A stretch of 64,000 nucleotides of DNA from Bacillus marasmi (lineage in GTDB: Bacteria; Bacillota; Bacilli; Bacillales; Cytobacillaceae), in the NCBI RefSeq assembly GCF_902168435.1, contig NZ_LR656174.1, forward strand, positions 1-64,000, written 5' to 3'. This document shows positions 1-64,000 of the stretch, in pieces. A model generated the notes under the pieces. It saw only the letters and a program-made list of their open reading frames with translations, ran no database searches and was not told the DNA's origin. Position 1 is the first letter of the stretch; each line of letters starts with the position of its first letter. Position numbers and translations under genes: made by a program.

Positions 1-25
1 GACCTAAATAGGTCGGCCTTTTTCA
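1..25 (+). terminator. Intrinsic terminator cut by the window edge
   Basis: GACCTA is repeated inverted as TAGGTC and runs into GGCCTTTTT. This looks like the loop and right arm of a terminator whose left arm lies outside the window. It would serve a plus-strand gene to the left and probably also the minus-strand acetyltransferase ending at 35. Confidence 0.5.
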
Positions 26-34
26 GTATATAAA

Positions 35-508
35 TTAGGAAACTACTTTTTTATTAATATAGTAAATCATCGCAATTTCATCACAGCTTGGCATCTTTGG
101 ACAATTGATGCAATCACTCCATACTTTTTGCGGCATATTGTCTTTAACAGTTACTTCAAAACCACACTTTTGGAAGAATTCCACCTGATAGGTTAAAGAA
201 ATCAGTCTTTCAATTTCAATACGTTTTGCTTCTTCAACAATTTTGTCGACTAATAGCTTACCAATCCCACGCTTACCCATATTAGGATCAACCACTAACG
301 AACGAATTTCAGCAAGCTGCTGATCAAATATCGTTAAGCTAGCACATCCTACAACTTGACCTTCAATCACTGCTACAAACATAGCTTGAATATTTTGGAA
401 CAAGGATTCCTTTGAGCGAGGCAATAGAACCTTTTGCTCAGCATAACCCATAATTAAATTATGTATCGTTTCTATATCTGAAATCTTCGCTTTTCTAATT
501 TCAACCAT
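35..508 (-). CDS. GNAT-family N-acetyltransferase (ArgA-like)
   Basis: A 157-residue protein with the single-domain GNAT layout. The acetyl-CoA loop is seen as RSLVVDPNMGKRGIGKLLV (about residues 70-88), followed by the late beta-strands. The C-terminus carries a Cys-rich patch, CINCPKMPSC, found in a Bacillus subgroup annotated as N-acetylglutamate-synthase-like. The substrate is unknown; an amino acid is inferred from the subgroup. The ATG at 508 is chosen because AAGGTGAG lies just upstream; the GTG at 517 is inside that ribosome-binding site. It is monocistronic. Confidence 0.75.
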   Translation of the reverse strand: MVEIRKAKISDIETIHNLIMGYAEQKVLLPRSKESLFQNIQAMFVAVIEGQVVGCASLTIFDQQLAEIRSLVVDPNMGKRGIGKLLVDKIVEEAKRIEIERLISLTYQVEFFQKCGFEVTVKDNMPQKVWSDCINCPKMPSCDEIAMIYYINKKVVS

Positions 509-590
509 TATTCTCACCTTTTGTTCATCATAATTTTTTAATAAACACCCACGAATCTATACTAATATTTAATCATAAAACTGAATATTT

Positions 591-743
591 ATAAAGTGAA
601 ACTTCTATCAGGAGGGGTTTCTTCATCCCCCAATGATGGATAGTTGAACTTATCGGACCTTTATGGGCAGTTTATCCCCACCTTCTTCTTTGTATACTCA
701 TAATCTAGAGGTGGGGTATTACTGCCCATTAAGGCGGGATAAA
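591..743 (+). repeat. Two-hairpin dispersed repeat, copy 1
   Basis: About 153 bases that recur, clearly homologous and in the same orientation, at 63125-63280. Hairpin 1 pairs CTATCA with TGATGG around a G-run/C-run stem. Hairpin 2 pairs GGGCAGT with ACTGCCC and CCCCACCT with AGGTGGGG, separated by a 4x4 internal loop. The end carries GGGATAAAC, an exact complement of GTTTATCCC inside hairpin 2, so two exclusive folds are possible. No reading frame is present. It could be a mobile noncoding element or a structured RNA. Confidence 0.75.
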
Positions 744-766
744 CAAATATTTATTGAACTTTCTGA

Positions 767-817
767 TTAACGCGTTAAAGGAGTGGGGGCCTGTCCCCCA
801 CTCCTTTAACGCGTTAA
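767..817. repeat. Perfect 23-bp inverted repeat (REP-like palindrome / terminator)
   Basis: Two perfect 23-bp arms (767-789 and 795-817) flank a 5-base CCTGT loop. The arms contain ACGCGT and a GGGGG/CCCCC tip. The right arm includes the stop codon of the VanY-type gene. As RNA it would terminate or stabilise the minus-strand transcript, although no strong U-tract follows. The core resembles repetitive extragenic palindromes of Bacillales; copy number elsewhere is not visible here. Confidence 0.8.
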
Positions 818-1722
818 TTATTTACTGGTACTGCGTTGAAATATTCTTCTAGCGTTGTGTTTTTATTCATAACATCGCTTGCTATTTGTTTTCCAACATA
901 ACGAAGGTGCCACGGCTCATATTTATAACCTGTAATGGAATCTTTCCCTTTTGGGTATCGAATAATAAATCCATACTCAGCGGCATGTGTCTGGAGCCAT
1001 TCTGCCTCAACTGTACCTCCAAAACAATCTTGCGCAGGACAGCGACCATCGCTTCCAGTTACGTCAATTGCTAGGCCTGTTTCGTGTTCACTCGTTCCAG
1101 GAACTGCACTATAGGTTCGCGCTTTCTCATAGCCATCCTGCTGAACGTAATGATTAAATAGTGAAACCTGTGTCGCATGTGATCGATAGCCAGAAACTCC
1201 CAATAAATGTATCCCTTGATCCTTTGCTCCAGCAAATAATTCAGCAATAGCTGTTGCTGCTTCACTTCGTAATTTGCGTTTTTCTGTTGTTGCTGATGAA
1301 ATAAATGGAATATTAGCTGGAACTAAATCTTGAGGAGCATAGTTTTCCGGTAGCTTAAAGTATTTATTTACAAGCACAGCTATCGCTTCCGGTTGGGCGA
1401 TAACCGTTATCGCATCACCAGTTTCTGAGTGTGTACCTGATTGTTGAGGTTGCTGTTGTGATTGTTCAGATGATGTTGCTTGACCCCCATTTGACTGTTG
1501 GGCATTATTTTGATTATTTGAAATTTGTTGATTGTTATTTGGTTGATTTTCATTAAGCTTAGCTTTTTGTGCATCGATTTGTTCTTTTATCGTTTGAGTC
1601 ATCTTTGCTTTAGCTGTTCTTTCACCATTTGCAGACTCATCAAATGGTTTAATATCTCCACAGCCTGATAGTATTGAAGCAAGTAGTAATCCACATAGGC
1701 CAAACGAGATTTTTTTGTTCAT
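814..1722 (-). CDS. yodJ: D-alanyl-D-alanine carboxypeptidase, VanY/M15B family lipoprotein
   Basis: A 302-residue lipoprotein that trims D-Ala from peptidoglycan stem peptides outside the membrane. It starts with a lipoprotein signal (Lys-Lys, hydrophobic core, lipobox LSGC), followed by a Gln/Asn/Ser-rich linker and a C-terminal M15B zinc-peptidase domain. SGYRS, SEHETGLAIDV and EPWHLRYV supply the expected His/Asp/His zinc ligands and the catalytic Glu/His region. The ATG at 1722 is chosen because AGGAAG lies 8 bases upstream and the lipoprotein signal begins there. It matches B. subtilis YodJ in layout. The stop codon sits inside a large palindrome. Confidence 0.88.
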   Translation of the reverse strand: MNKKISFGLCGLLLASILSGCGDIKPFDESANGERTAKAKMTQTIKEQIDAQKAKLNENQPNNNQQISNNQNNAQQSNGGQATSSEQSQQQPQQSGTHSETGDAITVIAQPEAIAVLVNKYFKLPENYAPQDLVPANIPFISSATTEKRKLRSEAATAIAELFAGAKDQGIHLLGVSGYRSHATQVSLFNHYVQQDGYEKARTYSAVPGTSEHETGLAIDVTGSDGRCPAQDCFGGTVEAEWLQTHAAEYGFIIRYPKGKDSITGYKYEPWHLRYVGKQIASDVMNKNTTLEEYFNAVPVNN

Positions 1723-1925
1723 CTCCATTACTTCCTTTTTTATATTTATTTTGATTATTGCCATAAAACGTTCAAAAATTACTCCTAAAACACAATTCGA
1801 CAATTAGACGAAATTCAACAACATTTCGTTTCATTAATTGGCTTTTTAAAAAGAAAAACCGCATATTAATCACAGGTTTCAGTTTAGCATACAAGAAATT
1901 TGTTGGGAATAGTCGAATCTTCCCA

Positions 1926-1955
1926 AAAAGAAAAATGCTCCCTTTACGAGAGCAT
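1926..1955 (-). terminator. Intrinsic terminator after the aldo/keto reductase
   Basis: ATGCTC and GAGCAT arms are followed on the minus strand by TTTTTCTTTTT, directly after the stop codon at 1960. Confidence 0.8.
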
Positions 1956-1959
1956 CTTC

Positions 1960-2808
1960 TCAATTTCCTTCCGTAAAACCTACTACCATTTGATCCGGGT
2001 GTGATCCACTTCGATCATCAATATTAAGACCGTCAATTCTATTCATATCGTCTGCTGAAATTTCAAAATCAAAAATACTTGCATTTTCAATAATTCGATC
2101 AGCTTTAATCGATTTTGGAATCGTAACCACTTCATTTTGAAGATCCCATCGCAAAATCATCTGAGCAACACTTTTCCCATATTTCTCCGCAAGTTCAGTT
2201 AAAACTGGCTCATTAAGTAGCGCACCTCGTTTTAGCGGTGACCAAGCCTCCAACTGTATACGCTCCTGCTTGCAAAATTCGTGGAGTTCCTTTTGGGTTA
2301 AATGAGGGTGATATTCAACTTGATTTACCATTGGGATAATTTCTGCATCGTTCATCAAATCCTGTAAATGATGGACTTGAAAATTACTGACTCCGATTGC
2401 ACGGACGCGTCCTTCCTTGTACAGTTTTTCAAGTGCTTTCCATGTTTCCTTATACAAATGTTTTCCTGGCCAATGGATTAAGTATAAATCTAAATAATCC
2501 AGCCCAAGCTTTCTCAGGCTTTCATCATGTGCTTTCAAGGTTGATTCATAGCCTTGATCCGAATTCCAAACCTTTGATGTGATGAACAGCTCTTCTCGTG
2601 GAATTCCTGATTCACGAATTGCTTTACCGACGCCTTCTTCATTTTGATAAATAGCTGCAGTATCAATACTTATATACCCATGATTTAATGCAGCTTTGAC
2701 GGATCGAATAACCTCATCTCCGTCTTGAACCTTAAACACACCTAATCCAAACCACGGCATTTTAACTCCATTATGTAATGTTGTTTTGTCTTTCAAACTA
2801 GATATCAT
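1960..2808 (-). CDS. Aldo/keto reductase (YtbE/YvgN-like)
   Basis: A 282-residue cytosolic NADPH-dependent reductase of aldehydes and ketones with the full catalytic tetrad: Asp49 and Tyr54 (DTAAIY), Lys79 (TSKVWN) and His112 (LYLIHWP). The downstream blocks VNQVEYHP and WSPLKRG fit the (beta/alpha)8 barrel, and IPKSIKADRI forms the NADPH-phosphate site. It resembles the B. subtilis glyoxal/methylglyoxal reductases YtbE and YvgN; which one is the orthologue cannot be decided here. The ATG follows AGGAGGGACAAG. It stands alone with its own terminator. Confidence 0.9.
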   Translation of the reverse strand: MISSLKDKTTLHNGVKMPWFGLGVFKVQDGDEVIRSVKAALNHGYISIDTAAIYQNEEGVGKAIRESGIPREELFITSKVWNSDQGYESTLKAHDESLRKLGLDYLDLYLIHWPGKHLYKETWKALEKLYKEGRVRAIGVSNFQVHHLQDLMNDAEIIPMVNQVEYHPHLTQKELHEFCKQERIQLEAWSPLKRGALLNEPVLTELAEKYGKSVAQMILRWDLQNEVVTIPKSIKADRIIENASIFDFEISADDMNRIDGLNIDDRSGSHPDQMVVGFTEGN

Positions 2809-3045
2809 CTTGTCCCTCCTATTTCATTCATAAAAAAAATCAGTCAATCGTCTGTTCATATAATCTAGTTTATTGATTGGTAAACCCTATTTTAAACGAT
2901 TAGATTAAGGATGAATACTAAAAAGCAACATATGAACTAATCTGCCATAATATTGTTGTTATTATTCTTACTGTATTAAATCTACGTGTTATGGGAAGAT
3001 AGTGTATAGGTAATGGAACTTTTGATTTACCTGAGGAGGATGAAC

Positions 3046-3321
3046 ATGGAAAAAGTAGAAGTAGGCGAAATTTTTACAATTGAGGATCATGAAGGTGTTG
3101 GACAAGAGGTTGAAGTCCTAGGTACTATCGAGCTTGAAGGGAATGAATATGTCGCCGTTGGTTTTGTGGAGGATATTCAAAATGAGGATAGCGAGGACGA
3201 TATTGATATTTATTTCTTGAAAGTGGATGAAGAGGGCGATTTGACGGCCATCGAAAGTGACGAAGAGTTTGAAAAAGTATCAGTAGCTTTTGATGAAATT
3301 TTTGATGATGAAGAAGAATAA
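3046..3321 (+). CDS. DUF1292 (YrzB-family) acidic protein
   Basis: A 91-residue, strongly acidic protein with the DUF1292 pattern: a short beta-rich domain (FTIEDHEGVG, then EVLGTIELEGNEYVAVGFVE, then a FLKVDEEGDL strand) and a C-terminal run of Asp/Glu. The family is widespread in Firmicutes and its function is unknown. The ATG at 3046 lies 6-7 bases after GAGGAGG; the ATG six bases upstream is too close to that site. It is followed by its own terminator. Confidence 0.85.
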   Translation: MEKVEVGEIFTIEDHEGVGQEVEVLGTIELEGNEYVAVGFVEDIQNEDSEDDIDIYFLKVDEEGDLTAIESDEEFEKVSVAFDEIFDDEEE

Positions 3322-3330
3322 CATGAATAA

Positions 3331-3361
3331 AGAGGACCTGAGCATTCAGTTCCTCTTTTTC
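3331..3361 (+). terminator. Intrinsic terminator after the DUF1292 gene
   Basis: AGAGGA and TCCTCT arms around a CTGA-loop-TCAG extension, followed by a T-run. Confidence 0.85.
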
Positions 3362-3365
3362 CTAC

Positions 3366-3497
3366 CTATTTATTTGACTTCGTCGTTTTCCCGGCTTCAC
3401 TCGATAATTGCTCAAAGGATTTAACTTTTCCATGCGGATGCTGGTCTTCTTTTTTAACTCTCCATAAACGTTCTTTTTCGTGCTGTGATTGTGTCAT
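3366..3497 (-). CDS. Small basic hypothetical protein (43 aa)
   Basis: Translates to a 43-residue hydrophilic peptide starting MTQSQHEKERLWRVKKED and ending TTKSNK, rich in Lys, Glu, Gln and Ser. AAAAGGGGATAAGC lies just before the ATG, a good ribosome-binding site, which is the main reason to call it. It lies between two convergent or tandem units without a separate visible terminator. I do not recognise the family; small polypeptides of this type are common in spore formers. Confidence 0.55.
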   Translation of the reverse strand: MTQSQHEKERLWRVKKEDQHPHGKVKSFEQLSSEAGKTTKSNK

Positions 3498-3539
3498 GCT
3501 TATCCCCTTTTCAAATGTTTATTTATTCTGAAACTTTCA

Positions 3540-3896
3540 TTAATCATTTTTTAAAGGATCCTCTGAAGGGATTGTTTCTGAAAAATCATCGTTTTGATTA
3601 TTATCTTCCTTCTTAGCAGAAGAAACTGTTTCTGGTGCTATTTCTTTTGCAAACTCGGCCATCGCCACATTAGGCAGAGATATATTTTTAGTTTTTTGAA
3701 AATTGTCCATCAACGTTTGGAGACGATCAGGTTTATTATTTTGTTGATTCTTACCCATTTGATACGCGGCAGCACTCGCTCCTAAACCTAATAAAGACGC
3801 CCAAAAAATTCCTTTACCTGTGCGTTTCTTTTGCCCGAACCAATTTATATTTTTGCTGAAATCATTCACTGTTTTCAACCATTTGTTGCTATTCAT
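3540..3896 (-). CDS. Hypothetical protein with one membrane segment
   Basis: A 118-residue protein with a basic N-terminus (residues 1-28), one hydrophobic segment near 29-45 (GIFWASLLGLGASAAAYQMG), and a hydrophilic, finally acidic tail. The layout resembles small single-pass proteins such as the YtxH type, but I do not recognise a specific family. AAGGATG lies upstream of the ATG. The 43-aa gene follows 42 bases later on the same strand, so the two may be cotranscribed. Confidence 0.6.
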   Translation of the reverse strand: MNSNKWLKTVNDFSKNINWFGQKKRTGKGIFWASLLGLGASAAAYQMGKNQQNNKPDRLQTLMDNFQKTKNISLPNVAMAEFAKEIAPETVSSAKKEDNNQNDDFSETIPSEDPLKND

Positions 3897-4019
3897 GAAA
3901 CAAACACATCCTTCTTTTCGCTAATCAGCGTTTCTTTCTTTATGACAATGCTTATTTTTCCTTATGAAATTGAAATTATACATTCCTTACGCCCATTGGC
4001 TCGTCATAAAATACCAGTA

Positions 4020-4062
4020 GCGTTGAAAGGCAAAAAAAAAAGCCTTTCAGCTCTTTTTTTCT
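4020..4062 (-). terminator. Terminator region after the CarD-like gene
   Basis: On the minus strand AGCT-GAAA-GGCT is followed by ten T residues. The T-run is also the loop of a larger GAAAGGC/GCCTTTC hairpin. It lies 10-50 bases past the CarD-like stop codon. Confidence 0.65.
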
Positions 4063-4070
4063 ATATATAG

Positions 4071-4550
4071 TTAACAAGACCATTCTTCATTTAACATTTC
4101 CATTGCTTGAATTTCATTTACACCTTTAACAATCCCAAGTTCACTAACAAATATCCTGCGGGCACTATCAAGCATTTGTCTTTCACTTGAATTCAAAGTT
4201 TTAGCTTTGTTAATCCGCAGTAAATCACGGACCACTTCAGCACCCTCGGATAGTTCACCAGATTTCATTTTTTCCATATTTGTCTTAAATCTTTCTTTCC
4301 ATGTAAGCGTCGTATCAGATGCACCGTGATGAAAGACGTCTAAAGCTTCATCTAGCATTGGCAAATCTGCAACCATCCGTATGCGTGAATTCTCAATTTG
4401 TGCAATTGGGATCATAACATTCATGTTATTCATAGGCATTTTTATGACGTAATACTTACGTGTTTCCCCAAGAACTTCCTTTTCTTCAATCGCCTCAATG
4501 ACTCCCGCACCATGCATTGGATATACAATATAATCGCCAATATTAAACAG
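4071..4550 (-). CDS. CarD-family transcription factor (YdeB-like), apparent CTG start
   Basis: A 159-residue CarD/CdnL-family protein. In this family the N-terminal Tudor-like domain (FNIGDYIVYPMHGAGVIE) binds the RNA polymerase beta subunit and the helical C-terminal domain contacts promoter DNA near the -10 element. The C-terminal part here (WKERF, GELSEGAEVVRDL, SERQMLDSAR) matches. The family normally begins at MFNIGD. Here that Met position is a CTG lying 8 bases after GGAGG. The in-frame GTG at 4559 overlaps the ribosome-binding site, and no ATG fits, so CTG is the best start. It is monocistronic. Confidence 0.85.
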   Translation of the reverse strand: MFNIGDYIVYPMHGAGVIEAIEEKEVLGETRKYYVIKMPMNNMNVMIPIAQIENSRIRMVADLPMLDEALDVFHHGASDTTLTWKERFKTNMEKMKSGELSEGAEVVRDLLRINKAKTLNSSERQMLDSARRIFVSELGIVKGVNEIQAMEMLNEEWSC

Positions 4551-4779
4551 AACATCCACCTCCGTATTTGCTACACTTTTAAGGATAACACAGTTTAGAA
4601 TTTTAATCAAATTTTATATAATATCATTTAACATTTATACATGTCAATACTTTTTATAAAAAAATGTGTTTTTTCTGTATAAGATTAAATATTATCATCC
4701 CCTTACAATAATATGGAATTTTTTTGACGAATAATGGACTTCCACTCCATCATAATGTAGGGTTGAGGAGGTGCGCGCT

Positions 4780-5265
4780 ATGAGAAAAAGTCTTGCTTTT
4801 CTATTCTTGATTGCATTCGTCTTACTCTCTGGTTGTTTAAAGGATCCCATCCAGGAAGATATACTTAACTACGTAAATTCTGAATTGTCCCAAGCACATA
4901 AACTGGAAAAGAAAGCAGTAACCGCATATGAAAGTGTAACAGGAGCAAACTTTACTAACGACCAAGCTTTGTATGATGCTCTGCAAAATGAAGTTATTCC
5001 TACTTATAAGCAATTTCTACAGGAGCTTAAAGCAGTAAAAATCGAAACAGAAGAATTAGAAAAAATCCATGATATATATATTAAAGCCGCCGAAACTCAA
5101 CTTGAAGCCTTTGAGGTTATCATTCAAGCATTAGAAAATCAAAATCCTGTTTTGATCAATCAAGCCAACGATATGCTTGAGCAAGGTCGTAACCAAATTA
5201 GCGACTATCAGAAAAAACTTGATAACCTCGCTCAAGAACATAATGTAAATCTAGAAAAAGAATGA
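4780..5265 (+). CDS. Small helical lipoprotein of unknown function
   Basis: A 161-residue protein with a lipoprotein signal (MRKS, hydrophobic core, lipobox LSGC; mature Cys near residue 19) and a long, largely alpha-helical, Glu/Gln/Asn-rich body with coiled-coil character. It is expected to be anchored to the outer face of the membrane. It is loosely similar in layout to putative cell-wall-binding lipoproteins such as YkyA but shorter. The ATG at 4780 follows GAGGAGGTG; the upstream GTG is part of that site. No operon partner. Confidence 0.7.
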   Translation: MRKSLAFLFLIAFVLLSGCLKDPIQEDILNYVNSELSQAHKLEKKAVTAYESVTGANFTNDQALYDALQNEVIPTYKQFLQELKAVKIETEELEKIHDIYIKAAETQLEAFEVIIQALENQNPVLINQANDMLEQGRNQISDYQKKLDNLAQEHNVNLEKE

Positions 5266-5314
5266 AAAAGGGCTGACTCAAAGGTACGTTGCACCAAATG
5301 AGTCAGCCTTTTAT
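5266..5314. terminator. Bidirectional terminator between convergent genes
   Basis: GGCTGACTCA (5271-5280) pairs with TGAGTCAGCC (5299-5308), followed by T-rich tracts on both strands. It serves the lipoprotein gene and the convergent DedA gene. Confidence 0.85.
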
Positions 5315-5925
5315 GCCCGCTTCTTTTTATTATTCAAAATGAAATACATCAATACGCCTATCACTAGAATGCCCAAGACGATATAAATAACATTAGAGTA
5401 AATTCCCATGAAATACAGAACCTTTTCCCACGACTTACCAAGCAGTGCTCCAGCACCGACGAGAATGGAATTCCAAATCAATGTCCCTACAGTAGTAAAA
5501 AATAAAAACAAGCTAAATTTCATATTTGACATACCAGCGGGAATCGATATCATGCTTCTAATAAAAGGAATCATTCTACAAAATAAAACGGTCCAATAAC
5601 CATGATGATCAAACCATGCATCCGCTTTTAAAATATCCTCTTTCTTTACATGAAGGACCTTACCCCAGCGATCAACAATCTTCAACAGACGCTCTACATC
5701 AAGTAACAATCCTACACCATAAAGTATGATGGCGCCAAGCACTGACCCTCCAGTAGCTGAAAAAATCACCCCTAATACATTTAATTCAGTATGAGTGGTC
5801 ATAAACCCTCCAAAAGGCAAGATAAGTTCAGAAGGTATCGGGGGAAAAACATTCTCTAAACACATAAGCAAAAAGATACCTAAATATCCGAATTGTTCCA
5901 TAAAATCAGTAATCCAGCTTTGCAT
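5311..5925 (-). CDS. DedA-family membrane protein
   Basis: A 204-residue polytopic protein of the DedA/SNARE-associated (VTT) superfamily, members of which act as lipid flippases or in envelope homeostasis. The signature ENVFPPIPSELILPFGGF (about 24-41), the FDHHGYWTVLFCRMIPFIRS segment and the glycine-rich following helix are all present. About five hydrophobic segments are visible, with a basic tail NNKKKRA. The ATG follows GGAGGCGTCAC. It is similar to B. subtilis YngC/YkoX; the exact orthologue is not assignable. Confidence 0.85.
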   Translation of the reverse strand: MQSWITDFMEQFGYLGIFLLMCLENVFPPIPSELILPFGGFMTTHTELNVLGVIFSATGGSVLGAIILYGVGLLLDVERLLKIVDRWGKVLHVKKEDILKADAWFDHHGYWTVLFCRMIPFIRSMISIPAGMSNMKFSLFLFFTTVGTLIWNSILVGAGALLGKSWEKVLYFMGIYSNVIYIVLGILVIGVLMYFILNNKKKRA

Positions 5926-6038
5926 GTGACGCCTCCATTTTCCTACTTTTCCAATAGATGGTCGGCTATTTCCAGTTTTATCCTAATATTTGTCATGTTA
6001 ATTATAGCACTGAATTGGAAAGCCTAAAAACATTCTGT

Positions 6039-6428
6039 CTAGTTCACAATAAAAATCGGATCATGGTCTAAACTTTTAACACCCTCATCAAAGATGAGTT
6101 TTGTTTTGAAATGATAGGATACGGTTTGTGAGGTTTTATCTATTGATTTAGGCAAGGTGAATTGGAATTCAATCCGATTTTGCCCCCCTGATTCTATCTC
6201 CTGTGTTGAGAGAATTGTAATCGAATCAATAATCTCTTGCGTCTCCGTATGTGGATTCATTTTAATCAAGTCACATTCAATTCTTTTGATTTTCTGCTCA
6301 ACAGTACCACCCATTACATTAAAATAACCTTTTACGGTTTCAGCTTGTCTATATATATTTTTATTTATGATTAAATCCACTTGTGCAGAACCAATTCCCA
6401 TTAAAGACATGTATTTTCGTAACATCAT
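6039..6428 (-). CDS. Short Spo0M-like (arrestin-fold) protein
   Basis: A 129-residue protein matching the N-terminal half of Spo0M: GIGSAQVDLIINKNIYRQAE, then VKGYFNVMGGTVEQKIKRIE, the beta-strand pattern of the arrestin-like fold. B. subtilis Spo0M, a sporulation-control protein, is about twice as long (258 residues), so this is a one-domain version and not an obvious truncation: the reading frame has a good ribosome-binding site (AGGAGGAATAGGAA) and a clean stop. It is the first gene after a yybP-ykoY (Mn2+) riboswitch, an unusual association. Role unknown. Confidence 0.75.
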   Translation of the reverse strand: MMLRKYMSLMGIGSAQVDLIINKNIYRQAETVKGYFNVMGGTVEQKIKRIECDLIKMNPHTETQEIIDSITILSTQEIESGGQNRIEFQFTLPKSIDKTSQTVSYHFKTKLIFDEGVKSLDHDPIFIVN

Positions 6429-6483
6429 TTCCTATTCCTCCTGTACTGGTTTTTTTAAAAAAGAGCATATTTGTTAATAAAAA

Positions 6484-6510
6484 TGACCGTTACCTATTCG
6501 GTAACGGCCA
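6484..6510 (-). terminator. Second terminator in the yybP-ykoY leader
   Basis: On the minus strand CCGTTACC and GGTAACGG arms are followed by TCATTTTTATT. It lies between the riboswitch terminator and the Spo0M-like start codon, so transcription must pass two terminators to reach the gene. Confidence 0.7.
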
Positions 6511-6518
6511 TAAAAACA

Positions 6519-6636
6519 AAAAGACCCTTACCAAATACGGTAAAGGTCTGGCTAACAACATCAAGTTGCCAACAAAGCCGAGAGCATATACTCTGAAATG
6601 ACGACTTTGCTGTTAAAGCTACTCCCCTTTTGAGGA
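6519..6636 (-). ncRNA. yybP-ykoY (Mn2+-sensing) riboswitch with terminator
   Basis: Reading the minus strand, AAAGGGGAGTAGC opens the element, followed by a stem CAAAGTC/GGCTTTG capped by the AGAG-TATATG-CTCT hairpin, then TTGTTGGCAAC and TTGTTAGCCAGACCTTT. These are the conserved blocks of the yybP-ykoY RNA family as I remember it. The final CCTTT pairs with the opening AAAGG to close P1. The same CCTTT begins the 5' arm of a terminator (GACCTTTACC / GGTAAGGGTC, then T-run) at 6523-6548. Metal-stabilised P1 should therefore prevent termination, as for known ON switches of this class. The downstream gene is Spo0M-like, not the usual TerC, MntP or P-type ATPase. Confidence 0.85.
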
Positions 6637-6656
6637 AAAATTATGCTATTACAATT

Positions 6657-6685
6657 AGAATAAGGGGAAACAGTGTCCGTGTCAA
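6657..6685 (-). promoter_or_regulatory. SigA-type promoter of the yybP-ykoY leader
   Basis: On the minus strand TTGACA (6685-6680), a 17-base spacer and TATTCT (6662-6657) place transcription start just before the aptamer. This makes the leader independent of the upstream UPF0210 gene. Confidence 0.7.
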
Positions 6686-6696
6686 TCTAAAAATAA

Positions 6697-8058
6697 TTAA
6701 TTAATCAAGCTTTGTAATGGTGCAGGAATTCTCCCGCCCCGTCTAATGAACTTTTCAGAGCTAAATGCATTTACACCCATAACAGGTGCACGTCCAAGTA
6801 AGCCACCAAACTCGACCATATCACCTTCAGCACTACCTGGCACAGGAATAATTCGCACTGCAGTTGTCTTTTTGTTAATCATCCCAATTGCTGCTTCATC
6901 AGCAATAATGGCAGAAAGTGTTGATGGTGTTACATCGCCAGTGATTGCAATCATATCAAGCCCAACGGAACAAACGCACGTCATGGCTTCAAGCTTCGGA
7001 AGCGTAAGCGCCCCATCGACGATACCCCGAATCATACCATTATCCTCACTTACCGGGATAAACGCTCCGCTTAATCCACCTACATAGGAACTAGCCATCG
7101 CTCCACCTTTTTTAACCGCATCATTCATTAATGCGAGTGCAGCAATTGTTCCATGTGTCCCGACACGCTCGAGACCAATCTCTTCAAGAATTTCAGCAAC
7201 ACTATCATTAATCGCATTCGTTGGAGCAAGTGATAAATCCATAATCCCAAACGGGACACCAAGTCGTTCTGCCACAACGCGACCGATTAGCTCGCCAGCT
7301 CTTGTAATTTTAAAAGCAGTCTTCTTAATAACCTCAGACACCTCACCAAGGTCTGCATCGGGGTGGCGCTTCAACGCATTTAACACTACACCTGGCCCAC
7401 TTACCCCTACATTTAGGACCACTTCTCCTTCTCCTGAGCCGTGAAAAGCTCCTGCCATGAAAGGGTTATCTTCAACAGGGTTGCAAAAAACAACGAGCTT
7501 TGCACAAGCCAAACCATTTTCGTGTTTCGTTAACTCAGCAGCTTCTTTCATGATATGGCCCAGCTTACTTACTGCATCCATATTAATCCCTGTTCTAGTA
7601 GTTGCAACAGAAATGGACGAGCAAACCCGCTCGGTTACACTTAGAGCTTCAGGAAGTGCATCTAAGAGAACCTGATCACCTTTCGCAATTCCTTTATGTA
7701 CTAGGGCTGAAAAGCCACCAATAAAATCAATACCTAAAAGCTTAGCTGCTTTATCAAGTGTTTTCGCCAATTCGATTGCTTCTTCCTTAGTTGCGTTTCC
7801 AAGGATTTCTGCAATCGGGGAAATTGATATTCGTTTATTTATAATTGGTATGCCAAATTCTTTTTCTACTTGTTCAGCAACCACCTTTAAATTCTTAGCA
7901 TATGTTGTAATTTTGTCGTAGACCTTTTGATTCATTTTATTAAAATCCGAATCGCCACAATCATGGAGGTTGATCCCCATCGTTACGGTGCGAATATCAA
8001 GATTTTCCATCTGAACCATGCGAATCGTTTCCATCATCTCTTGAATTGCAATATTCAT
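6697..8058 (-). CDS. UPF0210 (PFL-family, DUF711) protein
   Basis: A 453-residue protein spanning the usual full length of UPF0210. The family relates structurally to pyruvate-formate-lyase-like folds, but its function is unknown. Typical blocks are GINLHDCGD near residue 30, the central glycine-rich [16 protein letters not shown], and the C-terminal [13 protein letters not shown]. The ATG follows AAGGAGGTTATCAAAA. It is 14 bases behind an ACT-domain gene (UPF0237), a pairing conserved in Firmicutes. Both sit behind a glycine riboswitch, which ties the pair to glycine or one-carbon metabolism by inference. Confidence 0.88.
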
Positions 8059-8072
8059 TTTTGATAACCTCC

Positions 8073-8348
8073 TTAAATCCGATGCATGGCTTGGAAAATT
8101 TCCTCAAGCTGAATATTAATTTTTAGCCCCATTTCTTCACTTAATTCATCTAATTGCTGTTGAAGCTGTTCTAGATTTTCCTTGCCAGTTACATCAACAA
8201 GCATCATCATCGTGAAAAAATCTTGAAGAATCGTTTGACTAATATCCAAAATATTAATACTGTTATCAGCCAATATATTTGTTACTTTTGCAATAATACC
8301 AACTTGATCTTTCCCAATAACACTTACAACTGCACGTCTTTGCTTCAT
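8073..8348 (-). CDS. ACT-domain protein (UPF0237, GcvR-like)
   Basis: A 91-residue protein consisting of one ACT domain, an amino-acid-binding regulatory fold ([19 protein letters not shown] at residues 7-25, then [13 protein letters not shown]). Related GcvR proteins sense glycine in Gram-negatives. Here it is the first gene after a glycine riboswitch and precedes UPF0210 by 14 bases. The ATG at 8348 is preferred because AGAGGTG lies about 6 bases ahead; the GTG at 8357 is part of that site. A regulatory partner role for UPF0210 is inferred, not shown. Confidence 0.88.
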
Positions 8349-8377
8349 CCCTAACACCTCTTATATTATTTTAAAAT

Positions 8378-8514
8378 AAAAAAAGATTGGAGTTTCTCCA
8401 ATCTCAGGTAGGCAAGTAGAATAACATTAACAGTGAAGTATTTGTTACTCTTCTGTCCTTTTGCCTGAGATTGTGAATCCTTCGGCGCCACTTTCGTTGC
8501 GGTCTCTCCAGAAG
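8378..8514 (-). ncRNA. Glycine riboswitch (single aptamer) with intrinsic terminator
   Basis: On the minus strand P1 pairs CTTCTG (8514-8509) with CAGAAG (8455-8450). Between them lie the hallmark blocks GGAGAGACC, CGCCGAAGG and CTCAGGCAAAAGGACAGA. Only one aptamer is seen. About 45 bases later GATTGGAG/CTCCAATC and a T7 tract form a terminator (8378-8403). CCTGAGATT, which overlaps the terminator's 5' arm, is complementary to AATCTCAGG inside the aptamer. Ligand binding should free the terminator, so glycine is predicted to switch the operon OFF. It controls the ACT-UPF0210 pair. Confidence 0.92.
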
Positions 8515-8612
8515 CTGCTCCAGTTATAGTGTGACCCATAACCTTCATTGCTTTCAATAATATTTTATTAATAAAGTGATGGTAACAATAAATTTCAAAG
8601 TCGTCAATACTG

Positions 8613-10085
8613 TTATCTTGAGTTTCGTCTTTTTCCTGCTTGTGTATTAAAACCTTTTTTCTTCATACCAGGTTTAACCGAGGTGCTACGATTGGTTGTG
8701 GACCTGTTTGATGTTTCTCGTTCTGGGTTTTTGCTGCGGTTACTGCCGCCTTTAAAAGACCGTTCAGCACTCTTTTTCCCTTTACCTGTTTGTTCAACTT
8801 GCTTATTATTGCGGGTAAATGGACGCTCATCATGCTTGTCTCCCTTCGCATTCACGGCCTTTGGCTTGGTATCTTTTTTAAAAGGTTTACTGTTTCGGTT
8901 TCGCTTTGCACGGGGCGGTTTCGAAGCAGTTACTCCTTGAAAATCCTTCACTTCATTGTCCGCTTTATTCATATTACCGATGTTTTGCTTCTTAATCGTA
9001 ATATTTAGCTCTTTTTCAATTAAATCTAGAGCTGGTCGATCCTTTGCTGAATACAACGTTACCGCTAATCCGGACATTCCTGCGCGACCGGTCCTGCCTA
9101 TTCGATGGATATAGCTTTCCGCATCCTGAGGGATGTCGTAATTATAAACATTGGTAACGCCTTCGACATCTAAGCCCCGAGCTGCAACATCAGTAGCAAT
9201 CAAGAGCTGTATTTCCGCTTCACGAAACTTCTTCATCACCTGTTCACGTTTGGCTTGTGAAAGGTCACCATGTAACTCATCGCAAGGAAATCCGTGTGCT
9301 TTAAGAGCATCATAAAGTTTACTAACCCGACGTTTAGTTCGGCAAAAAATCACAGCTAAAAAAGGACGATGTGTTTCGATTAAGTCAATTAAGGTTGCTT
9401 GCTTCGCCCGGTCGACAGTATGGATTGCAATTTGCTTAACGGATAGAGCTGGACCTTGCGTTTTTTCAACCTGGATATACTCAGGAGTAGTCATATGTTT
9501 ATTTGCAAGCTTACGAATTTCAGCCGGCATCGTTGCCGAAAACAGCATGGTTTGCCTTGTCTTTGGTGTCGCTTTAATAATCTGTTCTACTTCTTCCAAG
9601 AAACCAATGTGAAGCATTTGGTCTGCCTCATCAAGCACCAGGGTAGAAAGTGATGATAAATTAATGGTTTCACGTCTGATGTGATCAAGGAGACGACCAG
9701 GTGTACCGACCACAATTTGTATATTTCTCTTAAGTTTATTTAATTGTTTTTCAACATCCTGTCCACCATAAGCAGCTAGAACATTGATGTTCTCGTCGTC
9801 GCTGATTAATTTTTCAATTTCATTCGTTATTTGCAAGGCTAATTCTCTAGTTGGAGTGACGATTAGTGCTTGAATATGTGAGGCACTCAGATTAATTTTT
9901 TCGAGGATTGGTAAAACAAATGCAAATGTCTTTCCCGTACCTGTTTGCGCCTGAGCAATGACATCTTTACCTACCATCACTAAAGGAATGGCTTGCTCCT
10001 GAATTGGAGTCGGTACCGCTATACCACTTTCTGTTAATTTATTAACTATGTTCTCAGAAATACCCATTGATAAAAAATCAGGCAA
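8613..10085 (-). CDS. DEAD-box ATP-dependent RNA helicase
   Basis: A 490-residue RNA helicase with all core motifs: Q motif ([10 protein letters not shown]), Walker [24 protein letters not shown], the second RecA domain with [11 protein letters not shown], and HRIGRTGR. After about residue 370 follows a long basic tail rich in Lys, Arg, Ser and Asn, typical of cold-adaptation or ribosome-assembly helicases (CshA/CshB class). The start is a TTG at 10085 after a weak TAGGGA site; an in-frame ATG six codons later is the alternative. Monocistronic. The exact paralogue is not assignable. Confidence 0.9.
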
Positions 10086-10169
10086 TCTATATCCCTACTT
10101 TCTTGATAAAACTCATCTTATCAATAATGAAGCTTTATTAGGAAAATAGCAAATAAAACTGGATATAAA

Positions 10170-10212
10170 AATAATAAAGGTAAGCAACACCATAGGTGCG
10201 CTTACCTTTTAT
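10170..10212 (-). terminator. Intrinsic terminator after ypuA
   Basis: GGTAAGC and GCTTACC arms with an inner GCACC/GGTG stem, followed on the minus strand by TTTATTATTTTT. Confidence 0.85.
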
Positions 10213-10217
10213 TGCGA

Positions 10218-11138
10218 TTATGAGAATAAGTTTTTTATGCTATTGATTAATTCCTTAAAGAAATCTGCTACTTTTTGCAAGAAGCCAGGGTCACCAATTG
10301 TTTCTTCGATGCGTTTTTGAATATCCTTTGACAAGCTTTCAAGCTGTGACTTTACATTATCAAAGTTAATGTTAAGTCCACGCATTTTTTCAAACAGATC
10401 AATCAATAGCTGACGATGTTCTGCACTTATTTCAATGCCCAATTCTTTTAATTTATCATCAATGATTTGAGCAATCTCTTCTTTTGTTGCAGGGTTTTGT
10501 GCAGCGATTTCCTGTTTGATTTCCGCAAGAAGTTCACTTACCTTATCTTTATCCATGCCTTCCTGTTTTGCGAGTTCTGTAGCCAAATTCAATTCTTCGT
10601 TCGCTACTTCTGTTCTTTCCGGATCTAGTCCAGCACCTTCACCAGCATCATATGCCTTGTAGATACCAACTAAAGCAGAATGTCCAGTTACTTTTACCGG
10701 TGATGCCACCTCAACAACAGCATCCTCAATTCCTGCTGTTAATAGCGCATTGGCGTACATTTCATCAGTTACTTCAGTAATATTTTCTGGGGTAACTTGC
10801 TTAATCACCAAACCTTCACCAGCATCTTTTCTGGTAATTTTAGCTGAAGAATACATATTTGAATGACGGTCACCTTTTATGTATTTAACTAAGTCTTCTC
10901 CAGTAACTGTTATTTCAGTTACTTTACTTGTATCTTTAACCCCAAGCAAAGAACGCACTTCTTCTTTTTGAGCTGCGCTTAGCGCCTCTCCATATACAAT
11001 AATTGGCAATCCATATTTTTCATTAATTACTTCATCTTCATTGTTATTACTATCAGCCGCAAAGTGCCCCGTTCCAATATTCAATGCAAGCATTAACACA
11101 GCTGACATAACAATCCACTTGACTATTTGCTTTAACAT
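10218..11138 (-). CDS. ypuA: DUF1002 secreted/membrane protein, YpuA-like
   Basis: A 306-residue protein with an N-terminal signal/anchor segment (residues 5-28). The DUF1002 body contains IIVYGEALSAAQKEEVRSLLG, the central GHSALVGIYKAYDAGEG, and a helical C-terminal half ending in an amphipathic FKELINSIKNLFS. The family occurs in Firmicutes and its biochemical role is unknown; in B. subtilis ypuA responds to envelope stress. The domain runs at full length, so the gene looks intact. Monocistronic with its own terminator. Confidence 0.85.
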   Translation of the reverse strand: MLKQIVKWIVMSAVLMLALNIGTGHFAADSNNNEDEVINEKYGLPIIVYGEALSAAQKEEVRSLLGVKDTSKVTEITVTGEDLVKYIKGDRHSNMYSSAKITRKDAGEGLVIKQVTPENITEVTDEMYANALLTAGIEDAVVEVASPVKVTGHSALVGIYKAYDAGEGAGLDPERTEVANEELNLATELAKQEGMDKDKVSELLAEIKQEIAAQNPATKEEIAQIIDDKLKELGIEISAEHRQLLIDLFEKMRGLNINFDNVKSQLESLSKDIQKRIEETIGDPGFLQKVADFFKELINSIKNLFS

Positions 11139-11245
11139 CCAATGAATTCTCCTTTACTTTTGGCTATACTTTTCGATAATAGCATATTTTATTATTACTT
11201 TGCTCAAACTTTCCTAAATTACTTTAACAATCTTATTCATAATAC

Positions 11246-11277
11246 AAAAAAACAGACCCATTACTGAGCCTGTTTTG
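11246..11277 (-). terminator. Intrinsic terminator after the cold-shock gene
   Basis: AAACAGGCTCAG pairs imperfectly with TGGGTCTGTTT on the minus strand, followed by T7. Confidence 0.85.
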
Positions 11278-11292
11278 AGTTTATAGGTTTAA

Positions 11293-11493
11293 TTAGTTTT
11301 TGCGAACATTAGCTGCTTGTGGTCCGCGAGCACCTTGCTCAACGTCAAAAGAAACTGATTGTCCTTCTTCAAGTGTTTTGAAACCTTCGCCTTGGATAGC
11401 TGAGAAATGTACGAATACATCGTCTCCGCCTTCGCGCTCGATGAAACCGAAACCTTTTTCTGCATTAAACCATTTTACTTTACCGTTTTCCAT
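11293..11493 (-). CDS. Cold-shock protein (CspA family)
   Basis: A 66-residue single-OB-fold RNA/ssDNA chaperone. RNP1 (KGFGFIE) and RNP2 (VFVHFSAI) are present, as are the usual aromatic positions (Trp8, Phe15, Phe17, Phe27, His29, Phe30). The length is standard. The ATG follows AGGAGGCAACATAC. It is one of the several csp paralogues usual in Bacilli; whether it corresponds to cspB, cspC or cspD cannot be judged from one copy. The roughly 140-base upstream gap leaves room for the long structured 5' leader typical of csp genes. Confidence 0.95.
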
Positions 11494-11645
11494 GTATGTT
11501 GCCTCCTAGTGTGATTAATCCACACATTGTATTACTATTCTTGCTCTTATGATATCCAGGCGAAAACTTGTGTTCTTCCCAACAATAAGGAACAAAAATA
11601 ATTCTTATTCAGTATATCAAAATGTATCAAAATATGCAAGTTTAG

Positions 11646-12326
11646 TTATTTTTTGAATTCATTCCATATAAAAGGATTTTTCCACTCTAACAAAACTCCA
11701 TTATTTCGTGACTCCTCATCGTCTAAATAATTCGGCACCACTTTCACGGGAGTGCGTCCACACCGTAATAAAAAGGTAATGACAGGATCCTTCATAGTTC
11801 CGCTAACAACAGCATCCAAATATTGCTCAGGGCTCAATTCTTTAGCTACCTTATGATAGCCCGGCATTCTGCCACCGCCCAATAATCTTGTTAAACCTTT
11901 GTGAACAACCACATCATACATTGAAAACATCAGCCATTTGCCAAGACCAAGCTTCCGATATTTTGGTCTGACACTGATATCAACCACATAAAGCGTATTC
12001 CCACTTTGTTTGTGGTTACGGATATAACCATTATCGGTTATCACTTCCCAGGAATGATCCGGATGATTTGGATCAAAATCTACAAGTAAGCTCGTCATCG
12101 ACCCAGCCAATTTACCATCGACTTCAACACATAAAGCTCCTTCAGGAAAAAGCGTTACATGATTTTTCAATTGCATTTCATTCCACCAAAGCTCCGATGG
12201 AAACGGAGGAGGAAAACACTCCTGTTGAATTTGAATCAGCCTTGGAAAATCTTCTATTTGATAATTACGAATCACTACAGGAATTGGCTTATCTCCTTCA
12301 AATGCATATAATTCTTTTCGATACAC
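11646..12326 (-). CDS. GNAT-family N-acetyltransferase (partner of nitrilase-like gene)
   Basis: A 226-residue GNAT protein: IRNYQIEDFPRLIQIQ (first strand and helix), LYVVDISVRPKYRKLGLGKWLM (acetyl-CoA loop, about residues 112-133), and VVNEYLDDEES-type end (VVPNYLDDEES). It lies 31 bases behind a carbon-nitrogen hydrolase on the same strand. B. subtilis YhcX fuses a GNAT domain with a nitrilase domain; here the two parts are separate genes in the opposite order. The ATG follows AAGGAGGCGGAAAAGTGT. The substrate is unknown; a shared small-molecule pathway with the hydrolase is inferred. Confidence 0.8.
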   Translation of the reverse strand: MYRKELYAFEGDKPIPVVIRNYQIEDFPRLIQIQQECFPPPFPSELWWNEMQLKNHVTLFPEGALCVEVDGKLAGSMTSLLVDFDPNHPDHSWEVITDNGYIRNHKQSGNTLYVVDISVRPKYRKLGLGKWLMFSMYDVVVHKGLTRLLGGGRMPGYHKVAKELSPEQYLDAVVSGTMKDPVITFLLRCGRTPVKVVPNYLDDEESRNNGVLLEWKNPFIWNEFKK

Positions 12327-12357
12327 TTTTCCGCCTCCTTCGACTAATCATCTACCG

Positions 12358-13212
12358 TTACCAGTCTGGATATAAATCAGTACGACGGTCGCGCCATGTC
12401 GTCACAGATCCACTTTCACGTACCTTGTATAATAGGTCCAAATGAAGATCTGCAGTGACAATCATGTCCTGGTTGATTTCACCTTCCACGAGTAATCCCG
12501 CTGGAGGGAACGGGATATCATTAGGCGTTATCACTGCTGCTTGCCCGAAATTCGCTCTCATAAAATCAACCTTTGGCAATGCACCAACCGTGCCTGTGGT
12601 CACGACAAATACTTGATTTTCGATTGCACGCGCATGGCTCGTGTATCGTACTCGATGGAAACCATGACGGTCATCGGTACAAGATGGACAGAATATCACA
12701 TCAGCACCCTTCGCTTTTGCCATTCGAACAATTTCTGGGAATTCGATATCATAGCATGTCAGCATGGTAATTGTCCCTTTTTCCGTTTCAAATACTGATA
12801 GGCTCTCACCTTTTGTCATGTTCCACTCTTTTATTTCAGTAGGGGTGATGTGAAGCTTCGCTTGCCTTGCGATTTTGCCATCCGGATAAAACAAATGGGC
12901 AACATTGTAAAGTTTTTCTCCTTCACGCAACACATGTGTTCCACCGATAATATGCATACCTGTTTGTTTTGCTAGCTTCGTAAATAACGCAAGATATTGG
13001 TCGGTAAACTCCGGCAAATCTTGAATTGTTCTTGGCTTTCCGTCAGCTTTATCAATAGAAAGCAGTTGGGTTGTGAAAAATTCAGGGAAAAGCACAAAAT
13101 CTGTATCATATTCTTGTGCGGTTTTAATATAGTGCTCTACTTGCTTAGAAAATTCATCAAAGGATTCTATCGTATGTAAATGATATTGCACCGCCGAAAC
13201 TCGTAATTTCAA
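12358..13212 (-). CDS. Carbon-nitrogen hydrolase (nitrilase superfamily)
   Basis: A 284-residue amidase/nitrilase-fold enzyme that cleaves non-peptide C-N bonds. The Glu-Lys-Cys triad is visible as the Glu in LFPEFF (near residue 44), the Lys in RQAKLHITPTE and the Cys in LTCYDIEFPE, with a supporting Glu in TEIKEW. The length is normal for a single-domain member. It likely forms an operon with the downstream GNAT, paralleling the fused B. subtilis YhcX. It follows speD but is separated from it by a terminator, so a polyamine link is only suggestive. The ATG follows AAGAAGGGGTTACTTTG. Confidence 0.88.
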   Translation of the reverse strand: MKLRVSAVQYHLHTIESFDEFSKQVEHYIKTAQEYDTDFVLFPEFFTTQLLSIDKADGKPRTIQDLPEFTDQYLALFTKLAKQTGMHIIGGTHVLREGEKLYNVAHLFYPDGKIARQAKLHITPTEIKEWNMTKGESLSVFETEKGTITMLTCYDIEFPEIVRMAKAKGADVIFCPSCTDDRHGFHRVRYTSHARAIENQVFVVTTGTVGALPKVDFMRANFGQAAVITPNDIPFPPAGLLVEGEINQDMIVTADLHLDLLYKVRESGSVTTWRDRRTDLYPDW

Positions 13213-13297
13213 AGTAACCCCTTCTTCCTGTCTCCATATATTTAAGAATATAACTCATTAATGACGGTGATTTAAAATGATATGCTTTCCCAAACAC

Positions 13298-13327
13298 AAA
13301 AAAGCCCTCTGAGTACTTTAGAGGGAC
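13298..13327 (-). terminator. Intrinsic terminator after speD
   Basis: CCCTCT and AGAGGG arms followed on the minus strand by CTTTTTTGTG. Confidence 0.85.
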
Positions 13328-13334
13328 TTAAAAG

Positions 13335-14141
13335 CTATAAAATATTTTTCCCATAGAAGATTTCGTCCATTTCCCAATGGAGCTTTTCGGTAATTTCACT
13401 TATTTCTTCTGGACTTAAACTCTCTGTCGTAAACCCGAACAAATAATTATTAAGATCAAATTTGCGTAGCTTACATTTCGTGTGAAAGATATTTTCCTGA
13501 TATACATTCACATCAATCATATGGTATAAATCCTTTATCTCTTGAGGTATATAATTTTGGATTGAGCTAATGTCGTGATCAATAAACAATTTATAACCAC
13601 TCACATCTCTCGTAAAGCCCCGAACGCGGTAATCCATAGTCATAATATCCGTGTCAAAGGAGTGAATCAAATAATTTAGTGCTTTTAAAGGCGAAATCTC
13701 CCCACAGGTTGACACATCGATATCAGCTCGGAAGGTAGTAATCCCATCATCAGGATGAGCCTCAGGATATGTATGTACTGTTATATGGCTTTTATCGAGT
13801 GAGATTGTAACTGCTTCTGGAAGTGGACCTGGTGATTCAGCAAATGTCCCTTTTGGCACTTCTACGACTGGCCCCTCTGATACTAAAAATGTAACACTTG
13901 CACCCTGAGGAACATAATTTTGTTTTGCGATATTTAACACATGAGCACCAATGATATCGGCAACATTGTTTAAAATGTGTGTCAACCTGTCAGCATTGTA
14001 CTGTTCGTCAATATACTGAAAGTATGCCTCACGTTCGCTCCGCGTTTTTGTGTAACAAATATCATACATGTTGAAGCTCAATGTTTTAGTTAAATTATTA
14101 AAACCATGCAACTCGACTCTTTGCTCTGGTGTAAGCGCCAT
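13335..14141 (-). CDS. speD: S-adenosylmethionine decarboxylase proenzyme, E. coli-size class
   Basis: A 268-residue proenzyme that makes decarboxylated SAM for spermidine synthesis. It is self-cleaved to form its pyruvoyl group: the Lys-Ser bond in [12 protein letters not shown] (about residues 113-124) is the expected site, and [20 protein letters not shown] carries the catalytic Cys region. The length and sequence match the large class (E. coli SpeD, 264 residues), not the ~126-residue B. subtilis SpeD. The start [19 protein letters not shown] also fits the large class. It is monocistronic; no spermidine synthase is in the window. Confidence 0.93.
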
Positions 14142-14235
14142 CGTGCAGCTCCCCTTAAGCTTTTTATCAATTTACTGTATAAATTGATTACATAGCTATA
14201 GCATTCCCTTATTTTTGATAATTATTTTTGTTTGA

Positions 14236-15915
14236 TTATTTGCGTGACCTAAAAATCAAAAATAATAGAAACATGAACATAAGTCCCCCTACTCCAAGAC
14301 CAATATCCACAATAGGAAGCTTCGTCAAAAAATATGAATTTTGACCAGATATAGTAGCACCGAGAATTAAACCCAGCATGATAATACTAAACGACAATAG
14401 GCCCAGACTATAAGAAATACGATTTGACATCTTATTAAGCTTCGATAGCAGAAACTCCATTTCTGGAAGTGAAAGCTCCTGTCTCATTTTACCGTTCCGA
14501 AACAATTGAGAAAGCTCTTTTAAGCTCCTTGGAAGCTCCATGAGAAGTTCACCAGCATTGACAAGTTGGTCTACAAAGCTTCCTGCCATCTTTTTCGGAT
14601 AAAACCGTTCCATTAGCAGTCGCTTACCAAACGGCTCTGCAATCTTTAAAATACTAATCTCTGGATCGAGCTTGACGACAATTCCTTCCATCGTTAACAA
14701 GGTTTTACCTAGTAAAGTTAAGTCAGAAGGAATCAGAATACTATGCTGATAAGCCACTAAAAACAGATCATTGACCACTTGACCAAGACTTGTTTGACTT
14801 AGTGGTACATTGTAATATTTCTCATTTAGTTTTTCAACCTCGCTCCTTAATGCTGGTAAATTAATATCATCAGGCACGATGCCCATATGAGTAATTGCCT
14901 TAATCACATCATCAGTTTTTTGCCGCATGAGAGCAATGACTAATGAAGCCATATGATATTTCATATCAGGAGTAAGCTTCCCAACCATACCAAAATCGAG
15001 GTAAATGATGGAATCATCAGGTAATGCTAAAATATTACCAGGATGAGGATCACCATGGAAATAGCCTTCAATAAGGATTTGATGAAGAATTGAATCGACG
15101 ATTCTTTTCGCTAATACTTTAGGGTTATTACCTTTTTGCTTAAGCTTGTCCGCTTCATTTACCTTCGTTCCTTCAACGAATTCCATCGTCAATACTTTTT
15201 TTGTTGTAAAATCCCAATAAACTTTAGGAATGATTACCTTTGGGTCTTCAACAAACTGCTTGTCTATTCGTTCTGCATTTCTGGCTTCAATCGTATAATC
15301 AATTTCTTCTAAAAGCGACCGTGAAAATTCATCGACGATATCACGAATTTGATAATGCGCCGCCCAGGCCAGGCGTTGTTCAGCTAAAAGAGCAATGTCA
15401 TGAAGGATTTCCAAATCAGTTTCAATTTGCCTTTGCATATTTGGCCGTTGAATTTTCACAGCGACCCGTTCACCTGTTTTGAGCACTCCGTAGTGGACTT
15501 GACCAATTGAAGCAGCAGCGAGTGGAGTTGGACTAAACTCTCGGAACACATCTTTTATCGGGTGACCTAACTCTTCTTCAATAATTCCCTCCACTGTCTC
15601 ATAAGGAAAATGCGGGGCGTCATCCTGTAATTTCTCAAGCTCTCCAATGACTTCTACCGGAAGCAAGTCATAACGTGTACTCGCTACCTGACCTATTTTT
15701 ACAAATGTAGGACCTAATTCTTGAAGAAATAACCTAATTCTTTCTCCAATTGTTTTGCTATGTGATTCTGTTTTCACTTCAACAAATAACCGCTTTGGTA
15801 ATGATAAAATTTCAATAAGTCCTAAATCTTTTATGATATAGCCAAAACCATAACGAATAAATGCATAAACGATTTCTCGATATCGTTGCATATGGCGGAT
15901 TCTCTTTCTAATCAA
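14236..15915 (-). CDS. ABC1/UbiB-family atypical kinase, membrane anchored
   Basis: A 559-residue protein of the ABC1/AarF/UbiB atypical kinase family, whose bacterial members support isoprenoid-quinone or membrane lipid metabolism. Visible motifs: KxGQ (FVKIGQVASTR), the Ala-rich nucleotide loop AAASIGQVH, the catalytic HGDPHPGN and the metal-binding YLDFGMVG. Two hydrophobic helices close the C-terminus (about 490-555). A TTG at 15915, 5 bases after GAGGTGG, is the preferred start; the upstream GTG lies inside that site. Monocistronic; the precise substrate is unknown. Confidence 0.9.
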   Translation of the reverse strand: MIRKRIRHMQRYREIVYAFIRYGFGYIIKDLGLIEILSLPKRLFVEVKTESHSKTIGERIRLFLQELGPTFVKIGQVASTRYDLLPVEVIGELEKLQDDAPHFPYETVEGIIEEELGHPIKDVFREFSPTPLAAASIGQVHYGVLKTGERVAVKIQRPNMQRQIETDLEILHDIALLAEQRLAWAAHYQIRDIVDEFSRSLLEEIDYTIEARNAERIDKQFVEDPKVIIPKVYWDFTTKKVLTMEFVEGTKVNEADKLKQKGNNPKVLAKRIVDSILHQILIEGYFHGDPHPGNILALPDDSIIYLDFGMVGKLTPDMKYHMASLVIALMRQKTDDVIKAITHMGIVPDDINLPALRSEVEKLNEKYYNVPLSQTSLGQVVNDLFLVAYQHSILIPSDLTLLGKTLLTMEGIVVKLDPEISILKIAEPFGKRLLMERFYPKKMAGSFVDQLVNAGELLMELPRSLKELSQLFRNGKMRQELSLPEMEFLLSKLNKMSNRISYSLGLLSFSIIMLGLILGATISGQNSYFLTKLPIVDIGLGVGGLMFMFLLFLIFRSRK

Positions 15916-16017
15916 CCAAACCACCTCATGTTTAAAGCGACTTATGTTCTAACGGAAAAGACAAATTCCACAAAATTGATTTTTGTGGAATTTTTCTGGA
16001 TTTACAAAAAACAACAA

Positions 16018-16422
16018 TCATGCCCCCCGATGATGAAAAAAGTTAACAAAATCCTTATAGAATACATTTGGGTATTGTTTTCGCAATAAATAGATAGGGA
16101 CGATAGCTGTAACAATGTTTGTGTAGGTATATGGTGGTATTACAGGAATCAATACTATGGTGAACACCAGACTCGCATATAGACCGACTTTCACAAAATT
16201 ATTTTTCCCTAAAACGAAAACACCCACAAATAATTCAAACAAGACCAATAGTACAGTGAAAATTTCGGCATAAGGCACAACCAATTTTTCAATCACCACT
16301 GCGTAAACATTGAACAATGCATATTCTGAAAATTGTTCAAAAAATTCCGGATGTGAAAATGTATAGGTGAGATTGAAAACACTACTTCCCAGAAAAAATA
16401 AACCCCAAATCATTCTTAGCAC
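16018..16422 (-). CDS. Small four-helix membrane protein (DoxX-like)
   Basis: A 134-residue protein with four predicted membrane segments (about 3-20, 45-70, 75-95, 98-115) and a short basic tail. The pattern resembles DoxX-like membrane proteins, but no diagnostic motif lets me fix the family. The GTG at 16422 is chosen because AGGAGG stands 9 bases ahead. It is divergent from rnhA. Function unknown. Confidence 0.65.
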   Translation of the reverse strand: MLRMIWGLFFLGSSVFNLTYTFSHPEFFEQFSEYALFNVYAVVIEKLVVPYAEIFTVLLVLFELFVGVFVLGKNNFVKVGLYASLVFTIVLIPVIPPYTYTNIVTAIVPIYLLRKQYPNVFYKDFVNFFHHRGA

Positions 16423-16583
16423 TATTAACCGCCTCCTAAGCAGTTGAATATTGCTGAATTTCTGGTTGTTCCTCCAAGTTCATTATAAATCAATGCGTTA
16501 AAAAAAGACATTTTGGTGAGAGGATAATGCATTTGTTATAATGAATTATTATTTAAGAACGATTATTTGGAGGAAAATGACAT

Positions 16584-17210
16584 ATGGCGGGAAAAAAATA
16601 CTATGTAGTTTGGCAAGGTAGAAATACCGGAATTTATACAAGCTGGGCGGAATGTGAGGCGCAAACTAAAGGCTATCAAGGAGCAAGCTTCAAATCGTTT
16701 CCAACATTAAAAGATGCAGAACAGGCGTTTAAGCAAGGCAAGGCCGTTCGAACGACGCAAGCTAAGGCTCCTACTTTAAAAAATGCATTTACTAGCGAAA
16801 GTGTGGAAATCAATGAAAATAGTATTTCAGTCGATGCTGCCTGTAGTGGAAATCCTGGAATGATGGAGTATCAAGGTGTTTCAACTAAAACAGGTCAGGT
16901 TATTTTCCATTTTGGCCCAATCCTAGGCACAAATAATATCGGTGAGTTTTTGGCAATCGTCCATGCTTTATCATTATTAAAGAAAAAAGGACTCAATACT
17001 GATATTTATACAGATTCCGTAACAGCTCTGTCTTGGGTACGGAATAAAAAGGCAAACACAAGTCTTGTTAAAAATGAAAAAACAGAACAGGTTTGGAATA
17101 TGATTGAGCGAGCCGAAAAGTGGTTAAAAGACAATACGTATACAAATAAAATAATGAAATGGGATACTAAAAAGCATGGCGAAATCAAGGCGGATTTCGG
17201 GCGAAAATAA
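16584..17210 (+). CDS. rnhA: Ribonuclease HI with N-terminal hybrid-binding domain
   Basis: A 208-residue enzyme that removes RNA from RNA:DNA hybrids. Residues 1-50 form the RNase-HI hybrid-binding (caulimovirus-type) domain: YYVVWQGRNTGIYTSWAEC and GASFKSFPTLKDAEQAF. The nuclease domain carries the four acidic catalytic residues in SVDAAC, GEFLAI, YTDSVTALSW and the final IKADFGRK. The ATG follows TTTGGAGGAAAATGACAT. It is monocistronic. B. subtilis has related YpdQ/YpeP proteins, but this one looks catalytically complete. Confidence 0.9.
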   Translation: MAGKKYYVVWQGRNTGIYTSWAECEAQTKGYQGASFKSFPTLKDAEQAFKQGKAVRTTQAKAPTLKNAFTSESVEINENSISVDAACSGNPGMMEYQGVSTKTGQVIFHFGPILGTNNIGEFLAIVHALSLLKKKGLNTDIYTDSVTALSWVRNKKANTSLVKNEKTEQVWNMIERAEKWLKDNTYTNKIMKWDTKKHGEIKADFGRK

Positions 17211-17311
17211 TCAACCCTTATAGTTCTAATTCTTTCAAAAAACATATATTTTATATGAAGGCTATATACAAAAAAATATAGCTTACTCCATATGAAATAG
17301 GTGGGACCAAC

Positions 17312-17530
17312 ATGTATGCTGTGCATTATTTCGAAGGAAAAACCAATTTATTAAGTCAGCTCCTTAACAATGTTCCAGCTGTTGGTGATAAGTTAAAAAT
17401 TAAGGGGCGGAAAGCAACGGTAATAGGCATTACCACATTCGAGGAAAATAAAATACATGTTTTGGTTGAATTAGAGGCAATCAAAAAAAGCAAAGTTATT
17501 GTAGATCAATCAAAAAAGAAACGTCGCTAA
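17312..17530 (+). CDS. Small conserved hypothetical protein (SH3-like)
   Basis: A 72-residue protein with a beta-rich body (VPAVGDKLKIKGRKATVIGI, then KIHVLVELEAI) and a basic tail KKSKVIVDQSKKKRR. The strand pattern suggests a small SH3-like or Hfq-like barrel, possibly nucleic-acid binding given its charge. No specific family is recognised. AGGTGGGACCAAC precedes the ATG and a terminator follows the stop, which supports a real gene. Confidence 0.65.
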   Translation: MYAVHYFEGKTNLLSQLLNNVPAVGDKLKIKGRKATVIGITTFEENKIHVLVELEAIKKSKVIVDQSKKKRR

Positions 17531-17536
17531 CTCCCT

Positions 17537-17562
17537 GTCCCTTTCTAAGGGACTTTTTTCAT
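17537..17562 (+). terminator. Intrinsic terminator after the 72-aa gene
   Basis: GTCCCTT and AAGGGAC arms followed by T6. Confidence 0.85.
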
Positions 17563-17716
17563 AATTTTTAACTTTAATTTAACAAATATCCTGGAATACT
17601 TTAACAATTTATAATTACAATCTATGCTAGTGGGGATAGCAAGCGTGGCTGTCACGGTATTAGGCGTAGGAGGAGCCTATACTAGCTTTAATACTATAGT
17701 ATTTCTTGGCTTAAAC

Positions 17717-17772
17717 ATAAAAAACGAAAAAATCAAAAACTAACCAGGATACCGATTAGCTTTTGATTTCAG
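17717..17772 (-). terminator. Terminator overlapping the end of the repeat-protein gene
   Basis: On the minus strand AATCAAAAGCTAA pairs with TTAGTTTTTGATT across an 8-12 base loop, followed by a long T-rich run. The 5' arm contains the stop codon of the repeat protein. Confidence 0.75.
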
Positions 17773-18802
17773 ACGGAGACTTTACTTTAGAAGTAACAAG
17801 ATTACCATCATTATCAATAGTTAATAACCAATGCTGCATATTTGGAGAAGTTAATATAATGCCGTTACCAGCGCCTAAAATGGCAATATTGTTGTTCGGT
17901 TGCACATTGATATTGCCATTTACGTTATTTTGAAGTTCACCGACAACGTTTATTTTTTCCGAGCCGGTATTTCCTAACTGCACGTTTTCATTTACAAATA
18001 ATGTTCCATCAATTCCCAAATGCCCCTTAATATAGCCTTGACCGTGTATGGATACAGTGTCGGTTGAGCTATTTCCCAATTGTGTATCTCCTTCTACTTC
18101 AAGTCGGTCGAGCTTTGTTTTCCCGTAGACCGAAAAGCTTCCATTAACATTCGTAGTATCTCCTGATGAATTACCTAATGTGGTATCTCCATTTACAAAT
18201 AAATCACCCTGAATATACGCATCACCAGAAATCATTACAGCATCGGAGGAGGAGTTTCCAAGTTGAGTATTCCCATTAACAGTTAAGTTCCCTTGGACGA
18301 TTTCATTCCCAGCTATATTCACCGTATCTGTAATGGATTTTCCTAATTGCGTATTCCCCTGTACATTTAAATTACCGGCAACAAACACCGTATCAATAAC
18401 TGAAGAACCTAACATTGAGTTGCCACCGACCGAGAGATTGCCGGGAATTCGCACTTGGTGTCCCAGCGAGCTTCCTAATACAGTATTTCCATTTACAGAC
18501 AGATTACCTTGAACGATTTCATTGCCACTTACAGTACTATTTCCACGAACGATATCATTCCCATTGACTGTTAAGTTCCCTTGGATGGTTTCGCTCCCGT
18601 TAACTGCTAAATCACCTTGTACTGTTTCATTACCATTTACAGACAAATCCCCCTGGACAATTTCATCTCCGTTAACCGCTAAATCGCCCTGGATAAATTC
18701 ATTCCCACTAATCGTTACATTATCATTAGAGGAATTCCCTAACTGTGTATGACCATCTACGGTTAAATCGCCAGTTACTGTAACAAAATCGAAAATTGGC
18801 AA
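17756..18802 (-). CDS. Tandem-repeat beta-solenoid-like protein
   Basis: A 348-residue protein made almost entirely of short repeats of the pattern GDLTVNGNTQLGNSSTDTVSISGN, with recurring shorter blocks such as NEIVQGNLSVNG. The Val/Leu/Asn/Gly periodicity is what one expects of a beta-solenoid or trimeric fibre shaft, as in phage tail fibres and some surface proteins. The C-terminus (PNMQHWLLTIDNDGNLVTSK) is non-repetitive and may be a capping head. No signal peptide or sortase motif is visible. A TTG at 18802, 8 bases after AAGGAGG, is the preferred start. A subtilase lies just upstream on the same strand. Function unknown; a spore or cell-surface fibre is a guess. Confidence 0.75.
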   Translation of the reverse strand: MPIFDFVTVTGDLTVDGHTQLGNSSNDNVTISGNEFIQGDLAVNGDEIVQGDLSVNGNETVQGDLAVNGSETIQGNLTVNGNDIVRGNSTVSGNEIVQGNLSVNGNTVLGSSLGHQVRIPGNLSVGGNSMLGSSVIDTVFVAGNLNVQGNTQLGKSITDTVNIAGNEIVQGNLTVNGNTQLGNSSSDAVMISGDAYIQGDLFVNGDTTLGNSSGDTTNVNGSFSVYGKTKLDRLEVEGDTQLGNSSTDTVSIHGQGYIKGHLGIDGTLFVNENVQLGNTGSEKINVVGELQNNVNGNINVQPNNNIAILGAGNGIILTSPNMQHWLLTIDNDGNLVTSKVKSPSEIKS

Positions 18803-18871
18803 ACGAATCATCCTCCTTAACAGCAATCATATTCTTTTTTCCATTCTTATGTGCCTATACATTTTCAAAAA

Positions 18872-18902
18872 TAAAAACGAGGCAGCTAAACGCCTCGTTT
18901 TG
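18872..18902 (-). terminator. Intrinsic terminator after the subtilase
   Basis: CGAGGC and GCCTCG arms followed on the minus strand by TTTTTATTTTTG. Confidence 0.85.
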
Positions 18903-18911
18903 TATGAAATA

Positions 18912-20291
18912 TTATTTTGCTGCGACTTCCTCTAATGCACTTCTTACATCAATTAATCCCCGTCCAAATTCAGCATCATTACCTTTCGGACCGAGATCAT
19001 AAGCTGTTTTTTTTATTATATTTATGACCTCCTTATTCGTAAGACTTGGATTAGCTGAACGAATTAATCCTGCAAGTCCTGCAACATGTGGGGACGCCAT
19101 CGACGTTCCCGAAAGTGCAGCATATTGTTGGTTAAAATATGTGCTTGGAATTTGGACTCCAGGGGCTGCAACATCTACATAATCTCCATAATTGGAAAAT
19201 GTTGCTCTATTCCCGTTAAAATCAATAGCTGAAACTGCCAATACCTCCGGATAACAAGCAGGATAGCTTGGATGAGTTGAATTATCATTCCCGGAAGCAG
19301 CAATTAATACAACATTTTTTTTGTGTGCATATTTTACTGCTTGCTCCATAAGCTGGGACGGCTGATAATTTCCTAAGCTCAAATTAATCACATCTGCACC
19401 ATGGTCAACCGCCCATGTTATTCCTTTTGCGATATCAAAGGTTGTCCCGTAACCACCAGCTTCCATCGCCTTAACCGGCATAATTTTATTATACCAAGTC
19501 ATTCCGGCTACCCCTTCTTGATTATTGGTTTCAGAGGCAATGATTCCAGCCACATGAGTACCGTGACCATTATCATCATCGGGAAAATTGTTATTTTCAA
19601 TCACGTTGTAACCTTGAATTAAGCGATTTTTCAAGTCAGGATGCTGCAAATCAACCCCCGTATCAACGACGGCGATAATAACATCCTCTTTGCCACGAGT
19701 CACATCCCAGCCAACCTCCGTTCTAATTACCGGTAAATTCCATTGATATTGCTCTTGATACAATAAATCATTGGGACCTACTTCATTTTGTAAATAAAGA
19801 TAATTTGGCTCAGCGAAATCAACACTTGTCTTGTTATGAAAATGAGTAATCAGCTCTGGTGTTGACATCGAATGTGACCGAAACACAACCGTCGAGTCTA
19901 TATGTTTAATAATATCTCCATTAATTTCCTTCAGGATTTCACTTAGCTGAGCTTCACTTGGATTTGCTTTGAATTTTACCGTTACCTCATTTTTGTTATA
20001 ATGACTTTCATTCGTCTTCGTGTGCTTTATCAATTTAACTGAAGGGTCTTCACGCAAATGACCTTTAATCGTTTCTCCCATTTGAATACTGTTAATTTTC
20101 ATAACTTGCGGAGCATATGGACCGTTATTTTGCAGCTTTGTAGTGTTATACAAAAACCTATTATTTTGACTATTTTCTATCTGCTGGATTCGTATTTGAT
20201 TTCGTTCGGTATTCCAATTAATTAGTCCAACAACTAATAAAATCGCAGCCAAAGCTCCACCAAGTGAATAATAAATTGTTCTTTTACCCAT
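18912..20291 (-). CDS. Membrane-anchored subtilisin-family (S8) serine protease
   Basis: A 459-residue protease. An N-terminal hydrophobic segment (residues 5-24) acts as signal or anchor. A propeptide-like region (VTVKFKANPSEAQLSEILKE, an I9-type inhibitor fold) precedes the catalytic domain with Asp in VAVVDTGVDLQHPD-type block (IAVVDTGVD), His in GHGTHVAGI and Ser in GTSMASPHVAGL. The domain is thermitase-like. The ATG at 20291 follows AGAGGTGGTCTC. It is followed by a terminator and then the tandem-repeat protein on the same strand. The target is unknown. Confidence 0.9.
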   Translation of the reverse strand: MGKRTIYYSLGGALAAILLVVGLINWNTERNQIRIQQIENSQNNRFLYNTTKLQNNGPYAPQVMKINSIQMGETIKGHLREDPSVKLIKHTKTNESHYNKNEVTVKFKANPSEAQLSEILKEINGDIIKHIDSTVVFRSHSMSTPELITHFHNKTSVDFAEPNYLYLQNEVGPNDLLYQEQYQWNLPVIRTEVGWDVTRGKEDVIIAVVDTGVDLQHPDLKNRLIQGYNVIENNNFPDDDNGHGTHVAGIIASETNNQEGVAGMTWYNKIMPVKAMEAGGYGTTFDIAKGITWAVDHGADVINLSLGNYQPSQLMEQAVKYAHKKNVVLIAASGNDNSTHPSYPACYPEVLAVSAIDFNGNRATFSNYGDYVDVAAPGVQIPSTYFNQQYAALSGTSMASPHVAGLAGLIRSANPSLTNKEVINIIKKTAYDLGPKGNDAEFGRGLIDVRSALEEVAAK

Positions 20292-20372
20292 GAGACCACC
20301 TCTATTTTTTATCTGTATTACTAGCTTCACTTTTCTAATGAAGATGTAACCTAGGAAAAAAATAGCAAGTTC

Positions 20373-21848
20373 TCATTCAACCAGCATTGTGATAAGTCTG
20401 TCTTCGATTTGTTTTCCTTTTTCCTCATCAATTAAATTGTTTAAAAGAATGGCAAAAATGATCTTTTCTCCATTTTTCTGTTCAGCATAGCCCGAAAGCG
20501 AACTTACAGTCGCAATGGTCCCTGTTTTAGCGATAATTCTACCTGACAGCTTTTGATCTTTCATCCTTCTCCTTAAAGTTCCGCCAACCTCTTTTGTATC
20601 GTCACCGGAAACTGGTAATGAGTGGTGGAACACCGAGAACCATTGCTCTTTTTGAATGAGAAATAATAGCTTGGTGATTTCGTTTGCTGGAATCAAATCC
20701 GCATGAGATATTCCCGAACCATCTCGTAACACAAAGGTGTCAGTATTAAGACCCATTGTTTGAAGAGCTTCTTCCATTACTGCTAACCCTTTCTCCCAGC
20801 TACCTTCGGCCTTTTTAACCTTACCCATTTCTTTAACGAGTATTTCTGCATGGCCATTATTGCTTAATTTCATAAAGGGGATAATAAGCTCTGACAACGG
20901 AATGGATTGATGAGAATATACAGGATGAGCTGTTTCAGGTGCACTTCCCTTTTTGGTATTCCCGATAACTTTTATCCCCTTATTCTCAAGAGATTGCTTA
21001 AAAAGCTCGAGTGCATAAAGTGTCGGGTCCCAAACTCCGATCCACTCCCGCTTCGACTTGGACTTTAGTGGTATTGTCCCGCTTATCTTAACCAAATTCG
21101 TTCCATGCTCCCTCCTAAAGGATAATTTTTGCTCACCATCTGGGGATACTGTCACTGCCTCATTAATGATGTTTATGTATTTTGTATTTGGTGTTAAAGA
21201 TATATCAGCATTGTCCCCTATTGACTTTCCGGGCTTAACTTCAATCATGACTGTCCCTGCATCATAATCTTTGTCAGGAGATGCAGTTAGCGCAGAGATT
21301 TGCGCACCATAGTAGGTTTCTTCATCACTCCAAGGCAAATCAAGAGAATAGCGAACATCATCATACCACGAATCATCGCCAATCAAATCTCCACTGATAA
21401 CCTCAATCCCCGCTTCTTTTACTTTAGAAGCAAGCATGTCAAAATCCTCTTTTAATAAGGTTGGATCACCTTTTCCTTGTAAAATTAAATCACCTTTCAA
21501 GTTTTCCTTTTTGACGGTACCATTCATTAAAAGATTGGTGGTAAATCGATAATTTTCCCCAAGCACCTTTAGTGCTGCTGCAGCCGTTAACAGCTTTAAA
21601 TTTGAAGCTGGCTTGAGGCGGACATCGCCATTGTGTTGGAAGATGATCTCTCCATCCTTTGGCGACCGGAGGCTAATCCCCACTATTGAGCCCTGTAATG
21701 CTGGGTCCTGTTCAATATACTGCATCATTTTCTCAACTAATGGTGGATTCATTTCGGCCGCAACAAAGTGGTTTGAGGTTGACATTCCAAACACGAAGAA
21801 CGCAATTATGACTACAAATAGACATCTTTTATGTAAAAAATACTGCAT
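20373..21848 (-). CDS. dacC: D-Ala-D-Ala carboxypeptidase/endopeptidase, PBP4 type (S13)
   Basis: A 491-residue exported penicillin-binding protein that trims or cleaves peptidoglycan cross-links. It has a signal peptide (residues 5-28, AAEM end). The three active-site motifs are SxxK in KPASNLKLL, the SxN-position block DGSGISHADL, and KTG in IIAKTGTIATVSSLSGYA. Length and order fit the S13 family (B. subtilis DacC, PBP4*). The ATG at 21848 is chosen because the signal peptide begins there and GGGATGG lies ahead. The long upstream extension is noncoding. Confidence 0.9.
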   Translation of the reverse strand: MQYFLHKRCLFVVIIAFFVFGMSTSNHFVAAEMNPPLVEKMMQYIEQDPALQGSIVGISLRSPKDGEIIFQHNGDVRLKPASNLKLLTAAAALKVLGENYRFTTNLLMNGTVKKENLKGDLILQGKGDPTLLKEDFDMLASKVKEAGIEVISGDLIGDDSWYDDVRYSLDLPWSDEETYYGAQISALTASPDKDYDAGTVMIEVKPGKSIGDNADISLTPNTKYINIINEAVTVSPDGEQKLSFRREHGTNLVKISGTIPLKSKSKREWIGVWDPTLYALELFKQSLENKGIKVIGNTKKGSAPETAHPVYSHQSIPLSELIIPFMKLSNNGHAEILVKEMGKVKKAEGSWEKGLAVMEEALQTMGLNTDTFVLRDGSGISHADLIPANEITKLLFLIQKEQWFSVFHHSLPVSGDDTKEVGGTLRRRMKDQKLSGRIIAKTGTIATVSSLSGYAEQKNGEKIIFAILLNNLIDEEKGKQIEDRLITMLVE

Positions 21849-21938
21849 GAGACCATCCCATTCTAAAAATATTATCAAAATCATATTTTTTCCAAATATG
21901 TTGAAAACATGCAGCGTTTTAATAAATATAAAAAAGAA

Positions 21939-22358
21939 AGCTGGGACAGAACGAATATTAATGTTCATTGGTGATATTCATGAAGGTGCGAGAAAAAATA
22001 AGCGGAGAATTTCGTTTTATTGTATGTAAAGGGCGCTAATTGATCTGAAATAAGAGGAGAATTTCCGCTTAACTGCTCCAAAAAAGACAAAATACAGTGA
22101 TTTTTATGAAATAAGGGGAAAAAATCCTGTTATTTATAGGGAAATATGGGTATTTCTCAAAATAAGCGGAATTCTTCCACTTATTTTTAAACACAAGTAA
22201 ATCAACCTTCGGGTTATCAGACTCACGTGCAAAAAAATTTGCACACAGTTATTTCAAGGTAGTGCCAATTAAAAAAACCGAACTATTAGGAAATTCTAAG
22301 TAAGAATTACACATAATAGTTCGGTTTTTTGTTTAGCTGAAATACTTATGTCCCAGCC
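21939..22358. repeat. Repeat-rich noncoding element with flanking inverted repeats
   Basis: GCTGGGACA (21940-21948) and its complement TGTCCCAGC (22349-22357) bracket about 420 noncoding bases. Inside are four units of the pattern AATAAGCGGA...TCCNCTTATT, starting near 21997, 22048, 22109 and 22159, each an imperfect palindrome spaced 50-61 bases apart. A strong bidirectional hairpin lies at the right. This accounts for most of the gap between dacC and exoA. It looks like a nonautonomous, MITE-like or intergenic repeat. There is no transposase. Confidence 0.55.
22271..22332. terminator. Bidirectional terminator beside exoA
   Basis: AAAAAACCGAACTATTA (22272-22288) pairs perfectly with TAATAGTTCGGTTTTTT (22314-22330). 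It serves exoA on the minus strand. Confidence 0.85.
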
Positions 22359-22370
22359 TCTGTTAATGTT

Positions 22371-23132
22371 CTATTTATGAAGATTTAACTTTAGTAATAC
22401 TGGGCAATGGTCACTTCCCATGATTTGGGAATGAATTTGAGCATTTGCAATCGATTGTTCAAATTTTTTTGATACAAGAAAATAGTCAATTCGCCAGCCA
22501 ATATTTCGCTCTCTGACCTTGTTCATATAGCTCCACCATGTATAGGCTTCAATTTGCTCAGGATTTAGGAACCGGAACGAATCGATAAAACCTGCATTTA
22601 ACAACTGAGTCATTTTTTCTCTCTCCTCAGGTGTAAACCCTGAGTTCTTAATGTTTGATTTTGGATTTTTTAAATCAATTTCTTGATGAGCTACATTCAT
22701 ATCGCCACAAATAATTACCGGTTTATGGGAATCCAATTCCAAAAGATATTCTCGAAGTACTTCTTCCCATGTTAACCTAAAATCGAGACGTGCCAAATCA
22801 CGCTGTGAGTTAGGGGTGTATATTGTAACGAGGTAAAAGCCTTCATATTCAAGCGTAATCGCTCTGCCCTCATTGTCATAATCTGCTACACCAATTCCAT
22901 ATTTCACGGATAGTGGTTGCTTTTTCGAAAAAATAGCAGTTCCAGAATACCCCTTTTTTTGAGCATAATTCCAATATTGATGATATCCCTCAATGCTCAA
23001 CTCAATTTGTCCTTCTTGACATTTCGTCTCTTGGATACAGAATATATCCGCATCTATTTCATGAAAATAATCTAAAAAGCCTTTACCAACGCAAGCCCTA
23101 ATACCGTTCACATTCCAGGATACTAGTTTCAT
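22371..23132 (-). CDS. exoA: Exodeoxyribonuclease III / AP endonuclease
   Basis: A 253-residue ExoIII-family base-excision-repair enzyme that incises abasic sites. The metal-dependent core is intact: SWNVNGIRA at the N-terminus, IQETKCQ (metal-binding Glu), IYTPNSQ, GDMNVAHQEIDL (Asp/Asn pair) and the final GSDHCPV (catalytic Asp-His). The length is standard. It is monocistronic, on the minus strand, between a strong terminator and a short gap to ppdK. Confidence 0.95.
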   Translation of the reverse strand: MKLVSWNVNGIRACVGKGFLDYFHEIDADIFCIQETKCQEGQIELSIEGYHQYWNYAQKKGYSGTAIFSKKQPLSVKYGIGVADYDNEGRAITLEYEGFYLVTIYTPNSQRDLARLDFRLTWEEVLREYLLELDSHKPVIICGDMNVAHQEIDLKNPKSNIKNSGFTPEEREKMTQLLNAGFIDSFRFLNPEQIEAYTWWSYMNKVRERNIGWRIDYFLVSKKFEQSIANAQIHSQIMGSDHCPVLLKLNLHK

Positions 23133-23199
23133 AATTCTCTTCCCCTTGTTGTCTTTATAAATGATATTTTTCTATTCTACATTGTTTTTCTTGATAAGT

Positions 23200-23243
23200 A
23201 CAAACAGAAAGAAGCTGCCTTTCCATTCGAAAGACAGCTTCTC
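23200..23243 (-). terminator. Intrinsic terminator of the ccpN-ppsR-ppdK operon
   Basis: GAAGCTG and CAGCTTC arms with an inner CTTTC/GAAAG stem, followed on the minus strand by TTTCTGTTTGT. Confidence 0.85.
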
Positions 23244-23254
23244 AATATTTGATA

Positions 23255-25930
23255 TTAAGCTTGTGACACTAGTAGTTTTGAATCAACATTTTCTTCGTTC
23301 ACAATCGTTGCTTGTGCTGCAGCTAAACGAGCAAGCGGCACTCGGAATGGTGAGCAACTTACATAATCAAGTCCTGCGCGGTAGCAGAATTCGATTGAAG
23401 ATTTTTCACCGCCATGCTCTCCACAAATACCAGTTTTCAGACCTGGTTTTGCTAGACGACCAAGTGTAACACCTGCTTCAACAAGCTTACCAACACCTTG
23501 TTGGTCAAGCACAGCAAATGGATTTTCAGGTAATACTTTATTTTCAACATATGCTTGTAAGAATTTACCCTCAGCATCATCACGACTGAAACCGAAAGTT
23601 GTTTGCGTTAAGTCATTCGTACCAAAAGAGAAGAAGTCAGCTTCCACAGCAATTTGGTCCGCAGTTAAAGCAGCACGAGGAATCTCAATCATCGTACCAA
23701 CAAGATAGTCTAGCTCTACTCCGGTTTCTTCCTGTACTTGTACGCCTGCATCAATGACCAATTGACGCATTTCTTTCAGCTCATTCACATGTCCAACTAA
23801 CGGAATCATAATTTCTGGCTTCACATTAATTCCTTTATCAGCTAATTTTGCAACGGCATAGAAAATCGCTTTTGCTTGCATTTCATAAATCTCAGGGTTA
23901 ATCAAACCTAGTCGGCATCCACGAAGTCCAAGCATTGGGTTAAACTCATCAAGCTGGCGTACTTTTTTAAGTAATACTTCTTTTTGCTTTAATACTTCAG
24001 ATTCAGGGTCAGTGATTTGAAGTCTTGTTACATCAACAAGTAATTCTTCCTTATCCGGTAGGAATTCATGAAGTGGTGGGTCTAGAAGACGAATCGTCAC
24101 AGGTAGACCTTCCATAGCCTCGAAAATACCCTCAAAATCGCCTTGCTGCATTGGTAATAACTGTTCTAATGCTTCTCTTCTCTCTTCAACATCCTGAGCA
24201 AGAATCATTTTTTGAACAATTGGAATACGCTTAGGGTCCATGAACATATGCTCAGTACGGCAAAGCCCGACACCACCAGCACCAAATTCAAATGCTTTAC
24301 GAGCATCTTCTGGATTATCAGCATTTGCACGAACACCCAACTTACGTACTTCATCAGCCCATTCTAATAGCATAACAAATTCATCTGAAAGCTCAGGGTC
24401 AATCATTGGAATTTCACCAAGCATAATTTCCCCAGTACCACCATCGATGGTAATAACATCACCATAGTTAATCACTAAATCTCCAACTGAAAATTGCTTT
24501 TCTCGCAAATCAATTTTCAATGCTTCGCATCCGCAGATACAAGCCTTACCCATACCTCTAGCTACTACTGCAGCATGGCTTGTCATACCGCCACGGCTTG
24601 TCACAACTGCTTGAGCAGCAACGATTCCATGGATATCATCTGGTGTAGTTTCTGGACGAACGAGGATGACTTTCTTTCCATCATTCGTTAAACTTTCAGC
24701 CTCATCTGCATCAAATACAACTTGTCCTGTTGCAGCACCTGGAGATGCAGGAAGACCTTTGGCAATAATTTCGCGCTCGTGAGAATCGTCGATTCGACTG
24801 TGTAGCAACTGATTTAATTGATCAGGGTCAACGCGAAGCAACGCCGTTTTCTTATCGATAATACCCTCTTTTTCCATCTCAACTGCAATGCGGATTGCCG
24901 CTTGAGCTGTTCTTTTACCAGTACGTGTTTGTAAAATGTATAACTTTCCTTTTTCAACAGTGAATTCAATATCCTGCATATCCTTATAATGCATTTCAAG
25001 CTGACGGCAAGTATCAGCAAATTGCTGATATACCTCTGGCATTGCAGCCTTTAAGGTATGAATTGGTAGTGGAGTACGAATTCCAGCTACTACGTCTTCA
25101 CCTTGAGCATTGATTAAGTATTCACCATATAAATCATGTTCACCTGTTGATGGGTTCCGTGTAAACGCAACTCCTGTTCCGCAATCATCGCCCATGTTTC
25201 CGAATACCATGCTCTGAATATTTACTGCTGTTCCAAGATGACCAGGAATTTTGTGAAGACGACGATATACAATAGCACGTTGATTGTTCCAAGAATCAAA
25301 TACTGAATTAATTGATAGGAATAGCTGTTCTTTTGGGTCTTGCGGGAATTCTACCTTCGTGCGTTTCTTAACAATTTCTTTGTAACCAGCAATGACGACC
25401 TTCCAGTCCTCAGCTGTTAATTCTGGATCTGAGGAATACCCCTTTTCTTCACGGTATTCCTCTAATAATTGTTCAAAGAAGAAAACATCAACTTCTAAAA
25501 CAACATCGGAAAACATTTGAATAAAACGGCGATAAGAATCATATGCAAACCGCGGATTATTAGTCAATTGCGCTACCGCTTCAACGGTTTCATCATTCAT
25601 ACCTAAATTTAGAACCGTGTCCATCATTCCCGGCATTGAGAATACTGCACCTGAACGAACTGATACTAAGAGTGGATTCGTTGGATCCCCTAATCGTTTG
25701 CCTGTTTTTTCTTCTAGACTTGATAGTGCTTCTAAAATTTGCAGTTCTACTTCAGTAGAAATCTTTTTCCCCGCATCATAGTAAGCATTACAAGCCTCTG
25801 TAGAGATGGTAAAACCAAAAGGAACAGGTAAACCAATTCTTGTCATTTCAGCAAGATTTGCACCTTTTCCTCCTAATAATTCCTTCATACCACTATGTCC
25901 TTCATTAAACAGATAAACGAATTTTGTCAT
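23255..25930 (-). CDS. ppdK: Pyruvate, phosphate dikinase
   Basis: An 891-residue enzyme that interconverts pyruvate + ATP + Pi and PEP + AMP + PPi. The order is N-terminal ATP-grasp (GGKGANLAEM, then FSMPGMMDTVLN), central swivelling domain with the phospho-His in GGMTSHAAVVARG, and C-terminal PEP/pyruvate barrel with GTNDLTQTTFG and the catalytic Cys in GICGEHGGE. It is full length. It begins one base after the ppsR stop, so it is cotranscribed with its dedicated regulator and with ccpN. B. subtilis lacks this gene, so the operon is a lineage difference. Confidence 0.96.
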   Translation of the reverse strand: MTKFVYLFNEGHSGMKELLGGKGANLAEMTRIGLPVPFGFTISTEACNAYYDAGKKISTEVELQILEALSSLEEKTGKRLGDPTNPLLVSVRSGAVFSMPGMMDTVLNLGMNDETVEAVAQLTNNPRFAYDSYRRFIQMFSDVVLEVDVFFFEQLLEEYREEKGYSSDPELTAEDWKVVIAGYKEIVKKRTKVEFPQDPKEQLFLSINSVFDSWNNQRAIVYRRLHKIPGHLGTAVNIQSMVFGNMGDDCGTGVAFTRNPSTGEHDLYGEYLINAQGEDVVAGIRTPLPIHTLKAAMPEVYQQFADTCRQLEMHYKDMQDIEFTVEKGKLYILQTRTGKRTAQAAIRIAVEMEKEGIIDKKTALLRVDPDQLNQLLHSRIDDSHEREIIAKGLPASPGAATGQVVFDADEAESLTNDGKKVILVRPETTPDDIHGIVAAQAVVTSRGGMTSHAAVVARGMGKACICGCEALKIDLREKQFSVGDLVINYGDVITIDGGTGEIMLGEIPMIDPELSDEFVMLLEWADEVRKLGVRANADNPEDARKAFEFGAGGVGLCRTEHMFMDPKRIPIVQKMILAQDVEERREALEQLLPMQQGDFEGIFEAMEGLPVTIRLLDPPLHEFLPDKEELLVDVTRLQITDPESEVLKQKEVLLKKVRQLDEFNPMLGLRGCRLGLINPEIYEMQAKAIFYAVAKLADKGINVKPEIMIPLVGHVNELKEMRQLVIDAGVQVQEETGVELDYLVGTMIEIPRAALTADQIAVEADFFSFGTNDLTQTTFGFSRDDAEGKFLQAYVENKVLPENPFAVLDQQGVGKLVEAGVTLGRLAKPGLKTGICGEHGGEKSSIEFCYRAGLDYVSCSPFRVPLARLAAAQATIVNEENVDSKLLVSQA

Positions 25931-25931
25931 T

Positions 25932-26756
25932 TTACGAACTCCTCTCTCTTTTTAGCACGTCTAAAATGTAATCTGCTGTTTCTTCTATTGCTTTGTTTGA
26001 TACATTGATGACTGGACAGCCAATCCGCTTCATAATTTTTTCTGCATATTCTAATTCTTCAAGAATACGTTCATAGTTGGCGTAGTTGGCTTTACTTTTC
26101 AAGCCAAGATTTCTAAGGCGTTCCGTCCGAATAGCATTAAGATGATCAGGTGAAATAATTAGCCCTACACATTTACTTCTTGGAATCGTATACAACTCAT
26201 CCGGCGGTGCCACTTCAGGCACTAACGGAACATTCGCCACTTTGTAACCTTTGTGAGCCAAATACATCGAGAGTGGCGTTTTAGATGTCCGTGACACACC
26301 TACCAGTACGATATCCGCAATAAGTATCCCACGTGGGTCACGTCCGTCATCATATTTAACAGCAAACTCAATTGCTTCTATTTTTCGAAAATATTCATCA
26401 TCCAATAACCTCATTAGTTTTGGCTGATGCTTTGGAACCTTATGGAATTTCTGGACAAATGCATCCATAAGCGGGTTTAGCAAATCAACGGCTAGTACCC
26501 CTTCTTCAGCGGCCCGTCGATCCATGTATTCCTTTAATGTAGGAATGACAATCGTGTAGGCTATAATGGAGTTTGTTTTTCCTGCCTTTTCGAGGATGTC
26601 CTCGATATCTTCAAAATCCTCAACGTACGGATTTCGTTTCAGCTCAACATGTCCACCATTAAATTGTGTCGCAGCTGCTTTCACAACTAATTCCGCTGTT
26701 TCTCCGACAGAATCGGATACAACATAGACAATTTCTCTTTCGTCCAAAAATCGCAC
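25932..26756 (-). CDS. ppsR: PPDK regulatory protein (bifunctional kinase/pyrophosphorylase, DUF299)
   Basis: A 274-residue DUF299 protein (B. subtilis YqfL) that in this family phosphorylates a Thr of the dikinase with ADP and reverses it with phosphate. Signatures are VYVVSDSVGETAELVVKAA at the N-terminus and the P-loop-like VGVSRTSKTPLSMYLA (about 148-163). The next gene is its expected target ppdK, one base away. The start is drawn at a GTG close behind GGAAGG; a TTG three codons later is an alternative. The residue next to the catalytic His of PpdK is Ser/Thr-flanked (MTSHA), as the mechanism needs. Confidence 0.93.
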   Translation of the reverse strand: MRFLDEREIVYVVSDSVGETAELVVKAAATQFNGGHVELKRNPYVEDFEDIEDILEKAGKTNSIIAYTIVIPTLKEYMDRRAAEEGVLAVDLLNPLMDAFVQKFHKVPKHQPKLMRLLDDEYFRKIEAIEFAVKYDDGRDPRGILIADIVLVGVSRTSKTPLSMYLAHKGYKVANVPLVPEVAPPDELYTIPRSKCVGLIISPDHLNAIRTERLRNLGLKSKANYANYERILEELEYAEKIMKRIGCPVINVSNKAIEETADYILDVLKRERSS

Positions 26757-26773
26757 AACCTTCCGTGTCCTTA

Positions 26774-27409
26774 TTAATGACTGCCCATTTCGATAAAAGC
26801 CCTTGTTATCGTTGTTTTCGTTACCCTACCAACCACCTGGAAGATATGTTCCTCTGCATCAATTTCCTGCACAACAGGTAACGAATCGATATGGTAGTCA
26901 ATCATTTTTCTCGCTGCCTCAAGGAGGGTTGCTTCTGGTTTAATCGTGATTACATTCGGCATCCTCGTCATTATGACGTTTACAGGTAATTCTTGTAGAT
27001 TACGATTCCCAATTGAAGCCCTAAGTAAATCCTTTCTTGAAATAACACCCGCAAGATGACCATTTTGATTGACTGCATATAGCGTTCCAACATCCATTAA
27101 AAAAATCTGAACAATAGCATCATAGACAGATACCGATTTTTTTATTACGATTGGGTTTGCCATATATTGGTGAACGTAATGATTGGAAAACCAGTCGGTG
27201 AGTTGATCTAATTCTGGTCCTTTATAATAATAGCCAACTCTCGGTCTTGCTTCTAAGTTACCAACCATCGTAAGTATCGCTAAATCAGGTCTTAAGGTCG
27301 CCCTTGTTAAGGACAGCTTCTCGGCAATTTGATTACCTGGAATGGGTCCTTCATCCTTAACAATTTGTAGTATTTCTTCTTGCCGTTTTGAAAGTTTAAT
27401 GAGGTCCAC
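26774..27409 (-). CDS. ccpN: CcpN-type gluconeogenesis repressor (HTH + CBS pair)
   Basis: About 211 residues: an N-terminal helix-turn-helix (KRQEEILQIVKDEG, then SLTRATLRPDLAILT) followed by two CBS domains (VSVYDAIVQIF; VGTLYAVNQNGHLAGVISRKD; VNVIMTRMPNVITIKPEAT). It is the orthologue of B. subtilis CcpN, which represses gapB and pckA under glycolytic conditions in response to nucleotides. It heads the operon with ppsR and ppdK. The start is uncertain: no ATG fits; a GTG at 27409 just after AGGAGG is used, but spacing is short and the ATT four codons later is possible. Confidence 0.92.
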   Translation of the reverse strand: MDLIKLSKRQEEILQIVKDEGPIPGNQIAEKLSLTRATLRPDLAILTMVGNLEARPRVGYYYKGPELDQLTDWFSNHYVHQYMANPIVIKKSVSVYDAIVQIFLMDVGTLYAVNQNGHLAGVISRKDLLRASIGNRNLQELPVNVIMTRMPNVITIKPEATLLEAARKMIDYHIDSLPVVQEIDAEEHIFQVVGRVTKTTITRAFIEMGSH

Positions 27410-27597
27410 CACCCTCCTAATTAAGAAAGAAAATATGATACACATATGCAGAAAATCATTTAAATGTGTTATACGATTAATATATAGTATATTACATTTC
27501 GAATCAATTCGATTTCGAGCTAGTTTGTAAACGATTTGTGACAAATTATTGTAGGATAAAAATTTCCTGTGGATTTTACTGAAATATTTTTAATTGT

Positions 27598-27625
27598 TTG
27601 TCTATCGTATTTTTCATGGTAAAAT
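27598..27625 (+). promoter_or_regulatory. Likely SigA promoter of ypbS
   Basis: TTGTCT (27598-27603), a 16-base spacer and TAAAAT (27620-27625), about 40 bases ahead of the start codon. Confidence 0.5.
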
Positions 27626-27665
27626 AGAAAACAATATATGAGAGAATTGGAGTGTAGAATTAATA

Positions 27666-27920
27666 ATGAGTGTACATAAAGCAATTTCGGCACATGTAAA
27701 TGGACAAAATCATATCCTTAACGATTATGTCCAATTAGATCAGCAACGCGAGGCCTTTATCGAAGAGGCTTGCCAGCTCTGTAAAGCAGGACAGCCGTTT
27801 AATACGGATAAAATCAATCACGTTACCGAAAAATTGAATCTATTATCAAAAAAAATTGAAAATCTGCCAGAACGAAAATATGTAACTATTCAAATGGTTC
27901 AAGATTACGTTCAGAAATAG
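27666..27920 (+). CDS. ypbS: DUF2533 protein, YpbS-like
   Basis: An 84-residue soluble, helical protein (MSVHKAISAHVNGQN at the start, then QLDQQREAFIEEA) matching the Bacillus-specific DUF2533/YpbS family. Function unknown. Divergent from ccpN with its own promoter, and followed by a bidirectional terminator. GGAGTG lies upstream of the ATG. The Cys pair region EACQLCKAG is notable, but no metal site can be claimed. Confidence 0.8.
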   Translation: MSVHKAISAHVNGQNHILNDYVQLDQQREAFIEEACQLCKAGQPFNTDKINHVTEKLNLLSKKIENLPERKYVTIQMVQDYVQK

Positions 27921-27933
27921 GTTATACTAAATG

Positions 27934-27989
27934 AAAAAATGTAGCCTCAAAAGACGTTTATTTACGTTTCTTTGAGGCTACATTTTTCA
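27934..27989. terminator. Bidirectional terminator ypbS / membrane gene
   Basis: AAAAATGTAGCCTCAAA and TTTGAGGCTACATTTTT form a 17-bp perfect stem with T-runs on both strands. It touches the stop codon of the minus-strand membrane gene. Confidence 0.9.
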
Positions 27990-28442
27990 ATTTTTTCGTT
28001 TAACTACCCATTTATACATGAATAGGAGTAAATGTAAATAAACAAAATACCCAATTACTGAGTAATAATGCTCCCAATTCATATGATGGATAAACCAGCC
28101 AAGTTTTTCAGCAAACCGTTCGAATACAGCCCCAAGCAAACTTAATAATAGAATAATTCCTGAAATCCTCCAGCCTCTAAGCTTTGAAATATATGTTAGA
28201 TAAAGTAAGAGACTTAACGGTAGGACAAATAAGGTAAACAGGATGTTAATTGAAAAAATATCTGGGAACGGACGAAAGCCGAACCTGTACATACCCATCC
28301 CAACGAAGAATAAATCCAAATAAGTTGCCACGAAACTACCAAAAACAATCGTTAATAATAATTCGTTATTAACTCCAAATCGTAATAACTTTTTTTGCGA
28401 TGACTGCGATTTCAAGTTTTTCAAGCGTTTGGCAGTATTCAT
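27987..28442 (-). CDS. Integral membrane protein (CBO0543-like)
   Basis: A 151-residue protein with about four or five membrane helices after a basic N-terminus (KRLKNLKSQSSQKK). The last helices include HHMNWEHYYSVIGYFVYLHL. The size and helix pattern fit the CBO0543 family of uncharacterised Firmicute membrane proteins. It overlaps the yppC-like gene by 74 bases, so the two are translationally coupled. The ATG follows GTGGGGAGATAAAAA. Function unknown. Confidence 0.65.
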   Translation of the reverse strand: MNTAKRLKNLKSQSSQKKLLRFGVNNELLLTIVFGSFVATYLDLFFVGMGMYRFGFRPFPDIFSINILFTLFVLPLSLLLYLTYISKLRGWRISGIILLLSLLGAVFERFAEKLGWFIHHMNWEHYYSVIGYFVYLHLLLFMYKWVVKRKN

Positions 28443-29427
28443 TTTTTATCTCCCCACTTATTTTTTCATTATCTTCGATTAAGTACTCTATGATATTGAC
28501 ATCCTTAAACCAATCCCCCGTCTCGGCAGGTACATGGTGGACATCCTTCCATGCATACTGTAACAAAGGGCTATAAATTCTCGGCATTCCAGCTTTAAGT
28601 CGGCAGCCATTTAGTCGCCTCAGTTTATAGAGTTTACTTGGTGCCCCTTCCTTTACCACAGAAAAAAGCTTTGGCCAATAATCACAACGTGAACCTGTAT
28701 GTGGTTTACTAAGCGCCCATTGATAAACCTTATCCAAAACCTTGTTTTGACGGAATAGAAGGCGGTATAAGCTTTTCCCCAGCAAAATCCGTTTCTCCAG
28801 TGATTCAAACTGCGGCAATGTTTTCCCCATCAGCTCAATTTTCCCACCATTACCATACGGGAATAAAATATGTGTAAATGAAAAGAGCTCCTGTAATTTA
28901 AATTGCATTGTATTTAACACACTCGTTTTATAGTGTGGATGTTGAATAACACGGTCTTCCAAGTAGCTTTGTTCATTGACAACGAGCGCCATCGTCAACA
29001 TATACCTATTATGGTGAACAAAGAAGTGGTTCCAAATGGTTTCCATGAATATCGATACACGGAAGTGTGACAACAAATGAAATAACGGCCTCTTTTTCTG
29101 AATGCTCGCTTCATAAAGCAAAAACTGCGGATAAGCATCCTGAAAAATAAGCCAATTGCCTCGTTCAAGAAATGAAAAGAACAGATGTCTTTCTTTATCA
29201 TTGAGTAAAACAGAAAGAAAATCTCCTTGTAAATCGGTCATATTCCAACCACCATTTCTTGACACCATATGGCCAAGAAATGCCCAGTGAATTTCGGGAT
29301 GCTTTTTATAAAAATCAAGATATGCTTTCGTACGAGTTAAATTATTTTTGTTTAATCTTTGAGTTTCCTCATTAATCCGTTCAACAAGCTGTAATTCATC
29401 CTTTGTTAAAGTTTGTAACGAATTCAT
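28369..29427 (-). CDS. yppC: DUF2515 protein, YppC-like
   Basis: A 352-residue soluble protein matching the DUF2515/YppC family: TRTKAYLDFYKKHPEIHWAF near the start, then HMVSRNGGWNMTDLQGDF, and a C-terminal AWKDVHHVPAETGDWF. Family function is unknown. It is divergent from sqhC, with about 190 bases between start codons. Its 3' end overlaps the CBO0543-like gene. A nested hydrophobic frame at 28995-29201 is a shadow. The start ATG has only a weak ribosome-binding site. Confidence 0.8.
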   Translation of the reverse strand: MNSLQTLTKDELQLVERINEETQRLNKNNLTRTKAYLDFYKKHPEIHWAFLGHMVSRNGGWNMTDLQGDFLSVLLNDKERHLFFSFLERGNWLIFQDAYPQFLLYEASIQKKRPLFHLLSHFRVSIFMETIWNHFFVHHNRYMLTMALVVNEQSYLEDRVIQHPHYKTSVLNTMQFKLQELFSFTHILFPYGNGGKIELMGKTLPQFESLEKRILLGKSLYRLLFRQNKVLDKVYQWALSKPHTGSRCDYWPKLFSVVKEGAPSKLYKLRRLNGCRLKAGMPRIYSPLLQYAWKDVHHVPAETGDWFKDVNIIEYLIEDNEKISGEIKNEYCQTLEKLEIAVIAKKVITIWS

Positions 29428-29616
29428 TAATACGTTGTTGAATTTACTTTTATTTATAAGGTCTTCCTTGATAGGAATTAAGTATTGGGGAAGCTTTTGG
29501 TTAGGTTTTGGTAATTTCTTACTAAGGAAAAATATTCTCCGTCCCTCCTTTCAAGTCATTGAATTTCAAGATGACGAATAGGTATGGAGTAAATCAAAAG
29601 TTGGGAGAGAAAAAAC

Positions 29617-31491
29617 TTGGCAACATTAAATGTCAATTCAGCTATCCATGGTCTAATAGAACAACTAAAGCTAGCCCAATCTCCCAATGGCACGTGGGAA
29701 TATCCGTTTGAAACTGGCGTTGCGACAGATGCTTATATGATTATTTTATTAAGGACCTTGGAGATAAATGATGAGGAGTTAATTCGAAACCTTACAAACC
29801 GCATTTTGTCTCGCCAAGAGGAGAATGGGGCGTGGAAGTTATTTGAGGATGAAGGCGAAGGTAACATAACAGCGACGACTGAAGCCTACTACAGTTTACT
29901 GTACTCCGGCTACTACGAACAAAGTCATCCACGAATGGAGCTGGCAAAGCAATTTATTATTGCCAACGGCGGATTAAATAAAATTCATATGTTTTCAAAA
30001 ATCATGCTTTGTTTAACTGGACAATTACGCTGGCCAGAAACTTTTCCTATTCCAATCGAATTGATGCTTTTGCCCTCTACTTCTTATGTGAATTTCTTCA
30101 GTTTTTCCGTTTTTGGTCGTGCCAACCTCTGCCCAATGATGATTTTAGCTGATCAAAAATACAGTCTAAAAACGGCTAAAAGCCCAGATTTAGCCGACCT
30201 ATATAATCGGGACGATGAAGTAGGCTTTAATGAATTGTTTAACTGGCGACCAATTTCAAAAATGATTGAACAAGGCCTTACCTCATTTGTCGGTTTACCA
30301 AAGCGCATGAAAAAAATAGCCATACAAAAAGCAAAGCAGTATATAATTGACCGAATAGAAGCTGATGGTACTCTACTCAATTATTTCAGCTCAACCTTTT
30401 TAATGATCTTTGCCCTACTTGCACTTGGTCATTCCAAAAACGACCCGCTTATCACGAATGCTGTATCGGGACTACTTAACATGCAAACAAAGATTGATGG
30501 ATACACGCATATTCAATATACTACTGCTACGGTTTGGAATACGGGGCTAATTTCAACAGCGTTGCAGGAGGCAGGTGTTCACCCGGAAAATCCCGTCGTG
30601 AAACAAGCGAATATATATTTACTTTCTCAGCAGCATACAAAATTTGGAGATTGGCAGATTCATAATCGGGAAGGAAAGCCTGGTGGCTGGGGCTTTTCAA
30701 ATCTGAACAGCATTCATCCTGATGTGGATGATACTACAGTTGCATTGCGAGCGCTAGCAAGAAGTGTCCGTTCAAATCGCGATGCTCGGTTAGCGTGGGA
30801 GAAAGGAATCCAATGGCTTGTTTCAATGCAAAATCGCGACGGAGGTTGGCCAGCGTTTGAACGGAATGTGACTGGAAAATTTGTAAAATTATTACCCATC
30901 AAAAATGCAGAGTTTTTAATAGCTGATCCTTCAACAGCAGATTTAACTGGAAGAACATTACAATTCTTTGGCAATTATACGCAACTCAAACACGACCATC
31001 CTGTAATAAAGAACGCCATCTATTCATTATTGAACCAGCAGGAAAATAACGGCGCTTGGTATGGACGTTGGGGTATTTGTTATCTTTATGGAACTTGGGC
31101 TGCACTCACCGGACTAACATCTGTAGGTATCACATCAAAGCACCCTTCAATTAAAAAGGCTATTGGCTGGCTTAAACAACAGCAAAACGCTGATGGTGGA
31201 TGGGGTGAATCCTGCCAAAGTGATATCGAAAAGCGATATGTACCATTAGGCTCAAGTACAATAACTGATACTGCATGGGCAGTCGATGCTTTAATTGCAG
31301 CCTCTCCTGTTCCTACAAAGGAGATTACCAACGGGATTGAATTTATATTAAAGCGTTTTAATCAAAACGATTGGACTACTGAATATCCTAAAGGACAAGG
31401 TATGGCAGGAGATTTTTACATGCATTATCATAGCTACCGCTATATCTTCCCGCTTTTTGCTCTGACCAATTACAGAAATAAATACAATTAA
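29617..31491 (+). CDS. sqhC: Sporulenol synthase / squalene-hopene cyclase family
   Basis: A 624-residue class II triterpene cyclase. The catalytic DxDD is seen as PDVDDTTVALRA (about residue 368), and several QW repeats surround it (QNRDGGWPAF, QQENNGAWYGRW, QQNADGGWGES). Its size matches B. subtilis SqhC, which cyclises tetraprenyl-beta-curcumene to sporulenol in spores. Sporulenol rather than hopene synthesis is inferred from the host lineage. The start is a TTG after GGGAGAG. It is divergent from yppC and ends at a terminator shared with the next, convergent gene. Confidence 0.92.
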   Translation: MATLNVNSAIHGLIEQLKLAQSPNGTWEYPFETGVATDAYMIILLRTLEINDEELIRNLTNRILSRQEENGAWKLFEDEGEGNITATTEAYYSLLYSGYYEQSHPRMELAKQFIIANGGLNKIHMFSKIMLCLTGQLRWPETFPIPIELMLLPSTSYVNFFSFSVFGRANLCPMMILADQKYSLKTAKSPDLADLYNRDDEVGFNELFNWRPISKMIEQGLTSFVGLPKRMKKIAIQKAKQYIIDRIEADGTLLNYFSSTFLMIFALLALGHSKNDPLITNAVSGLLNMQTKIDGYTHIQYTTATVWNTGLISTALQEAGVHPENPVVKQANIYLLSQQHTKFGDWQIHNREGKPGGWGFSNLNSIHPDVDDTTVALRALARSVRSNRDARLAWEKGIQWLVSMQNRDGGWPAFERNVTGKFVKLLPIKNAEFLIADPSTADLTGRTLQFFGNYTQLKHDHPVIKNAIYSLLNQQENNGAWYGRWGICYLYGTWAALTGLTSVGITSKHPSIKKAIGWLKQQQNADGGWGESCQSDIEKRYVPLGSSTITDTAWAVDALIAASPVPTKEITNGIEFILKRFNQNDWTTEYPKGQGMAGDFYMHYHSYRYIFPLFALTNYRNKYN

Positions 31492-31493
31492 CA

Positions 31494-31537
31494 AAACCCA
31501 ATTCCCCTTGGATGACATAGGAATTGGGTTTCTTTTT
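31494..31537. terminator. Bidirectional terminator after sqhC
   Basis: AACCCAATTCC and GGAATTGGGTT arms with T-rich tails on both sides. Confidence 0.85.
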
Positions 31538-32438
31538 ATTTGCTGTTAAAGTTTGCTTGGACCGCCCCGGATTCAACGGGGAGAATGATATTTTTTAGGA
31601 TTAGGTATAAACAATAAATCGCTAAAAGATTAAAAACTGGAAAAATAATTATTTCAGCAGCTCCCATACTAACCCCGGTGAGAGCCTGGCCTATGATCAT
31701 TGCTGTTAATGCTGTTAACAGAGTAATAATTTTCATATATAACACTGTTGTTAATAAATATCCATAAGGCTGTTTCCGGATTAACAAAACAGCACCAAGT
31801 ATAGACACTGGTATGATAATACCAAGATCTATCCCTTGTACTACTAATGTAGTGTAATGCTCCAGTCCTTCAGTCGGCGTACCATTAACTAATGGAGGCA
31901 AGATTTTTCCGAGCCACATCATACCTACTGCCACACTAAGAAGTATCATGATTGTAGCAATAAACAAAACCGGAAGCTTAATACTGAAGGCATTTTTTAC
32001 CGCAACTACGTCAAAGGACATCATCGCCAATACAAAGGCAAAAAAACTAAGTGACATCAGAGCGACAAATACTAAGAAAAAGGAGTTGTACATCGCCACA
32101 AAAGTATATACAGCGTACGTGTATAAAAAATATCCAAGGGTACCAGTAAGTAACAATCGCCCTCTAAGCGAGTTTTTTCGTGAGAGATATAAAGATAAAC
32201 TTAAGAGTGGGATTCCTAAACATAGTGTCACCACATCTTGTGCCCTTGCTTGAACCGCCATGGCTACACTATCATTTTCATACAATCCTTTACCATATAT
32301 AGATATTGTAAGTCCTTCAATTGACGTGAAGGTGTGCTGACCAGGACCTCCATTAGCAATTGCCCCATAAACAGAAGCGAATAGTGATAATAAAATAATC
32401 ATTAATACTAGAATAGTGATAGGTTTCTTAAATTTCAC
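31536..32438 (-). CDS. Polytopic membrane protein of unknown function
   Basis: A 300-residue protein with about eight membrane helices. The first is followed by an extracellular loop (residues 28-62, GPGQHTFTSIEGLTISIYGKG). No transport or enzyme motif is recognised. It lies 41 bases behind a flavodoxin-like gene on the same strand and is probably cotranscribed with it. The ATG follows AGGAGGAGTCCGCTGTG. A redox-linked role is no more than a guess from the neighbour. Confidence 0.7.
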   Translation of the reverse strand: MKFKKPITILVLMIILLSLFASVYGAIANGGPGQHTFTSIEGLTISIYGKGLYENDSVAMAVQARAQDVVTLCLGIPLLSLSLYLSRKNSLRGRLLLTGTLGYFLYTYAVYTFVAMYNSFFLVFVALMSLSFFAFVLAMMSFDVVAVKNAFSIKLPVLFIATIMILLSVAVGMMWLGKILPPLVNGTPTEGLEHYTTLVVQGIDLGIIIPVSILGAVLLIRKQPYGYLLTTVLYMKIITLLTALTAMIIGQALTGVSMGAAEIIIFPVFNLLAIYCLYLILKNIILPVESGAVQANFNSK

Positions 32439-32479
32439 AGCGGACTCCTCCTAAGTATTGGAAGATGTCAGTATAAATC

Positions 32480-32962
32480 TTAAGATGCCTGGTTGAATGT
32501 CTGAGCAAATTTTTTAATAGAATCGACATTAAAGGTTGATGTATCGCTAGCGACACCAGCAACCTTTTTGATGATTATCCGTTCAATTAAGTTCATATCG
32601 GCAAAAATAAACTCCCCACCGAATAAACCTTCTGATTTAGCCACTGCACGAAGGTCAGCTGGAAAAGCATTTTCAAATTGTGATTTTGCTTCATCACCAT
32701 CGCGATAGCAGCAAAGGAAAAAGCCCAGTTTCTTTGTGAGGAGTATGTCATGATTTTTATTAACAAATTGCTTAATCTTCCTTTGAATATTGCCAGCATG
32801 GATTGATCCACCGATGATTACTGCATCATATGTAGATAAATCCGGATCTCTGAATTTACTTAAATCCACCCGTTCAACAATACCTTCCAATTGCTCACTC
32901 AAAATTCTAGCCGCTTTGGCAGTAGTTCCATGTGAAGAACAGTACAAAATTAAACATTTCAT
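32480..32962 (-). CDS. Flavodoxin-like protein (HemG-type)
   Basis: A 160-residue flavodoxin-fold protein. The FMN phosphate loop (ILYCSSHGTTAKAA, residues 5-18) and AVIIGGSIHAGN (about 47-58) match the HemG/menaquinone-dependent protoporphyrinogen oxidase group, followed by FFLCCYRDG. True PPO activity is not certain, since this family includes generic flavodoxins. It is the first gene of a two-gene unit with the polytopic membrane protein. A terminator hairpin lies just upstream and ends the previous gene. Confidence 0.78.
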   Translation of the reverse strand: MKCLILYCSSHGTTAKAARILSEQLEGIVERVDLSKFRDPDLSTYDAVIIGGSIHAGNIQRKIKQFVNKNHDILLTKKLGFFLCCYRDGDEAKSQFENAFPADLRAVAKSEGLFGGEFIFADMNLIERIIIKKVAGVASDTSTFNVDSIKKFAQTFNQAS

Positions 32963-32991
32963 TGAATAAGCCCTCCAATCTTAGAATCATA

Positions 32992-33042
32992 AAATAAAAA
33001 TTCCCAGCTCAAAACAATGTTCTTATGTTCTAAGCTGGGATT
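32992..33042 (-). terminator. Terminator between the YdeI-like and flavodoxin genes
   Basis: TCCCAGCT and AGCTGGGA arms with a 24-base loop, followed on the minus strand by TTTTTATTTTATG. It ends about 30 bases before the flavodoxin start codon, so an attenuator role is possible. Confidence 0.7.
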
Positions 33043-33158
33043 CCTGTATGGTTTGAGCTGTATTCAGTTTAATAAACAATGGTAATTCTACCTATATCAT
33101 AGTTGATTTCACCTGTTTACTCTTAATAAAATTCGAAAATTTTTCGAATTAATATTCT

Positions 33159-33815
33159 TTACTTTTTCTTAAGTCTGTATAAATCCATCGTTTTGTAGCC
33201 TTGTTCGAGCACTTCTATCATTTGCTGCTGTCGCTTATCTCTCGTAGCTTGTTGTTTTGCTGAGTATATATACCTAGCCCAATCGCGCTGATAGCCTGGA
33301 GTTAATTCATTAAAGATTGCTAAAGTATTAGGATGATCACCTAGAAATGCTTCAACGTCCTTAAAATTATCAATATAGTCTTCAACACATTGACTAGCTG
33401 CCGTTGACTTCTTGGCTTTCTTTTTCTCCCGTTTTAAACCAACAACCGTAAACACATCATCCAAGCCTACCATTCGAGAAAATTTGATATCACTATTTCC
33501 TACATACCCATCGTCCTCATTCACCTTCATAGCTGGGAAGATTTCATCACGATGAATATATGAATCATAGCGCTTGTTACCTTTTTTTGGATAGGCGAAA
33601 AATAAATAGCCCTTTTCGTTCAACAGCTTGTCATTATTGATGATTTGTTGGGTATAAGACACCATTTCATCAATATTTTCAATAAAAATAAAAATGCAAT
33701 CGTGTCCTTGAGATAAGGAATTTGCACGCCCGGGTAAAATATCATAATCCTCTGGTTGGTTGATGATAGTCAGATTGTTATACTTTTCAAGTTTAAGCTT
33801 CGTTGCGATTGACAT
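33159..33815 (-). CDS. YdeI/OmpD-associated-family protein
   Basis: A 218-residue protein. The C-terminal 50 residues (LTPGYQRDWARYIYSAKQQ, then RDKRQQQMIEVLEQGYK) match the conserved end of YdeI/OmdA proteins, a group sometimes annotated as bacteriocin protection. The N-terminal 125 residues form an alpha/beta domain similar to DUF3052-type proteins, and a Lys-rich linker joins the two. Function unknown. It is divergent from the DUF3298 gene; AAAAAGGAGTAAAAC precedes the ATG. Confidence 0.7.
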   Translation of the reverse strand: MSIATKLKLEKYNNLTIINQPEDYDILPGRANSLSQGHDCIFIFIENIDEMVSYTQQIINNDKLLNEKGYLFFAYPKKGNKRYDSYIHRDEIFPAMKVNEDDGYVGNSDIKFSRMVGLDDVFTVVGLKREKKKAKKSTAASQCVEDYIDNFKDVEAFLGDHPNTLAIFNELTPGYQRDWARYIYSAKQQATRDKRQQQMIEVLEQGYKTMDLYRLKKK

Positions 33816-33948
33816 GTTTTACTCCTTTTTGACAGTTTTTCTTTTACTATAAAAGGAAAATCACATGAACGCAAAATTTTGGCTTTCAGTACCAAATTTA
33901 AATGATTGCATATAAATAGTAACAAATATATGAAAGCGAGTGGTGCCG

Positions 33949-34563
33949 ATGTTTCAACAGCCGGCGATCGTTCAAGTCCTTTCACAGATAAATGAGAAAA
34001 GAAAAATTCAAATTTATTATCCTGTTATATTAGGGCTTACCAATACTACTGCCCAAGACACCATCAATCAAAAGATTATAAAAACCTTTAATAGATTACT
34101 CCAGGACCGCGATTACCACAGTCCCTACCTTGTAGAATTAAATGGGTGGTTTGAAATTAAGAATAACCAACGTGGAATCTTGAGTCTTGCATTATATGTG
34201 TATTCATATACGGGTGGTGCCCATGGAATGACAACGGTTCGGACCCTTACCTTCGAAACGACAACCGGAAAAAATTACTCACTGGATGAACTATTCAAGC
34301 CTAACTCCGACTATCAAAATGTATTAATGAATATGATCACTGATCAGATAAAAACGCGTGAAATTCCAGTTATAAGCACTCCGATTGTTTTTCCTGGAAA
34401 CAATAATTACTATTTAGCTGATAAAAGCTTAATTTTGTATTACCAACTCTATGATTTAGCCCCTTATTATTATGGAATCACCTATTTTCCGATAAATATC
34501 TATGAGATTCAAAAAATCATTGATGAAAATGGGCCTCTCGGTAAACTGATGGGATCGAACTAA
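33949..34563 (+). CDS. DUF4163/DUF3298 domain protein
   Basis: A 204-residue protein with the pairing DUF4163 (IQIYYPVILGL, then DTINQKI) and DUF3298 (YVYSYTGGAHGMT, then FPINIYEIQKII). The same module occurs in the extracytoplasmic parts of RsiV and PdaC. No signal peptide is visible here, so either it is cytosolic or it uses another route. The ATG at 33949 is preferred to the GTG three codons earlier because GAGTGGT lies ahead of it. Ends at a shared terminator. Confidence 0.75.
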   Translation: MFQQPAIVQVLSQINEKRKIQIYYPVILGLTNTTAQDTINQKIIKTFNRLLQDRDYHSPYLVELNGWFEIKNNQRGILSLALYVYSYTGGAHGMTTVRTLTFETTTGKNYSLDELFKPNSDYQNVLMNMITDQIKTREIPVISTPIVFPGNNNYYLADKSLILYYQLYDLAPYYYGITYFPINIYEIQKIIDENGPLGKLMGSN

Positions 34564-34581
34564 ATCCAATTAGATAAATTG

Positions 34582-34617
34582 TAAAAAGCCAATCTATTGC
34601 TAAAGATTGGCTTTTCT
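34582..34617. terminator. Bidirectional terminator DUF3298 gene / hemD-like gene
   Basis: AAAAGCCAATC and GATTGGCTTTT arms, T-runs on both strands. Confidence 0.9.
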
Positions 34618-34620
34618 AGA

Positions 34621-35442
34621 TTAATTGGATTGTTCGACTTGTTCGTAATACCGCGCTAATTCAATAATCATAGCACCCATTCTTTCAAATTCTGGGGCAA
34701 CCAAACGTTCAATTCCCTCTTCACGAATTGCTTCCGCCGTGATTTTCCCGACGGCAACTGCTATTGCTTCTGTATTAAAAGCGTGGATAAGCTTTTCAGC
34801 GAATCCATTTTCCTTAGCGTATTCAAACAAGAAGCGAACCTGCACAGCTGTCGTAAAGCAAACCGCATTCACCTTGCCTGAAAGAAGCTCCTGGCATAAT
34901 TGTTTGACTGTCTCTGTTTTCGGCGGGATATGCTGATAAGGCAATATTTGCTGTACAGAAGCTCCATTTTCCTCGAGAAAACGAATTAATGCAGGAGCCG
35001 CTTCACCATGAAGCTGAACTACCACTTTCTTACCAGCAAAATCGTATTGTTGTAAAGATCTCACTAGGCCACGGTTCGTGCCATCATCATCAACTGCTCC
35101 AGGTGTGAGATCTAGTTTTTTCAATACGCCTTGTGTTTTATAGCCACGCGCTCCAATTTTCACCTCCGAAAGACGGTTAAGGAATTGCTCTTTAAGTCCG
35201 ATTTTGTCAGCGAGATCAATTAGACTATCAGTACCGATTCCTGTTGTTAAAATTACCCAATCTGCACCCTCATCAATAAATTTCCGCAAATCAGGCTCGA
35301 CTTCTTTTTCCGCTAAAAAAACAGTCCCTTGAAGCGGGCGAATGACGGCAGTGCCGCCCTGTTTTTCTATTAATGCAGATATTTCCTCCAGCTTGCGACT
35401 TCCGGCAATCGCAATCGTTTTTAGTGATAAAGCATGACCCAT
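34621..35442 (-). CDS. Uroporphyrinogen-III synthase family protein
   Basis: A 273-residue protein with the two-lobed HemD fold: IAGSRKLEEISALIEKQGG, DWVILTTGIGTDSLID, VVVQLHGEAAPAL and AVCFTTAVQVRFLFEYA. HemD closes the tetrapyrrole ring to uroporphyrinogen III. As the gene is outside a hem operon, it may be a paralogue with another role; HemD proteins have few invariant residues. It stands alone, with a 20/21-bp repeat array 100-300 bases upstream of its start codon. Confidence 0.8.
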   Translation of the reverse strand: MGHALSLKTIAIAGSRKLEEISALIEKQGGTAVIRPLQGTVFLAEKEVEPDLRKFIDEGADWVILTTGIGTDSLIDLADKIGLKEQFLNRLSEVKIGARGYKTQGVLKKLDLTPGAVDDDGTNRGLVRSLQQYDFAGKKVVVQLHGEAAPALIRFLEENGASVQQILPYQHIPPKTETVKQLCQELLSGKVNAVCFTTAVQVRFLFEYAKENGFAEKLIHAFNTEAIAVAVGKITAEAIREEGIERLVAPEFERMGAMIIELARYYEQVEQSN

Positions 35443-35540
35443 AAGTACTTCCCCTTTATGATTGATATGTATAATATTACCTTACCAAACAATTTGGGAA
35501 AAAACGAATAATTCTTCTCTTGGAAAATGTTTACGTTAAA

Positions 35541-35742
35541 TGAGCAAATATTCATTAAGTCAAGCATAATTATTGAAAGACAAGCATTATTAGAATAAAT
35601 CGAGCATATCGCTGAAATTTTGAGCATTGAAAAAATGAAGTCGAGCATAAATTCTCGAAAGCCGAGCATATTTTTCGAAAAGCCGAGCATAAATTCTTAA
35701 AAGCCGAGCATATTTTCCGAAAAGTCGAGCACAAATTAAATT
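35541..35742. repeat. Ten-unit 20/21-bp tandem repeat array
   Basis: GAGCA-type cores (mostly GCCGAGCATAAATTTT-like) recur with starts at 35542, 35562, 35582, 35602, 35622, 35643, 35664, 35685, 35706 and 35727, i.e. spacing 20 four times, then 21 five times. The right-hand units are the most alike. The spacing equals about two helical turns, so all cores would face the same side of the DNA. There are no unique spacers, so it is not a CRISPR. It lies in a 520-base gap upstream of the hemD-like gene. The rest of that gap shows nothing I can name. Confidence 0.85.
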
Positions 35743-35962
35743 CAATAGTATGTATATTTTGTTTTATCACAATTTGTTTAATTAATTACGATTTTTAGAG
35801 AAATATTTGTAACCACACACCAAAAACTATTCATTCTATTTAAGAGTAACTGAAAAATGACCGTTTTTCTCCCTTTATTCGATATTTAGACACAAATCCC
35901 CTTAATGCAAAGTGTAATGAAATCATTTAATGGTTTTGCAATCCTCCAAAATAATCTTTACA

Positions 35963-36859
35963 TCACTTCTTTACACTCTCTACAATAACTTCGCATTCTT
36001 TTTCCAGCGGCAGAATGACTGCAGACATGTCTAAGTCAGCTAAACCTTGCTCGATTGCCTCTGCAAAAGAACTCTCCGCATGTTGACCCAAAAACTGTTT
36101 CATACCCGTTTCAGCAAAGAGCTGATTAGCGAGTCTGACGTCTTTATGTACATATTTCACAGCGCCACCCGGTGCAAACTCACGACTTAATACAAATCCT
36201 TCCATATGACGGCGAAGCATTCGGCTATCTCCGTAACTTACCTTCAACAATTGATACAGTTTCTCAGGATCAAGTCCTAACGCAGTTCCGGCAACCATTG
36301 CCTCAGATGCAGCAATCGAATGGACTGCAACTAAATATTGGTTAATTAATTTAGCAATACTACCTGCCCCAGACGCCCCTAAGTATTGGACAAATTCTCC
36401 AATTATCCGAAGTATCGGCTCCATCTTTTCAAAAACCGATGATTCTCCGCCGACCATGATTGTTAAAGTTCCTTGCTCTACTCCTTCTGGACCGCCACTG
36501 ACCGGAGCATCCAAAAAGCTGATATCACGATCTCGGGCAGCTTCAAAAATCATTCGACTTGTATCGGCACCTACGGTGGTGAAATCTATGCATACTGCTT
36601 TCGGTTTCGCATTAGCCAATACCCCCTCTCCGCTTAAATAAACCTGCTGAACATCATCAGGCATTGCGAGGCATGTGCAAATCACGTCACACTCTTGAGA
36701 TAACGAGGAAATTTCCGTTCTCAACTCAGCTCCATATTCAACTAATGCTGCGGCTTTTTCCGGGGAGCGATTATATACCATTACCCTATACCCATTCGAG
36801 AGAAACTGCTTTACCATTCGGCTTCCCATAACTCCGGTCCCTATAAATCCTATTTTCAT
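35963..36859 (-). CDS. glxR: Tartronate semialdehyde reductase (2-hydroxy-3-oxopropionate reductase)
   Basis: A 298-residue beta-hydroxyacid dehydrogenase. The NAD(P) loop is GFIGTGVMGSRM (residues 4-15), the substrate loop DAPVSGGPEGVEQGTLTIM (about 117-135), and the catalytic Lys lies in GSIAKLINQYL (about 172). The length is standard. It overlaps hyi by 4 bases (ATGA), so the pair is translationally coupled; hyi makes its tartronate semialdehyde substrate from hydroxypyruvate. The family also includes 3-hydroxyisobutyrate dehydrogenases, but the neighbour favours GlxR/GarR. Confidence 0.85.
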   Translation of the reverse strand: MKIGFIGTGVMGSRMVKQFLSNGYRVMVYNRSPEKAAALVEYGAELRTEISSLSQECDVICTCLAMPDDVQQVYLSGEGVLANAKPKAVCIDFTTVGADTSRMIFEAARDRDISFLDAPVSGGPEGVEQGTLTIMVGGESSVFEKMEPILRIIGEFVQYLGASGAGSIAKLINQYLVAVHSIAASEAMVAGTALGLDPEKLYQLLKVSYGDSRMLRRHMEGFVLSREFAPGGAVKYVHKDVRLANQLFAETGMKQFLGQHAESSFAEAIEQGLADLDMSAVILPLEKECEVIVESVKK

Positions 36860-37650
36860 TTCGATAATCCACCTTCCGCAAAATCATGAATCCAAGTAAA
36901 GCTTTCCTCACTTTTTCCTAGTGGTATGTATTCAAGACCGATATATCCTTTATATCCGCTCTGTATTATTTCTGCCAAGACATGTTGATAATGAATTTCA
37001 CCAGTATTGGGCTGATGGCGTCCTGGTACATCAGCGATTTGAATATGTTCAACCTTGTCAAAAAACTGAGCATAAGTGGACAATAAATTGCCCTGGCTTC
37101 TTTGTATATGATAAAAATCAAACTGGAGTTTCAGATTTTGCAAATTGATTTCGTCAATAATACGGGCGGCATCGTTAATATTGTTTAAGAAATAGCCTGG
37201 CATATCTAGCTGATTAATCGGTTCAATTAATAGGGTCAATTGATGAGGCTCCATTTGAACAGCTGCGTATGTAAGATTGTCAATATACGTTTTTCTGGAT
37301 AATTCCTTGTCAGCATGTGGTGGTATTACGCCTGCAAGGCAGTGGAGCTTTGAAACACCAAGTGCGAGGGCATATTCAATTCCTTTTGCAACGGATTTCT
37401 TAAATTCCTCTTTCCGTTCTGGAAAAATAGCCAAACCGCGTTCGCCATTATCCCAATCTCCAGCTGGTAAATTGATTAGTACGAGGGACAATCGATGCTT
37501 TTCGAGCTCGGCTCGAATCGTATCAGCCGGCACTTCATAGGGGAATTGGCATTCAATAAACTGGAAACCTGCTTCTTTGGCTTTTTTGAAGCGTTCAATA
37601 AATGGAACTTCGATAAAAATGGTTGAGAGATTAGCTGCATATGTATTCAT
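36856..37650 (-). CDS. hyi: Hydroxypyruvate isomerase
   Basis: A 264-residue TIM-barrel isomerase that interconverts hydroxypyruvate and tartronate semialdehyde. Conserved blocks are ECQFPYEVP, LINLPAGDWDNGERGLA (about 58-74), LLIEPINQLDMPGYFL (metal-binding Glu) and LQFDFYHIQRSQGNL, HIQIADVPGRHQPNTGEI and IGLEYIP. The ATG at 37650 follows GGAGGGTATTT; upstream extension is noncoding. It lies between glcB (terminator between) and glxR (4-base overlap). Confidence 0.9.
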   Translation of the reverse strand: MNTYAANLSTIFIEVPFIERFKKAKEAGFQFIECQFPYEVPADTIRAELEKHRLSLVLINLPAGDWDNGERGLAIFPERKEEFKKSVAKGIEYALALGVSKLHCLAGVIPPHADKELSRKTYIDNLTYAAVQMEPHQLTLLIEPINQLDMPGYFLNNINDAARIIDEINLQNLKLQFDFYHIQRSQGNLLSTYAQFFDKVEHIQIADVPGRHQPNTGEIHYQHVLAEIIQSGYKGYIGLEYIPLGKSEESFTWIHDFAEGGLSK

Positions 37651-37677
37651 AAATACCCTCCATAGATTATGTATAAA

Positions 37678-37726
37678 AATAAAACGAACCAATGTGCTCC
37701 GGCACGAAACCGAACACATTGGCTGC
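37678..37726 (-). terminator. Terminator between glcB and hyi
   Basis: CCAATGTG and CACATTGG arms around an 18-base loop, then TCGTTTTATTTTTAT on the minus strand. It suggests that glcB is partly uncoupled from hyi-glxR. Confidence 0.75.
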
Positions 37727-37758
37727 ATTTTATTTGTGATGATATTAGTTTCCTAGAA

Positions 37759-39945
37759 CTATCGAACTTGCTCAGCTAAGAATTTTGCTTTTGCTTCTTT
37801 ACGGCGTTTGTGTAGGATTGGCTCTGTGTAACCACTTGGTTGCTCGTAACCTAAGAAAATTAAGTCAGATGCTGCTTGGAACGCTACAGAGTTTTCGAAA
37901 TTAGCCGCCATTGGACGATATAATAAGTCACCTGCATTTTGCTCGTCAACCACTTTTGCCATCCGTTGTAATGTTTCTACCACTTGTTCTTTTGTGCAAA
38001 TACCGTGATGTAACCAGTTTGCAACATGCTGACTTGAAATACGAAGTGTAGCGCGGTCTTCCATTAATCCGATATCGTTAATATCAGGAACCTTTGAACA
38101 TCCTACCCCTTGCTCAACCCAACGAACAACATAGCCTAGAATTCCTTGACAGTTGTTATCCAATTCTGCTTGAATTTCTTCTGGAGTCCAGTTAGGATTT
38201 TGCGCAACTGGTACCTGTAATATTCCATCAGTTAAATCAGTAGATTCCTTCTTCAGTACATTTTGAACCTCTACAGGATCAATTAAATGATAGTGAGTTG
38301 CATGAAGTGTTGCAGCTGTTGGTGATGGTACCCAAGCAGTATTCGCACCAGCTTTTAGATGACCGATTTTTTGGACAAGCATGTCAGCCATTAAATCAGG
38401 CATTGCCCACATACCTTTACCGATTTGGGCGTTTCCTTGAAGACCGCAGTCAAGACCAGCAAACACGTTTGACTTTTCATATGAAGCTAACCATTCAGAT
38501 GTTTTCATATCACCTTTACGAATCATTGGACCTGCTTCCATCGAAGTATGCATCTCATCACCTGTCCGGTCTAAGAAACCAGTATTGATGAAGGCGATTC
38601 TTTCTTTAACTTCACGGATACAAGCTTTTAAGTTTAGTGAAGTACGGCGCTCTTCATCCATTACACCGATTTTTAACGTATTGCGTTTTAAGCCAATTAA
38701 ATCTTCAATGCGGGCAAACAATTTATTCGCAAAAGCTGCTTCAGCAGAACCATGCATTTTCGGTTTAACGATATAAACTGACCCTTTCGCTGAATTACGG
38801 TAATTTCTGTTTCCAATGATTTCATGCTTGGAAATTAAGCTTGTGATTACGCCATCAAGAATTCCCTCTGGGATTTCATTCCCATTCTTATCTAAAATTG
38901 CGTCACTAGTCATTAAATGTCCTACGTTACGGATGAACATTAATGAACGACCAGAAAGGGTAATCGTTCCACCTTGGATCGATTGATATTGACGATCAGG
39001 GTTCAAGGTACGAACAATCTCTTTGTCACCTTTTAATAGTTTCGCAGAAAGATTACCTTTAATTAGACCTAACCAATTTGAATATACTTCAACTTTGTCG
39101 TCTGCATCTACAGCTGCAACAGAATCCTCACAGTCCATGATAGTTGTAACCGCTGACTCAAGGATAATATCCTTCACTCCGGCAGTGTCTGTTTTTCCGA
39201 TAGGAGATTCGCGGTTGATTTGAATTTCAATGTGCATACGATTATTTTTTAATAAAATTGAAGTTGGTTCGCTTAATTCACCAAGATAGCCTACTAGTTT
39301 AGAAGCATCCTTTAATCCAACACTCTTACCGCTTTCAAGTGTAACAGATAGTTCATTGTCAATAATCGCGTATTTAACCGCCTCAGCATGAGAGCCGTTA
39401 GATAATGGAATTGCACTATCTAAAAATTCTTTACCATAAGCGATAACCTTTGCACCACGAACTGGATTATAGCCTCTACCTTTTTCAGCACCATCTTCTT
39501 CTGAAATCGCATCTGTACCATACAACGCATCATAAAGGCTTCCCCAACGAGCATTTGCAGCGTTAATTGCATAACGAGCATTGTTAATCGGTACAACTAA
39601 CTGCGGCCCACCTTGAAGCGCCACTTCTTCATCGATATTTTCAGTGTTGATTTTAAATTCTTCTGGCTTCGGTTCTAAATAGCCGATTTCTTGTAAAAAT
39701 GATTTGTATTGGTTGAAATCATAGTTGTCTTTATTCTGTAAATGGAATTGATTGATTTTTTCTTGTAATTCGTCACGGCGTGCCAATAATGCTTTATTCT
39801 CAGGTGCCAATTCATCTATAATGGTTTCAAACCCAGCCCAGAATGCCCCTTGTTCAACACCAGAACCAGGAAGTACCTCATTATTTACAAAATCATATAG
39901 CACGGAAGCTATTTTAATATTGCCATTTTCTACATATTTAGTCAT
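37759..39945 (-). CDS. glcB: Malate synthase G
   Basis: A 728-residue G-isoform enzyme that condenses glyoxylate and acetyl-CoA to malate. Key blocks: [26 protein letters not shown]-type insert near 115 ([18 protein letters not shown]), [20 protein letters not shown], the catalytic Arg region [11 protein letters not shown] and [33 protein letters not shown], and the C-terminal Asp in [14 protein letters not shown]. The ATG at 39945 follows AGGTAGGA. Together with hyi and glxR it makes a glyoxylate-use cluster. No isocitrate lyase lies in the window, so glyoxylate may come from elsewhere (glycolate, purines). Confidence 0.95.
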
Positions 39946-40220
39946 GAACGTTTTCCTACCTTTCAAAAATAAAAAATTAAAATGCACTACCTTTGTTGAT
40001 TAAAGAAGGTTCAGACAAAAACTTTTTGTGTTCCTCCGCAGATTTTGTGATTTTACTCCTAATAAATATCTTCTATTTCTACACTCTTTTATTCTCTCTA
40101 ATCATGTAGATTCCTTCCTGTTATAAAACAATATTGTTAATTTAATAAATATTGTAACAGAGAAAGATACACAATTAAAGACATTCCTGGTTAATTTTTT
40201 AAATTTTCCAATTGTTTAAA
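39946..40220. other. Gap upstream of glcB, AT-rich, no gene
   Basis: About 275 bases carrying the glcB promoter region. I see no clear catabolite-responsive element, riboswitch or reading frame. Confidence 0.4.
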
Positions 40221-40258
40221 AAATAAATAAACCGTTCCAATTCTAGCTGGAACGGTCT
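40221..40258 (-). terminator. Intrinsic terminator after the Suv3-like helicase
   Basis: ACCGTTCCA and TGGAACGGT arms followed on the minus strand by TTATTTATTTTTT. Confidence 0.85.
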
Positions 40259-40265
40259 TAATAAG

Positions 40266-42833
40266 CTAATATCTATCAAATTCCCGACGATATCGGGATG
40301 AATGACAAGAATCACAAATTGGAAATGAATAATCCATCGGTAAATTTTTACCACAACGTTTACATTTATTTTTAAATGTTTTAATTTCAGATTTTAGATG
40401 TTCATGAACTTCATCGCTAATTTCCTCTCTAACTCGTTCCCAATAATGTGCTTCAGTACGTTGGTCCAAGCGATATAAGAACAGGAGATGGAGTCCCAAT
40501 GCTTTATAGGTTAATTCAAGCTCCTCAAGGTTTCTTTTCTTCAAATTAGGCTCAGGCAGCTCTCGACCTTCTAAAATCGCATAAATCGTGTGGCGCCATT
40601 GCTGCTTCAGTTCTACCTCTTTAGAGGAAAATGGGAGATGTAAAAATCCGTAAAGATCCATTAAGTTCAAGCGAGCTTCGATTTCTGTACCTTGAACCAT
40701 TTGGTAAAGCTCGCGCTCCTCCATTAGACTGGCTTTTTTTGTCCCCTTTGGACTTTGAAATTTATCCCACAGCTCAAAAAAGGTTCCTAGATCATGGGAG
40801 TATTTTTGAAAACGTTCAAACACAGCATTGGTTGGGGCAATCGCAAAAGAATGAACAGCCTCATCCTCCTTATCAAGGAGCTTTTTCATCGTCCCAATTT
40901 CTGATGTAAAGGCTACTTTACCAACCCCATAAATCCCTTTACGGCCAGCTCTTCCAGCTATTTGCTTTACTTCCTGGGAGGTCAGCCTTCTTCGCCTCGT
41001 TCCATCAAACTTTTCGTTATCTAAAAAGACAATTCGCCGAATCGGCAAATTCAAGCCCATCCCAATCGCATCTGTAGAAACAATTGTGGTGGTTTCGCCT
41101 TCATTAAATCGTTGAATTTGCTTTTTGCGAGTTTCAGGAGGCATACTTCCATAAATCATGCTTACCTTATGTTTCATTGATTGTAATTTAGCTGCTGTTT
41201 CAAGCACCTTTTTTCTTGAAAAACAAACAAGTGCATCGCCTTTCTTTGTGTGATTTAAATTAAACTCCCGCTTTTCCACTTCAAGTGGAATTTCACGAGC
41301 GTATTCATAAATCTCTACACTGGCTTCTGCGAGCAATCCAAGGAGCATATCTTTAATATTTCGACTACCAATAATATGAACCTCGTTTGCTCTAGCTTTT
41401 GTAATTGCCTTGTACCACGAATAACCACGGTCCTTATCGGCGAGCATTTGCGCTTCATCAATGACCATAACATCATAAAAATCCTTCTCATAAAACATTT
41501 CAACTGTACAAGCAATATGCGAGGCACCTAAAGTGAGCTTCTCTTCTTCACCTGTTTTGAGTGAGCATGGCACTCCCTCTGTGTTTAATTTATCATACAC
41601 CTCCAGCGCTAATAATCTTAGCGGAGCTAGGTATATGCCACTAGAAGCTTGTTTCATCCTAGCTAATGCTTGATGTGTTTTACCTGTGTTAGTTTCACCA
41701 ATATGGAGGACAAAGTGGATATTCTCACCGATACTTGGGCGATATTCACTTCCAAACACATCTTCAATGATTCTTTCTTCTTCTCGTTTTTTTCGTTCTA
41801 GTTCAGCTAACTCTTCTTCTCTTCTTTTTTCTCGCAAGGTGAGATCTAATTGGAAAATATCAGCATGAACTCTTTCATCAAAAGGAATTTCTACAAGCTT
41901 TATTAAATCAGAAACATATTCCTCGGTAATATCCTCGGTAAAGTCATAGCTAATGTCTAGGATTAATTCAGACAGAATTTTTCGGAGTGCTTTGTCGGTT
42001 AATTCCTTCTGGTATGCATCTATATATAGCTGTATTAGGTTTGGCAATCTGTTTAAAATAAAGCTTGGTGCGATTTCAAACACATGCTGAGTTATTAATG
42101 TTTCATAATAATTGTAATACGTTTCATATTCGTAATAGCTGCGTCCTCGTTCAAAGCTCTCGTGAACAGCACCTGTCAGTTCTTCAAAAAAATCGCCGAC
42201 AAGTCGATATTCTCCACTGACCATTCGTTGTTCAGCTTTCGTTAATTTTTCAAGCTGGTATGATTTTGATAATGTATATTTTGGATTTTGTTCAAAATCA
42301 CGAATTAATTGCTTTGCTACATAATATCGAATGTATAAATATAACGTTTCGTACTCTTTTTGTAGCAATTCCTCAACAGTAGAAAGAATTGTTGCGACTA
42401 TCTCTTTTCTTCGCTCAGATAAGTACTCTTCCTCAAGCCTTTCTTTAAGCTTAGTTCTAGCAATTTGGTACCGTTCAAGCCATTTCTCCCTGTGATGAAA
42501 AAATTCAGAATCCGTCCACTCAAGCACATCGAAGGCTTGAAAATCGCGGATTTCGTTCCGAAATATCTGGTTAATTAGCTTACGGTCAACCCCTTCAACC
42601 TCATAGCCCTTTTCAGCTAAAAATGCCTTTTTTTCCTTTTTATTAACAGCATTTGTTGCTTTATTAATCCAAACATTAATCCAAATTTGTTCTAGATAAT
42701 GGCTCCGATCAAGGCGAAATTGTTCATAATCAGGCGCAACTTCTTTATTTTCCAAATACCGATCGATGTCTTCAAATACCTTCTTCTTCGTATGCTCTAC
42801 TGCAAGAGGGTATATGGTGGTCAATGTACTCAT
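40266..42833 (-). CDS. Suv3-like superfamily 2 helicase with C-terminal zinc ribbon
   Basis: An 855-residue protein. Residues 1-365 are helical and charged, with no known motif. The helicase core starts at HIGETNTGKTHQALARM (Walker A, Suv3-type), then APLRLLALEVYDKL, VMVIDEAQMLADKDRGYSW (motif II), IVSTDAIGMGLNLPI (motif V) and QIAGRAGRKGIYG (motif VI). These are the signatures of mitochondrial Suv3 RNA helicase. The C-terminus ends in a CxxC-x11-CxxC zinc ribbon (CKRCGKNL...ICDSC). A role in RNA turnover is inferred. It is monocistronic. The ATG has only a modest AAGGAG site. Confidence 0.85.
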   Translation of the reverse strand: MSTLTTIYPLAVEHTKKKVFEDIDRYLENKEVAPDYEQFRLDRSHYLEQIWINVWINKATNAVNKKEKKAFLAEKGYEVEGVDRKLINQIFRNEIRDFQAFDVLEWTDSEFFHHREKWLERYQIARTKLKERLEEEYLSERRKEIVATILSTVEELLQKEYETLYLYIRYYVAKQLIRDFEQNPKYTLSKSYQLEKLTKAEQRMVSGEYRLVGDFFEELTGAVHESFERGRSYYEYETYYNYYETLITQHVFEIAPSFILNRLPNLIQLYIDAYQKELTDKALRKILSELILDISYDFTEDITEEYVSDLIKLVEIPFDERVHADIFQLDLTLREKRREEELAELERKKREEERIIEDVFGSEYRPSIGENIHFVLHIGETNTGKTHQALARMKQASSGIYLAPLRLLALEVYDKLNTEGVPCSLKTGEEEKLTLGASHIACTVEMFYEKDFYDVMVIDEAQMLADKDRGYSWYKAITKARANEVHIIGSRNIKDMLLGLLAEASVEIYEYAREIPLEVEKREFNLNHTKKGDALVCFSRKKVLETAAKLQSMKHKVSMIYGSMPPETRKKQIQRFNEGETTTIVSTDAIGMGLNLPIRRIVFLDNEKFDGTRRRRLTSQEVKQIAGRAGRKGIYGVGKVAFTSEIGTMKKLLDKEDEAVHSFAIAPTNAVFERFQKYSHDLGTFFELWDKFQSPKGTKKASLMEERELYQMVQGTEIEARLNLMDLYGFLHLPFSSKEVELKQQWRHTIYAILEGRELPEPNLKKRNLEELELTYKALGLHLLFLYRLDQRTEAHYWERVREEISDEVHEHLKSEIKTFKNKCKRCGKNLPMDYSFPICDSCHSSRYRREFDRY

Positions 42834-43040
42834 GTCAAACTCCTTTGATTCTGGGATATTATCCTCTAAGAATTCCTTGTTATTGTTAGTATGTATTATT
42901 TTCTAACAAAAAGTATGAATATGCAATTTTCATACAAATGCATACTCAGAGGCACGCTAAAATTTATAGTTAATTTCATATAGTTACGATGCATTTTTAA
43001 GCAACAAATCGAATAATTTTTCTTTTCCAAAAAATAAATC

Positions 43041-43081
43041 CACGAATATTTTCGTGCTATAATCCTGATAGCAACAGGATT
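43041..43081 (+). promoter_or_regulatory. Promoter with overlapping palindrome, upstream of the permease
   Basis: TATAAT at 43058-43063 is preceded by CACGAA-TATT-TTCGTG (43041-43056), a perfect 6-bp palindrome in the -35/-10 spacer. AATCCTG/CAGGATT (43061-43081) forms a hairpin at the transcript start. The palindrome is placed like a repressor operator; the regulator is unknown. Confidence 0.5.
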
Positions 43082-43108
43082 ACATCTGTACTTAGGAGAC
43101 GGACATCT

Positions 43109-44437
43109 ATGAGCAACGAGACACACTTAAAAAAGAACATCGGTTTTGCGGTCGCCACTTCCTTAGTGGTTGGAACCGTCATTGGCTCAGGCATTTTTAT
43201 GAAGCCTGGGGTTGTCATTTCGGCAACAGGAAATTCCACTCTTGCTCTATGGGCTTGGGTGATTGGTGGCATCATTACTCTCGCAAGCGGTTTGACAATT
43301 GCAGAAGTTAGCGTAAAAATCCCAAAAACAGGTGGACTGTATGCTTATATTGAAGAGGTATACGGGAAAAAGTGGGGATTTCTATGCGGATGGGTGCAAA
43401 CTTTGATTTACGGCCCAGCAATCATGGGCGCACTTAGTTTATACTTTGGATCTTTGGTGGCAGGTGTTTTTGGTTTTACAGGTAACAGCTATGTTTACAT
43501 TGGAATTATCACCATCCTCTTTTTAGGCTTTATGAACCTCCTAGGTACACAATACGGTGGCTTCATTCAAACGGTCTCAACAATTGGCAAACTAATCCCT
43601 ATTATTTTCATTGCAACGTTCGGGATGTTCCAAGGTGACATTCAAATATTAAATATGGATAGTGGCGATAGCCGCTCGTTTAGTATGGGAGCTGCAGTAT
43701 TAGCAACGCTTTGGGCATACGATGGCTGGATGAATGTCGGCTATATGGCTGGCGAGATGAAAAATCCAAGTAAAACATTACCACGGGCAATCATAACTGG
43801 TATTTTGATTGTTATTCTATCATATTTAACAGTAAATCTTGCCATGCTACATGTGTTACCAGCTAGCAAAATAGTTGAGTTAGGACCTAATGCTGCAAGT
43901 ACAGCAGCTGAAATCCTATTTGGGAAAATGGGCGGCACCCTGCTAACAATTGGAATTCTAATCTCAATTTTTGGATGCTTAAACGGGAAAATCTTGACCT
44001 TCCCTCGGATTCCATTTGCAATGGCGGAAAACGGGTTACTACCGGCTGCGCGAGTATGGGCGAAGGTACATCCGAAATATCAAACGCCAGTAATGGCAAC
44101 TATCATGCAACTTGTGATTGCTATCATCATGATGTTATTAGGCAGTGCAGATCGACTATCTGACATCGCTATTTTTGCTGTATTTACTTTTTATGGTATG
44201 TCATTTGCAGCTGTCTTTTTACTCCGAAAAAAGGTCAAAGTTACATCCTATAAAGTACCTTTATATCCAATCACACCGCTTGTAGCCATTATTGGTGCAA
44301 TATACATTTTAGGCAGTACTGTCATAAACGCACCTACGGACGCATTGCTATCAATTGGAATAGCACTTATTGGTTTACCCGTTTATTATTTCCTTAATAA
44401 AAAGAATAAAGAAAAGCGATACGCAAAAGCGAGTTAA
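43109..44437 (+). CDS. APC-family amino acid permease (SteT-like)
   Basis: A 442-residue protein with 12 predicted membrane helices. The APC signature GTVIGSGIFMKPG in helix 1 (about residues 22-34) is intact, as are SGLTIAEVSVKIPKTGGLYAYI and WAYDGWMNVGYMAGEMKNP. The closest characterised relative by layout is the B. subtilis Ser/Thr exchanger SteT; the substrate is inferred only. The ATG follows TTAGGAGACGGACATCT. It ends at a terminator shared with nadA. Confidence 0.85.
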   Translation: MSNETHLKKNIGFAVATSLVVGTVIGSGIFMKPGVVISATGNSTLALWAWVIGGIITLASGLTIAEVSVKIPKTGGLYAYIEEVYGKKWGFLCGWVQTLIYGPAIMGALSLYFGSLVAGVFGFTGNSYVYIGIITILFLGFMNLLGTQYGGFIQTVSTIGKLIPIIFIATFGMFQGDIQILNMDSGDSRSFSMGAAVLATLWAYDGWMNVGYMAGEMKNPSKTLPRAIITGILIVILSYLTVNLAMLHVLPASKIVELGPNAASTAAEILFGKMGGTLLTIGILISIFGCLNGKILTFPRIPFAMAENGLLPAARVWAKVHPKYQTPVMATIMQLVIAIIMMLLGSADRLSDIAIFAVFTFYGMSFAAVFLLRKKVKVTSYKVPLYPITPLVAIIGAIYILGSTVINAPTDALLSIGIALIGLPVYYFLNKKNKEKRYAKAS

Positions 44438-44446
44438 TTCAATCCA

Positions 44447-44493
44447 TAAAAAACCCCCACTGCTCATCCAAAAAGAGTAGTGGGGGTTTCCTT
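44447..44493. terminator. Bidirectional terminator permease / nadA
   Basis: CCCCCACTGCTC and GAGTAGTGGGGG arms, with A/T-rich tails on both strands. Confidence 0.9.
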
Positions 44494-44494
44494 G

Positions 44495-45601
44495 TTAGGC
44501 TAAATTAAGCATCCTGTCTAGTGCTAGCTTTGCATCTCGGGCAATATCAGCATCAACTTTGATGATATTTTGATTAGCAGTTCCTGCAACGATTTGATCT
44601 AAATTCCAAGCTAGGTGTGGTAAATCAATCCGATTCATCGTTAAACAAGGGCACATATGCGGATTTAATGAAACAATATGACGATCAGGAAAATCGTTTA
44701 TGATACGTTTGACTAGATTCATTTCCGTTCCAATCGCCCATGCAGAACCTGGCTCAGATTTCTTAATCACATCAATGATATAGTTAGTAGAACCAGCATA
44801 ATCTGATAATCCAACTACTTCGCGTCGACATTCGGGATGAACGATGATGTTCATTTCTGGATTTTCTGCTCTTACCTGTTTAATATTTTCTACAGTAAAA
44901 TTCTCATGAACGGAGCAATGCCCCTTCCATAGAATGACTTTAATTTTATCCGTTTCTACCTGTGCTTCAAGTGTATTCGTAATAGGATCCCATACAGCCA
45001 TTTCTTCTAGCTTAATCCCTAGATTATAAGCTGTATTCCGTCCCAAGTGCTGATCAGGTAAGAACACCAAGCGTTGTTTTTGGTCTAATGCCCATTTCAC
45101 CATTTTTTCTGCATTTCCAGAGGTAACTGTTGCTCCATTATGTCGACCAACAAAAGCCTTAATCGCTGCAGTTGAATTTACATATGTGAGTGGAAGCATT
45201 GTATCGCCAAAAAGAGCAGTCAACTCAGTCCAAGCTCGCTCTGTTTGAAATATATCAGCCATATCGGCCATGGAGCAGCCTGCACGCATATCTGGTAAAT
45301 ACACGATTTGTTCTTCCGAAGTCAAAATATCTGCAGTTTCTGCCATAAAATGAACACCACAGAAAACTATTGCTTCAGCATCTTTATTTTCTGCTGAAAC
45401 TTGAGCTAATTTTAGTGAATCACCAATCGCATCTGCAAACTGAATTACTTCATCCTTTTGGTAATGATGTCCTGGAATAAAAAGCTTTTTTCCTAGTTTT
45501 GCTTTTATCTCTCTAACTTTTTCTTCTAATTCTTCCTGTTTCATATTGCGATAGATTTCGGGAATAGAAGTTGTTTTAACAAGATTATCTAATAAGTTCA
45601 T
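44495..45601 (-). CDS. nadA: Quinolinate synthase A
   Basis: A 368-residue [4Fe-4S] enzyme that condenses iminoaspartate with dihydroxyacetone phosphate. Candidate cluster Cys residues are Cys109 (AGCSMADM), the one in [10 protein letters not shown], and one of [15 protein letters not shown] (about 45-52) binds substrate. It is the last gene of nadBCA, starting 24 bases after nadC with GGGGGGATACTACG ahead of the ATG. The divergent cysteine desulfurase probably supplies its cluster. Confidence 0.96.
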
Positions 45602-45625
45602 CGTAGTATCCCCCCATAACGTGAA

Positions 45626-46468
45626 TCAGCAAGCTGCGATTGACACTTTCACACTAATATCAACAGCTTTTGCAGAGTGTGTCAAGAATCCAAGTGAAAT
45701 GTAATCTACACCTGTTTCACTGTAAAAAGCAATGTTTTCCATATTAATACCACCCGATGCTTCAGTAACAATCGAATCTGGCACGATTTTAATCCATTCC
45801 GAAATTTCTTCTGGAGAACGATTGTCGAACATAATCACATCTGCCCCTGCACTAATGGCTTCTTTCACTTGATCAAGTGTTTCAGTTTCAACTTCAATTT
45901 TGACCATATGACCAATTTGCTCACGAGCTTTTTCAACAGCTTTTGTGATAGAGCCTGCAAAGGAAATATGATTGTCCTTAATCATCACTCCGTCGTATAG
46001 GCCGATACGATGGTTAAAGCCTCCACCGATTCGTACTGCGTATTTTTCTAGCATTCTTAAGCCCGGTGTTGTTTTACGCGTATCACAAATTCTGGTGTGA
46101 GAGCTGTTTAATTGTGACACAGCCTTATTTGTTAAGGTAGCTACGCCGCACATTCTTTGAACAAGATTTAAAACAACTCGTTCACCAGTTAATAAATCTG
46201 TTATTTTCCCTGTTACTTTTGCTAAAATATCACCCTTAATGAATTTAGCTCCATCGCGAATAAACAATTCAACCCGATTTTCTGGGCTTAAGATTTCGAA
46301 GCCTAATGAAATAATTTCCTCACCACAGAATATTCCATCCTCTTTGGCAATGAAGGAAATTTCTCCAGTTTCTTTCTTTCCAAAGATGAGTTCAGTTGAA
46401 ACATCTCGTTCCCCGATATCCTCAACAAAAAACTGCTCTAACATGGTCCGTAGTTTGATTTTGTTCAT
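45626..46468 (-). CDS. nadC: Nicotinate-nucleotide pyrophosphorylase (carboxylating)
   Basis: A 280-residue quinolinate phosphoribosyltransferase. Signatures: EDIGERDVSTELIFG near the start, the substrate-binding CDTRKTTPGLRMLEKYAVRIGG-type block (TRKTTPGLRMLEKYAV), HRIGLYDGVMIKDNH, and the closing GADVIMFDNRSPEE and EASGGINMENI. It overlaps the nadB end by 47 bases. AAAGGGAG and GGAAGC lie ahead of the ATG. Confidence 0.96.
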   Translation of the reverse strand: MNKIKLRTMLEQFFVEDIGERDVSTELIFGKKETGEISFIAKEDGIFCGEEIISLGFEILSPENRVELFIRDGAKFIKGDILAKVTGKITDLLTGERVVLNLVQRMCGVATLTNKAVSQLNSSHTRICDTRKTTPGLRMLEKYAVRIGGGFNHRIGLYDGVMIKDNHISFAGSITKAVEKAREQIGHMVKIEVETETLDQVKEAISAGADVIMFDNRSPEEISEWIKIVPDSIVTEASGGINMENIAFYSETGVDYISLGFLTHSAKAVDISVKVSIAAC

Positions 46469-48017
46469 TTGCTTCCAATCTCCCTTTAGAATATTGATAT
46501 ACTATATGATTATTTTGCCAGTATTTGTTTTCCATTGGATAGTCTGCACGGAAATGTCCGCCTCGACTTTCAGTTCTTTTTAATGCTGCATCTGTGATCA
46601 ACAAAGCAATAACAGACGCTAAAATGCTTTGAATCTCTGCAGTTGTGCATTTGTCGAACGAAGGAAATACTTGGTCAAGTCGGAAATAACCTTCAAGCCA
46701 TGCCTTTTGTTGCGCAAGGGTTTGCTCTGTACGCACGATACCAACATACTCCATCATTCGCTCTCTTAATTGTTTAAAATCCGGCACAACTACTGGACTT
46801 GAGTTCTTTGCCCCTATTTCCAGAACGGTTTTTTCGTTGTTTGGTACAGGCAAAGTAGCATTAATGTATTCGGCCAAACGCTTACCAAAAGATAGTCCTT
46901 CTAAAAGCGAATTACTTGCGAGCCGGTTGGCTCCGTGTAGACCTGTGCAAGCTGCTTCGCCAATTGCATAAAGTCCATGGATATTGGTTTGACCATGTAA
47001 ATCGACCTTAATACCACCCATTAAAAAGTGACTTCCTGGTGCGACTGGAATTAGACCATCCTTTGGATTGATTCCACTTGTAAGACAAATATCAGTAATT
47101 GTTGGAAATTTAGCCTCAAAGTTGTCTATCGATGAAATATCAAGAAAAATTTCCTCACCGTTATGAATATAATCATATATCGTTTGTGAAACAACATGGC
47201 GAGGTGCTAAATCCTTTAACGGATGAACTCCTTCCATGATGAGTTCACCTCTGTTAGTCACAAGCTTTGCGCCTTGACCACGGACTGCTTCAGAAATCAG
47301 TCCTTTAACTTCTCCGTTTTTTATGAGCATTGTTGGATGAAATTGAATAAATTCCATATCAGTAATTTCTGCACCGGCTAAATAGGCCATTGCAATTCCG
47401 TCACCGGTTACGTTCGGACTACCGGCAGACAGGCTGTATACATAACTACACCCTCCGGTTGCGATTACTGTATGGTCTGCATAATAACAATGAATATTGC
47501 CAGCTTCATCCTTTACTTTCACACCAATACATTGATTCATATCATTTATTAATAATTCATAAGCAAACATATTTTCAATTATTGAGGTGTTTTTAGGAAG
47601 AGTATCAACGAGAAAATCGATGACATTTTTTCCTGTAGCATCCCCACCGGAATGGACGATTCGGTAGTGACTATGAGCGCCTTCCATTCCTAGTTTTAAC
47701 TTTCCAGAGGAATCTTGATCGAATGGACAGCCTGCTTCATGTAATTCTTGAATCAAAAGAGGCGCTTCCTCTGTAATTTTAATTACGACTTCCTCATTAT
47801 TATGGAAACGGCCTGCTTCCATTGTATCTTTACTATGAAGAGTAACATGATCGTCCGCTCCAATGGAGGCGGCAATTCCGCCTTGAGCTAATGAAGAGTT
47901 GCTAGCCTTCACACTCGACTTTGTGAGTATCCTCACATTCTTATCCGCGCTAATATGATGCGCTAATTGCAAAGCAGCAATCCCGCTCCCAATTACAATA
48001 ACGTCAGCTTTATTCAA
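46422..48017 (-). CDS. nadB: L-aspartate oxidase
   Basis: A 531-residue FAD enzyme that oxidises L-Asp to iminoaspartate, the first step of NAD synthesis. The dinucleotide loop VIVIGSGIAALQLAHH (residues 6-21), SSLAQGGIAAS, EFIQFHPTML and HGANRLASNSLLEGLSFGKR are intact. The start is a TTG behind GGAGGGAAATAGTC. It heads nadBCA, divergent from nifS, and shares a 108-base regulatory gap with it. Confidence 0.95.
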   Translation of the reverse strand: MNKADVIVIGSGIAALQLAHHISADKNVRILTKSSVKASNSSLAQGGIAASIGADDHVTLHSKDTMEAGRFHNNEEVVIKITEEAPLLIQELHEAGCPFDQDSSGKLKLGMEGAHSHYRIVHSGGDATGKNVIDFLVDTLPKNTSIIENMFAYELLINDMNQCIGVKVKDEAGNIHCYYADHTVIATGGCSYVYSLSAGSPNVTGDGIAMAYLAGAEITDMEFIQFHPTMLIKNGEVKGLISEAVRGQGAKLVTNRGELIMEGVHPLKDLAPRHVVSQTIYDYIHNGEEIFLDISSIDNFEAKFPTITDICLTSGINPKDGLIPVAPGSHFLMGGIKVDLHGQTNIHGLYAIGEAACTGLHGANRLASNSLLEGLSFGKRLAEYINATLPVPNNEKTVLEIGAKNSSPVVVPDFKQLRERMMEYVGIVRTEQTLAQQKAWLEGYFRLDQVFPSFDKCTTAEIQSILASVIALLITDAALKRTESRGGHFRADYPMENKYWQNNHIVYQYSKGRLEANEQNQTTDHVRAVFC

Positions 48018-48044
48018 GACTATTTCCCTCCTGGACGATTCAAC

Positions 48045-48078
48045 TGTCTTGACACATATCTTTACACAGAATTAATAT
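48045..48078. promoter_or_regulatory. Divergent nadB/nifS control region, possible NiaR/NadR operator
   Basis: TGTCTTGACA (48045-48054) followed by TTTACACAGA (48061-48070) resembles the halves of NiaR (YrxA) sites in Bacillus nad promoters. It overlaps the nifS promoter (TTGACA at 48049-48054, 18-base spacer, TAATAT at 48073-48078). A TTGTCA box on the other strand probably serves nadB. Niacin-responsive repression is inferred; no niaR gene is in the window. Confidence 0.5.
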
Positions 48079-48125
48079 TATGACAAGTATTTTTTTCGAA
48101 TTTTGCTGTACATTGGAGGAAAAAC

Positions 48126-49268
48126 ATGAAATATCTTGATTATGCAGCTACTGGTCCCCTTGATGAAGAAGCAGCAAATATCTTTGTTAAGATTGCCACC
48201 CAATACTATGGAAATTCTAATAGCCTACATGATATTGGCGAAGAAGCGCGTACCTTACTTGAGAATTGTCGGAATGAATTCTCGCAAATGCTTAGCGTAG
48301 AAAAAGAAGGGGTATATTTTACAAGTGGTGGCTCAGAAAGTAATTTTTTAGCAATCGAAGCACTGCTTACTGTAAAAATTAAACCTGGATGCCACATCAT
48401 TACATCTCTTGCTGAACACTCATCTGTTCATAATCACCTCGATCGTTTGTGCGAACAAGGTTATCGAGTCACTAAATTACCCTTTAATTCATCAGGAATT
48501 ATTGATATTAATTTGTTTCAGCAATCCATTGAAGAAGATACAGTATTAGCCATCTTTCAGCATGGAAACTCTGAAATCGGTACGATCCAACCGATAGCAG
48601 AAATTGGAAGAATATGCAAAACAAAAAACATCTTACTACATTGTGATTGTGTACAGACATTTGGAAAGCTTGATGTAAGTAAAATAACGCCATATCTAGA
48701 CAGTCTTTCGATATCAGGACACAAATTTTATGGGCCAAAAGGAATCGGTGTTGCTTACATTCGACCACAACTTAATATCATACCTTTTTTCAAAAATACA
48801 ACCCATGAAAAGGGCTTTCGTCCAGGAACTATAAATGTACCTGCCATCACCGCGATGACGGTTGCAGCGAAAAAAGCAATCAATACATTAGACCAAAATC
48901 AACAAAGAAGCGATGCTCTTAGGGCAAGCTTTATCACATCGCTTCAACCTATTAAAGATCATATTACAATTTTTGGAGGGCCACCTCATCATCAATTACC
49001 AAACATCATTGGTATGAGTCTGGATGGAATCGAGGGGCAATGGGTCCTATTAGAATGTAATCGAAATGGCTTTGCCATTTCTACAGGAAGTGCTTGTCAC
49101 ACAGGACTTCTAACTCCAGCGCAAGCAATGATAGCCTTGAATATTACCGGTAAAAGGGCAAAGGAGTATTTTCGTATTTCCTTCGGTAAGGACACCACTC
49201 ATGATGATATGCAAACCTTAGCACAACTGATAATAAATATTTTCAAACAGCATAAATCACTATATTAA
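48126..49268 (+). CDS. nifS: Cysteine desulfurase (NifS-like, NAD pathway)
   Basis: A 380-residue PLP enzyme that releases sulfur from Cys. The PLP lysine is in SGHKFYGPKGIGVAY (about residues 200-214), and the mobile catalytic Cys in STGSACHTGLLTP (about 320-332). Other blocks are TSGGSESN and EHSSVHN. In B. subtilis the divergent nifS beside nadBCA supplies NadA's Fe-S cluster, and the same arrangement holds here. The ATG follows TTGGAGGAAAAAC. Confidence 0.94.
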   Translation: MKYLDYAATGPLDEEAANIFVKIATQYYGNSNSLHDIGEEARTLLENCRNEFSQMLSVEKEGVYFTSGGSESNFLAIEALLTVKIKPGCHIITSLAEHSSVHNHLDRLCEQGYRVTKLPFNSSGIIDINLFQQSIEEDTVLAIFQHGNSEIGTIQPIAEIGRICKTKNILLHCDCVQTFGKLDVSKITPYLDSLSISGHKFYGPKGIGVAYIRPQLNIIPFFKNTTHEKGFRPGTINVPAITAMTVAAKKAINTLDQNQQRSDALRASFITSLQPIKDHITIFGGPPHHQLPNIIGMSLDGIEGQWVLLECNRNGFAISTGSACHTGLLTPAQAMIALNITGKRAKEYFRISFGKDTTHDDMQTLAQLIINIFKQHKSLY

Positions 49269-49286
49269 ATCAAATACATGAATTAT

Positions 49287-49348
49287 TAAACCAGTCCGAT
49301 AACAGTCTCTAATCCTCTGTTAGAATCGGTCTGGTTTTCTTTTTTATC
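49287..49348 (+). terminator. Terminator after nifS
   Basis: AAACCAGTCCGA pairs with TCGGTCTGGTTT (one mismatch region); TTCTTTTTT follows. Confidence 0.8.
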
Positions 49349-49436
49349 ATCAAATACCCGCGTTTTATTCCATAATCTTCTATTTTATTCAAATGCATTT
49401 GTTGAAAATTGGTGAAAATATTTTTAATATTCTAAA

Positions 49437-49465
49437 TTTACAAAATAATTCAAAAAGTTTATAAT
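49437..49465 (+). promoter_or_regulatory. SigA-type promoter of the DUF485-actP operon
   Basis: TTTACA (49437-49442), a 17-base spacer and TATAAT (49460-49465), 55 bases upstream of the first start codon. Confidence 0.6.
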
Positions 49466-49519
49466 GAGACTTGTGATTGAGGGCTAGCCGCTCGAAATTA
49501 ATCAATAAGGGGGATTTAT

Positions 49520-49861
49520 ATGGGAGTTAATGAAAAGGCTTTCAAAAAGGAATTTGAACAACCGGCAGAATTGGACTACTCGAAAATCGTACAAACAACA
49601 GCATTCAAGAAACTACTAGCAGCAAAACGAAGCTTCATCGTACCACTATCGTTGTTCTTCTTGGTGTTTTATTTCGCCTTGCCACTTACGACAGCTTATT
49701 CTGACGTATTAAATAAGATGGCATTCGGCGATATCAGCTGGGCTTGGGTATTTGCATCTGCACAGTTCGTCATGACTTGGGTTTTATGCAGCGTATACTC
49801 TAGTAAAGCCAGAAAATTTGATGCAGCAGTTGAAGACATTATCGAAGAATCTAAGAACTAA
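49520..49861 (+). CDS. DUF485 small membrane protein
   Basis: A 113-residue protein with two membrane helices (about 39-58 and 74-95) after a charged N-terminus: the DUF485 family, which is regularly encoded just ahead of ActP-type transporters and is probably an accessory subunit. The spacing to actP is 12 bases. The ATG follows AAGGGGGATTTAT. Confidence 0.9.
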   Translation: MGVNEKAFKKEFEQPAELDYSKIVQTTAFKKLLAAKRSFIVPLSLFFLVFYFALPLTTAYSDVLNKMAFGDISWAWVFASAQFVMTWVLCSVYSSKARKFDAAVEDIIEESKN

Positions 49862-49873
49862 GGGGGAAAAATA

Positions 49874-51415
49874 TTGAACACACTCGCATTTATACTATTT
49901 TTAGGCATCGTCGGATTAACACTAGTAATCACTTACTTCGCATCGAAGAAAACTAAAACTACCAGTGATTTTTATACCGCTGATGGTAGTTTAACAGGCT
50001 GGCAAAATGGGATGGCCATTGCCGGGGACTACATGTCTGCTGCCTCGTTCCTCGGAATTGCCGGGATGATTGCCCTTAATGGGTTTGACGGTTTCTTCTA
50101 TAGTATAGGGTTCCTAGTAGCCTATCTAGTAGTATTGTATATCGTTGCTGAGCCACTTCGAAATCTTGGAAAATATACATTGGCTGATATGATTGCTGCA
50201 CGATTCGATGACAAAAAGGTTCGTGGTGTGGCAGCATTAAACACAATGACGATTTCAATTTTTTACATGATCGCTCAGTTAGTTGGTGCGGGTGGATTAA
50301 TTAAACTTTTACTTGGAATTGACTATGTCTACTCTGTCCTTATTGTAGGTACTTTGATGACTGTCTATGTTGTATTCGGTGGTATGACTGCTACTAGCTG
50401 GGTACAAATTGTAAAAGCTGTATTATTGATGATTGGTACGTTCATTATCTCCTTAATTGTATTCTCTAAATTTGATTTCAGCGTGATGAAAATGTTTGCT
50501 GAAATGAAAGCGGCTACACCTTTAGAAGGATCTTTCTTAAATCCAGGCAACAAGTTCAAAAACCCTCTTGACACGATATCACTTAATTTAGCACTTGTGT
50601 TAGGAACAGCAGGATTACCACATATTTTAATTCGTTTCTTTACAGTTAAGGATGCGGTTACTGCACGTAAATCCGTAGTATATGCAACTTGGATTATCGG
50701 TATCTTCTATGTTATGACAATCTTCCTTGGCTTTGGAGCTGCTGCATTTGTTGGCTTTGATACAATTATCGCAGCTGATGCTGGTGGTAACATGGCAGCA
50801 CCTTTACTTGCAAAAGCATTAGGTGGAGATTTCTTATTTGCCTTCGTATCCGCAGTAGCCTTTGCAACGATTTTAGCGGTAGTAGCTGGTCTTGTATTAA
50901 CGGCAGCATCAGCATTTGCACACGATTTCTACAGCCATATTGTACGTCGTGGTAAAGCAACAGAAAAAGAACAAATTATTGCAGCACGTTGGGCATCTGT
51001 TGGGGTTGCTGTATTATCCATCATCCTTGCTCTATTTGCTCAAAAAATGAACGTAGCCTTCCTTGTTGCTTTAGCCTTTGCAGTTGCAGCAAGCGCAAAC
51101 CTACCAATTATCTTGTTAACAATTTTCTGGAAACGCTTTAATACAACAGGCGCTATTACAGGAATGTTAGTTGGTTTATTTACTGCTCTTGCACTTGTAG
51201 CAGTAAGCCCGAATGTTTGGTCACCTGAGGTTGGTAAAGCCATCTTTGTAGGTAATCCACTTATCAGCTTAACGAACCCTGGAATCATTTCTATTCCAGT
51301 AGGCTTCCTTGCAGCTATCGTCGGTACTTTAGTATCATCTAAAAAATCAGATGCGAAGAAGTTTGACGAAATTGTTGTAAAAGCCAACACAGGTATTCAA
51401 AACATTAATTCCTAA
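49874..51415 (+). CDS. actP: Cation/acetate symporter (sodium:solute symporter family)
   Basis: A 513-residue protein with about 13 membrane helices. Family blocks are FYTADGSLTGWQNGMAIAGDYMS-type start (TGWQNGMAIAGDYMSAASF), GKYTLADMIAARF, GTAGLPHILIRFFTVKDA and SAVAFATILAVVAGL. ActP proteins bring in acetate and other short carboxylates. It starts at a TTG after AAGGGGGAAAAATA and is cotranscribed with the DUF485 gene. Acetate uptake would feed the malate synthase and PEP-forming genes elsewhere in the window. Confidence 0.92.
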   Translation: MNTLAFILFLGIVGLTLVITYFASKKTKTTSDFYTADGSLTGWQNGMAIAGDYMSAASFLGIAGMIALNGFDGFFYSIGFLVAYLVVLYIVAEPLRNLGKYTLADMIAARFDDKKVRGVAALNTMTISIFYMIAQLVGAGGLIKLLLGIDYVYSVLIVGTLMTVYVVFGGMTATSWVQIVKAVLLMIGTFIISLIVFSKFDFSVMKMFAEMKAATPLEGSFLNPGNKFKNPLDTISLNLALVLGTAGLPHILIRFFTVKDAVTARKSVVYATWIIGIFYVMTIFLGFGAAAFVGFDTIIAADAGGNMAAPLLAKALGGDFLFAFVSAVAFATILAVVAGLVLTAASAFAHDFYSHIVRRGKATEKEQIIAARWASVGVAVLSIILALFAQKMNVAFLVALAFAVAASANLPIILLTIFWKRFNTTGAITGMLVGLFTALALVAVSPNVWSPEVGKAIFVGNPLISLTNPGIISIPVGFLAAIVGTLVSSKKSDAKKFDEIVVKANTGIQNINS

Positions 51416-51461
51416 TCCTATTCCATTAAGGGTTTATCATTAATGTATGATCAAAGATTAC

Positions 51462-51502
51462 CGAAAATACCAATGAGATTCGTCTCATTGGTATTTTTTG
51501 TA
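51462..51502. terminator. Bidirectional terminator actP / coat-associated gene
   Basis: AAAATACCAATGAGA and TCTCATTGGTATTTT form a 15-bp perfect stem with a TTCG loop. Confidence 0.9.
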
Positions 51503-51509
51503 CATTTAT

Positions 51510-52184
51510 TTAAGGAATATGGACTGTTTTAAGATGTAGCACTTTCCAATAAACTGTCTGTCCGCCTGCTGTTGTGAGGTCTACAATATTATTCTTTACA
51601 CTGTTGACTAGCCCGACTTTATTGGGGTTATCACCAAGATCAAATACGAGGAGCCTGCCCTCATATTTTTTTAATTGCTCTTCAAATGAACGAGATAAAG
51701 GGATATTTGAAGGAACCACTGGTAATACTGAGTTGCTAAGCTTGTATGGAGTTAAAGCACTAGAGTATGGGATCAACCATTTCAAATGCTGCATCGAAAT
51801 AAAAATAGTCTTATATACAGGGGAATAAAAAACAATGTAGTCATTTAGAACGCTCGTAATATAACCGTGTATTGAACGATTTCCAGTAACAAATATTTCC
51901 AAAAATTGTCCCTTTGCGTTATTTAATATTTTTCGATACGAAATCGTTTCCTGTTCATTCTGAAACGGCATTTTACTCGTAGGCTTCTCAATGCTCTCCT
52001 CATTTGATTTTATCGTCCGCTCACTAATGTTGTGAAGATGCATTAAAGGAATGTATAAATACTCCTCACCATCAAAAAGGACTAATATGTCCAATCCTGC
52101 ATCGATTAGTAATCCTGTAAACAAGGTTTTCCCTGATATTTCTATTTCTACTTCTTTCCCTAATAATTCTTTTATACCCGTCAT
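51510..52184 (-). CDS. CotB-related small protein with Sm-like repeats
   Basis: A 224-residue protein with three beta-rich segments of one type: GKEVEIEISGKTLFTGLLID, GQFLEIFVTGNRSIHGYITS and GRLLVFDLGDNPNKVGLVNS, each followed by a strand pair (IPLMHLHNI, ISMQHLKWL, WKVLHLKTV). The same design (a strand, a shift block, then HLxxI) appears three times in CotB next door, so the two are probably paralogues. A spore-coat role is inferred from position. The ATG at 52184 follows AAGGAGGGGCAGAA. Confidence 0.65.
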   Translation of the reverse strand: MTGIKELLGKEVEIEISGKTLFTGLLIDAGLDILVLFDGEEYLYIPLMHLHNISERTIKSNEESIEKPTSKMPFQNEQETISYRKILNNAKGQFLEIFVTGNRSIHGYITSVLNDYIVFYSPVYKTIFISMQHLKWLIPYSSALTPYKLSNSVLPVVPSNIPLSRSFEEQLKKYEGRLLVFDLGDNPNKVGLVNSVKNNIVDLTTAGGQTVYWKVLHLKTVHIP

Positions 52185-52215
52185 TTCTGCCCCTCCTTTC
52201 TTTACGGGCATTTAG

Positions 52216-52260
52216 ATAAAATGGTGCATCAGTAGATTGTACTAATGCACCATTTGGTTT
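52216..52260 (-). terminator. Palindromic terminator after cotB
   Basis: ATGGTGCAT and ATGCACCAT arms plus AGT/ACT, followed by a T-rich stretch on the minus strand. Confidence 0.7.
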
Positions 52261-52296
52261 TACAAATATTGGAATAATTAAACATCAGCTTCAGGA

Positions 52297-53379
52297 TTAA
52301 TGTTTGCCCTTCCATACATAGTCAATTGTTTTAACGACTTTTTCACGACTACTAGAGCTGCTGGATTTTTTTGATGAAGATGATCTTGATGATGATGATG
52401 ATTTTGATGATGATGATTTTGATTCGCTCTTGTTGTTATCCTTATCATTGCTGTCAGAGCTGTTTTGTGCATTTGAATTTTGGTTTTGGTTGTTGTTGTT
52501 TTGACTATCATCACTAGAATCATTTGAGTTGTTGTTTGAGCTTAATGAGCCTTTTGGACCTGAACTAATGCTGCGGATATGATAAGGGTGAATTCTCAAT
52601 ACTTCTTGATTACTAACAAGCGTATAGTGGCCGCCTGCATTTTCAACAAGTACACCTTCCATAGCTTCTGGACCACCACGGTTAATCGATACCCATTTAT
52701 GTGCCATATGCTGGAATACATTATGGAAGTCGGTTGCTTCAACAACCTCTGGATAAGTTACAGTATTTTGAGTTACATAGCGATTATTGTTTTGATTATT
52801 ATTGTTATTGTTATTATTGTTGTCATTATCATCTTCATATTTACTTACACTTTTCACATGATACACATTAAAATATACAATTCCATCATCCTCAGTATAT
52901 AAGACGATGAAATCATCAGCTACTCCAAGCAAAGTTCCATATTTTGATTCTGGTCCACCTTGATTAATCTGGACTGTTTGGTTAACAAAGTTATTGATTA
53001 ACCCTATAAAGTCATCTGCTTCAAAAAATTCAATGTCCTCATCACTTACTTGTGTGGTTTGTGTAGAATTGGTTTTCGAATCCTCACTAATACTTTTTAC
53101 ATGCTTAGCTTGATAATAAATGACGGTATTGTTGTTATCATCGCTGTTATTGTTGTTATTGTTGTTATTATTATTGTTTTGATTGTTGTTGTTTTGATTA
53201 TTGTTATTATTATCGTTATTATTGTTATCGTTATCCATCGCGTATAAAGTAACATAATCAGTTTTAACATCCAATAACATACCAGTTTTAGATTCTGGTC
53301 CACCTCGATAAATAGTCACGATTTTTCCTTTTAATGACTCAAGAAACGCGTGATATGATTCAGCAAGGTCATTGTTCAT
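52297..53379 (-). CDS. cotB: Spore outer-coat protein CotB with Asn-rich inserts
   Basis: A 360-residue coat protein. Three repeats of the CotB module are clear: KIVTIYRGGPESKTGMLLDV, QTVQINQGGPESKYGTLLGV and KWVSINRGGPEAMEGVLVEN, each followed by an H-V/I-K/R-S strand. Between them lie almost pure Asn runs (two, about residues 52-80 and 184-200). The C-terminal third is Asn/Ser/Lys-rich, ends VVKTIDYVWKGKH, and matches the tail of B. subtilis CotB. That Ser-rich tail is the expected CotH phosphorylation target. The ATG at 53379 follows AAGGAGGATAATT. Confidence 0.92.
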   Translation of the reverse strand: MNNDLAESYHAFLESLKGKIVTIYRGGPESKTGMLLDVKTDYVTLYAMDNDNNNNDNNNNNQNNNNQNNNNNNNNNNNSDDNNNTVIYYQAKHVKSISEDSKTNSTQTTQVSDEDIEFFEADDFIGLINNFVNQTVQINQGGPESKYGTLLGVADDFIVLYTEDDGIVYFNVYHVKSVSKYEDDNDNNNNNNNNNQNNNRYVTQNTVTYPEVVEATDFHNVFQHMAHKWVSINRGGPEAMEGVLVENAGGHYTLVSNQEVLRIHPYHIRSISSGPKGSLSSNNNSNDSSDDSQNNNNQNQNSNAQNSSDSNDKDNNKSESKSSSSKSSSSSRSSSSKKSSSSSSREKVVKTIDYVWKGKH

Positions 53380-53503
53380 AATTATCCTCCTTGTCATATA
53401 TCCATAATGGTTATTTATAATGCATATATTACGTATCAATGTCATCTATTGACCTAGTAAACATGCCTAATTATAAAAAAAATATTCTTCCACACATATA
53501 ATG

Positions 53504-54607
53504 CTAATCTAATGTTGGTAGTTTACTTTTTATATACTTTGTCCGTGCTTGGATATATCGTGAAATAAACTCTGGCTCCTGATCAAAGTTACTTATTCTT
53601 TCTTTTTCATACGGGTCCTGCAACAAGTATGGTCTTACATCACTAACAAGCTGATCGACTTTATGGTTCATATATTCCGTTGTAAATTGTTCCTTCATAA
53701 TTTGCTGCAACAACATTTTGTACCTTTTCCGATAGATTGGTACATCTAGAATTCTTGCAGTTAGAGTATTAAATCCCTCAATCCTTACATAATCCTCGTT
53801 CATATACTTCCCATTGACATCCCTCCCCCAGGTAGCATCATAATCCCAAGGAATGATTTCAAATTGCCCAGTATCGCCATTTCTGTACAGGGCATAGTTA
53901 TGAACAAAGCCATCATAATTCTGAGTGAATACAACCCCTGCTAGCCAGCGTAAGTATTTATCGATATGGATGTATCTTTCGATTTCTGCCTCAAATTCTG
54001 ATCTAAGCATTGTATTAACTTTAAGAATCATCTCCTGCAAAAAAAAATCATCTTGATCAGTACCGAATTTTTTTTGATAACCTAATACTAAGGATTTCTT
54101 CACTTCCTTATCTAAATCACTCATTAATGAGAAATTTGCATCTCCATCCACTGCATAAAAAATGGCTCCCTTTGGCAAATACCTTGATGCTAAAAAGTGC
54201 TCATCTACTGATTCTAATTCAAGATAAACCCCTTCATTTTTTCCGTTAATTTTCAAAAAGACGTGTCTGGATTGTGGAGATAAAACACCTATATCAGAAA
54301 AAAAATCCAAAGATAATTTATTTCTAATTAAGGAAGGGTCTGTATATTCTGCATTCAGGTGAAGCTCCTTCGCATTTCGAAAATGGGCTGGTTTAAAAAA
54401 ACTAATGTGATATGATTTTTTCTTTGATTTTCGGATATGTGAACCTCGATAAGCTATGTCGATATTGAGCTTCCGTCTCCCTATCGTTAATTTTGCTGGA
54501 ACTGGATCATCACACCAAATATCTCTTTTAAGTTCGATTAAATCTAAAGGATGAATATAGACCTGATAAATTGGAAGGTTGTTTTGTGAATTGTTTTCCA
54601 ATTTCAT
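53504..54607 (-). CDS. cotH: Spore-coat protein kinase CotH
   Basis: A 367-residue atypical protein kinase; in B. subtilis CotH phosphorylates CotB and CotG and is needed for outer coat assembly. [12 protein letters not shown] carries the ATP-binding Lys region. [17 protein letters not shown] and [13 protein letters not shown] hold the catalytic and metal-binding Asp residues. Length agrees with B. subtilis CotH (362). cotB follows on the same strand and cotG diverges, the arrangement known from B. subtilis. The start is uncertain: ATG at 54607 sits close behind GAAAGG; a TTG at 54601 has better spacing. Confidence 0.93.
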
Positions 54608-54819
54608 CATCCTTTCTTTTTTATCTATACGTATGTATCCAAAAGGCAAATGACACTGTTGTATTTCATCATTTTTTTTATTTTCTAAACGAATGACTCA
54701 GGCAATTTGTTTATCTTGGCGTAGGCTATATAAGAAAAGAACTAGATGGGTATTTTCCCTATGGTCATTTAATAATTTAGTTCCTTTTCAATAGATACTA
54801 AGATAAGGAGGTTTCTTTA
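54608..54819. other. Divergent cotH/cotG intergenic region
   Basis: About 210 bases holding at least the cotG promoter. In B. subtilis, cotG is transcribed by SigK RNA polymerase with GerE, and the cotH promoter lies far upstream, beyond cotG. I cannot place either promoter with confidence here. Confidence 0.4.
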
Positions 54820-56268
54820 GTGGGATTTTTCTCATGGGATGAAATTCTTAGAGCAGCTGAAGGAGCAAATAAAAGGGGATTAAGAGATTTTATGTTCCAA
54901 GACCCTAATGCCAAGGGTCGGACTAGAAAACATGAAACGGTAGATATAGAGACTCACGAGGATGAGGTAGTAATTCAAAAAATGGCAACAGAAAACAAAC
55001 GTTCAAGCAGCAGTTCACGTCGTAGTTCAAAGAGAAGTACGCGGAAAAGTACTCGAGGTAGCTCACGGGAATCACGCCGTAGCAACAAGCGGAGCACCCG
55101 CCGTAACACAAGTGATTCAAGGCGGAGCAGCAAACAAAGTACTCGCAGAAGCTCTAGACGCAGTACCCGCCGTTCCAGCTCTTCTCACTCAACCCGAAGG
55201 AGTTCTCGTCGCAGCACTCGCCGTTCCAGCTCTTCTCGCTCAACCCGAAGAAGTTCTCGTCGCAGTTCGCGCAGAAGCTCTAGACGCAGCACTCGCCGTT
55301 CCAGCTCTTCTCGCTCAACCCGAAGAAGTTCTCGTCGCAGTTCGCGCAGAAGCTCTAGACGCAGCACTCGCCGTTCCAGCTCTTCTCACTCAACCCGAAG
55401 AAGCTCTCGTCGCAGTTCGCGCAGAAGCTCTAGACGCAGCACTCGCCGTTCCAGCTCTTCTCGCTCAACCCGAAGAAGCTCTCGTCGCAGTTCGCGCAGA
55501 AGCTCTAGACGTAGCACTCGTCGTTCTAGCTCTTCTTGCTCAACCCGAAGAAGCTCTCGTCGCAGTTCGCGCAGAAGCTCTAGACGTAGCACTCGTCGTT
55601 CTAGCTCTTCTCGCTCAACCCGAAGAAGCTCTCGTCGCAGTTCGCGCAGAAGCTCTAGACGTAGCACTCGTCGTTCTAGCTCTTCTTGCTCAACCCGAAG
55701 AAGCTCTCGTCGCAGTTCACGCAGAAGCTCTAGACGCAGCACTCGTCGTTCCAGCTCTTCTTGCTCAACCCGAAGAAGCTCTCGTCGCAGTTCGCGCAGA
55801 AGCTCTAGACGTAGTACTCGTCGTTCTAGCTCTTCTTGCTCAACCCGAAGAAGCTCTCGTCGCAGTTCACGCAGAAGCTCTAGACGCAGCACTCGTCGCT
55901 CTAGCTCTTCTTGCTCAACTCGAAGAAGCTCTCGTCGCAGTTCACGCAGAAGCTCCCGTCGTAGCACTCGTCGTTCTAGCTCTTCTTGCTCAACTCGAAG
56001 AAGCTCTCGCCGCAGTTCGCGCAGAAGCTCTAGACGCAGTTCTCGTCGTTCCAGCTCTTCTTGCTCAACTCGAAGAAGCTCTAGACGTAGCACTCGTCGT
56101 TCCAGCTCTTCTTGCTCAAGTCGAAGCCGTTCTTGCAGTAAATCAAAAAGCTCCTGCAGTAGTTCCAAGTGCTCTTCAAAGGATAGTAAGGAAACATACT
56201 ACAAATACCATAAACGTTACTGGAAAGACCAAAACATGTGGGCGTTAAGATTAAGTAATGAAGAATAA
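54820..56268 (+). CDS. cotG: CotG-like Ser/Arg-repeat spore-coat protein
   Basis: A 482-residue protein with a normal N-terminal domain (residues 1-60, GFFSWDEILRAAEGANKRG...), then over 330 residues of Arg/Ser repeats. Eleven 25-residue (75-bp) units of the form RRSS-RRSS-RRSS-RRST-RRSSSS-x-ST follow two 17-residue units, and another 17-residue unit closes the array. The variable residue x is His, Arg or Cys. A Cys/Ser/Lys-rich stretch and a Tyr/Trp-rich end (YYKYHKRYWKDQNMWAL) close it. It sits where cotG does in B. subtilis, whose CotG has 195 residues. The start is GTG after AAGGAGG. Confidence 0.85.
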   Translation: MGFFSWDEILRAAEGANKRGLRDFMFQDPNAKGRTRKHETVDIETHEDEVVIQKMATENKRSSSSSRRSSKRSTRKSTRGSSRESRRSNKRSTRRNTSDSRRSSKQSTRRSSRRSTRRSSSSHSTRRSSRRSTRRSSSSRSTRRSSRRSSRRSSRRSTRRSSSSRSTRRSSRRSSRRSSRRSTRRSSSSHSTRRSSRRSSRRSSRRSTRRSSSSRSTRRSSRRSSRRSSRRSTRRSSSSCSTRRSSRRSSRRSSRRSTRRSSSSRSTRRSSRRSSRRSSRRSTRRSSSSCSTRRSSRRSSRRSSRRSTRRSSSSCSTRRSSRRSSRRSSRRSTRRSSSSCSTRRSSRRSSRRSSRRSTRRSSSSCSTRRSSRRSSRRSSRRSTRRSSSSCSTRRSSRRSSRRSSRRSSRRSSSSCSTRRSSRRSTRRSSSSCSSRSRSCSKSKSSCSSSKCSSKDSKETYYKYHKRYWKDQNMWALRLSNEE

Positions 56269-56270
56269 TA

Positions 56271-56306
56271 CAAAAAGCTTGTAGAGAATCTCTACAAGCT
56301 TTTTAT
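56271..56306. terminator. Bidirectional terminator cotG / cwlJ
   Basis: AAAAGCTTGTAGAGA and TCTCTACAAGCTTTTT form a near-perfect 15-bp stem. Confidence 0.9.
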
Positions 56307-56307
56307 G

Positions 56308-56739
56308 TTATGCAAATGTATTATATATATTTTCGCACTCTTTCGCTGTAGGCTGATAAAAGCAATGAAGTTTAAATCTTCCTACTAGTGGCTGATTATA
56401 CCAGGTAGGTGGGCAATTTCCTCCTGGTCTAAAGTACCATAAGCTGAATTTAGCAGGCCAACTTCTCTCGCCTCTGATAGCTCTTCTTGCAAGATTTTTC
56501 TCATTTTCTCTTGCCCGCTGATAAAAATAGCCTTTCGTTGTTGCTTCAAAAGCCTTTGGCTGGTAAATCATCTCTCGGATCGTTCGAAGCCCCTTAAAAT
56601 CAGAACAATTCGCTCTGATTCGGTTGATGCCAACATTACCAACTAATAACATTCCTTGATTTCCTTCCCCTTCTGCCTCCGCTCTCAGTAATCGGGCAAG
56701 CAATTCAATATCTGCATTTGTATGTTTAACTACTGCCAT
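56308..56739 (-). CDS. cwlJ: Spore cortex-lytic enzyme CwlJ-type hydrolase
   Basis: A 143-residue SleB/CwlJ-family hydrolase (Hydrolase_2) that degrades spore cortex muramic-lactam peptidoglycan at germination. ARLLRAEAEGEGNQGMLLVGNVGINR carries the catalytic Glu (EAEGE) region, followed by YQPKAFEA and NPLWYFRPGG-like block (LWYFRPGGNCPPTW). No signal peptide, as in B. subtilis CwlJ (142 residues), which is built into the coat. The ATG at 56739 follows GGAGGTGCTCGA. It is convergent with cotG. No gerQ neighbour is seen. Confidence 0.9.
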   Translation of the reverse strand: MAVVKHTNADIELLARLLRAEAEGEGNQGMLLVGNVGINRIRANCSDFKGLRTIREMIYQPKAFEATTKGYFYQRARENEKNLARRAIRGERSWPAKFSLWYFRPGGNCPPTWYNQPLVGRFKLHCFYQPTAKECENIYNTFA

Positions 56740-56799
56740 TCGAGCACCTCCAATGTATTCCCCCATTATCCTATTCTAAAATCAGAAAGATGCTCATTA

Positions 56800-57062
56800 C
56801 ATCTAGTAAAGAACAAAAGCGCAAGCGCCTTGATCAGGGGCGACAGGAAAGGTCCGCCCTGCAGGAAATCCTGATTTTCGGAAGGGATTGTAGGAAAAGT
56901 GAAAGTGGCTCGTTCAGGAGCTACGGGCGTAAGACGATTCACACAAGAGATGATAATCTCTGGAGGGATTTGGCTTATGACCATCGCTCCTAGCCCATTC
57001 ACTAGACAAGCTTGTGACCCCGAGCCCCTAGGCCGCTTGCCCTGGACGTGTATAACGTTGTG
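56800..57062. repeat. GC-rich noncoding element with imperfect terminal inverted repeats
   Basis: AAAAGCGCAAGCGCCTTGAT at the left and a related inverted copy at the right (complement reads CAGGGCAAGCGGCCTAGGGG) bracket about 250 bases of higher G+C than the surroundings. The core holds smaller hairpins (AAATCCTGATTTT, AGCCACTTTC/GAAAGTGGCT-like) and no credible gene. It resembles nonautonomous intergenic repeats that I know from other Bacillus genomes by their AAGCGCAAGCGCC ends, in degraded form. Confidence 0.55.
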
Positions 57063-57104
57063 AAGCTTATCCACATCATTACAATTTATAATTTCCTGGT
57101 AACA

Positions 57105-57137
57105 AAAAAAGAGTGCACCGCTGCACTCTCTTTCACA
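57105..57137 (-). terminator. Intrinsic terminator after ppiB
   Basis: GAGTGCA and TGCACTC arms followed on the minus strand by T7. Confidence 0.9.
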
Positions 57138-57142
57138 GTATC

Positions 57143-57583
57143 TTATTCAGCATCAAAAACGCGAACTTCTTTCATTGTGTCACCATTTCTCATTTTAAGA
57201 ACAGTGTCCATTCCACTTGTAACTTTACCGAAAACAGTGTGGACACCATTTAAATGTGGTTGTGGTTCATGAACGATAAAGAATTGGCTACCGCCAGTGT
57301 TACGACCAGCATGAGCCATAGAAAGACTGCCAACTTCATGCTTATGTGGATTTCCTTCTGTTTCACAGTTGATTGTATAGCCAGGTCCACCCATTCCAGT
57401 TCCTGTCGGGTCGCCACCTTGTGAAACGAAACCTGGAATAACACGGTGGAAGACAACTCCATCATAAAAACCATCATTTGCTAATTTCTCAAAGTTCGCA
57501 ACTGTATTTGGTGCTTCGTTAGGGTAGAATTCAAGTTCAATTTTATCCCCATTTTCCATTACTATGTATCCTTGTTTAGCCAT
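57143..57583 (-). CDS. ppiB: Peptidyl-prolyl cis-trans isomerase (cyclophilin)
   Basis: A 146-residue cytosolic cyclophilin that speeds proline isomerisation. The active-site blocks [21 protein letters not shown] (Arg and Gln), [17 protein letters not shown] and [11 protein letters not shown] are complete. The length equals B. subtilis PpiB. The ATG follows AAGGAGATGTGACAA. Monocistronic. Confidence 0.96.
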
Positions 57584-57655
57584 TTGTCACATCTCCTTAT
57601 GTAAAAATCACGTTTATCATACCATTATTTTCTCACTAAGACAAAATATGTACAT

Positions 57656-58165
57656 TTATTGATGAAGTAATTTAGTTAGTTCTTTATAAATATCCACAAT
57701 GTCATCCAACTTCATACGGACAAGACCACTTGAAGACGGTGCCACGAAGTCAATTGTTCCCCAAACCACAGATCCAGTTTGTACACCCCAATTAACTTGT
57801 TTTTTTCCTCCGTACTGCTGATATACACCTTTCCCTACAAAGCAAACAATTTTCGGATGATAATGGTTGATTTTTTTAATCAACTCATTCCGTCCTTGCT
57901 TATATTCCTCGCTTGTAATTTCATCTGCTGCTTTCGTTGGTCTTGCCACGATATTGGTAAAACCGTAGCCTAATTCCAATAGCTTTACATCCTCTTCCGT
58001 TGTATATTTTCTTGGCGTTATTCCTGACTGGTGTAAAATCTTCCAGAACCGATTATTCGGATTGGCAAAATGATGCCCTGTTTCACTCGATTTTATACTT
58101 GGATTAAAGCCAACAAATAATATCGAGAGCCCTTCTTTTAGATGATCTGGGATTGGTTTTAACAT
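57656..58165 (-). CDS. mug: Mismatch-specific DNA glycosylase (MUG, UDG family 2)
   Basis: A 169-residue enzyme that excises uracil or thymine from G mismatches. Motif 1 is GFNPSIKSSETGHHFANPNNRFW (about residues 19-41) and motif 2 is APSSSGLVRM near 145. GFTNIVARPTKAADE lies between. The ATG at 58165 is preferred, with GGAGAGGAGGAGACTA ahead; the longer upstream reading is not supported by a ribosome-binding site. It is convergent with nothing and follows the acyl-CoA ligase on the same strand after a terminator. Confidence 0.85.
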   Translation of the reverse strand: MLKPIPDHLKEGLSILFVGFNPSIKSSETGHHFANPNNRFWKILHQSGITPRKYTTEEDVKLLELGYGFTNIVARPTKAADEITSEEYKQGRNELIKKINHYHPKIVCFVGKGVYQQYGGKKQVNWGVQTGSVVWGTIDFVAPSSSGLVRMKLDDIVDIYKELTKLLHQ

Positions 58166-58221
58166 TAGTCTCCTCCTCTCCTTCTCATCATTATAGCCAT
58201 TATAACCATCAACCCAAAATA

Positions 58222-58262
58222 AAAAGCCAAACATTCTCACTCCAGTGAATGTCCGGCATCAT
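58222..58262 (-). terminator. Intrinsic terminator after the acyl-CoA ligase
   Basis: ACATTCACT and AGTGAGAATGT arms with an outer GCC/GGC, followed on the minus strand by TTTTTATTTTGG. Confidence 0.85.
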
Positions 58263-58273
58263 TATTCCAATAT

Positions 58274-60220
58274 TTACAAGCGGCTATTTTCTCCTAACTC
58301 GCGAATTTCAAGTAATGCCTTTGGATTTTCCAATGCAGACAAATCACCACTGTCCTTACCTAGGTAGGCTGATTTGATAACACGTCGCATTATCTTAGCA
58401 TTACGAGTTTTGGGTAAATCACTAACAAAGTATATTGCTTTTGGGCTAAGTGCCTTTCCTAGCTTAGTAGCTATTAATTGTAACAGATCGTTACGTAAAC
58501 TCTCGGACTCATTTTTCTTATCTTTGGCCACAACAAAACAAACCGCTACCTCACCTTTCACTTGATCAGGAATGCCTATGGTTCCTGCTTCTACTACTAA
58601 AGGATGCTCGACGATAATAGATTCCATTTCTGCAGGACCCATCCTTTTTCCAGCAATATTTAAAGTATCATCTGATCTGCCGGTAATCTTCCAATATCCA
58701 TTAGCATCTCGATAAACCCAATCTCCGTGTACCCATATGTTTTTCCAACGAGACCAATATGATTTCACAAATCGCTCAGGTTCATTCCAAAACCCCGCTG
58801 TCATTCCAACCCAGGGCTGCATGACTACAAGTTCACCAACACTTCCGGTAACAGGTATTCCTTCATCATCTAATACTTCAACATCCATCCCAGGTATAGG
58901 TGAATTAAATGCGATTGGAGCGATTGGTCGAACCAATACATTACCTAGTATCCCTCCTGAGATTTCTGTCCCACCAGAATAGTTAAAAATTGGAATTCGA
59001 CCTTTTCCAACACTTTCAAACAACCATTTCCATGGCTCAGGATTCCAAGGTTCTCCTGTCGAGCCAATGACACGAAGACAGCTCAGATTATATTTTTGCG
59101 GCCAATCCTCACCGTGCTTCATTAATGCTCGAACCAAGGTTGGTGAGATTCCTAAATGTGTAACCTGATGTTTTTCAGTCAATTCCCAGAGGCGTCCTGG
59201 GGTGGGAAAGTCAGGAACACCATCATACATCATGATTGATGCTCCATTAATCAAACCTCCAAAAACAAGGAAGGGGCCCATCATCCAACCCATATCGGTA
59301 TACCAAAAAAGTCTGTCTCCCAACGTGACATCCATTGCAATCCCTGCGTCAAAAGCAGCTTTGATTGGAAAGCCAGAATGCGTATGAACCGCACCCTTAG
59401 GAGTACCTGTTGTACCAGATGTATATAGCAACATCAACGGTGCGTTACTTGGCATCATACATGTTTCGTAAAGAGGTTCACTAGAGAATATTTTTTGCCA
59501 TTCAATATCTCTACTATACTTCCGGTCTATTTCACTATTAATGGATCTAACCACAATTACTTTTTCCAAAGAAGGTGCTTTATCGGCTGCTAAATCAGCT
59601 TGTTCTTTCATATTTATCTTTTTACCTCGACGATAAAATCCATCAGCGGTAACTAGAAATTTGGCTTTTGCCGAATTCAAACGGTTAGCAATTGCGTCTG
59701 CTCCATATCCGGAAAACACCGGCAAACAAATGGCTCCGAGCTTCGCTGATGCCAATATGGTTAACACTGTTTCAGGTATCATCGGCATAAAAATTGAAAT
59801 TATATCACCTTTTTGCAATCCTTCTCGTCTTAAACCATTTGCTACTCGACATACATCCTCATGTAATTGTTTATATGAAAATTGCCGAATATGTCCTTGT
59901 TCTCCCTCCCAAATCAACGCAGGATTTTGTGCTGTTTTCGGATTATTTGCCCATCGTTCCAAGGCACTGGAGACAATATTCATTCTTCCGTCTACATACC
60001 AATTTGGCCACATGATGCCCCGTTCAAGCTGTAGCACCTGCTTATAAGGTTCGTTCCAAACAATGCCGAGCTCCTTTTCTGCTTCCTGCCAAAACCAAGC
60101 AATATCATCAGTTGATGCTTTGAGAAAATCTTCATATTTTGTAAAACCAAGCCGAGACATCCAGCGAAATAGTCTCGTAGATTCTATATATTGTCTGGTT
60201 GGTGTCCATACAGCTTTCAA
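58274..60220 (-). CDS. AMP-forming acyl-CoA synthetase (acetyl/acetoacetyl-CoA synthetase type)
   Basis: A 648-residue adenylate-forming ligase. The P-loop-like motif LLYTSGTTGTPKGAVHTHSG (about 262-281), the GWMMGPF block, SGGTEISGG and the hinge ITGRSDDTLNIAGKRMGPAE are intact, as is the catalytic Lys region near the end (KTRNAKIMRRVIK). Length and the GRSDD hinge place it with short-chain (acetyl/propionyl/acetoacetyl) CoA ligases; which acid is used is not visible. A TTG at 60220 after GGGGGGAGG is the start. It lies 27 bases behind a carboxylase beta subunit, so the two are an operon. Confidence 0.85.
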   Translation of the reverse strand: MKAVWTPTRQYIESTRLFRWMSRLGFTKYEDFLKASTDDIAWFWQEAEKELGIVWNEPYKQVLQLERGIMWPNWYVDGRMNIVSSALERWANNPKTAQNPALIWEGEQGHIRQFSYKQLHEDVCRVANGLRREGLQKGDIISIFMPMIPETVLTILASAKLGAICLPVFSGYGADAIANRLNSAKAKFLVTADGFYRRGKKINMKEQADLAADKAPSLEKVIVVRSINSEIDRKYSRDIEWQKIFSSEPLYETCMMPSNAPLMLLYTSGTTGTPKGAVHTHSGFPIKAAFDAGIAMDVTLGDRLFWYTDMGWMMGPFLVFGGLINGASIMMYDGVPDFPTPGRLWELTEKHQVTHLGISPTLVRALMKHGEDWPQKYNLSCLRVIGSTGEPWNPEPWKWLFESVGKGRIPIFNYSGGTEISGGILGNVLVRPIAPIAFNSPIPGMDVEVLDDEGIPVTGSVGELVVMQPWVGMTAGFWNEPERFVKSYWSRWKNIWVHGDWVYRDANGYWKITGRSDDTLNIAGKRMGPAEMESIIVEHPLVVEAGTIGIPDQVKGEVAVCFVVAKDKKNESESLRNDLLQLIATKLGKALSPKAIYFVSDLPKTRNAKIMRRVIKSAYLGKDSGDLSALENPKALLEIRELGENSRL

Positions 60221-60247
60221 GGAATTGCCTCCCCCCATACCCCATTA

Positions 60248-61777
60248 TTAAACTGGGTAAACCGGATGCTTTCTTTCTGAAAACACCTTGTACTTCGTCC
60301 GATAGGCATCAAAGCGCAGAGCTAGTTCACTCCTAATAGAATCCGGAGAAACAATCGCATCAATGACCAAATCCGACGCCAAACGATAAATATCAATATC
60401 ACGTTTGTATTCATCTATTTTTTTCTCGATGAAAGGTTGCTTTTCCTCATTTGTGAGTTCGGAAATTTTTTTAGCATATACTGCGTTAATTGCTGCCTCA
60501 GGTCCCATCACTGCAATTTGTGCATTCGGAAAAGCCAGACAGCAATCAGGTTCAAAGGCAGGGCCTGCCATCGCATATAATCCTGCACCATATGCTTTCC
60601 TGACAATTACCGATATTTTCGGTACGGTGGCCTCACTCAGCGCCGCAATCATTTTCGCACCATGACGAATAATTCCAGCACGTTCCACCTTCGTTCCGAT
60701 CATAAACCCTGGTACATCCGCTAGGAATAATAGCGGAATATTAAATGCATCACATAATGTAATAAACTTTGTAGCTTTATCTGCTGTATCTACGAAAATC
60801 ACGCCGCCCTTAACCTTTGATTGATTAGCAATAATTCCAATCGGTTTCCCTTCCACCCGGGCAAATCCGGTAATAATCTCTTTAGCATAAAGTTCCTTTA
60901 TTTCAAAAAATGAAGCTTCATCAACTACACGCTGGATTAATTCGTGCATATCAAACGGGACATTTTGATTTATTGGAAGAATTTCTGCAATTGATTTTTC
61001 AAATTGTCGTGGAGGAGCAGATGGAGAATTAGGTGGTAGACGCAAGTAATTTTTCGGAAAATAACTGGTATAGCATCTGGCTCTTTCGATGGCCTCTGCT
61101 TCAGTTTTGACAAGCACATCACCACAGCCAGATATAGAACAGTGCATTTTTGCTCCTCCCATTTCCTCTAGGCTTACCTTTTCACCGATTACTTTTTCTG
61201 CCATTCGAGGAGAGCCTAAATACATCGAAGCATTTCCATCCACCATAATAACGATATCGCAAAAAGCAGGAATATAAGCCCCTCCCGCTGCAGATGGTCC
61301 AAACAAAATACAAATTTGAGGGACTAATCCTGAGAGCTTCACCTGGTTATAAAAAATTCGACCAGCTCCCCTGCGCCCAGGAAACATTTCTAACTGACTA
61401 GTAATTCTTGCTCCAGCGGAATCAACTAAATAGAGGATAGGTATCTTTAGCTTTTCTGCAGTTTCTTGAATTCTAATCATCTTTTCTACCGTTTTTGCTC
61501 CCCACGAACCAGCCTTTACAGTTGGATCATTTGCCATGAAACATACCCTTTGACCATTTATTTTTCCTTGTCCAGTGACCACCCCGTCAGCAGGAAAATC
61601 AGGGTTGTGGCAATTGGCAAAAAGCCCATCCTCGACTTCAATCCCATTATCAAGGAGCAAATCGAGACGATCACGAACAAATAGTTTGCCAGTAGATATT
61701 AATTTTTGATGATTACTTATCTGGCCGCCTTTTTTTATGGTATTCAGCTGTTTGTGATAATCTGCACCAAAAGACAT
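60248..61777 (-). CDS. Acyl-CoA carboxylase, carboxyltransferase (beta) subunit
   Basis: A 509-residue carboxyltransferase of the PccB/MmdA/YngE group, which moves carboxylate from biotin to an acyl-CoA. Both crotonase-like halves are complete: LVDSAGARI, LFGPSAAGGAYIPAFCDI and the C-terminal DVPGFMIGTKVERAGIIRHG and VIVRKAYGAGLYAMAG. Size fits propionyl-, methylcrotonyl- or methylmalonyl-type enzymes; the substrate is undecided. No biotin carboxylase or biotin carrier is nearby. The ATG at 61777 follows GGGGGAGGGAT. First gene of a pair with the CoA ligase. Confidence 0.88.
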   Translation of the reverse strand: MSFGADYHKQLNTIKKGGQISNHQKLISTGKLFVRDRLDLLLDNGIEVEDGLFANCHNPDFPADGVVTGQGKINGQRVCFMANDPTVKAGSWGAKTVEKMIRIQETAEKLKIPILYLVDSAGARITSQLEMFPGRRGAGRIFYNQVKLSGLVPQICILFGPSAAGGAYIPAFCDIVIMVDGNASMYLGSPRMAEKVIGEKVSLEEMGGAKMHCSISGCGDVLVKTEAEAIERARCYTSYFPKNYLRLPPNSPSAPPRQFEKSIAEILPINQNVPFDMHELIQRVVDEASFFEIKELYAKEIITGFARVEGKPIGIIANQSKVKGGVIFVDTADKATKFITLCDAFNIPLLFLADVPGFMIGTKVERAGIIRHGAKMIAALSEATVPKISVIVRKAYGAGLYAMAGPAFEPDCCLAFPNAQIAVMGPEAAINAVYAKKISELTNEEKQPFIEKKIDEYKRDIDIYRLASDLVIDAIVSPDSIRSELALRFDAYRTKYKVFSERKHPVYPV

Positions 61778-62005
61778 ATCCCTCCCCCTCTTCTTCCCGT
61801 CCACTCACAGTATCATCACATTTTATTCGTAAAAAAAGCGACTTATGCCCTATTCCGAACCTAGTTTTTTTCATACTACCATCCGTAGAATCATAAACTT
61901 CCTTAATATCATTTTTGAAAAGTCTAAAAAATTTCACAAAACTCAATTATTTTAGTCTATAATTAGTGTGTTTTCATTTCATAAATTAAGGAGTAACGAA
62001 TAGCG

Positions 62006-63133
62006 ATGTTAAAACCGATTAATCCGCAATATGACCCATGGGAAGCCTATTTGGATATAAAAAAATACGGAAAGATGACACTAACAAATATAGAATTCAC
62101 CACAACCAATCTTTGTAATATGCGTTGTGAGCATTGTGCCGTTGGCTACACTTTACAAACAAAGGACCCGGAACCCCTACCACTCGAATTATTATTAAAC
62201 AGATTAGAAGAAATCCCAACATTGAGTGCCTTAAGTATCACTGGGGGCGAACCGATGCTTTCGCTTTCGTCAGTTAAAAATTATGTTGTCCCATTACTTA
62301 AATACGCAAGAGACCGTGGTGTCAGAACCCAGATTAATTCGAATTTAACCTTGGAATTGCAGCGTTACGAACTGATTGCTCCTTATTTAGATGTTTTACA
62401 TATTTCACATAACTGGGGTAATGAAGAGGATTTTGCCAATGCGGGCTTTGCTAGAATGGAGCATAAACCAACTGTCCAGCAAAGAATAAGGTATTTCGAG
62501 CGCATGATTGAAAATAGCCGCGCTTTAGTTAAATCAGGTGTCATGGTGTCTGCAGAAACGATGCTGAACCGAAGAACACTCCCTTATTTAGAAAAAATTC
62601 ACCGACAGATTGTTGATGAAATGCTTTGCCAGCGTCATGAAGTCCACCCCATGTATCCTAGCGATTTTGCTAGTCAGTTAGAGTATTTGACGATTGACGA
62701 AATTCGTGACGCCATCAACCACCTACTTGATATTCGAAATGATAGGGTTTGGATGCTTTTTGGAACGCTGCCATTTTATCCGTGCAGTTCAAATGAAGCA
62801 GATTTACAGTTATTAAAGAGATTGTATGAAAGTAAAAATGTCACGGTACGTAATGATCCTGATGGGCGTTCGCGATTAAACATTAATATTTTTAACGGAG
62901 ATATTATTGTTACCGATTTTGGTGATATTCCACCATTAGGTAATATTGAAAATACGACGTTACAGGACGCATATGAAAACTGGGTGAAGACACCTGTCGC
63001 TAAATCACTAAGCTGCCATTGTCCAGAGGTTTCCTGTTTAGGACCGAATATATTAGTGAAGGATCGCTACTATCAAAATACAGATTTTAGCAAATTACAA
63101 ACAAACATTGTTAAGCAATCTTGGATAAAGTGA
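62006..63133 (+). CDS. yfkAB: Radical SAM protein YfkAB (CxCxxxxC family)
   Basis: A 375-residue radical SAM protein. The cluster motif CNMRCEHC (CxxxCxxC variant, about residues 37-44) is followed by SITGGEPML, and the C-terminus carries CHCPEVSC (the CxCxxxxC signature, about 346-353) for an auxiliary cluster. B. subtilis YfkAB is the family's namesake; its product is unknown. The ATG follows TAAGGAGTAACGAATAGCG. Its stop codon lies inside copy 2 of the two-hairpin repeat, whose insertion may have replaced the original end. Monocistronic. Confidence 0.9.
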   Translation: MLKPINPQYDPWEAYLDIKKYGKMTLTNIEFTTTNLCNMRCEHCAVGYTLQTKDPEPLPLELLLNRLEEIPTLSALSITGGEPMLSLSSVKNYVVPLLKYARDRGVRTQINSNLTLELQRYELIAPYLDVLHISHNWGNEEDFANAGFARMEHKPTVQQRIRYFERMIENSRALVKSGVMVSAETMLNRRTLPYLEKIHRQIVDEMLCQRHEVHPMYPSDFASQLEYLTIDEIRDAINHLLDIRNDRVWMLFGTLPFYPCSSNEADLQLLKRLYESKNVTVRNDPDGRSRLNINIFNGDIIVTDFGDIPPLGNIENTTLQDAYENWVKTPVAKSLSCHCPEVSCLGPNILVKDRYYQNTDFSKLQTNIVKQSWIK

Positions 63134-63280
63134 AACTTCCATCAGAGGGGGTTTTCTTCATCCTCCACTGATGGTTAGTTGAACTAATCGGACCTTTATG
63201 GGCAGTTTATCCCCTATCTATCTCTTTGTATACTCAGAATCTTGAGGTGGGGGTATTACTTCCCGTTAAGGCGGGATAAA
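63125..63280 (+). repeat. Two-hairpin dispersed repeat, copy 2
   Basis: Same element and orientation as 591-743, about 156 bases. CCATCAG/CTGATGG replaces CTATCA/TGATGG, a change that keeps the pairing. GGGCAGT/ACTTCCC shows one broken pair. TTTATCCC within hairpin 2 can again pair with GGGATAAA at the end. The first bases ATAAAGTGA include the yfkAB stop codon. GGATAAAGT stands at both ends of this copy as a direct repeat. Confidence 0.78.
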
Positions 63281-63297
63281 GTAAAAAAATACCACAC

Positions 63298-63331
63298 AAA
63301 AAGAGGATGATCCGTCATCCTCTTTTTATAT
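63298..63331. terminator. Bidirectional terminator yfkAB / partial gene
   Basis: AAAAAGAGGATGA and TCATCCTCTTTTT form a 13-bp perfect stem with a 4-base loop. Confidence 0.9.
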
Positions 63332-63333
63332 TG

Positions 63334-64000
63334 CTAGACTTGTTGCAAAACTTTTGGTTTTGTAAGCACGTCTTCCATTTTAGCAATAGCACTAATAGCA
63401 GTTTTCGCTATATTGCTATCCTTTTGTTTATCAACCCACTTCGCAAATGCCTTGATTGTACTAATGAAATCCTTTTGAAATGACTTAGTGCAATCTGATT
63501 CCATAAGCTGCTGCTGAAGTAATTCAACCCAAAACGCTTCGCTGCAATCCCCCCAATTAGAAAAAGCTTTAGCTTCTAGCTGTTGTCTTATGATATACAG
63601 GCTATTCCGATACTTTCTGGTTGTGTTTTCCGCTTTACCGATTGTTTTCTCTTTGTAAAATTGAACAAAATCAACGGCATAAAAATTCTTAATCGTACCT
63701 GGTTTGAATCCAAGCGCTTCATAATACGGAATATCCTCTGGATCTACGACCACCTGTTTATAAGGATTAGTAATTTTTCGATAACTTGTTGATCGGTGTT
63801 CTCTACCGGTGACAAAAGGTGATAACGGAAGCCCTAATTCTTTACGAACAGTATTGACGTCAACAGTCACCTGGAAATTGGCATCATGATGTAACGCTTG
63901 TTGATACATATTGTTTTCAACTTGCTTCAACCAGGTTAAGGCATCTTCAAGTTTATTTTCTTTTACTAGTTGTCTAATAGTCTTATTGTTATATTTTGGA
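63334..64000 (-). CDS. C-terminal part of an unidentified gene, cut by the window edge
   Basis: The frame stays open to the last base of the window, so only the 3' 222 codons are seen. The visible region has an Asp/Pro-rich segment (VVVDPEDIPYYEALGFKP), then a helical domain (YAVDFVQFYKEK, RKYRNSLYIIRQQL, FQKDFISTIKAFAKWVDKQ) like the SAM-like N-terminal domain of tyrosine recombinases, but no catalytic domain follows. A TTG at 63930 is not a credible start because the frame runs on. Unknown family. Confidence 0.6.
   Translation of the reverse strand, partial: PKYNNKTIRQLVKENKLEDALTWLKQVENNMYQQALHHDANFQVTVDVNTVRKELGLPLSPFVTGREHRSTSYRKITNPYKQVVVDPEDIPYYEALGFKPGTIKNFYAVDFVQFYKEKTIGKAENTTRKYRNSLYIIRQQLEAKAFSNWGDCSEAFWVELLQQQLMESDCTKSFQKDFISTIKAFAKWVDKQKDSNIAKTAISAIAKMEDVLTKPKVLQQV

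Follow-up and report, generated by a model that had tools for sequence, protein, structure and literature searches.

A manganese-type riboswitch paired with a single-lobe Spo0M paralogue in Bacillus marasmi and its relatives

Introduction

RNAs of the yybP type are described in a review as being among the most abundant riboswitch groups, located upstream of putative cation transporters (PMC7266159). The closest described system to the one discussed here is the ykoY/meeY switch of Bacillus and Halalkalibacterium. ON logic has been reported in vitro for the ykoY switch of H. halodurans (PMC10898510), and TerC (MeeY, formerly YkoY, in B. subtilis) is described as providing Mn export that supports the metalation of extracytoplasmic enzymes (PMC12096827; PMC10550928). 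YybP, the eponym, also stands behind a yybP-ykoY leader, as reported for B. licheniformis (PMC3871023).

In the window, by which we mean the whole 64-kb stretch of Bacillus marasmi DNA that was analysed, a leader of this already known RNA class precedes a short gene of the Spo0M family, here called half-Spo0M. The leader shares with the ykoY/meeY switch the core blocks, the aptamer helices and a P1 strand held in common with a terminator. It differs in its target, which is half-Spo0M and not a transporter, and leaders of this kind usually carry two look-alike terminators. The ON logic, established in vitro for the H. halodurans RNA, is here proposed from sequence.

Layout of the locus

Sequence reading and scans place a promoter-like site, the aptamer, two terminators, a ribosome-binding site and a 129-aa gene in this order on the minus strand. 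The sigma-70-type promoter TTGACA-17-TATTCT (6657..6685, minus strand) scores 10/12. Since the scan of the window itself does no better than shuffles (6 promoter-like sites in 5200-6900 against a shuffle mean of 6.6, i.e. no excess), support for this site comes from the relatives, all 75 of which have a site ahead of the aptamer that scores 9-12 of 12, compared with 5-9 in simple shuffles. The initial annotation had given the leader a promoter of its own, and these scores bear it out.

The compact aptamer (6534..6637) is followed on the same strand by the terminators T1 (6522..6549, -16.7 kcal/mol) and T2 (6483..6511, -18.9 kcal/mol), the ribosome-binding site AGGAGG (6437..6442) and the half-Spo0M gene (6039..6428), whose start codon lies 54 nt from T2. 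The aptamer, the promoter, both terminators, the gene and their conserved pairing can be read directly from the DNA. Elsewhere in the window, a glycine riboswitch (RF00504, 52.6 bits) at 8521-8443 on the minus strand is followed by an ACT-domain gene (8357-8073) and a DUF711 gene (8058-6697).

Class and structure of the aptamer

The Rfam model RF00080 matches positions 6554-6630 of the minus strand with 28.8 bits in a 721-base search, which amounts to significant similarity (E 5.7e-6), though under the gathering score of 45 that serves as the curators' library cut-off; searched genome-wide, the aptamer scores 26.4 bits (E 4.5e-5), likewise below it. Because of this cut-off, a default Rfam scan of the whole window omits the aptamer and returns the glycine riboswitch alone. 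The genome's other RF00080 candidates also fall below 45, with 33.8 bits before the 268-aa TerC gene and 28.7 before a P-type ATPase gene, and among 61 related genomes a match at E <= 0.001 is present in 48, while only 9 exceed the gathering score. A low RF00080 score is therefore by itself no mark of a false match. A poor score had been named in advance as a reason to give up the assignment: the score is indeed low (26-29 bits), but as the other candidates in the genome also fall short of 45, it does not refute the class. One more match, of 22 bits (G000:C27:257037), lies inside a coding frame and was taken as chance.

A subfamily covariance model, generated from 32 relatives with the window's genus excluded, gives the aptamer a score of 101.1 bits, with E 4.0e-19 in a search of the whole 4.64-Mb genome. 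Its sole other match in the genome is the copy before the TerC gene (86 bits). The candidate before the P-type ATPase gene is barely matched (17.5 bits, E 0.075) and stays a candidate. The core blocks GGGGAGUAGC and (G)UCGUCA are both present, at 6627-6618 and 6605-6599, separated by 12 nt without a hairpin, and the copy upstream of TerC has the same two blocks. When the window leader is aligned with 75 relatives, the first block, GGGGAGTAGC (6618..6627), is invariant in all 76 leaders, 75 of which were selected by having it; the second, GTCGTCA (6599..6605), is invariant in 76/76.

On the same 76 leaders, RNAalifold proposes 47 pairs, 21 of which change on both sides in one or more sequences. 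A hand-named structure of 35 pairs, namely 27 in the aptamer and eight in a helix between the terminator arms a' and b, has 99.2% of its cells paired. None of 500 shuffles is as high on any measure, and slid versions of the structure reach 60% paired at most. Two-sided changes are found in 12/27 aptamer pairs, which supports the helices around the junction, and in 1/8 of the a':b pairs. In P1, whose 5' strand AAAGG (6626..6630) is proposed to pair with 6546-6542 when the switch is ON, changes are one-sided or missing, so that covariation speaks neither for nor against this helix. Taken together, the two cores, the subfamily model and the helix covariation uphold the initial description of the leader as a Mn2+-type yybP-ykoY RNA with its conserved blocks. 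The RNA upstream of half-Spo0M is very probably a Mn2+ riboswitch, as judged by this comparison, and about as probably of the ON type.

A one-lobed member of the Spo0M family

The product of 6428-6039 matches PF07070 with 65.5 bits against a cut-off of 23, covering model positions 1-134 of 213, that is, one lobe. Spo0M proper has two lobes and about 250 aa, compared with 129 aa here. By these matches the gene product is not Spo0M but an N-lobe-only paralogue: the Spo0M-like arrestin-fold protein first proposed is indeed a PF07070 member, while its identity with Spo0M does not hold. Compared with the B. subtilis Spo0M structure 5cl2, it lacks the C-lobe and has an ECDL motif, absent from 5cl2, whose C52 is nearly invariant. 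NCBIfam and PHROGs yield no match for it, and Pfam at E <= 0.001 returns PF07070 only, without PF19903 (DUF6376). The fold is Spo0M/arrestin-like, and among the related structures listed is one of VPS26 together with SNX3 and DMT1, the last of these being a metal transporter.

A separate full-length Spo0M of 262 codons is encoded elsewhere in the same genome, with no GGGGAGTAGC in the 3.6 kb that surround it. Protein-kinase-like genes are found near this full-length gene and near ten half-Spo0M loci; these kinase-like genes resemble one another only weakly (best E 4e-6).

We also considered whether half-Spo0M could be YybP, and rejected it: in a genome presumably of the B. subtilis group (G074) the second riboswitch precedes a DUF6376 lipoprotein-like gene and no Spo0M, and half-Spo0M is without PF19903. 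This DUF6376 (PF19903) gene is presumably YybP.

Conservation of the pairing

A profile of 13 relatives, run against named genomes, picked up 111 loci, of which 80, mostly from Bacillaceae, were kept; these loci were collected by half-Spo0M itself. In 75/80, GGGGAGTAGC followed by G.CGTCA is located 184-571 nt upstream on the same strand. A second collection of 30 loci from related genomes, the window's included, has the first block in 26 and both blocks in 24; the two sets overlap (e.g. L006/L067 and G331/L104) and are therefore not independent. Among 299 genomes sampled from the class, each of the nine top-scoring matches (>=175 bits, 130-145 codons) carries the pattern upstream, at a starting distance of 199-679 nt. 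It is missing from three second copies (144-146 bits), and among six more distant short matches it is present in one, absent in four and uncheckable in one. Across these 299 genomes the true pattern matches in 173 and the reversed one in 5.

Full-length Spo0M genes behave differently: upstream of 20 such genes (241-285 codons) from related genomes, the window's included, GGGGAGTAGC was found in 0/20, so that the Mn-type riboswitch sets half-Spo0M apart from Spo0M. A TerC gene between switch and half-Spo0M can be excluded for the 75 loci with the core, because a distance of 184-571 nt leaves no room for it. The initial annotation had proposed a search for the same pairing in other genomes, where it does recur, and had named a TerC gene between the two in relatives as a refutation, which these 75 loci do not bear out. 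As these comparisons indicate, the pairing of switch and half-Spo0M is real and conserved. A search of open PMC papers found none that pairs yybP-ykoY with Spo0M; the founding studies, Dambach 2015 and Price 2015, lie outside that search and may mention it. Among the matches listed, no open PMC paper has Spo0M beside TerC, riboswitch and manganese.

Two terminators and a possible relay

T1 and T2 resemble each other, both being CCTTTACC-loop-GGTAAAGG or close. With a strict scan, which misses imperfect stems in both leader sets (e.g. the second terminator of L001), 57 of 75 half-Spo0M leaders have two terminators, 14 have one and 4 none, compared with 8, 11 and 5 of 24 TerC leaders. The 5' arm of T1 contains the 3' strand of P1, which would make the platform exclusive with P1, as judged by folding and comparison. 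In the 76-leader alignment T1 has one-sided changes, which agrees with a 5' arm that doubles as a P1 strand, and T2 has compensatory ones.

The 3' arm of T1 (a', 6523..6532, minus strand) complements the 5' arm of T2 (b, 6500..6509, minus strand) save for one G.G mismatch. Among the 76 leaders, a' pairs with b at all eight positions in 71. Locus-matched arms reach a Watson-Crick fraction of 0.916 compared with 0.905 for random matchings, with 0/500 as high, while 4/500 reach the observed pairable fraction and 2/500 the fully pairable one; the effect is small, and the shuffles ignore the relatedness of the leaders. Part of the fit comes from the repeat similarity of T1 and T2, as other arm combinations fit too (a:b' fully in 59/76, the P1 5' strand with b in 70/76). 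With P1 kept in place, folding of the window RNA as far as the end of b gives an a':b hairpin of -11.7 kcal/mol. Since the finished T2 (-18.9 kcal/mol) is stronger, any effect of this hairpin must be kinetic.

How could one aptamer act on both terminators? At low Mn2+, GACCUUUACC would form T1 and transcription would stop, with T2 catching what leaks past T1. At high Mn2+, the bound aptamer would keep CCUUU in P1, so that T1 could not form; the freed a' arm might then pair with b as it emerges and delay T2. In this way one aptamer would set both terminators. Coupled control of T2 is a tentative element of the model, which we rate at somewhat short of even odds. Among the matches listed for open PMC papers, no title describes a riboswitch with tandem terminators.

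Genomic neighbours

Operons were predicted from simple ORF calls on the same strand with gaps of <=120 nt, and families from BLAST clusters. TerC lies downstream of half-Spo0M in the same predicted operon, either directly or after a DUF1232 gene, in 21/80 loci, all of which have the core; in one genome (G175) the order is riboswitch, half-Spo0M, TerC with about a dozen nucleotides between the genes. The other 59 predicted operons, the window's included, have no TerC, and in the window genome TerC has its own Mn-type riboswitch elsewhere. No same-strand gene follows half-Spo0M within 120 nt in 35/80 loci, 32 of them with the core; in 19 the next gene is on the opposite strand, and 17 of these have the switch. 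The remaining 24/80 have DUF1232, kinase-like or unrelated genes behind half-Spo0M.

An FbpB-like frame of roughly 40 codons is located between switch and half-Spo0M in 50/80 loci, a count that is partly circular because the eight seeds of the profile were drawn from these same leaders. Independently, 10/10 tested frames and one further example pass the PF13040 cut-off, and a reverse-strand control gave 0. FbpB (PF13040) is described as a Fur-regulated small basic protein and iron-sparing helper of the sRNA FsrA (PMC8464778). The frames belong to the same sequence family and differ in having a Mn-type riboswitch upstream; among the matches listed, no open PMC paper places FbpB behind a Mn riboswitch. 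The window leader has no such frame, and the FbpB-family genes of its genome are found in two places (contigs C33 and C25), neither at a riboswitch locus.

In the window, a DedA gene (5925-5311, minus strand) starts 113 nt after the half-Spo0M stop. Its product belongs to the VTT/DedA family (70.5 vs 33.9) and is UptA-like, with scores under the NCBIfam equivalog cut-offs for UptA, an undecaprenyl-phosphate transporter (168.3 vs 300; 120.6 vs 250). A scan for minus-strand terminator-like or promoter-like sites between the two genes found none, so half-Spo0M is probably not alone in its unit, and the statement that it is the only gene behind the switch becomes doubtful. A DedA gene follows at 113-117 nt in the window and in two genomes of the same genus (G004, which contains L067, and G002); in this genus the unit probably reads on into the DedA/UptA-like gene. 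Convergent with it, at 4771-5265 on the plus strand, is a 164-aa lipoprotein-like gene with no Pfam family over the cut-off, and a close relative occupies the same position in L067.

Further arrangements were observed. At L049 (G009:C1:1268094-1268178) a Mn-type core precedes a PAP2 phosphatase gene (PF01569, 75.5 bits); taken with the DedA gene of the window, it raises the idea that envelope-lipid genes may come under Mn control. At L062 (G022:C28) the riboswitch core stands before a DUF5392 gene, and at L154 and L155 (G196, G096) before genes for a 144-aa and then a 96-aa protein, in an order common to both; the 144-aa protein (L154 copy) has no Pfam family over the cut-off. L026 (G056:C3, about 427020-427616) contains two complete Mn-type riboswitches in series (91 and 108 bits), the first before a DUF1232 gene and the second before FbpB-like and half-Spo0M genes. 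A review describes tandem Mn2+ riboswitches as lacking (PMC9481103); those of L026 are separated by a gene and hence not tandem in the strict sense.

What the unit may do

Our best reading, to which we assign a probability of about 0.6, is a Mn-handling unit under the control of a Mn2+-ON riboswitch; half-Spo0M would act in it from the cytosol together with membrane metal transport, the TerC (MeeY/YkoY) exporter being its most likely partner. The partners TerC, FbpB-like frame and DUF1232 point to metal homeostasis. As TerC is the classical Mn-export target and a recurrent neighbour, a role of half-Spo0M in Mn export or metalation seems to us slightly favoured. Against this stand the 59/80 predicted operons without TerC, and neighbourhood is not biochemistry; moreover, the RF00080 score is under the gathering score, and the a':b helix of the window has a mismatch and is weaker than the finished T2. 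The same neighbourhoods might also mean that the switch is there chiefly for the membrane gene further downstream (DedA in the window, TerC or another gene in other loci), with half-Spo0M as a passenger. TerC is downstream in 21/80 loci, and because the loci were collected by half-Spo0M, its constant presence proves nothing; yet the switch is kept in 32 of the 35 loci without a same-strand gene within 120 nt and in 17 of the 19 whose next gene is on the opposite strand, so we regard this as unlikely. That the RNA is another motif altogether, or a yybP variant that binds a different metal, is very improbable: the overlapping match to the Rfam trpB motif RF04312 (35.8 bits) falls far short of that model's gathering score of 59 and has a worse E-value than RF00080, and both cores equal those of the TerC copy, although yybP variants for other metals are anticipated in a review, which also notes associated genes at odds with Mn2+ sensing (PMC7266159).

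The initial annotation suggested a link between manganese, sporulation and Spo0M, in which Mn2+ would act on sporulation via a Spo0M-like activity of half-Spo0M. Mn2+ is needed for sporulation, and the protein is a PF07070 member. However, its second lobe is missing, the full-length Spo0M lies elsewhere in the genome without a core nearby, 0/20 full-length genes have the core, the neighbours of half-Spo0M include TerC and FbpB-like genes, and B. subtilis Spo0M is reported to act in vegetative growth as well (PMC5325327); we find this link improbable. By analogy, half-Spo0M might instead be a Mn-induced adaptor that presents the Mn or Mg importers MntH and MgtE to the membrane protease FtsH, in the way that yeast arrestins hand over the metal transporter Smf1 for removal. 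This idea builds on its Spo0M/arrestin-like fold and on reports that B. subtilis Spo0M interacts with FtsH (PMC5325327), that FtsH degrades B. subtilis MgtE at high Mn2+ via another adaptor, YqgP (PMC7231995), and that yeast arrestins act on Smf1 (PMC2810449). The yeast adaptors are alike in being arrestin-like proteins tied to metal-transporter control; they are eukaryotic ubiquitin-ligase adaptors and offer an analogy only, and the reported partners of Spo0M belong to the two-lobed protein, whereas half-Spo0M has one lobe. We consider such an adaptor a minor possibility.

Outlook

Returning to the Mn-handling unit, a bolder version may be sketched by analogy, for which we see a small chance. 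A Mn2+-induced, one-lobe arrestin-like adaptor would set the stability or activity of metal transporters, be it export by TerC or removal of MntH/MgtE via FtsH, in parallel to the yeast arrestins and Smf1. Co-transcribed with it, an FbpB-like RNA helper would complete a manganese-overload programme, in which one aptamer drives two terminators by an arm relay.

The leaders described here would offer a natural test system for one aptamer governing two terminators in series. A manganese handling role would tie a bacterial arrestin-like fold to metal homeostasis, and the FbpB-like frames put a small protein of a type familiar from iron sparing under a manganese switch. The conserved non-transport target of this riboswitch in many Bacillaceae provides a starting point for working out what this protein family does.
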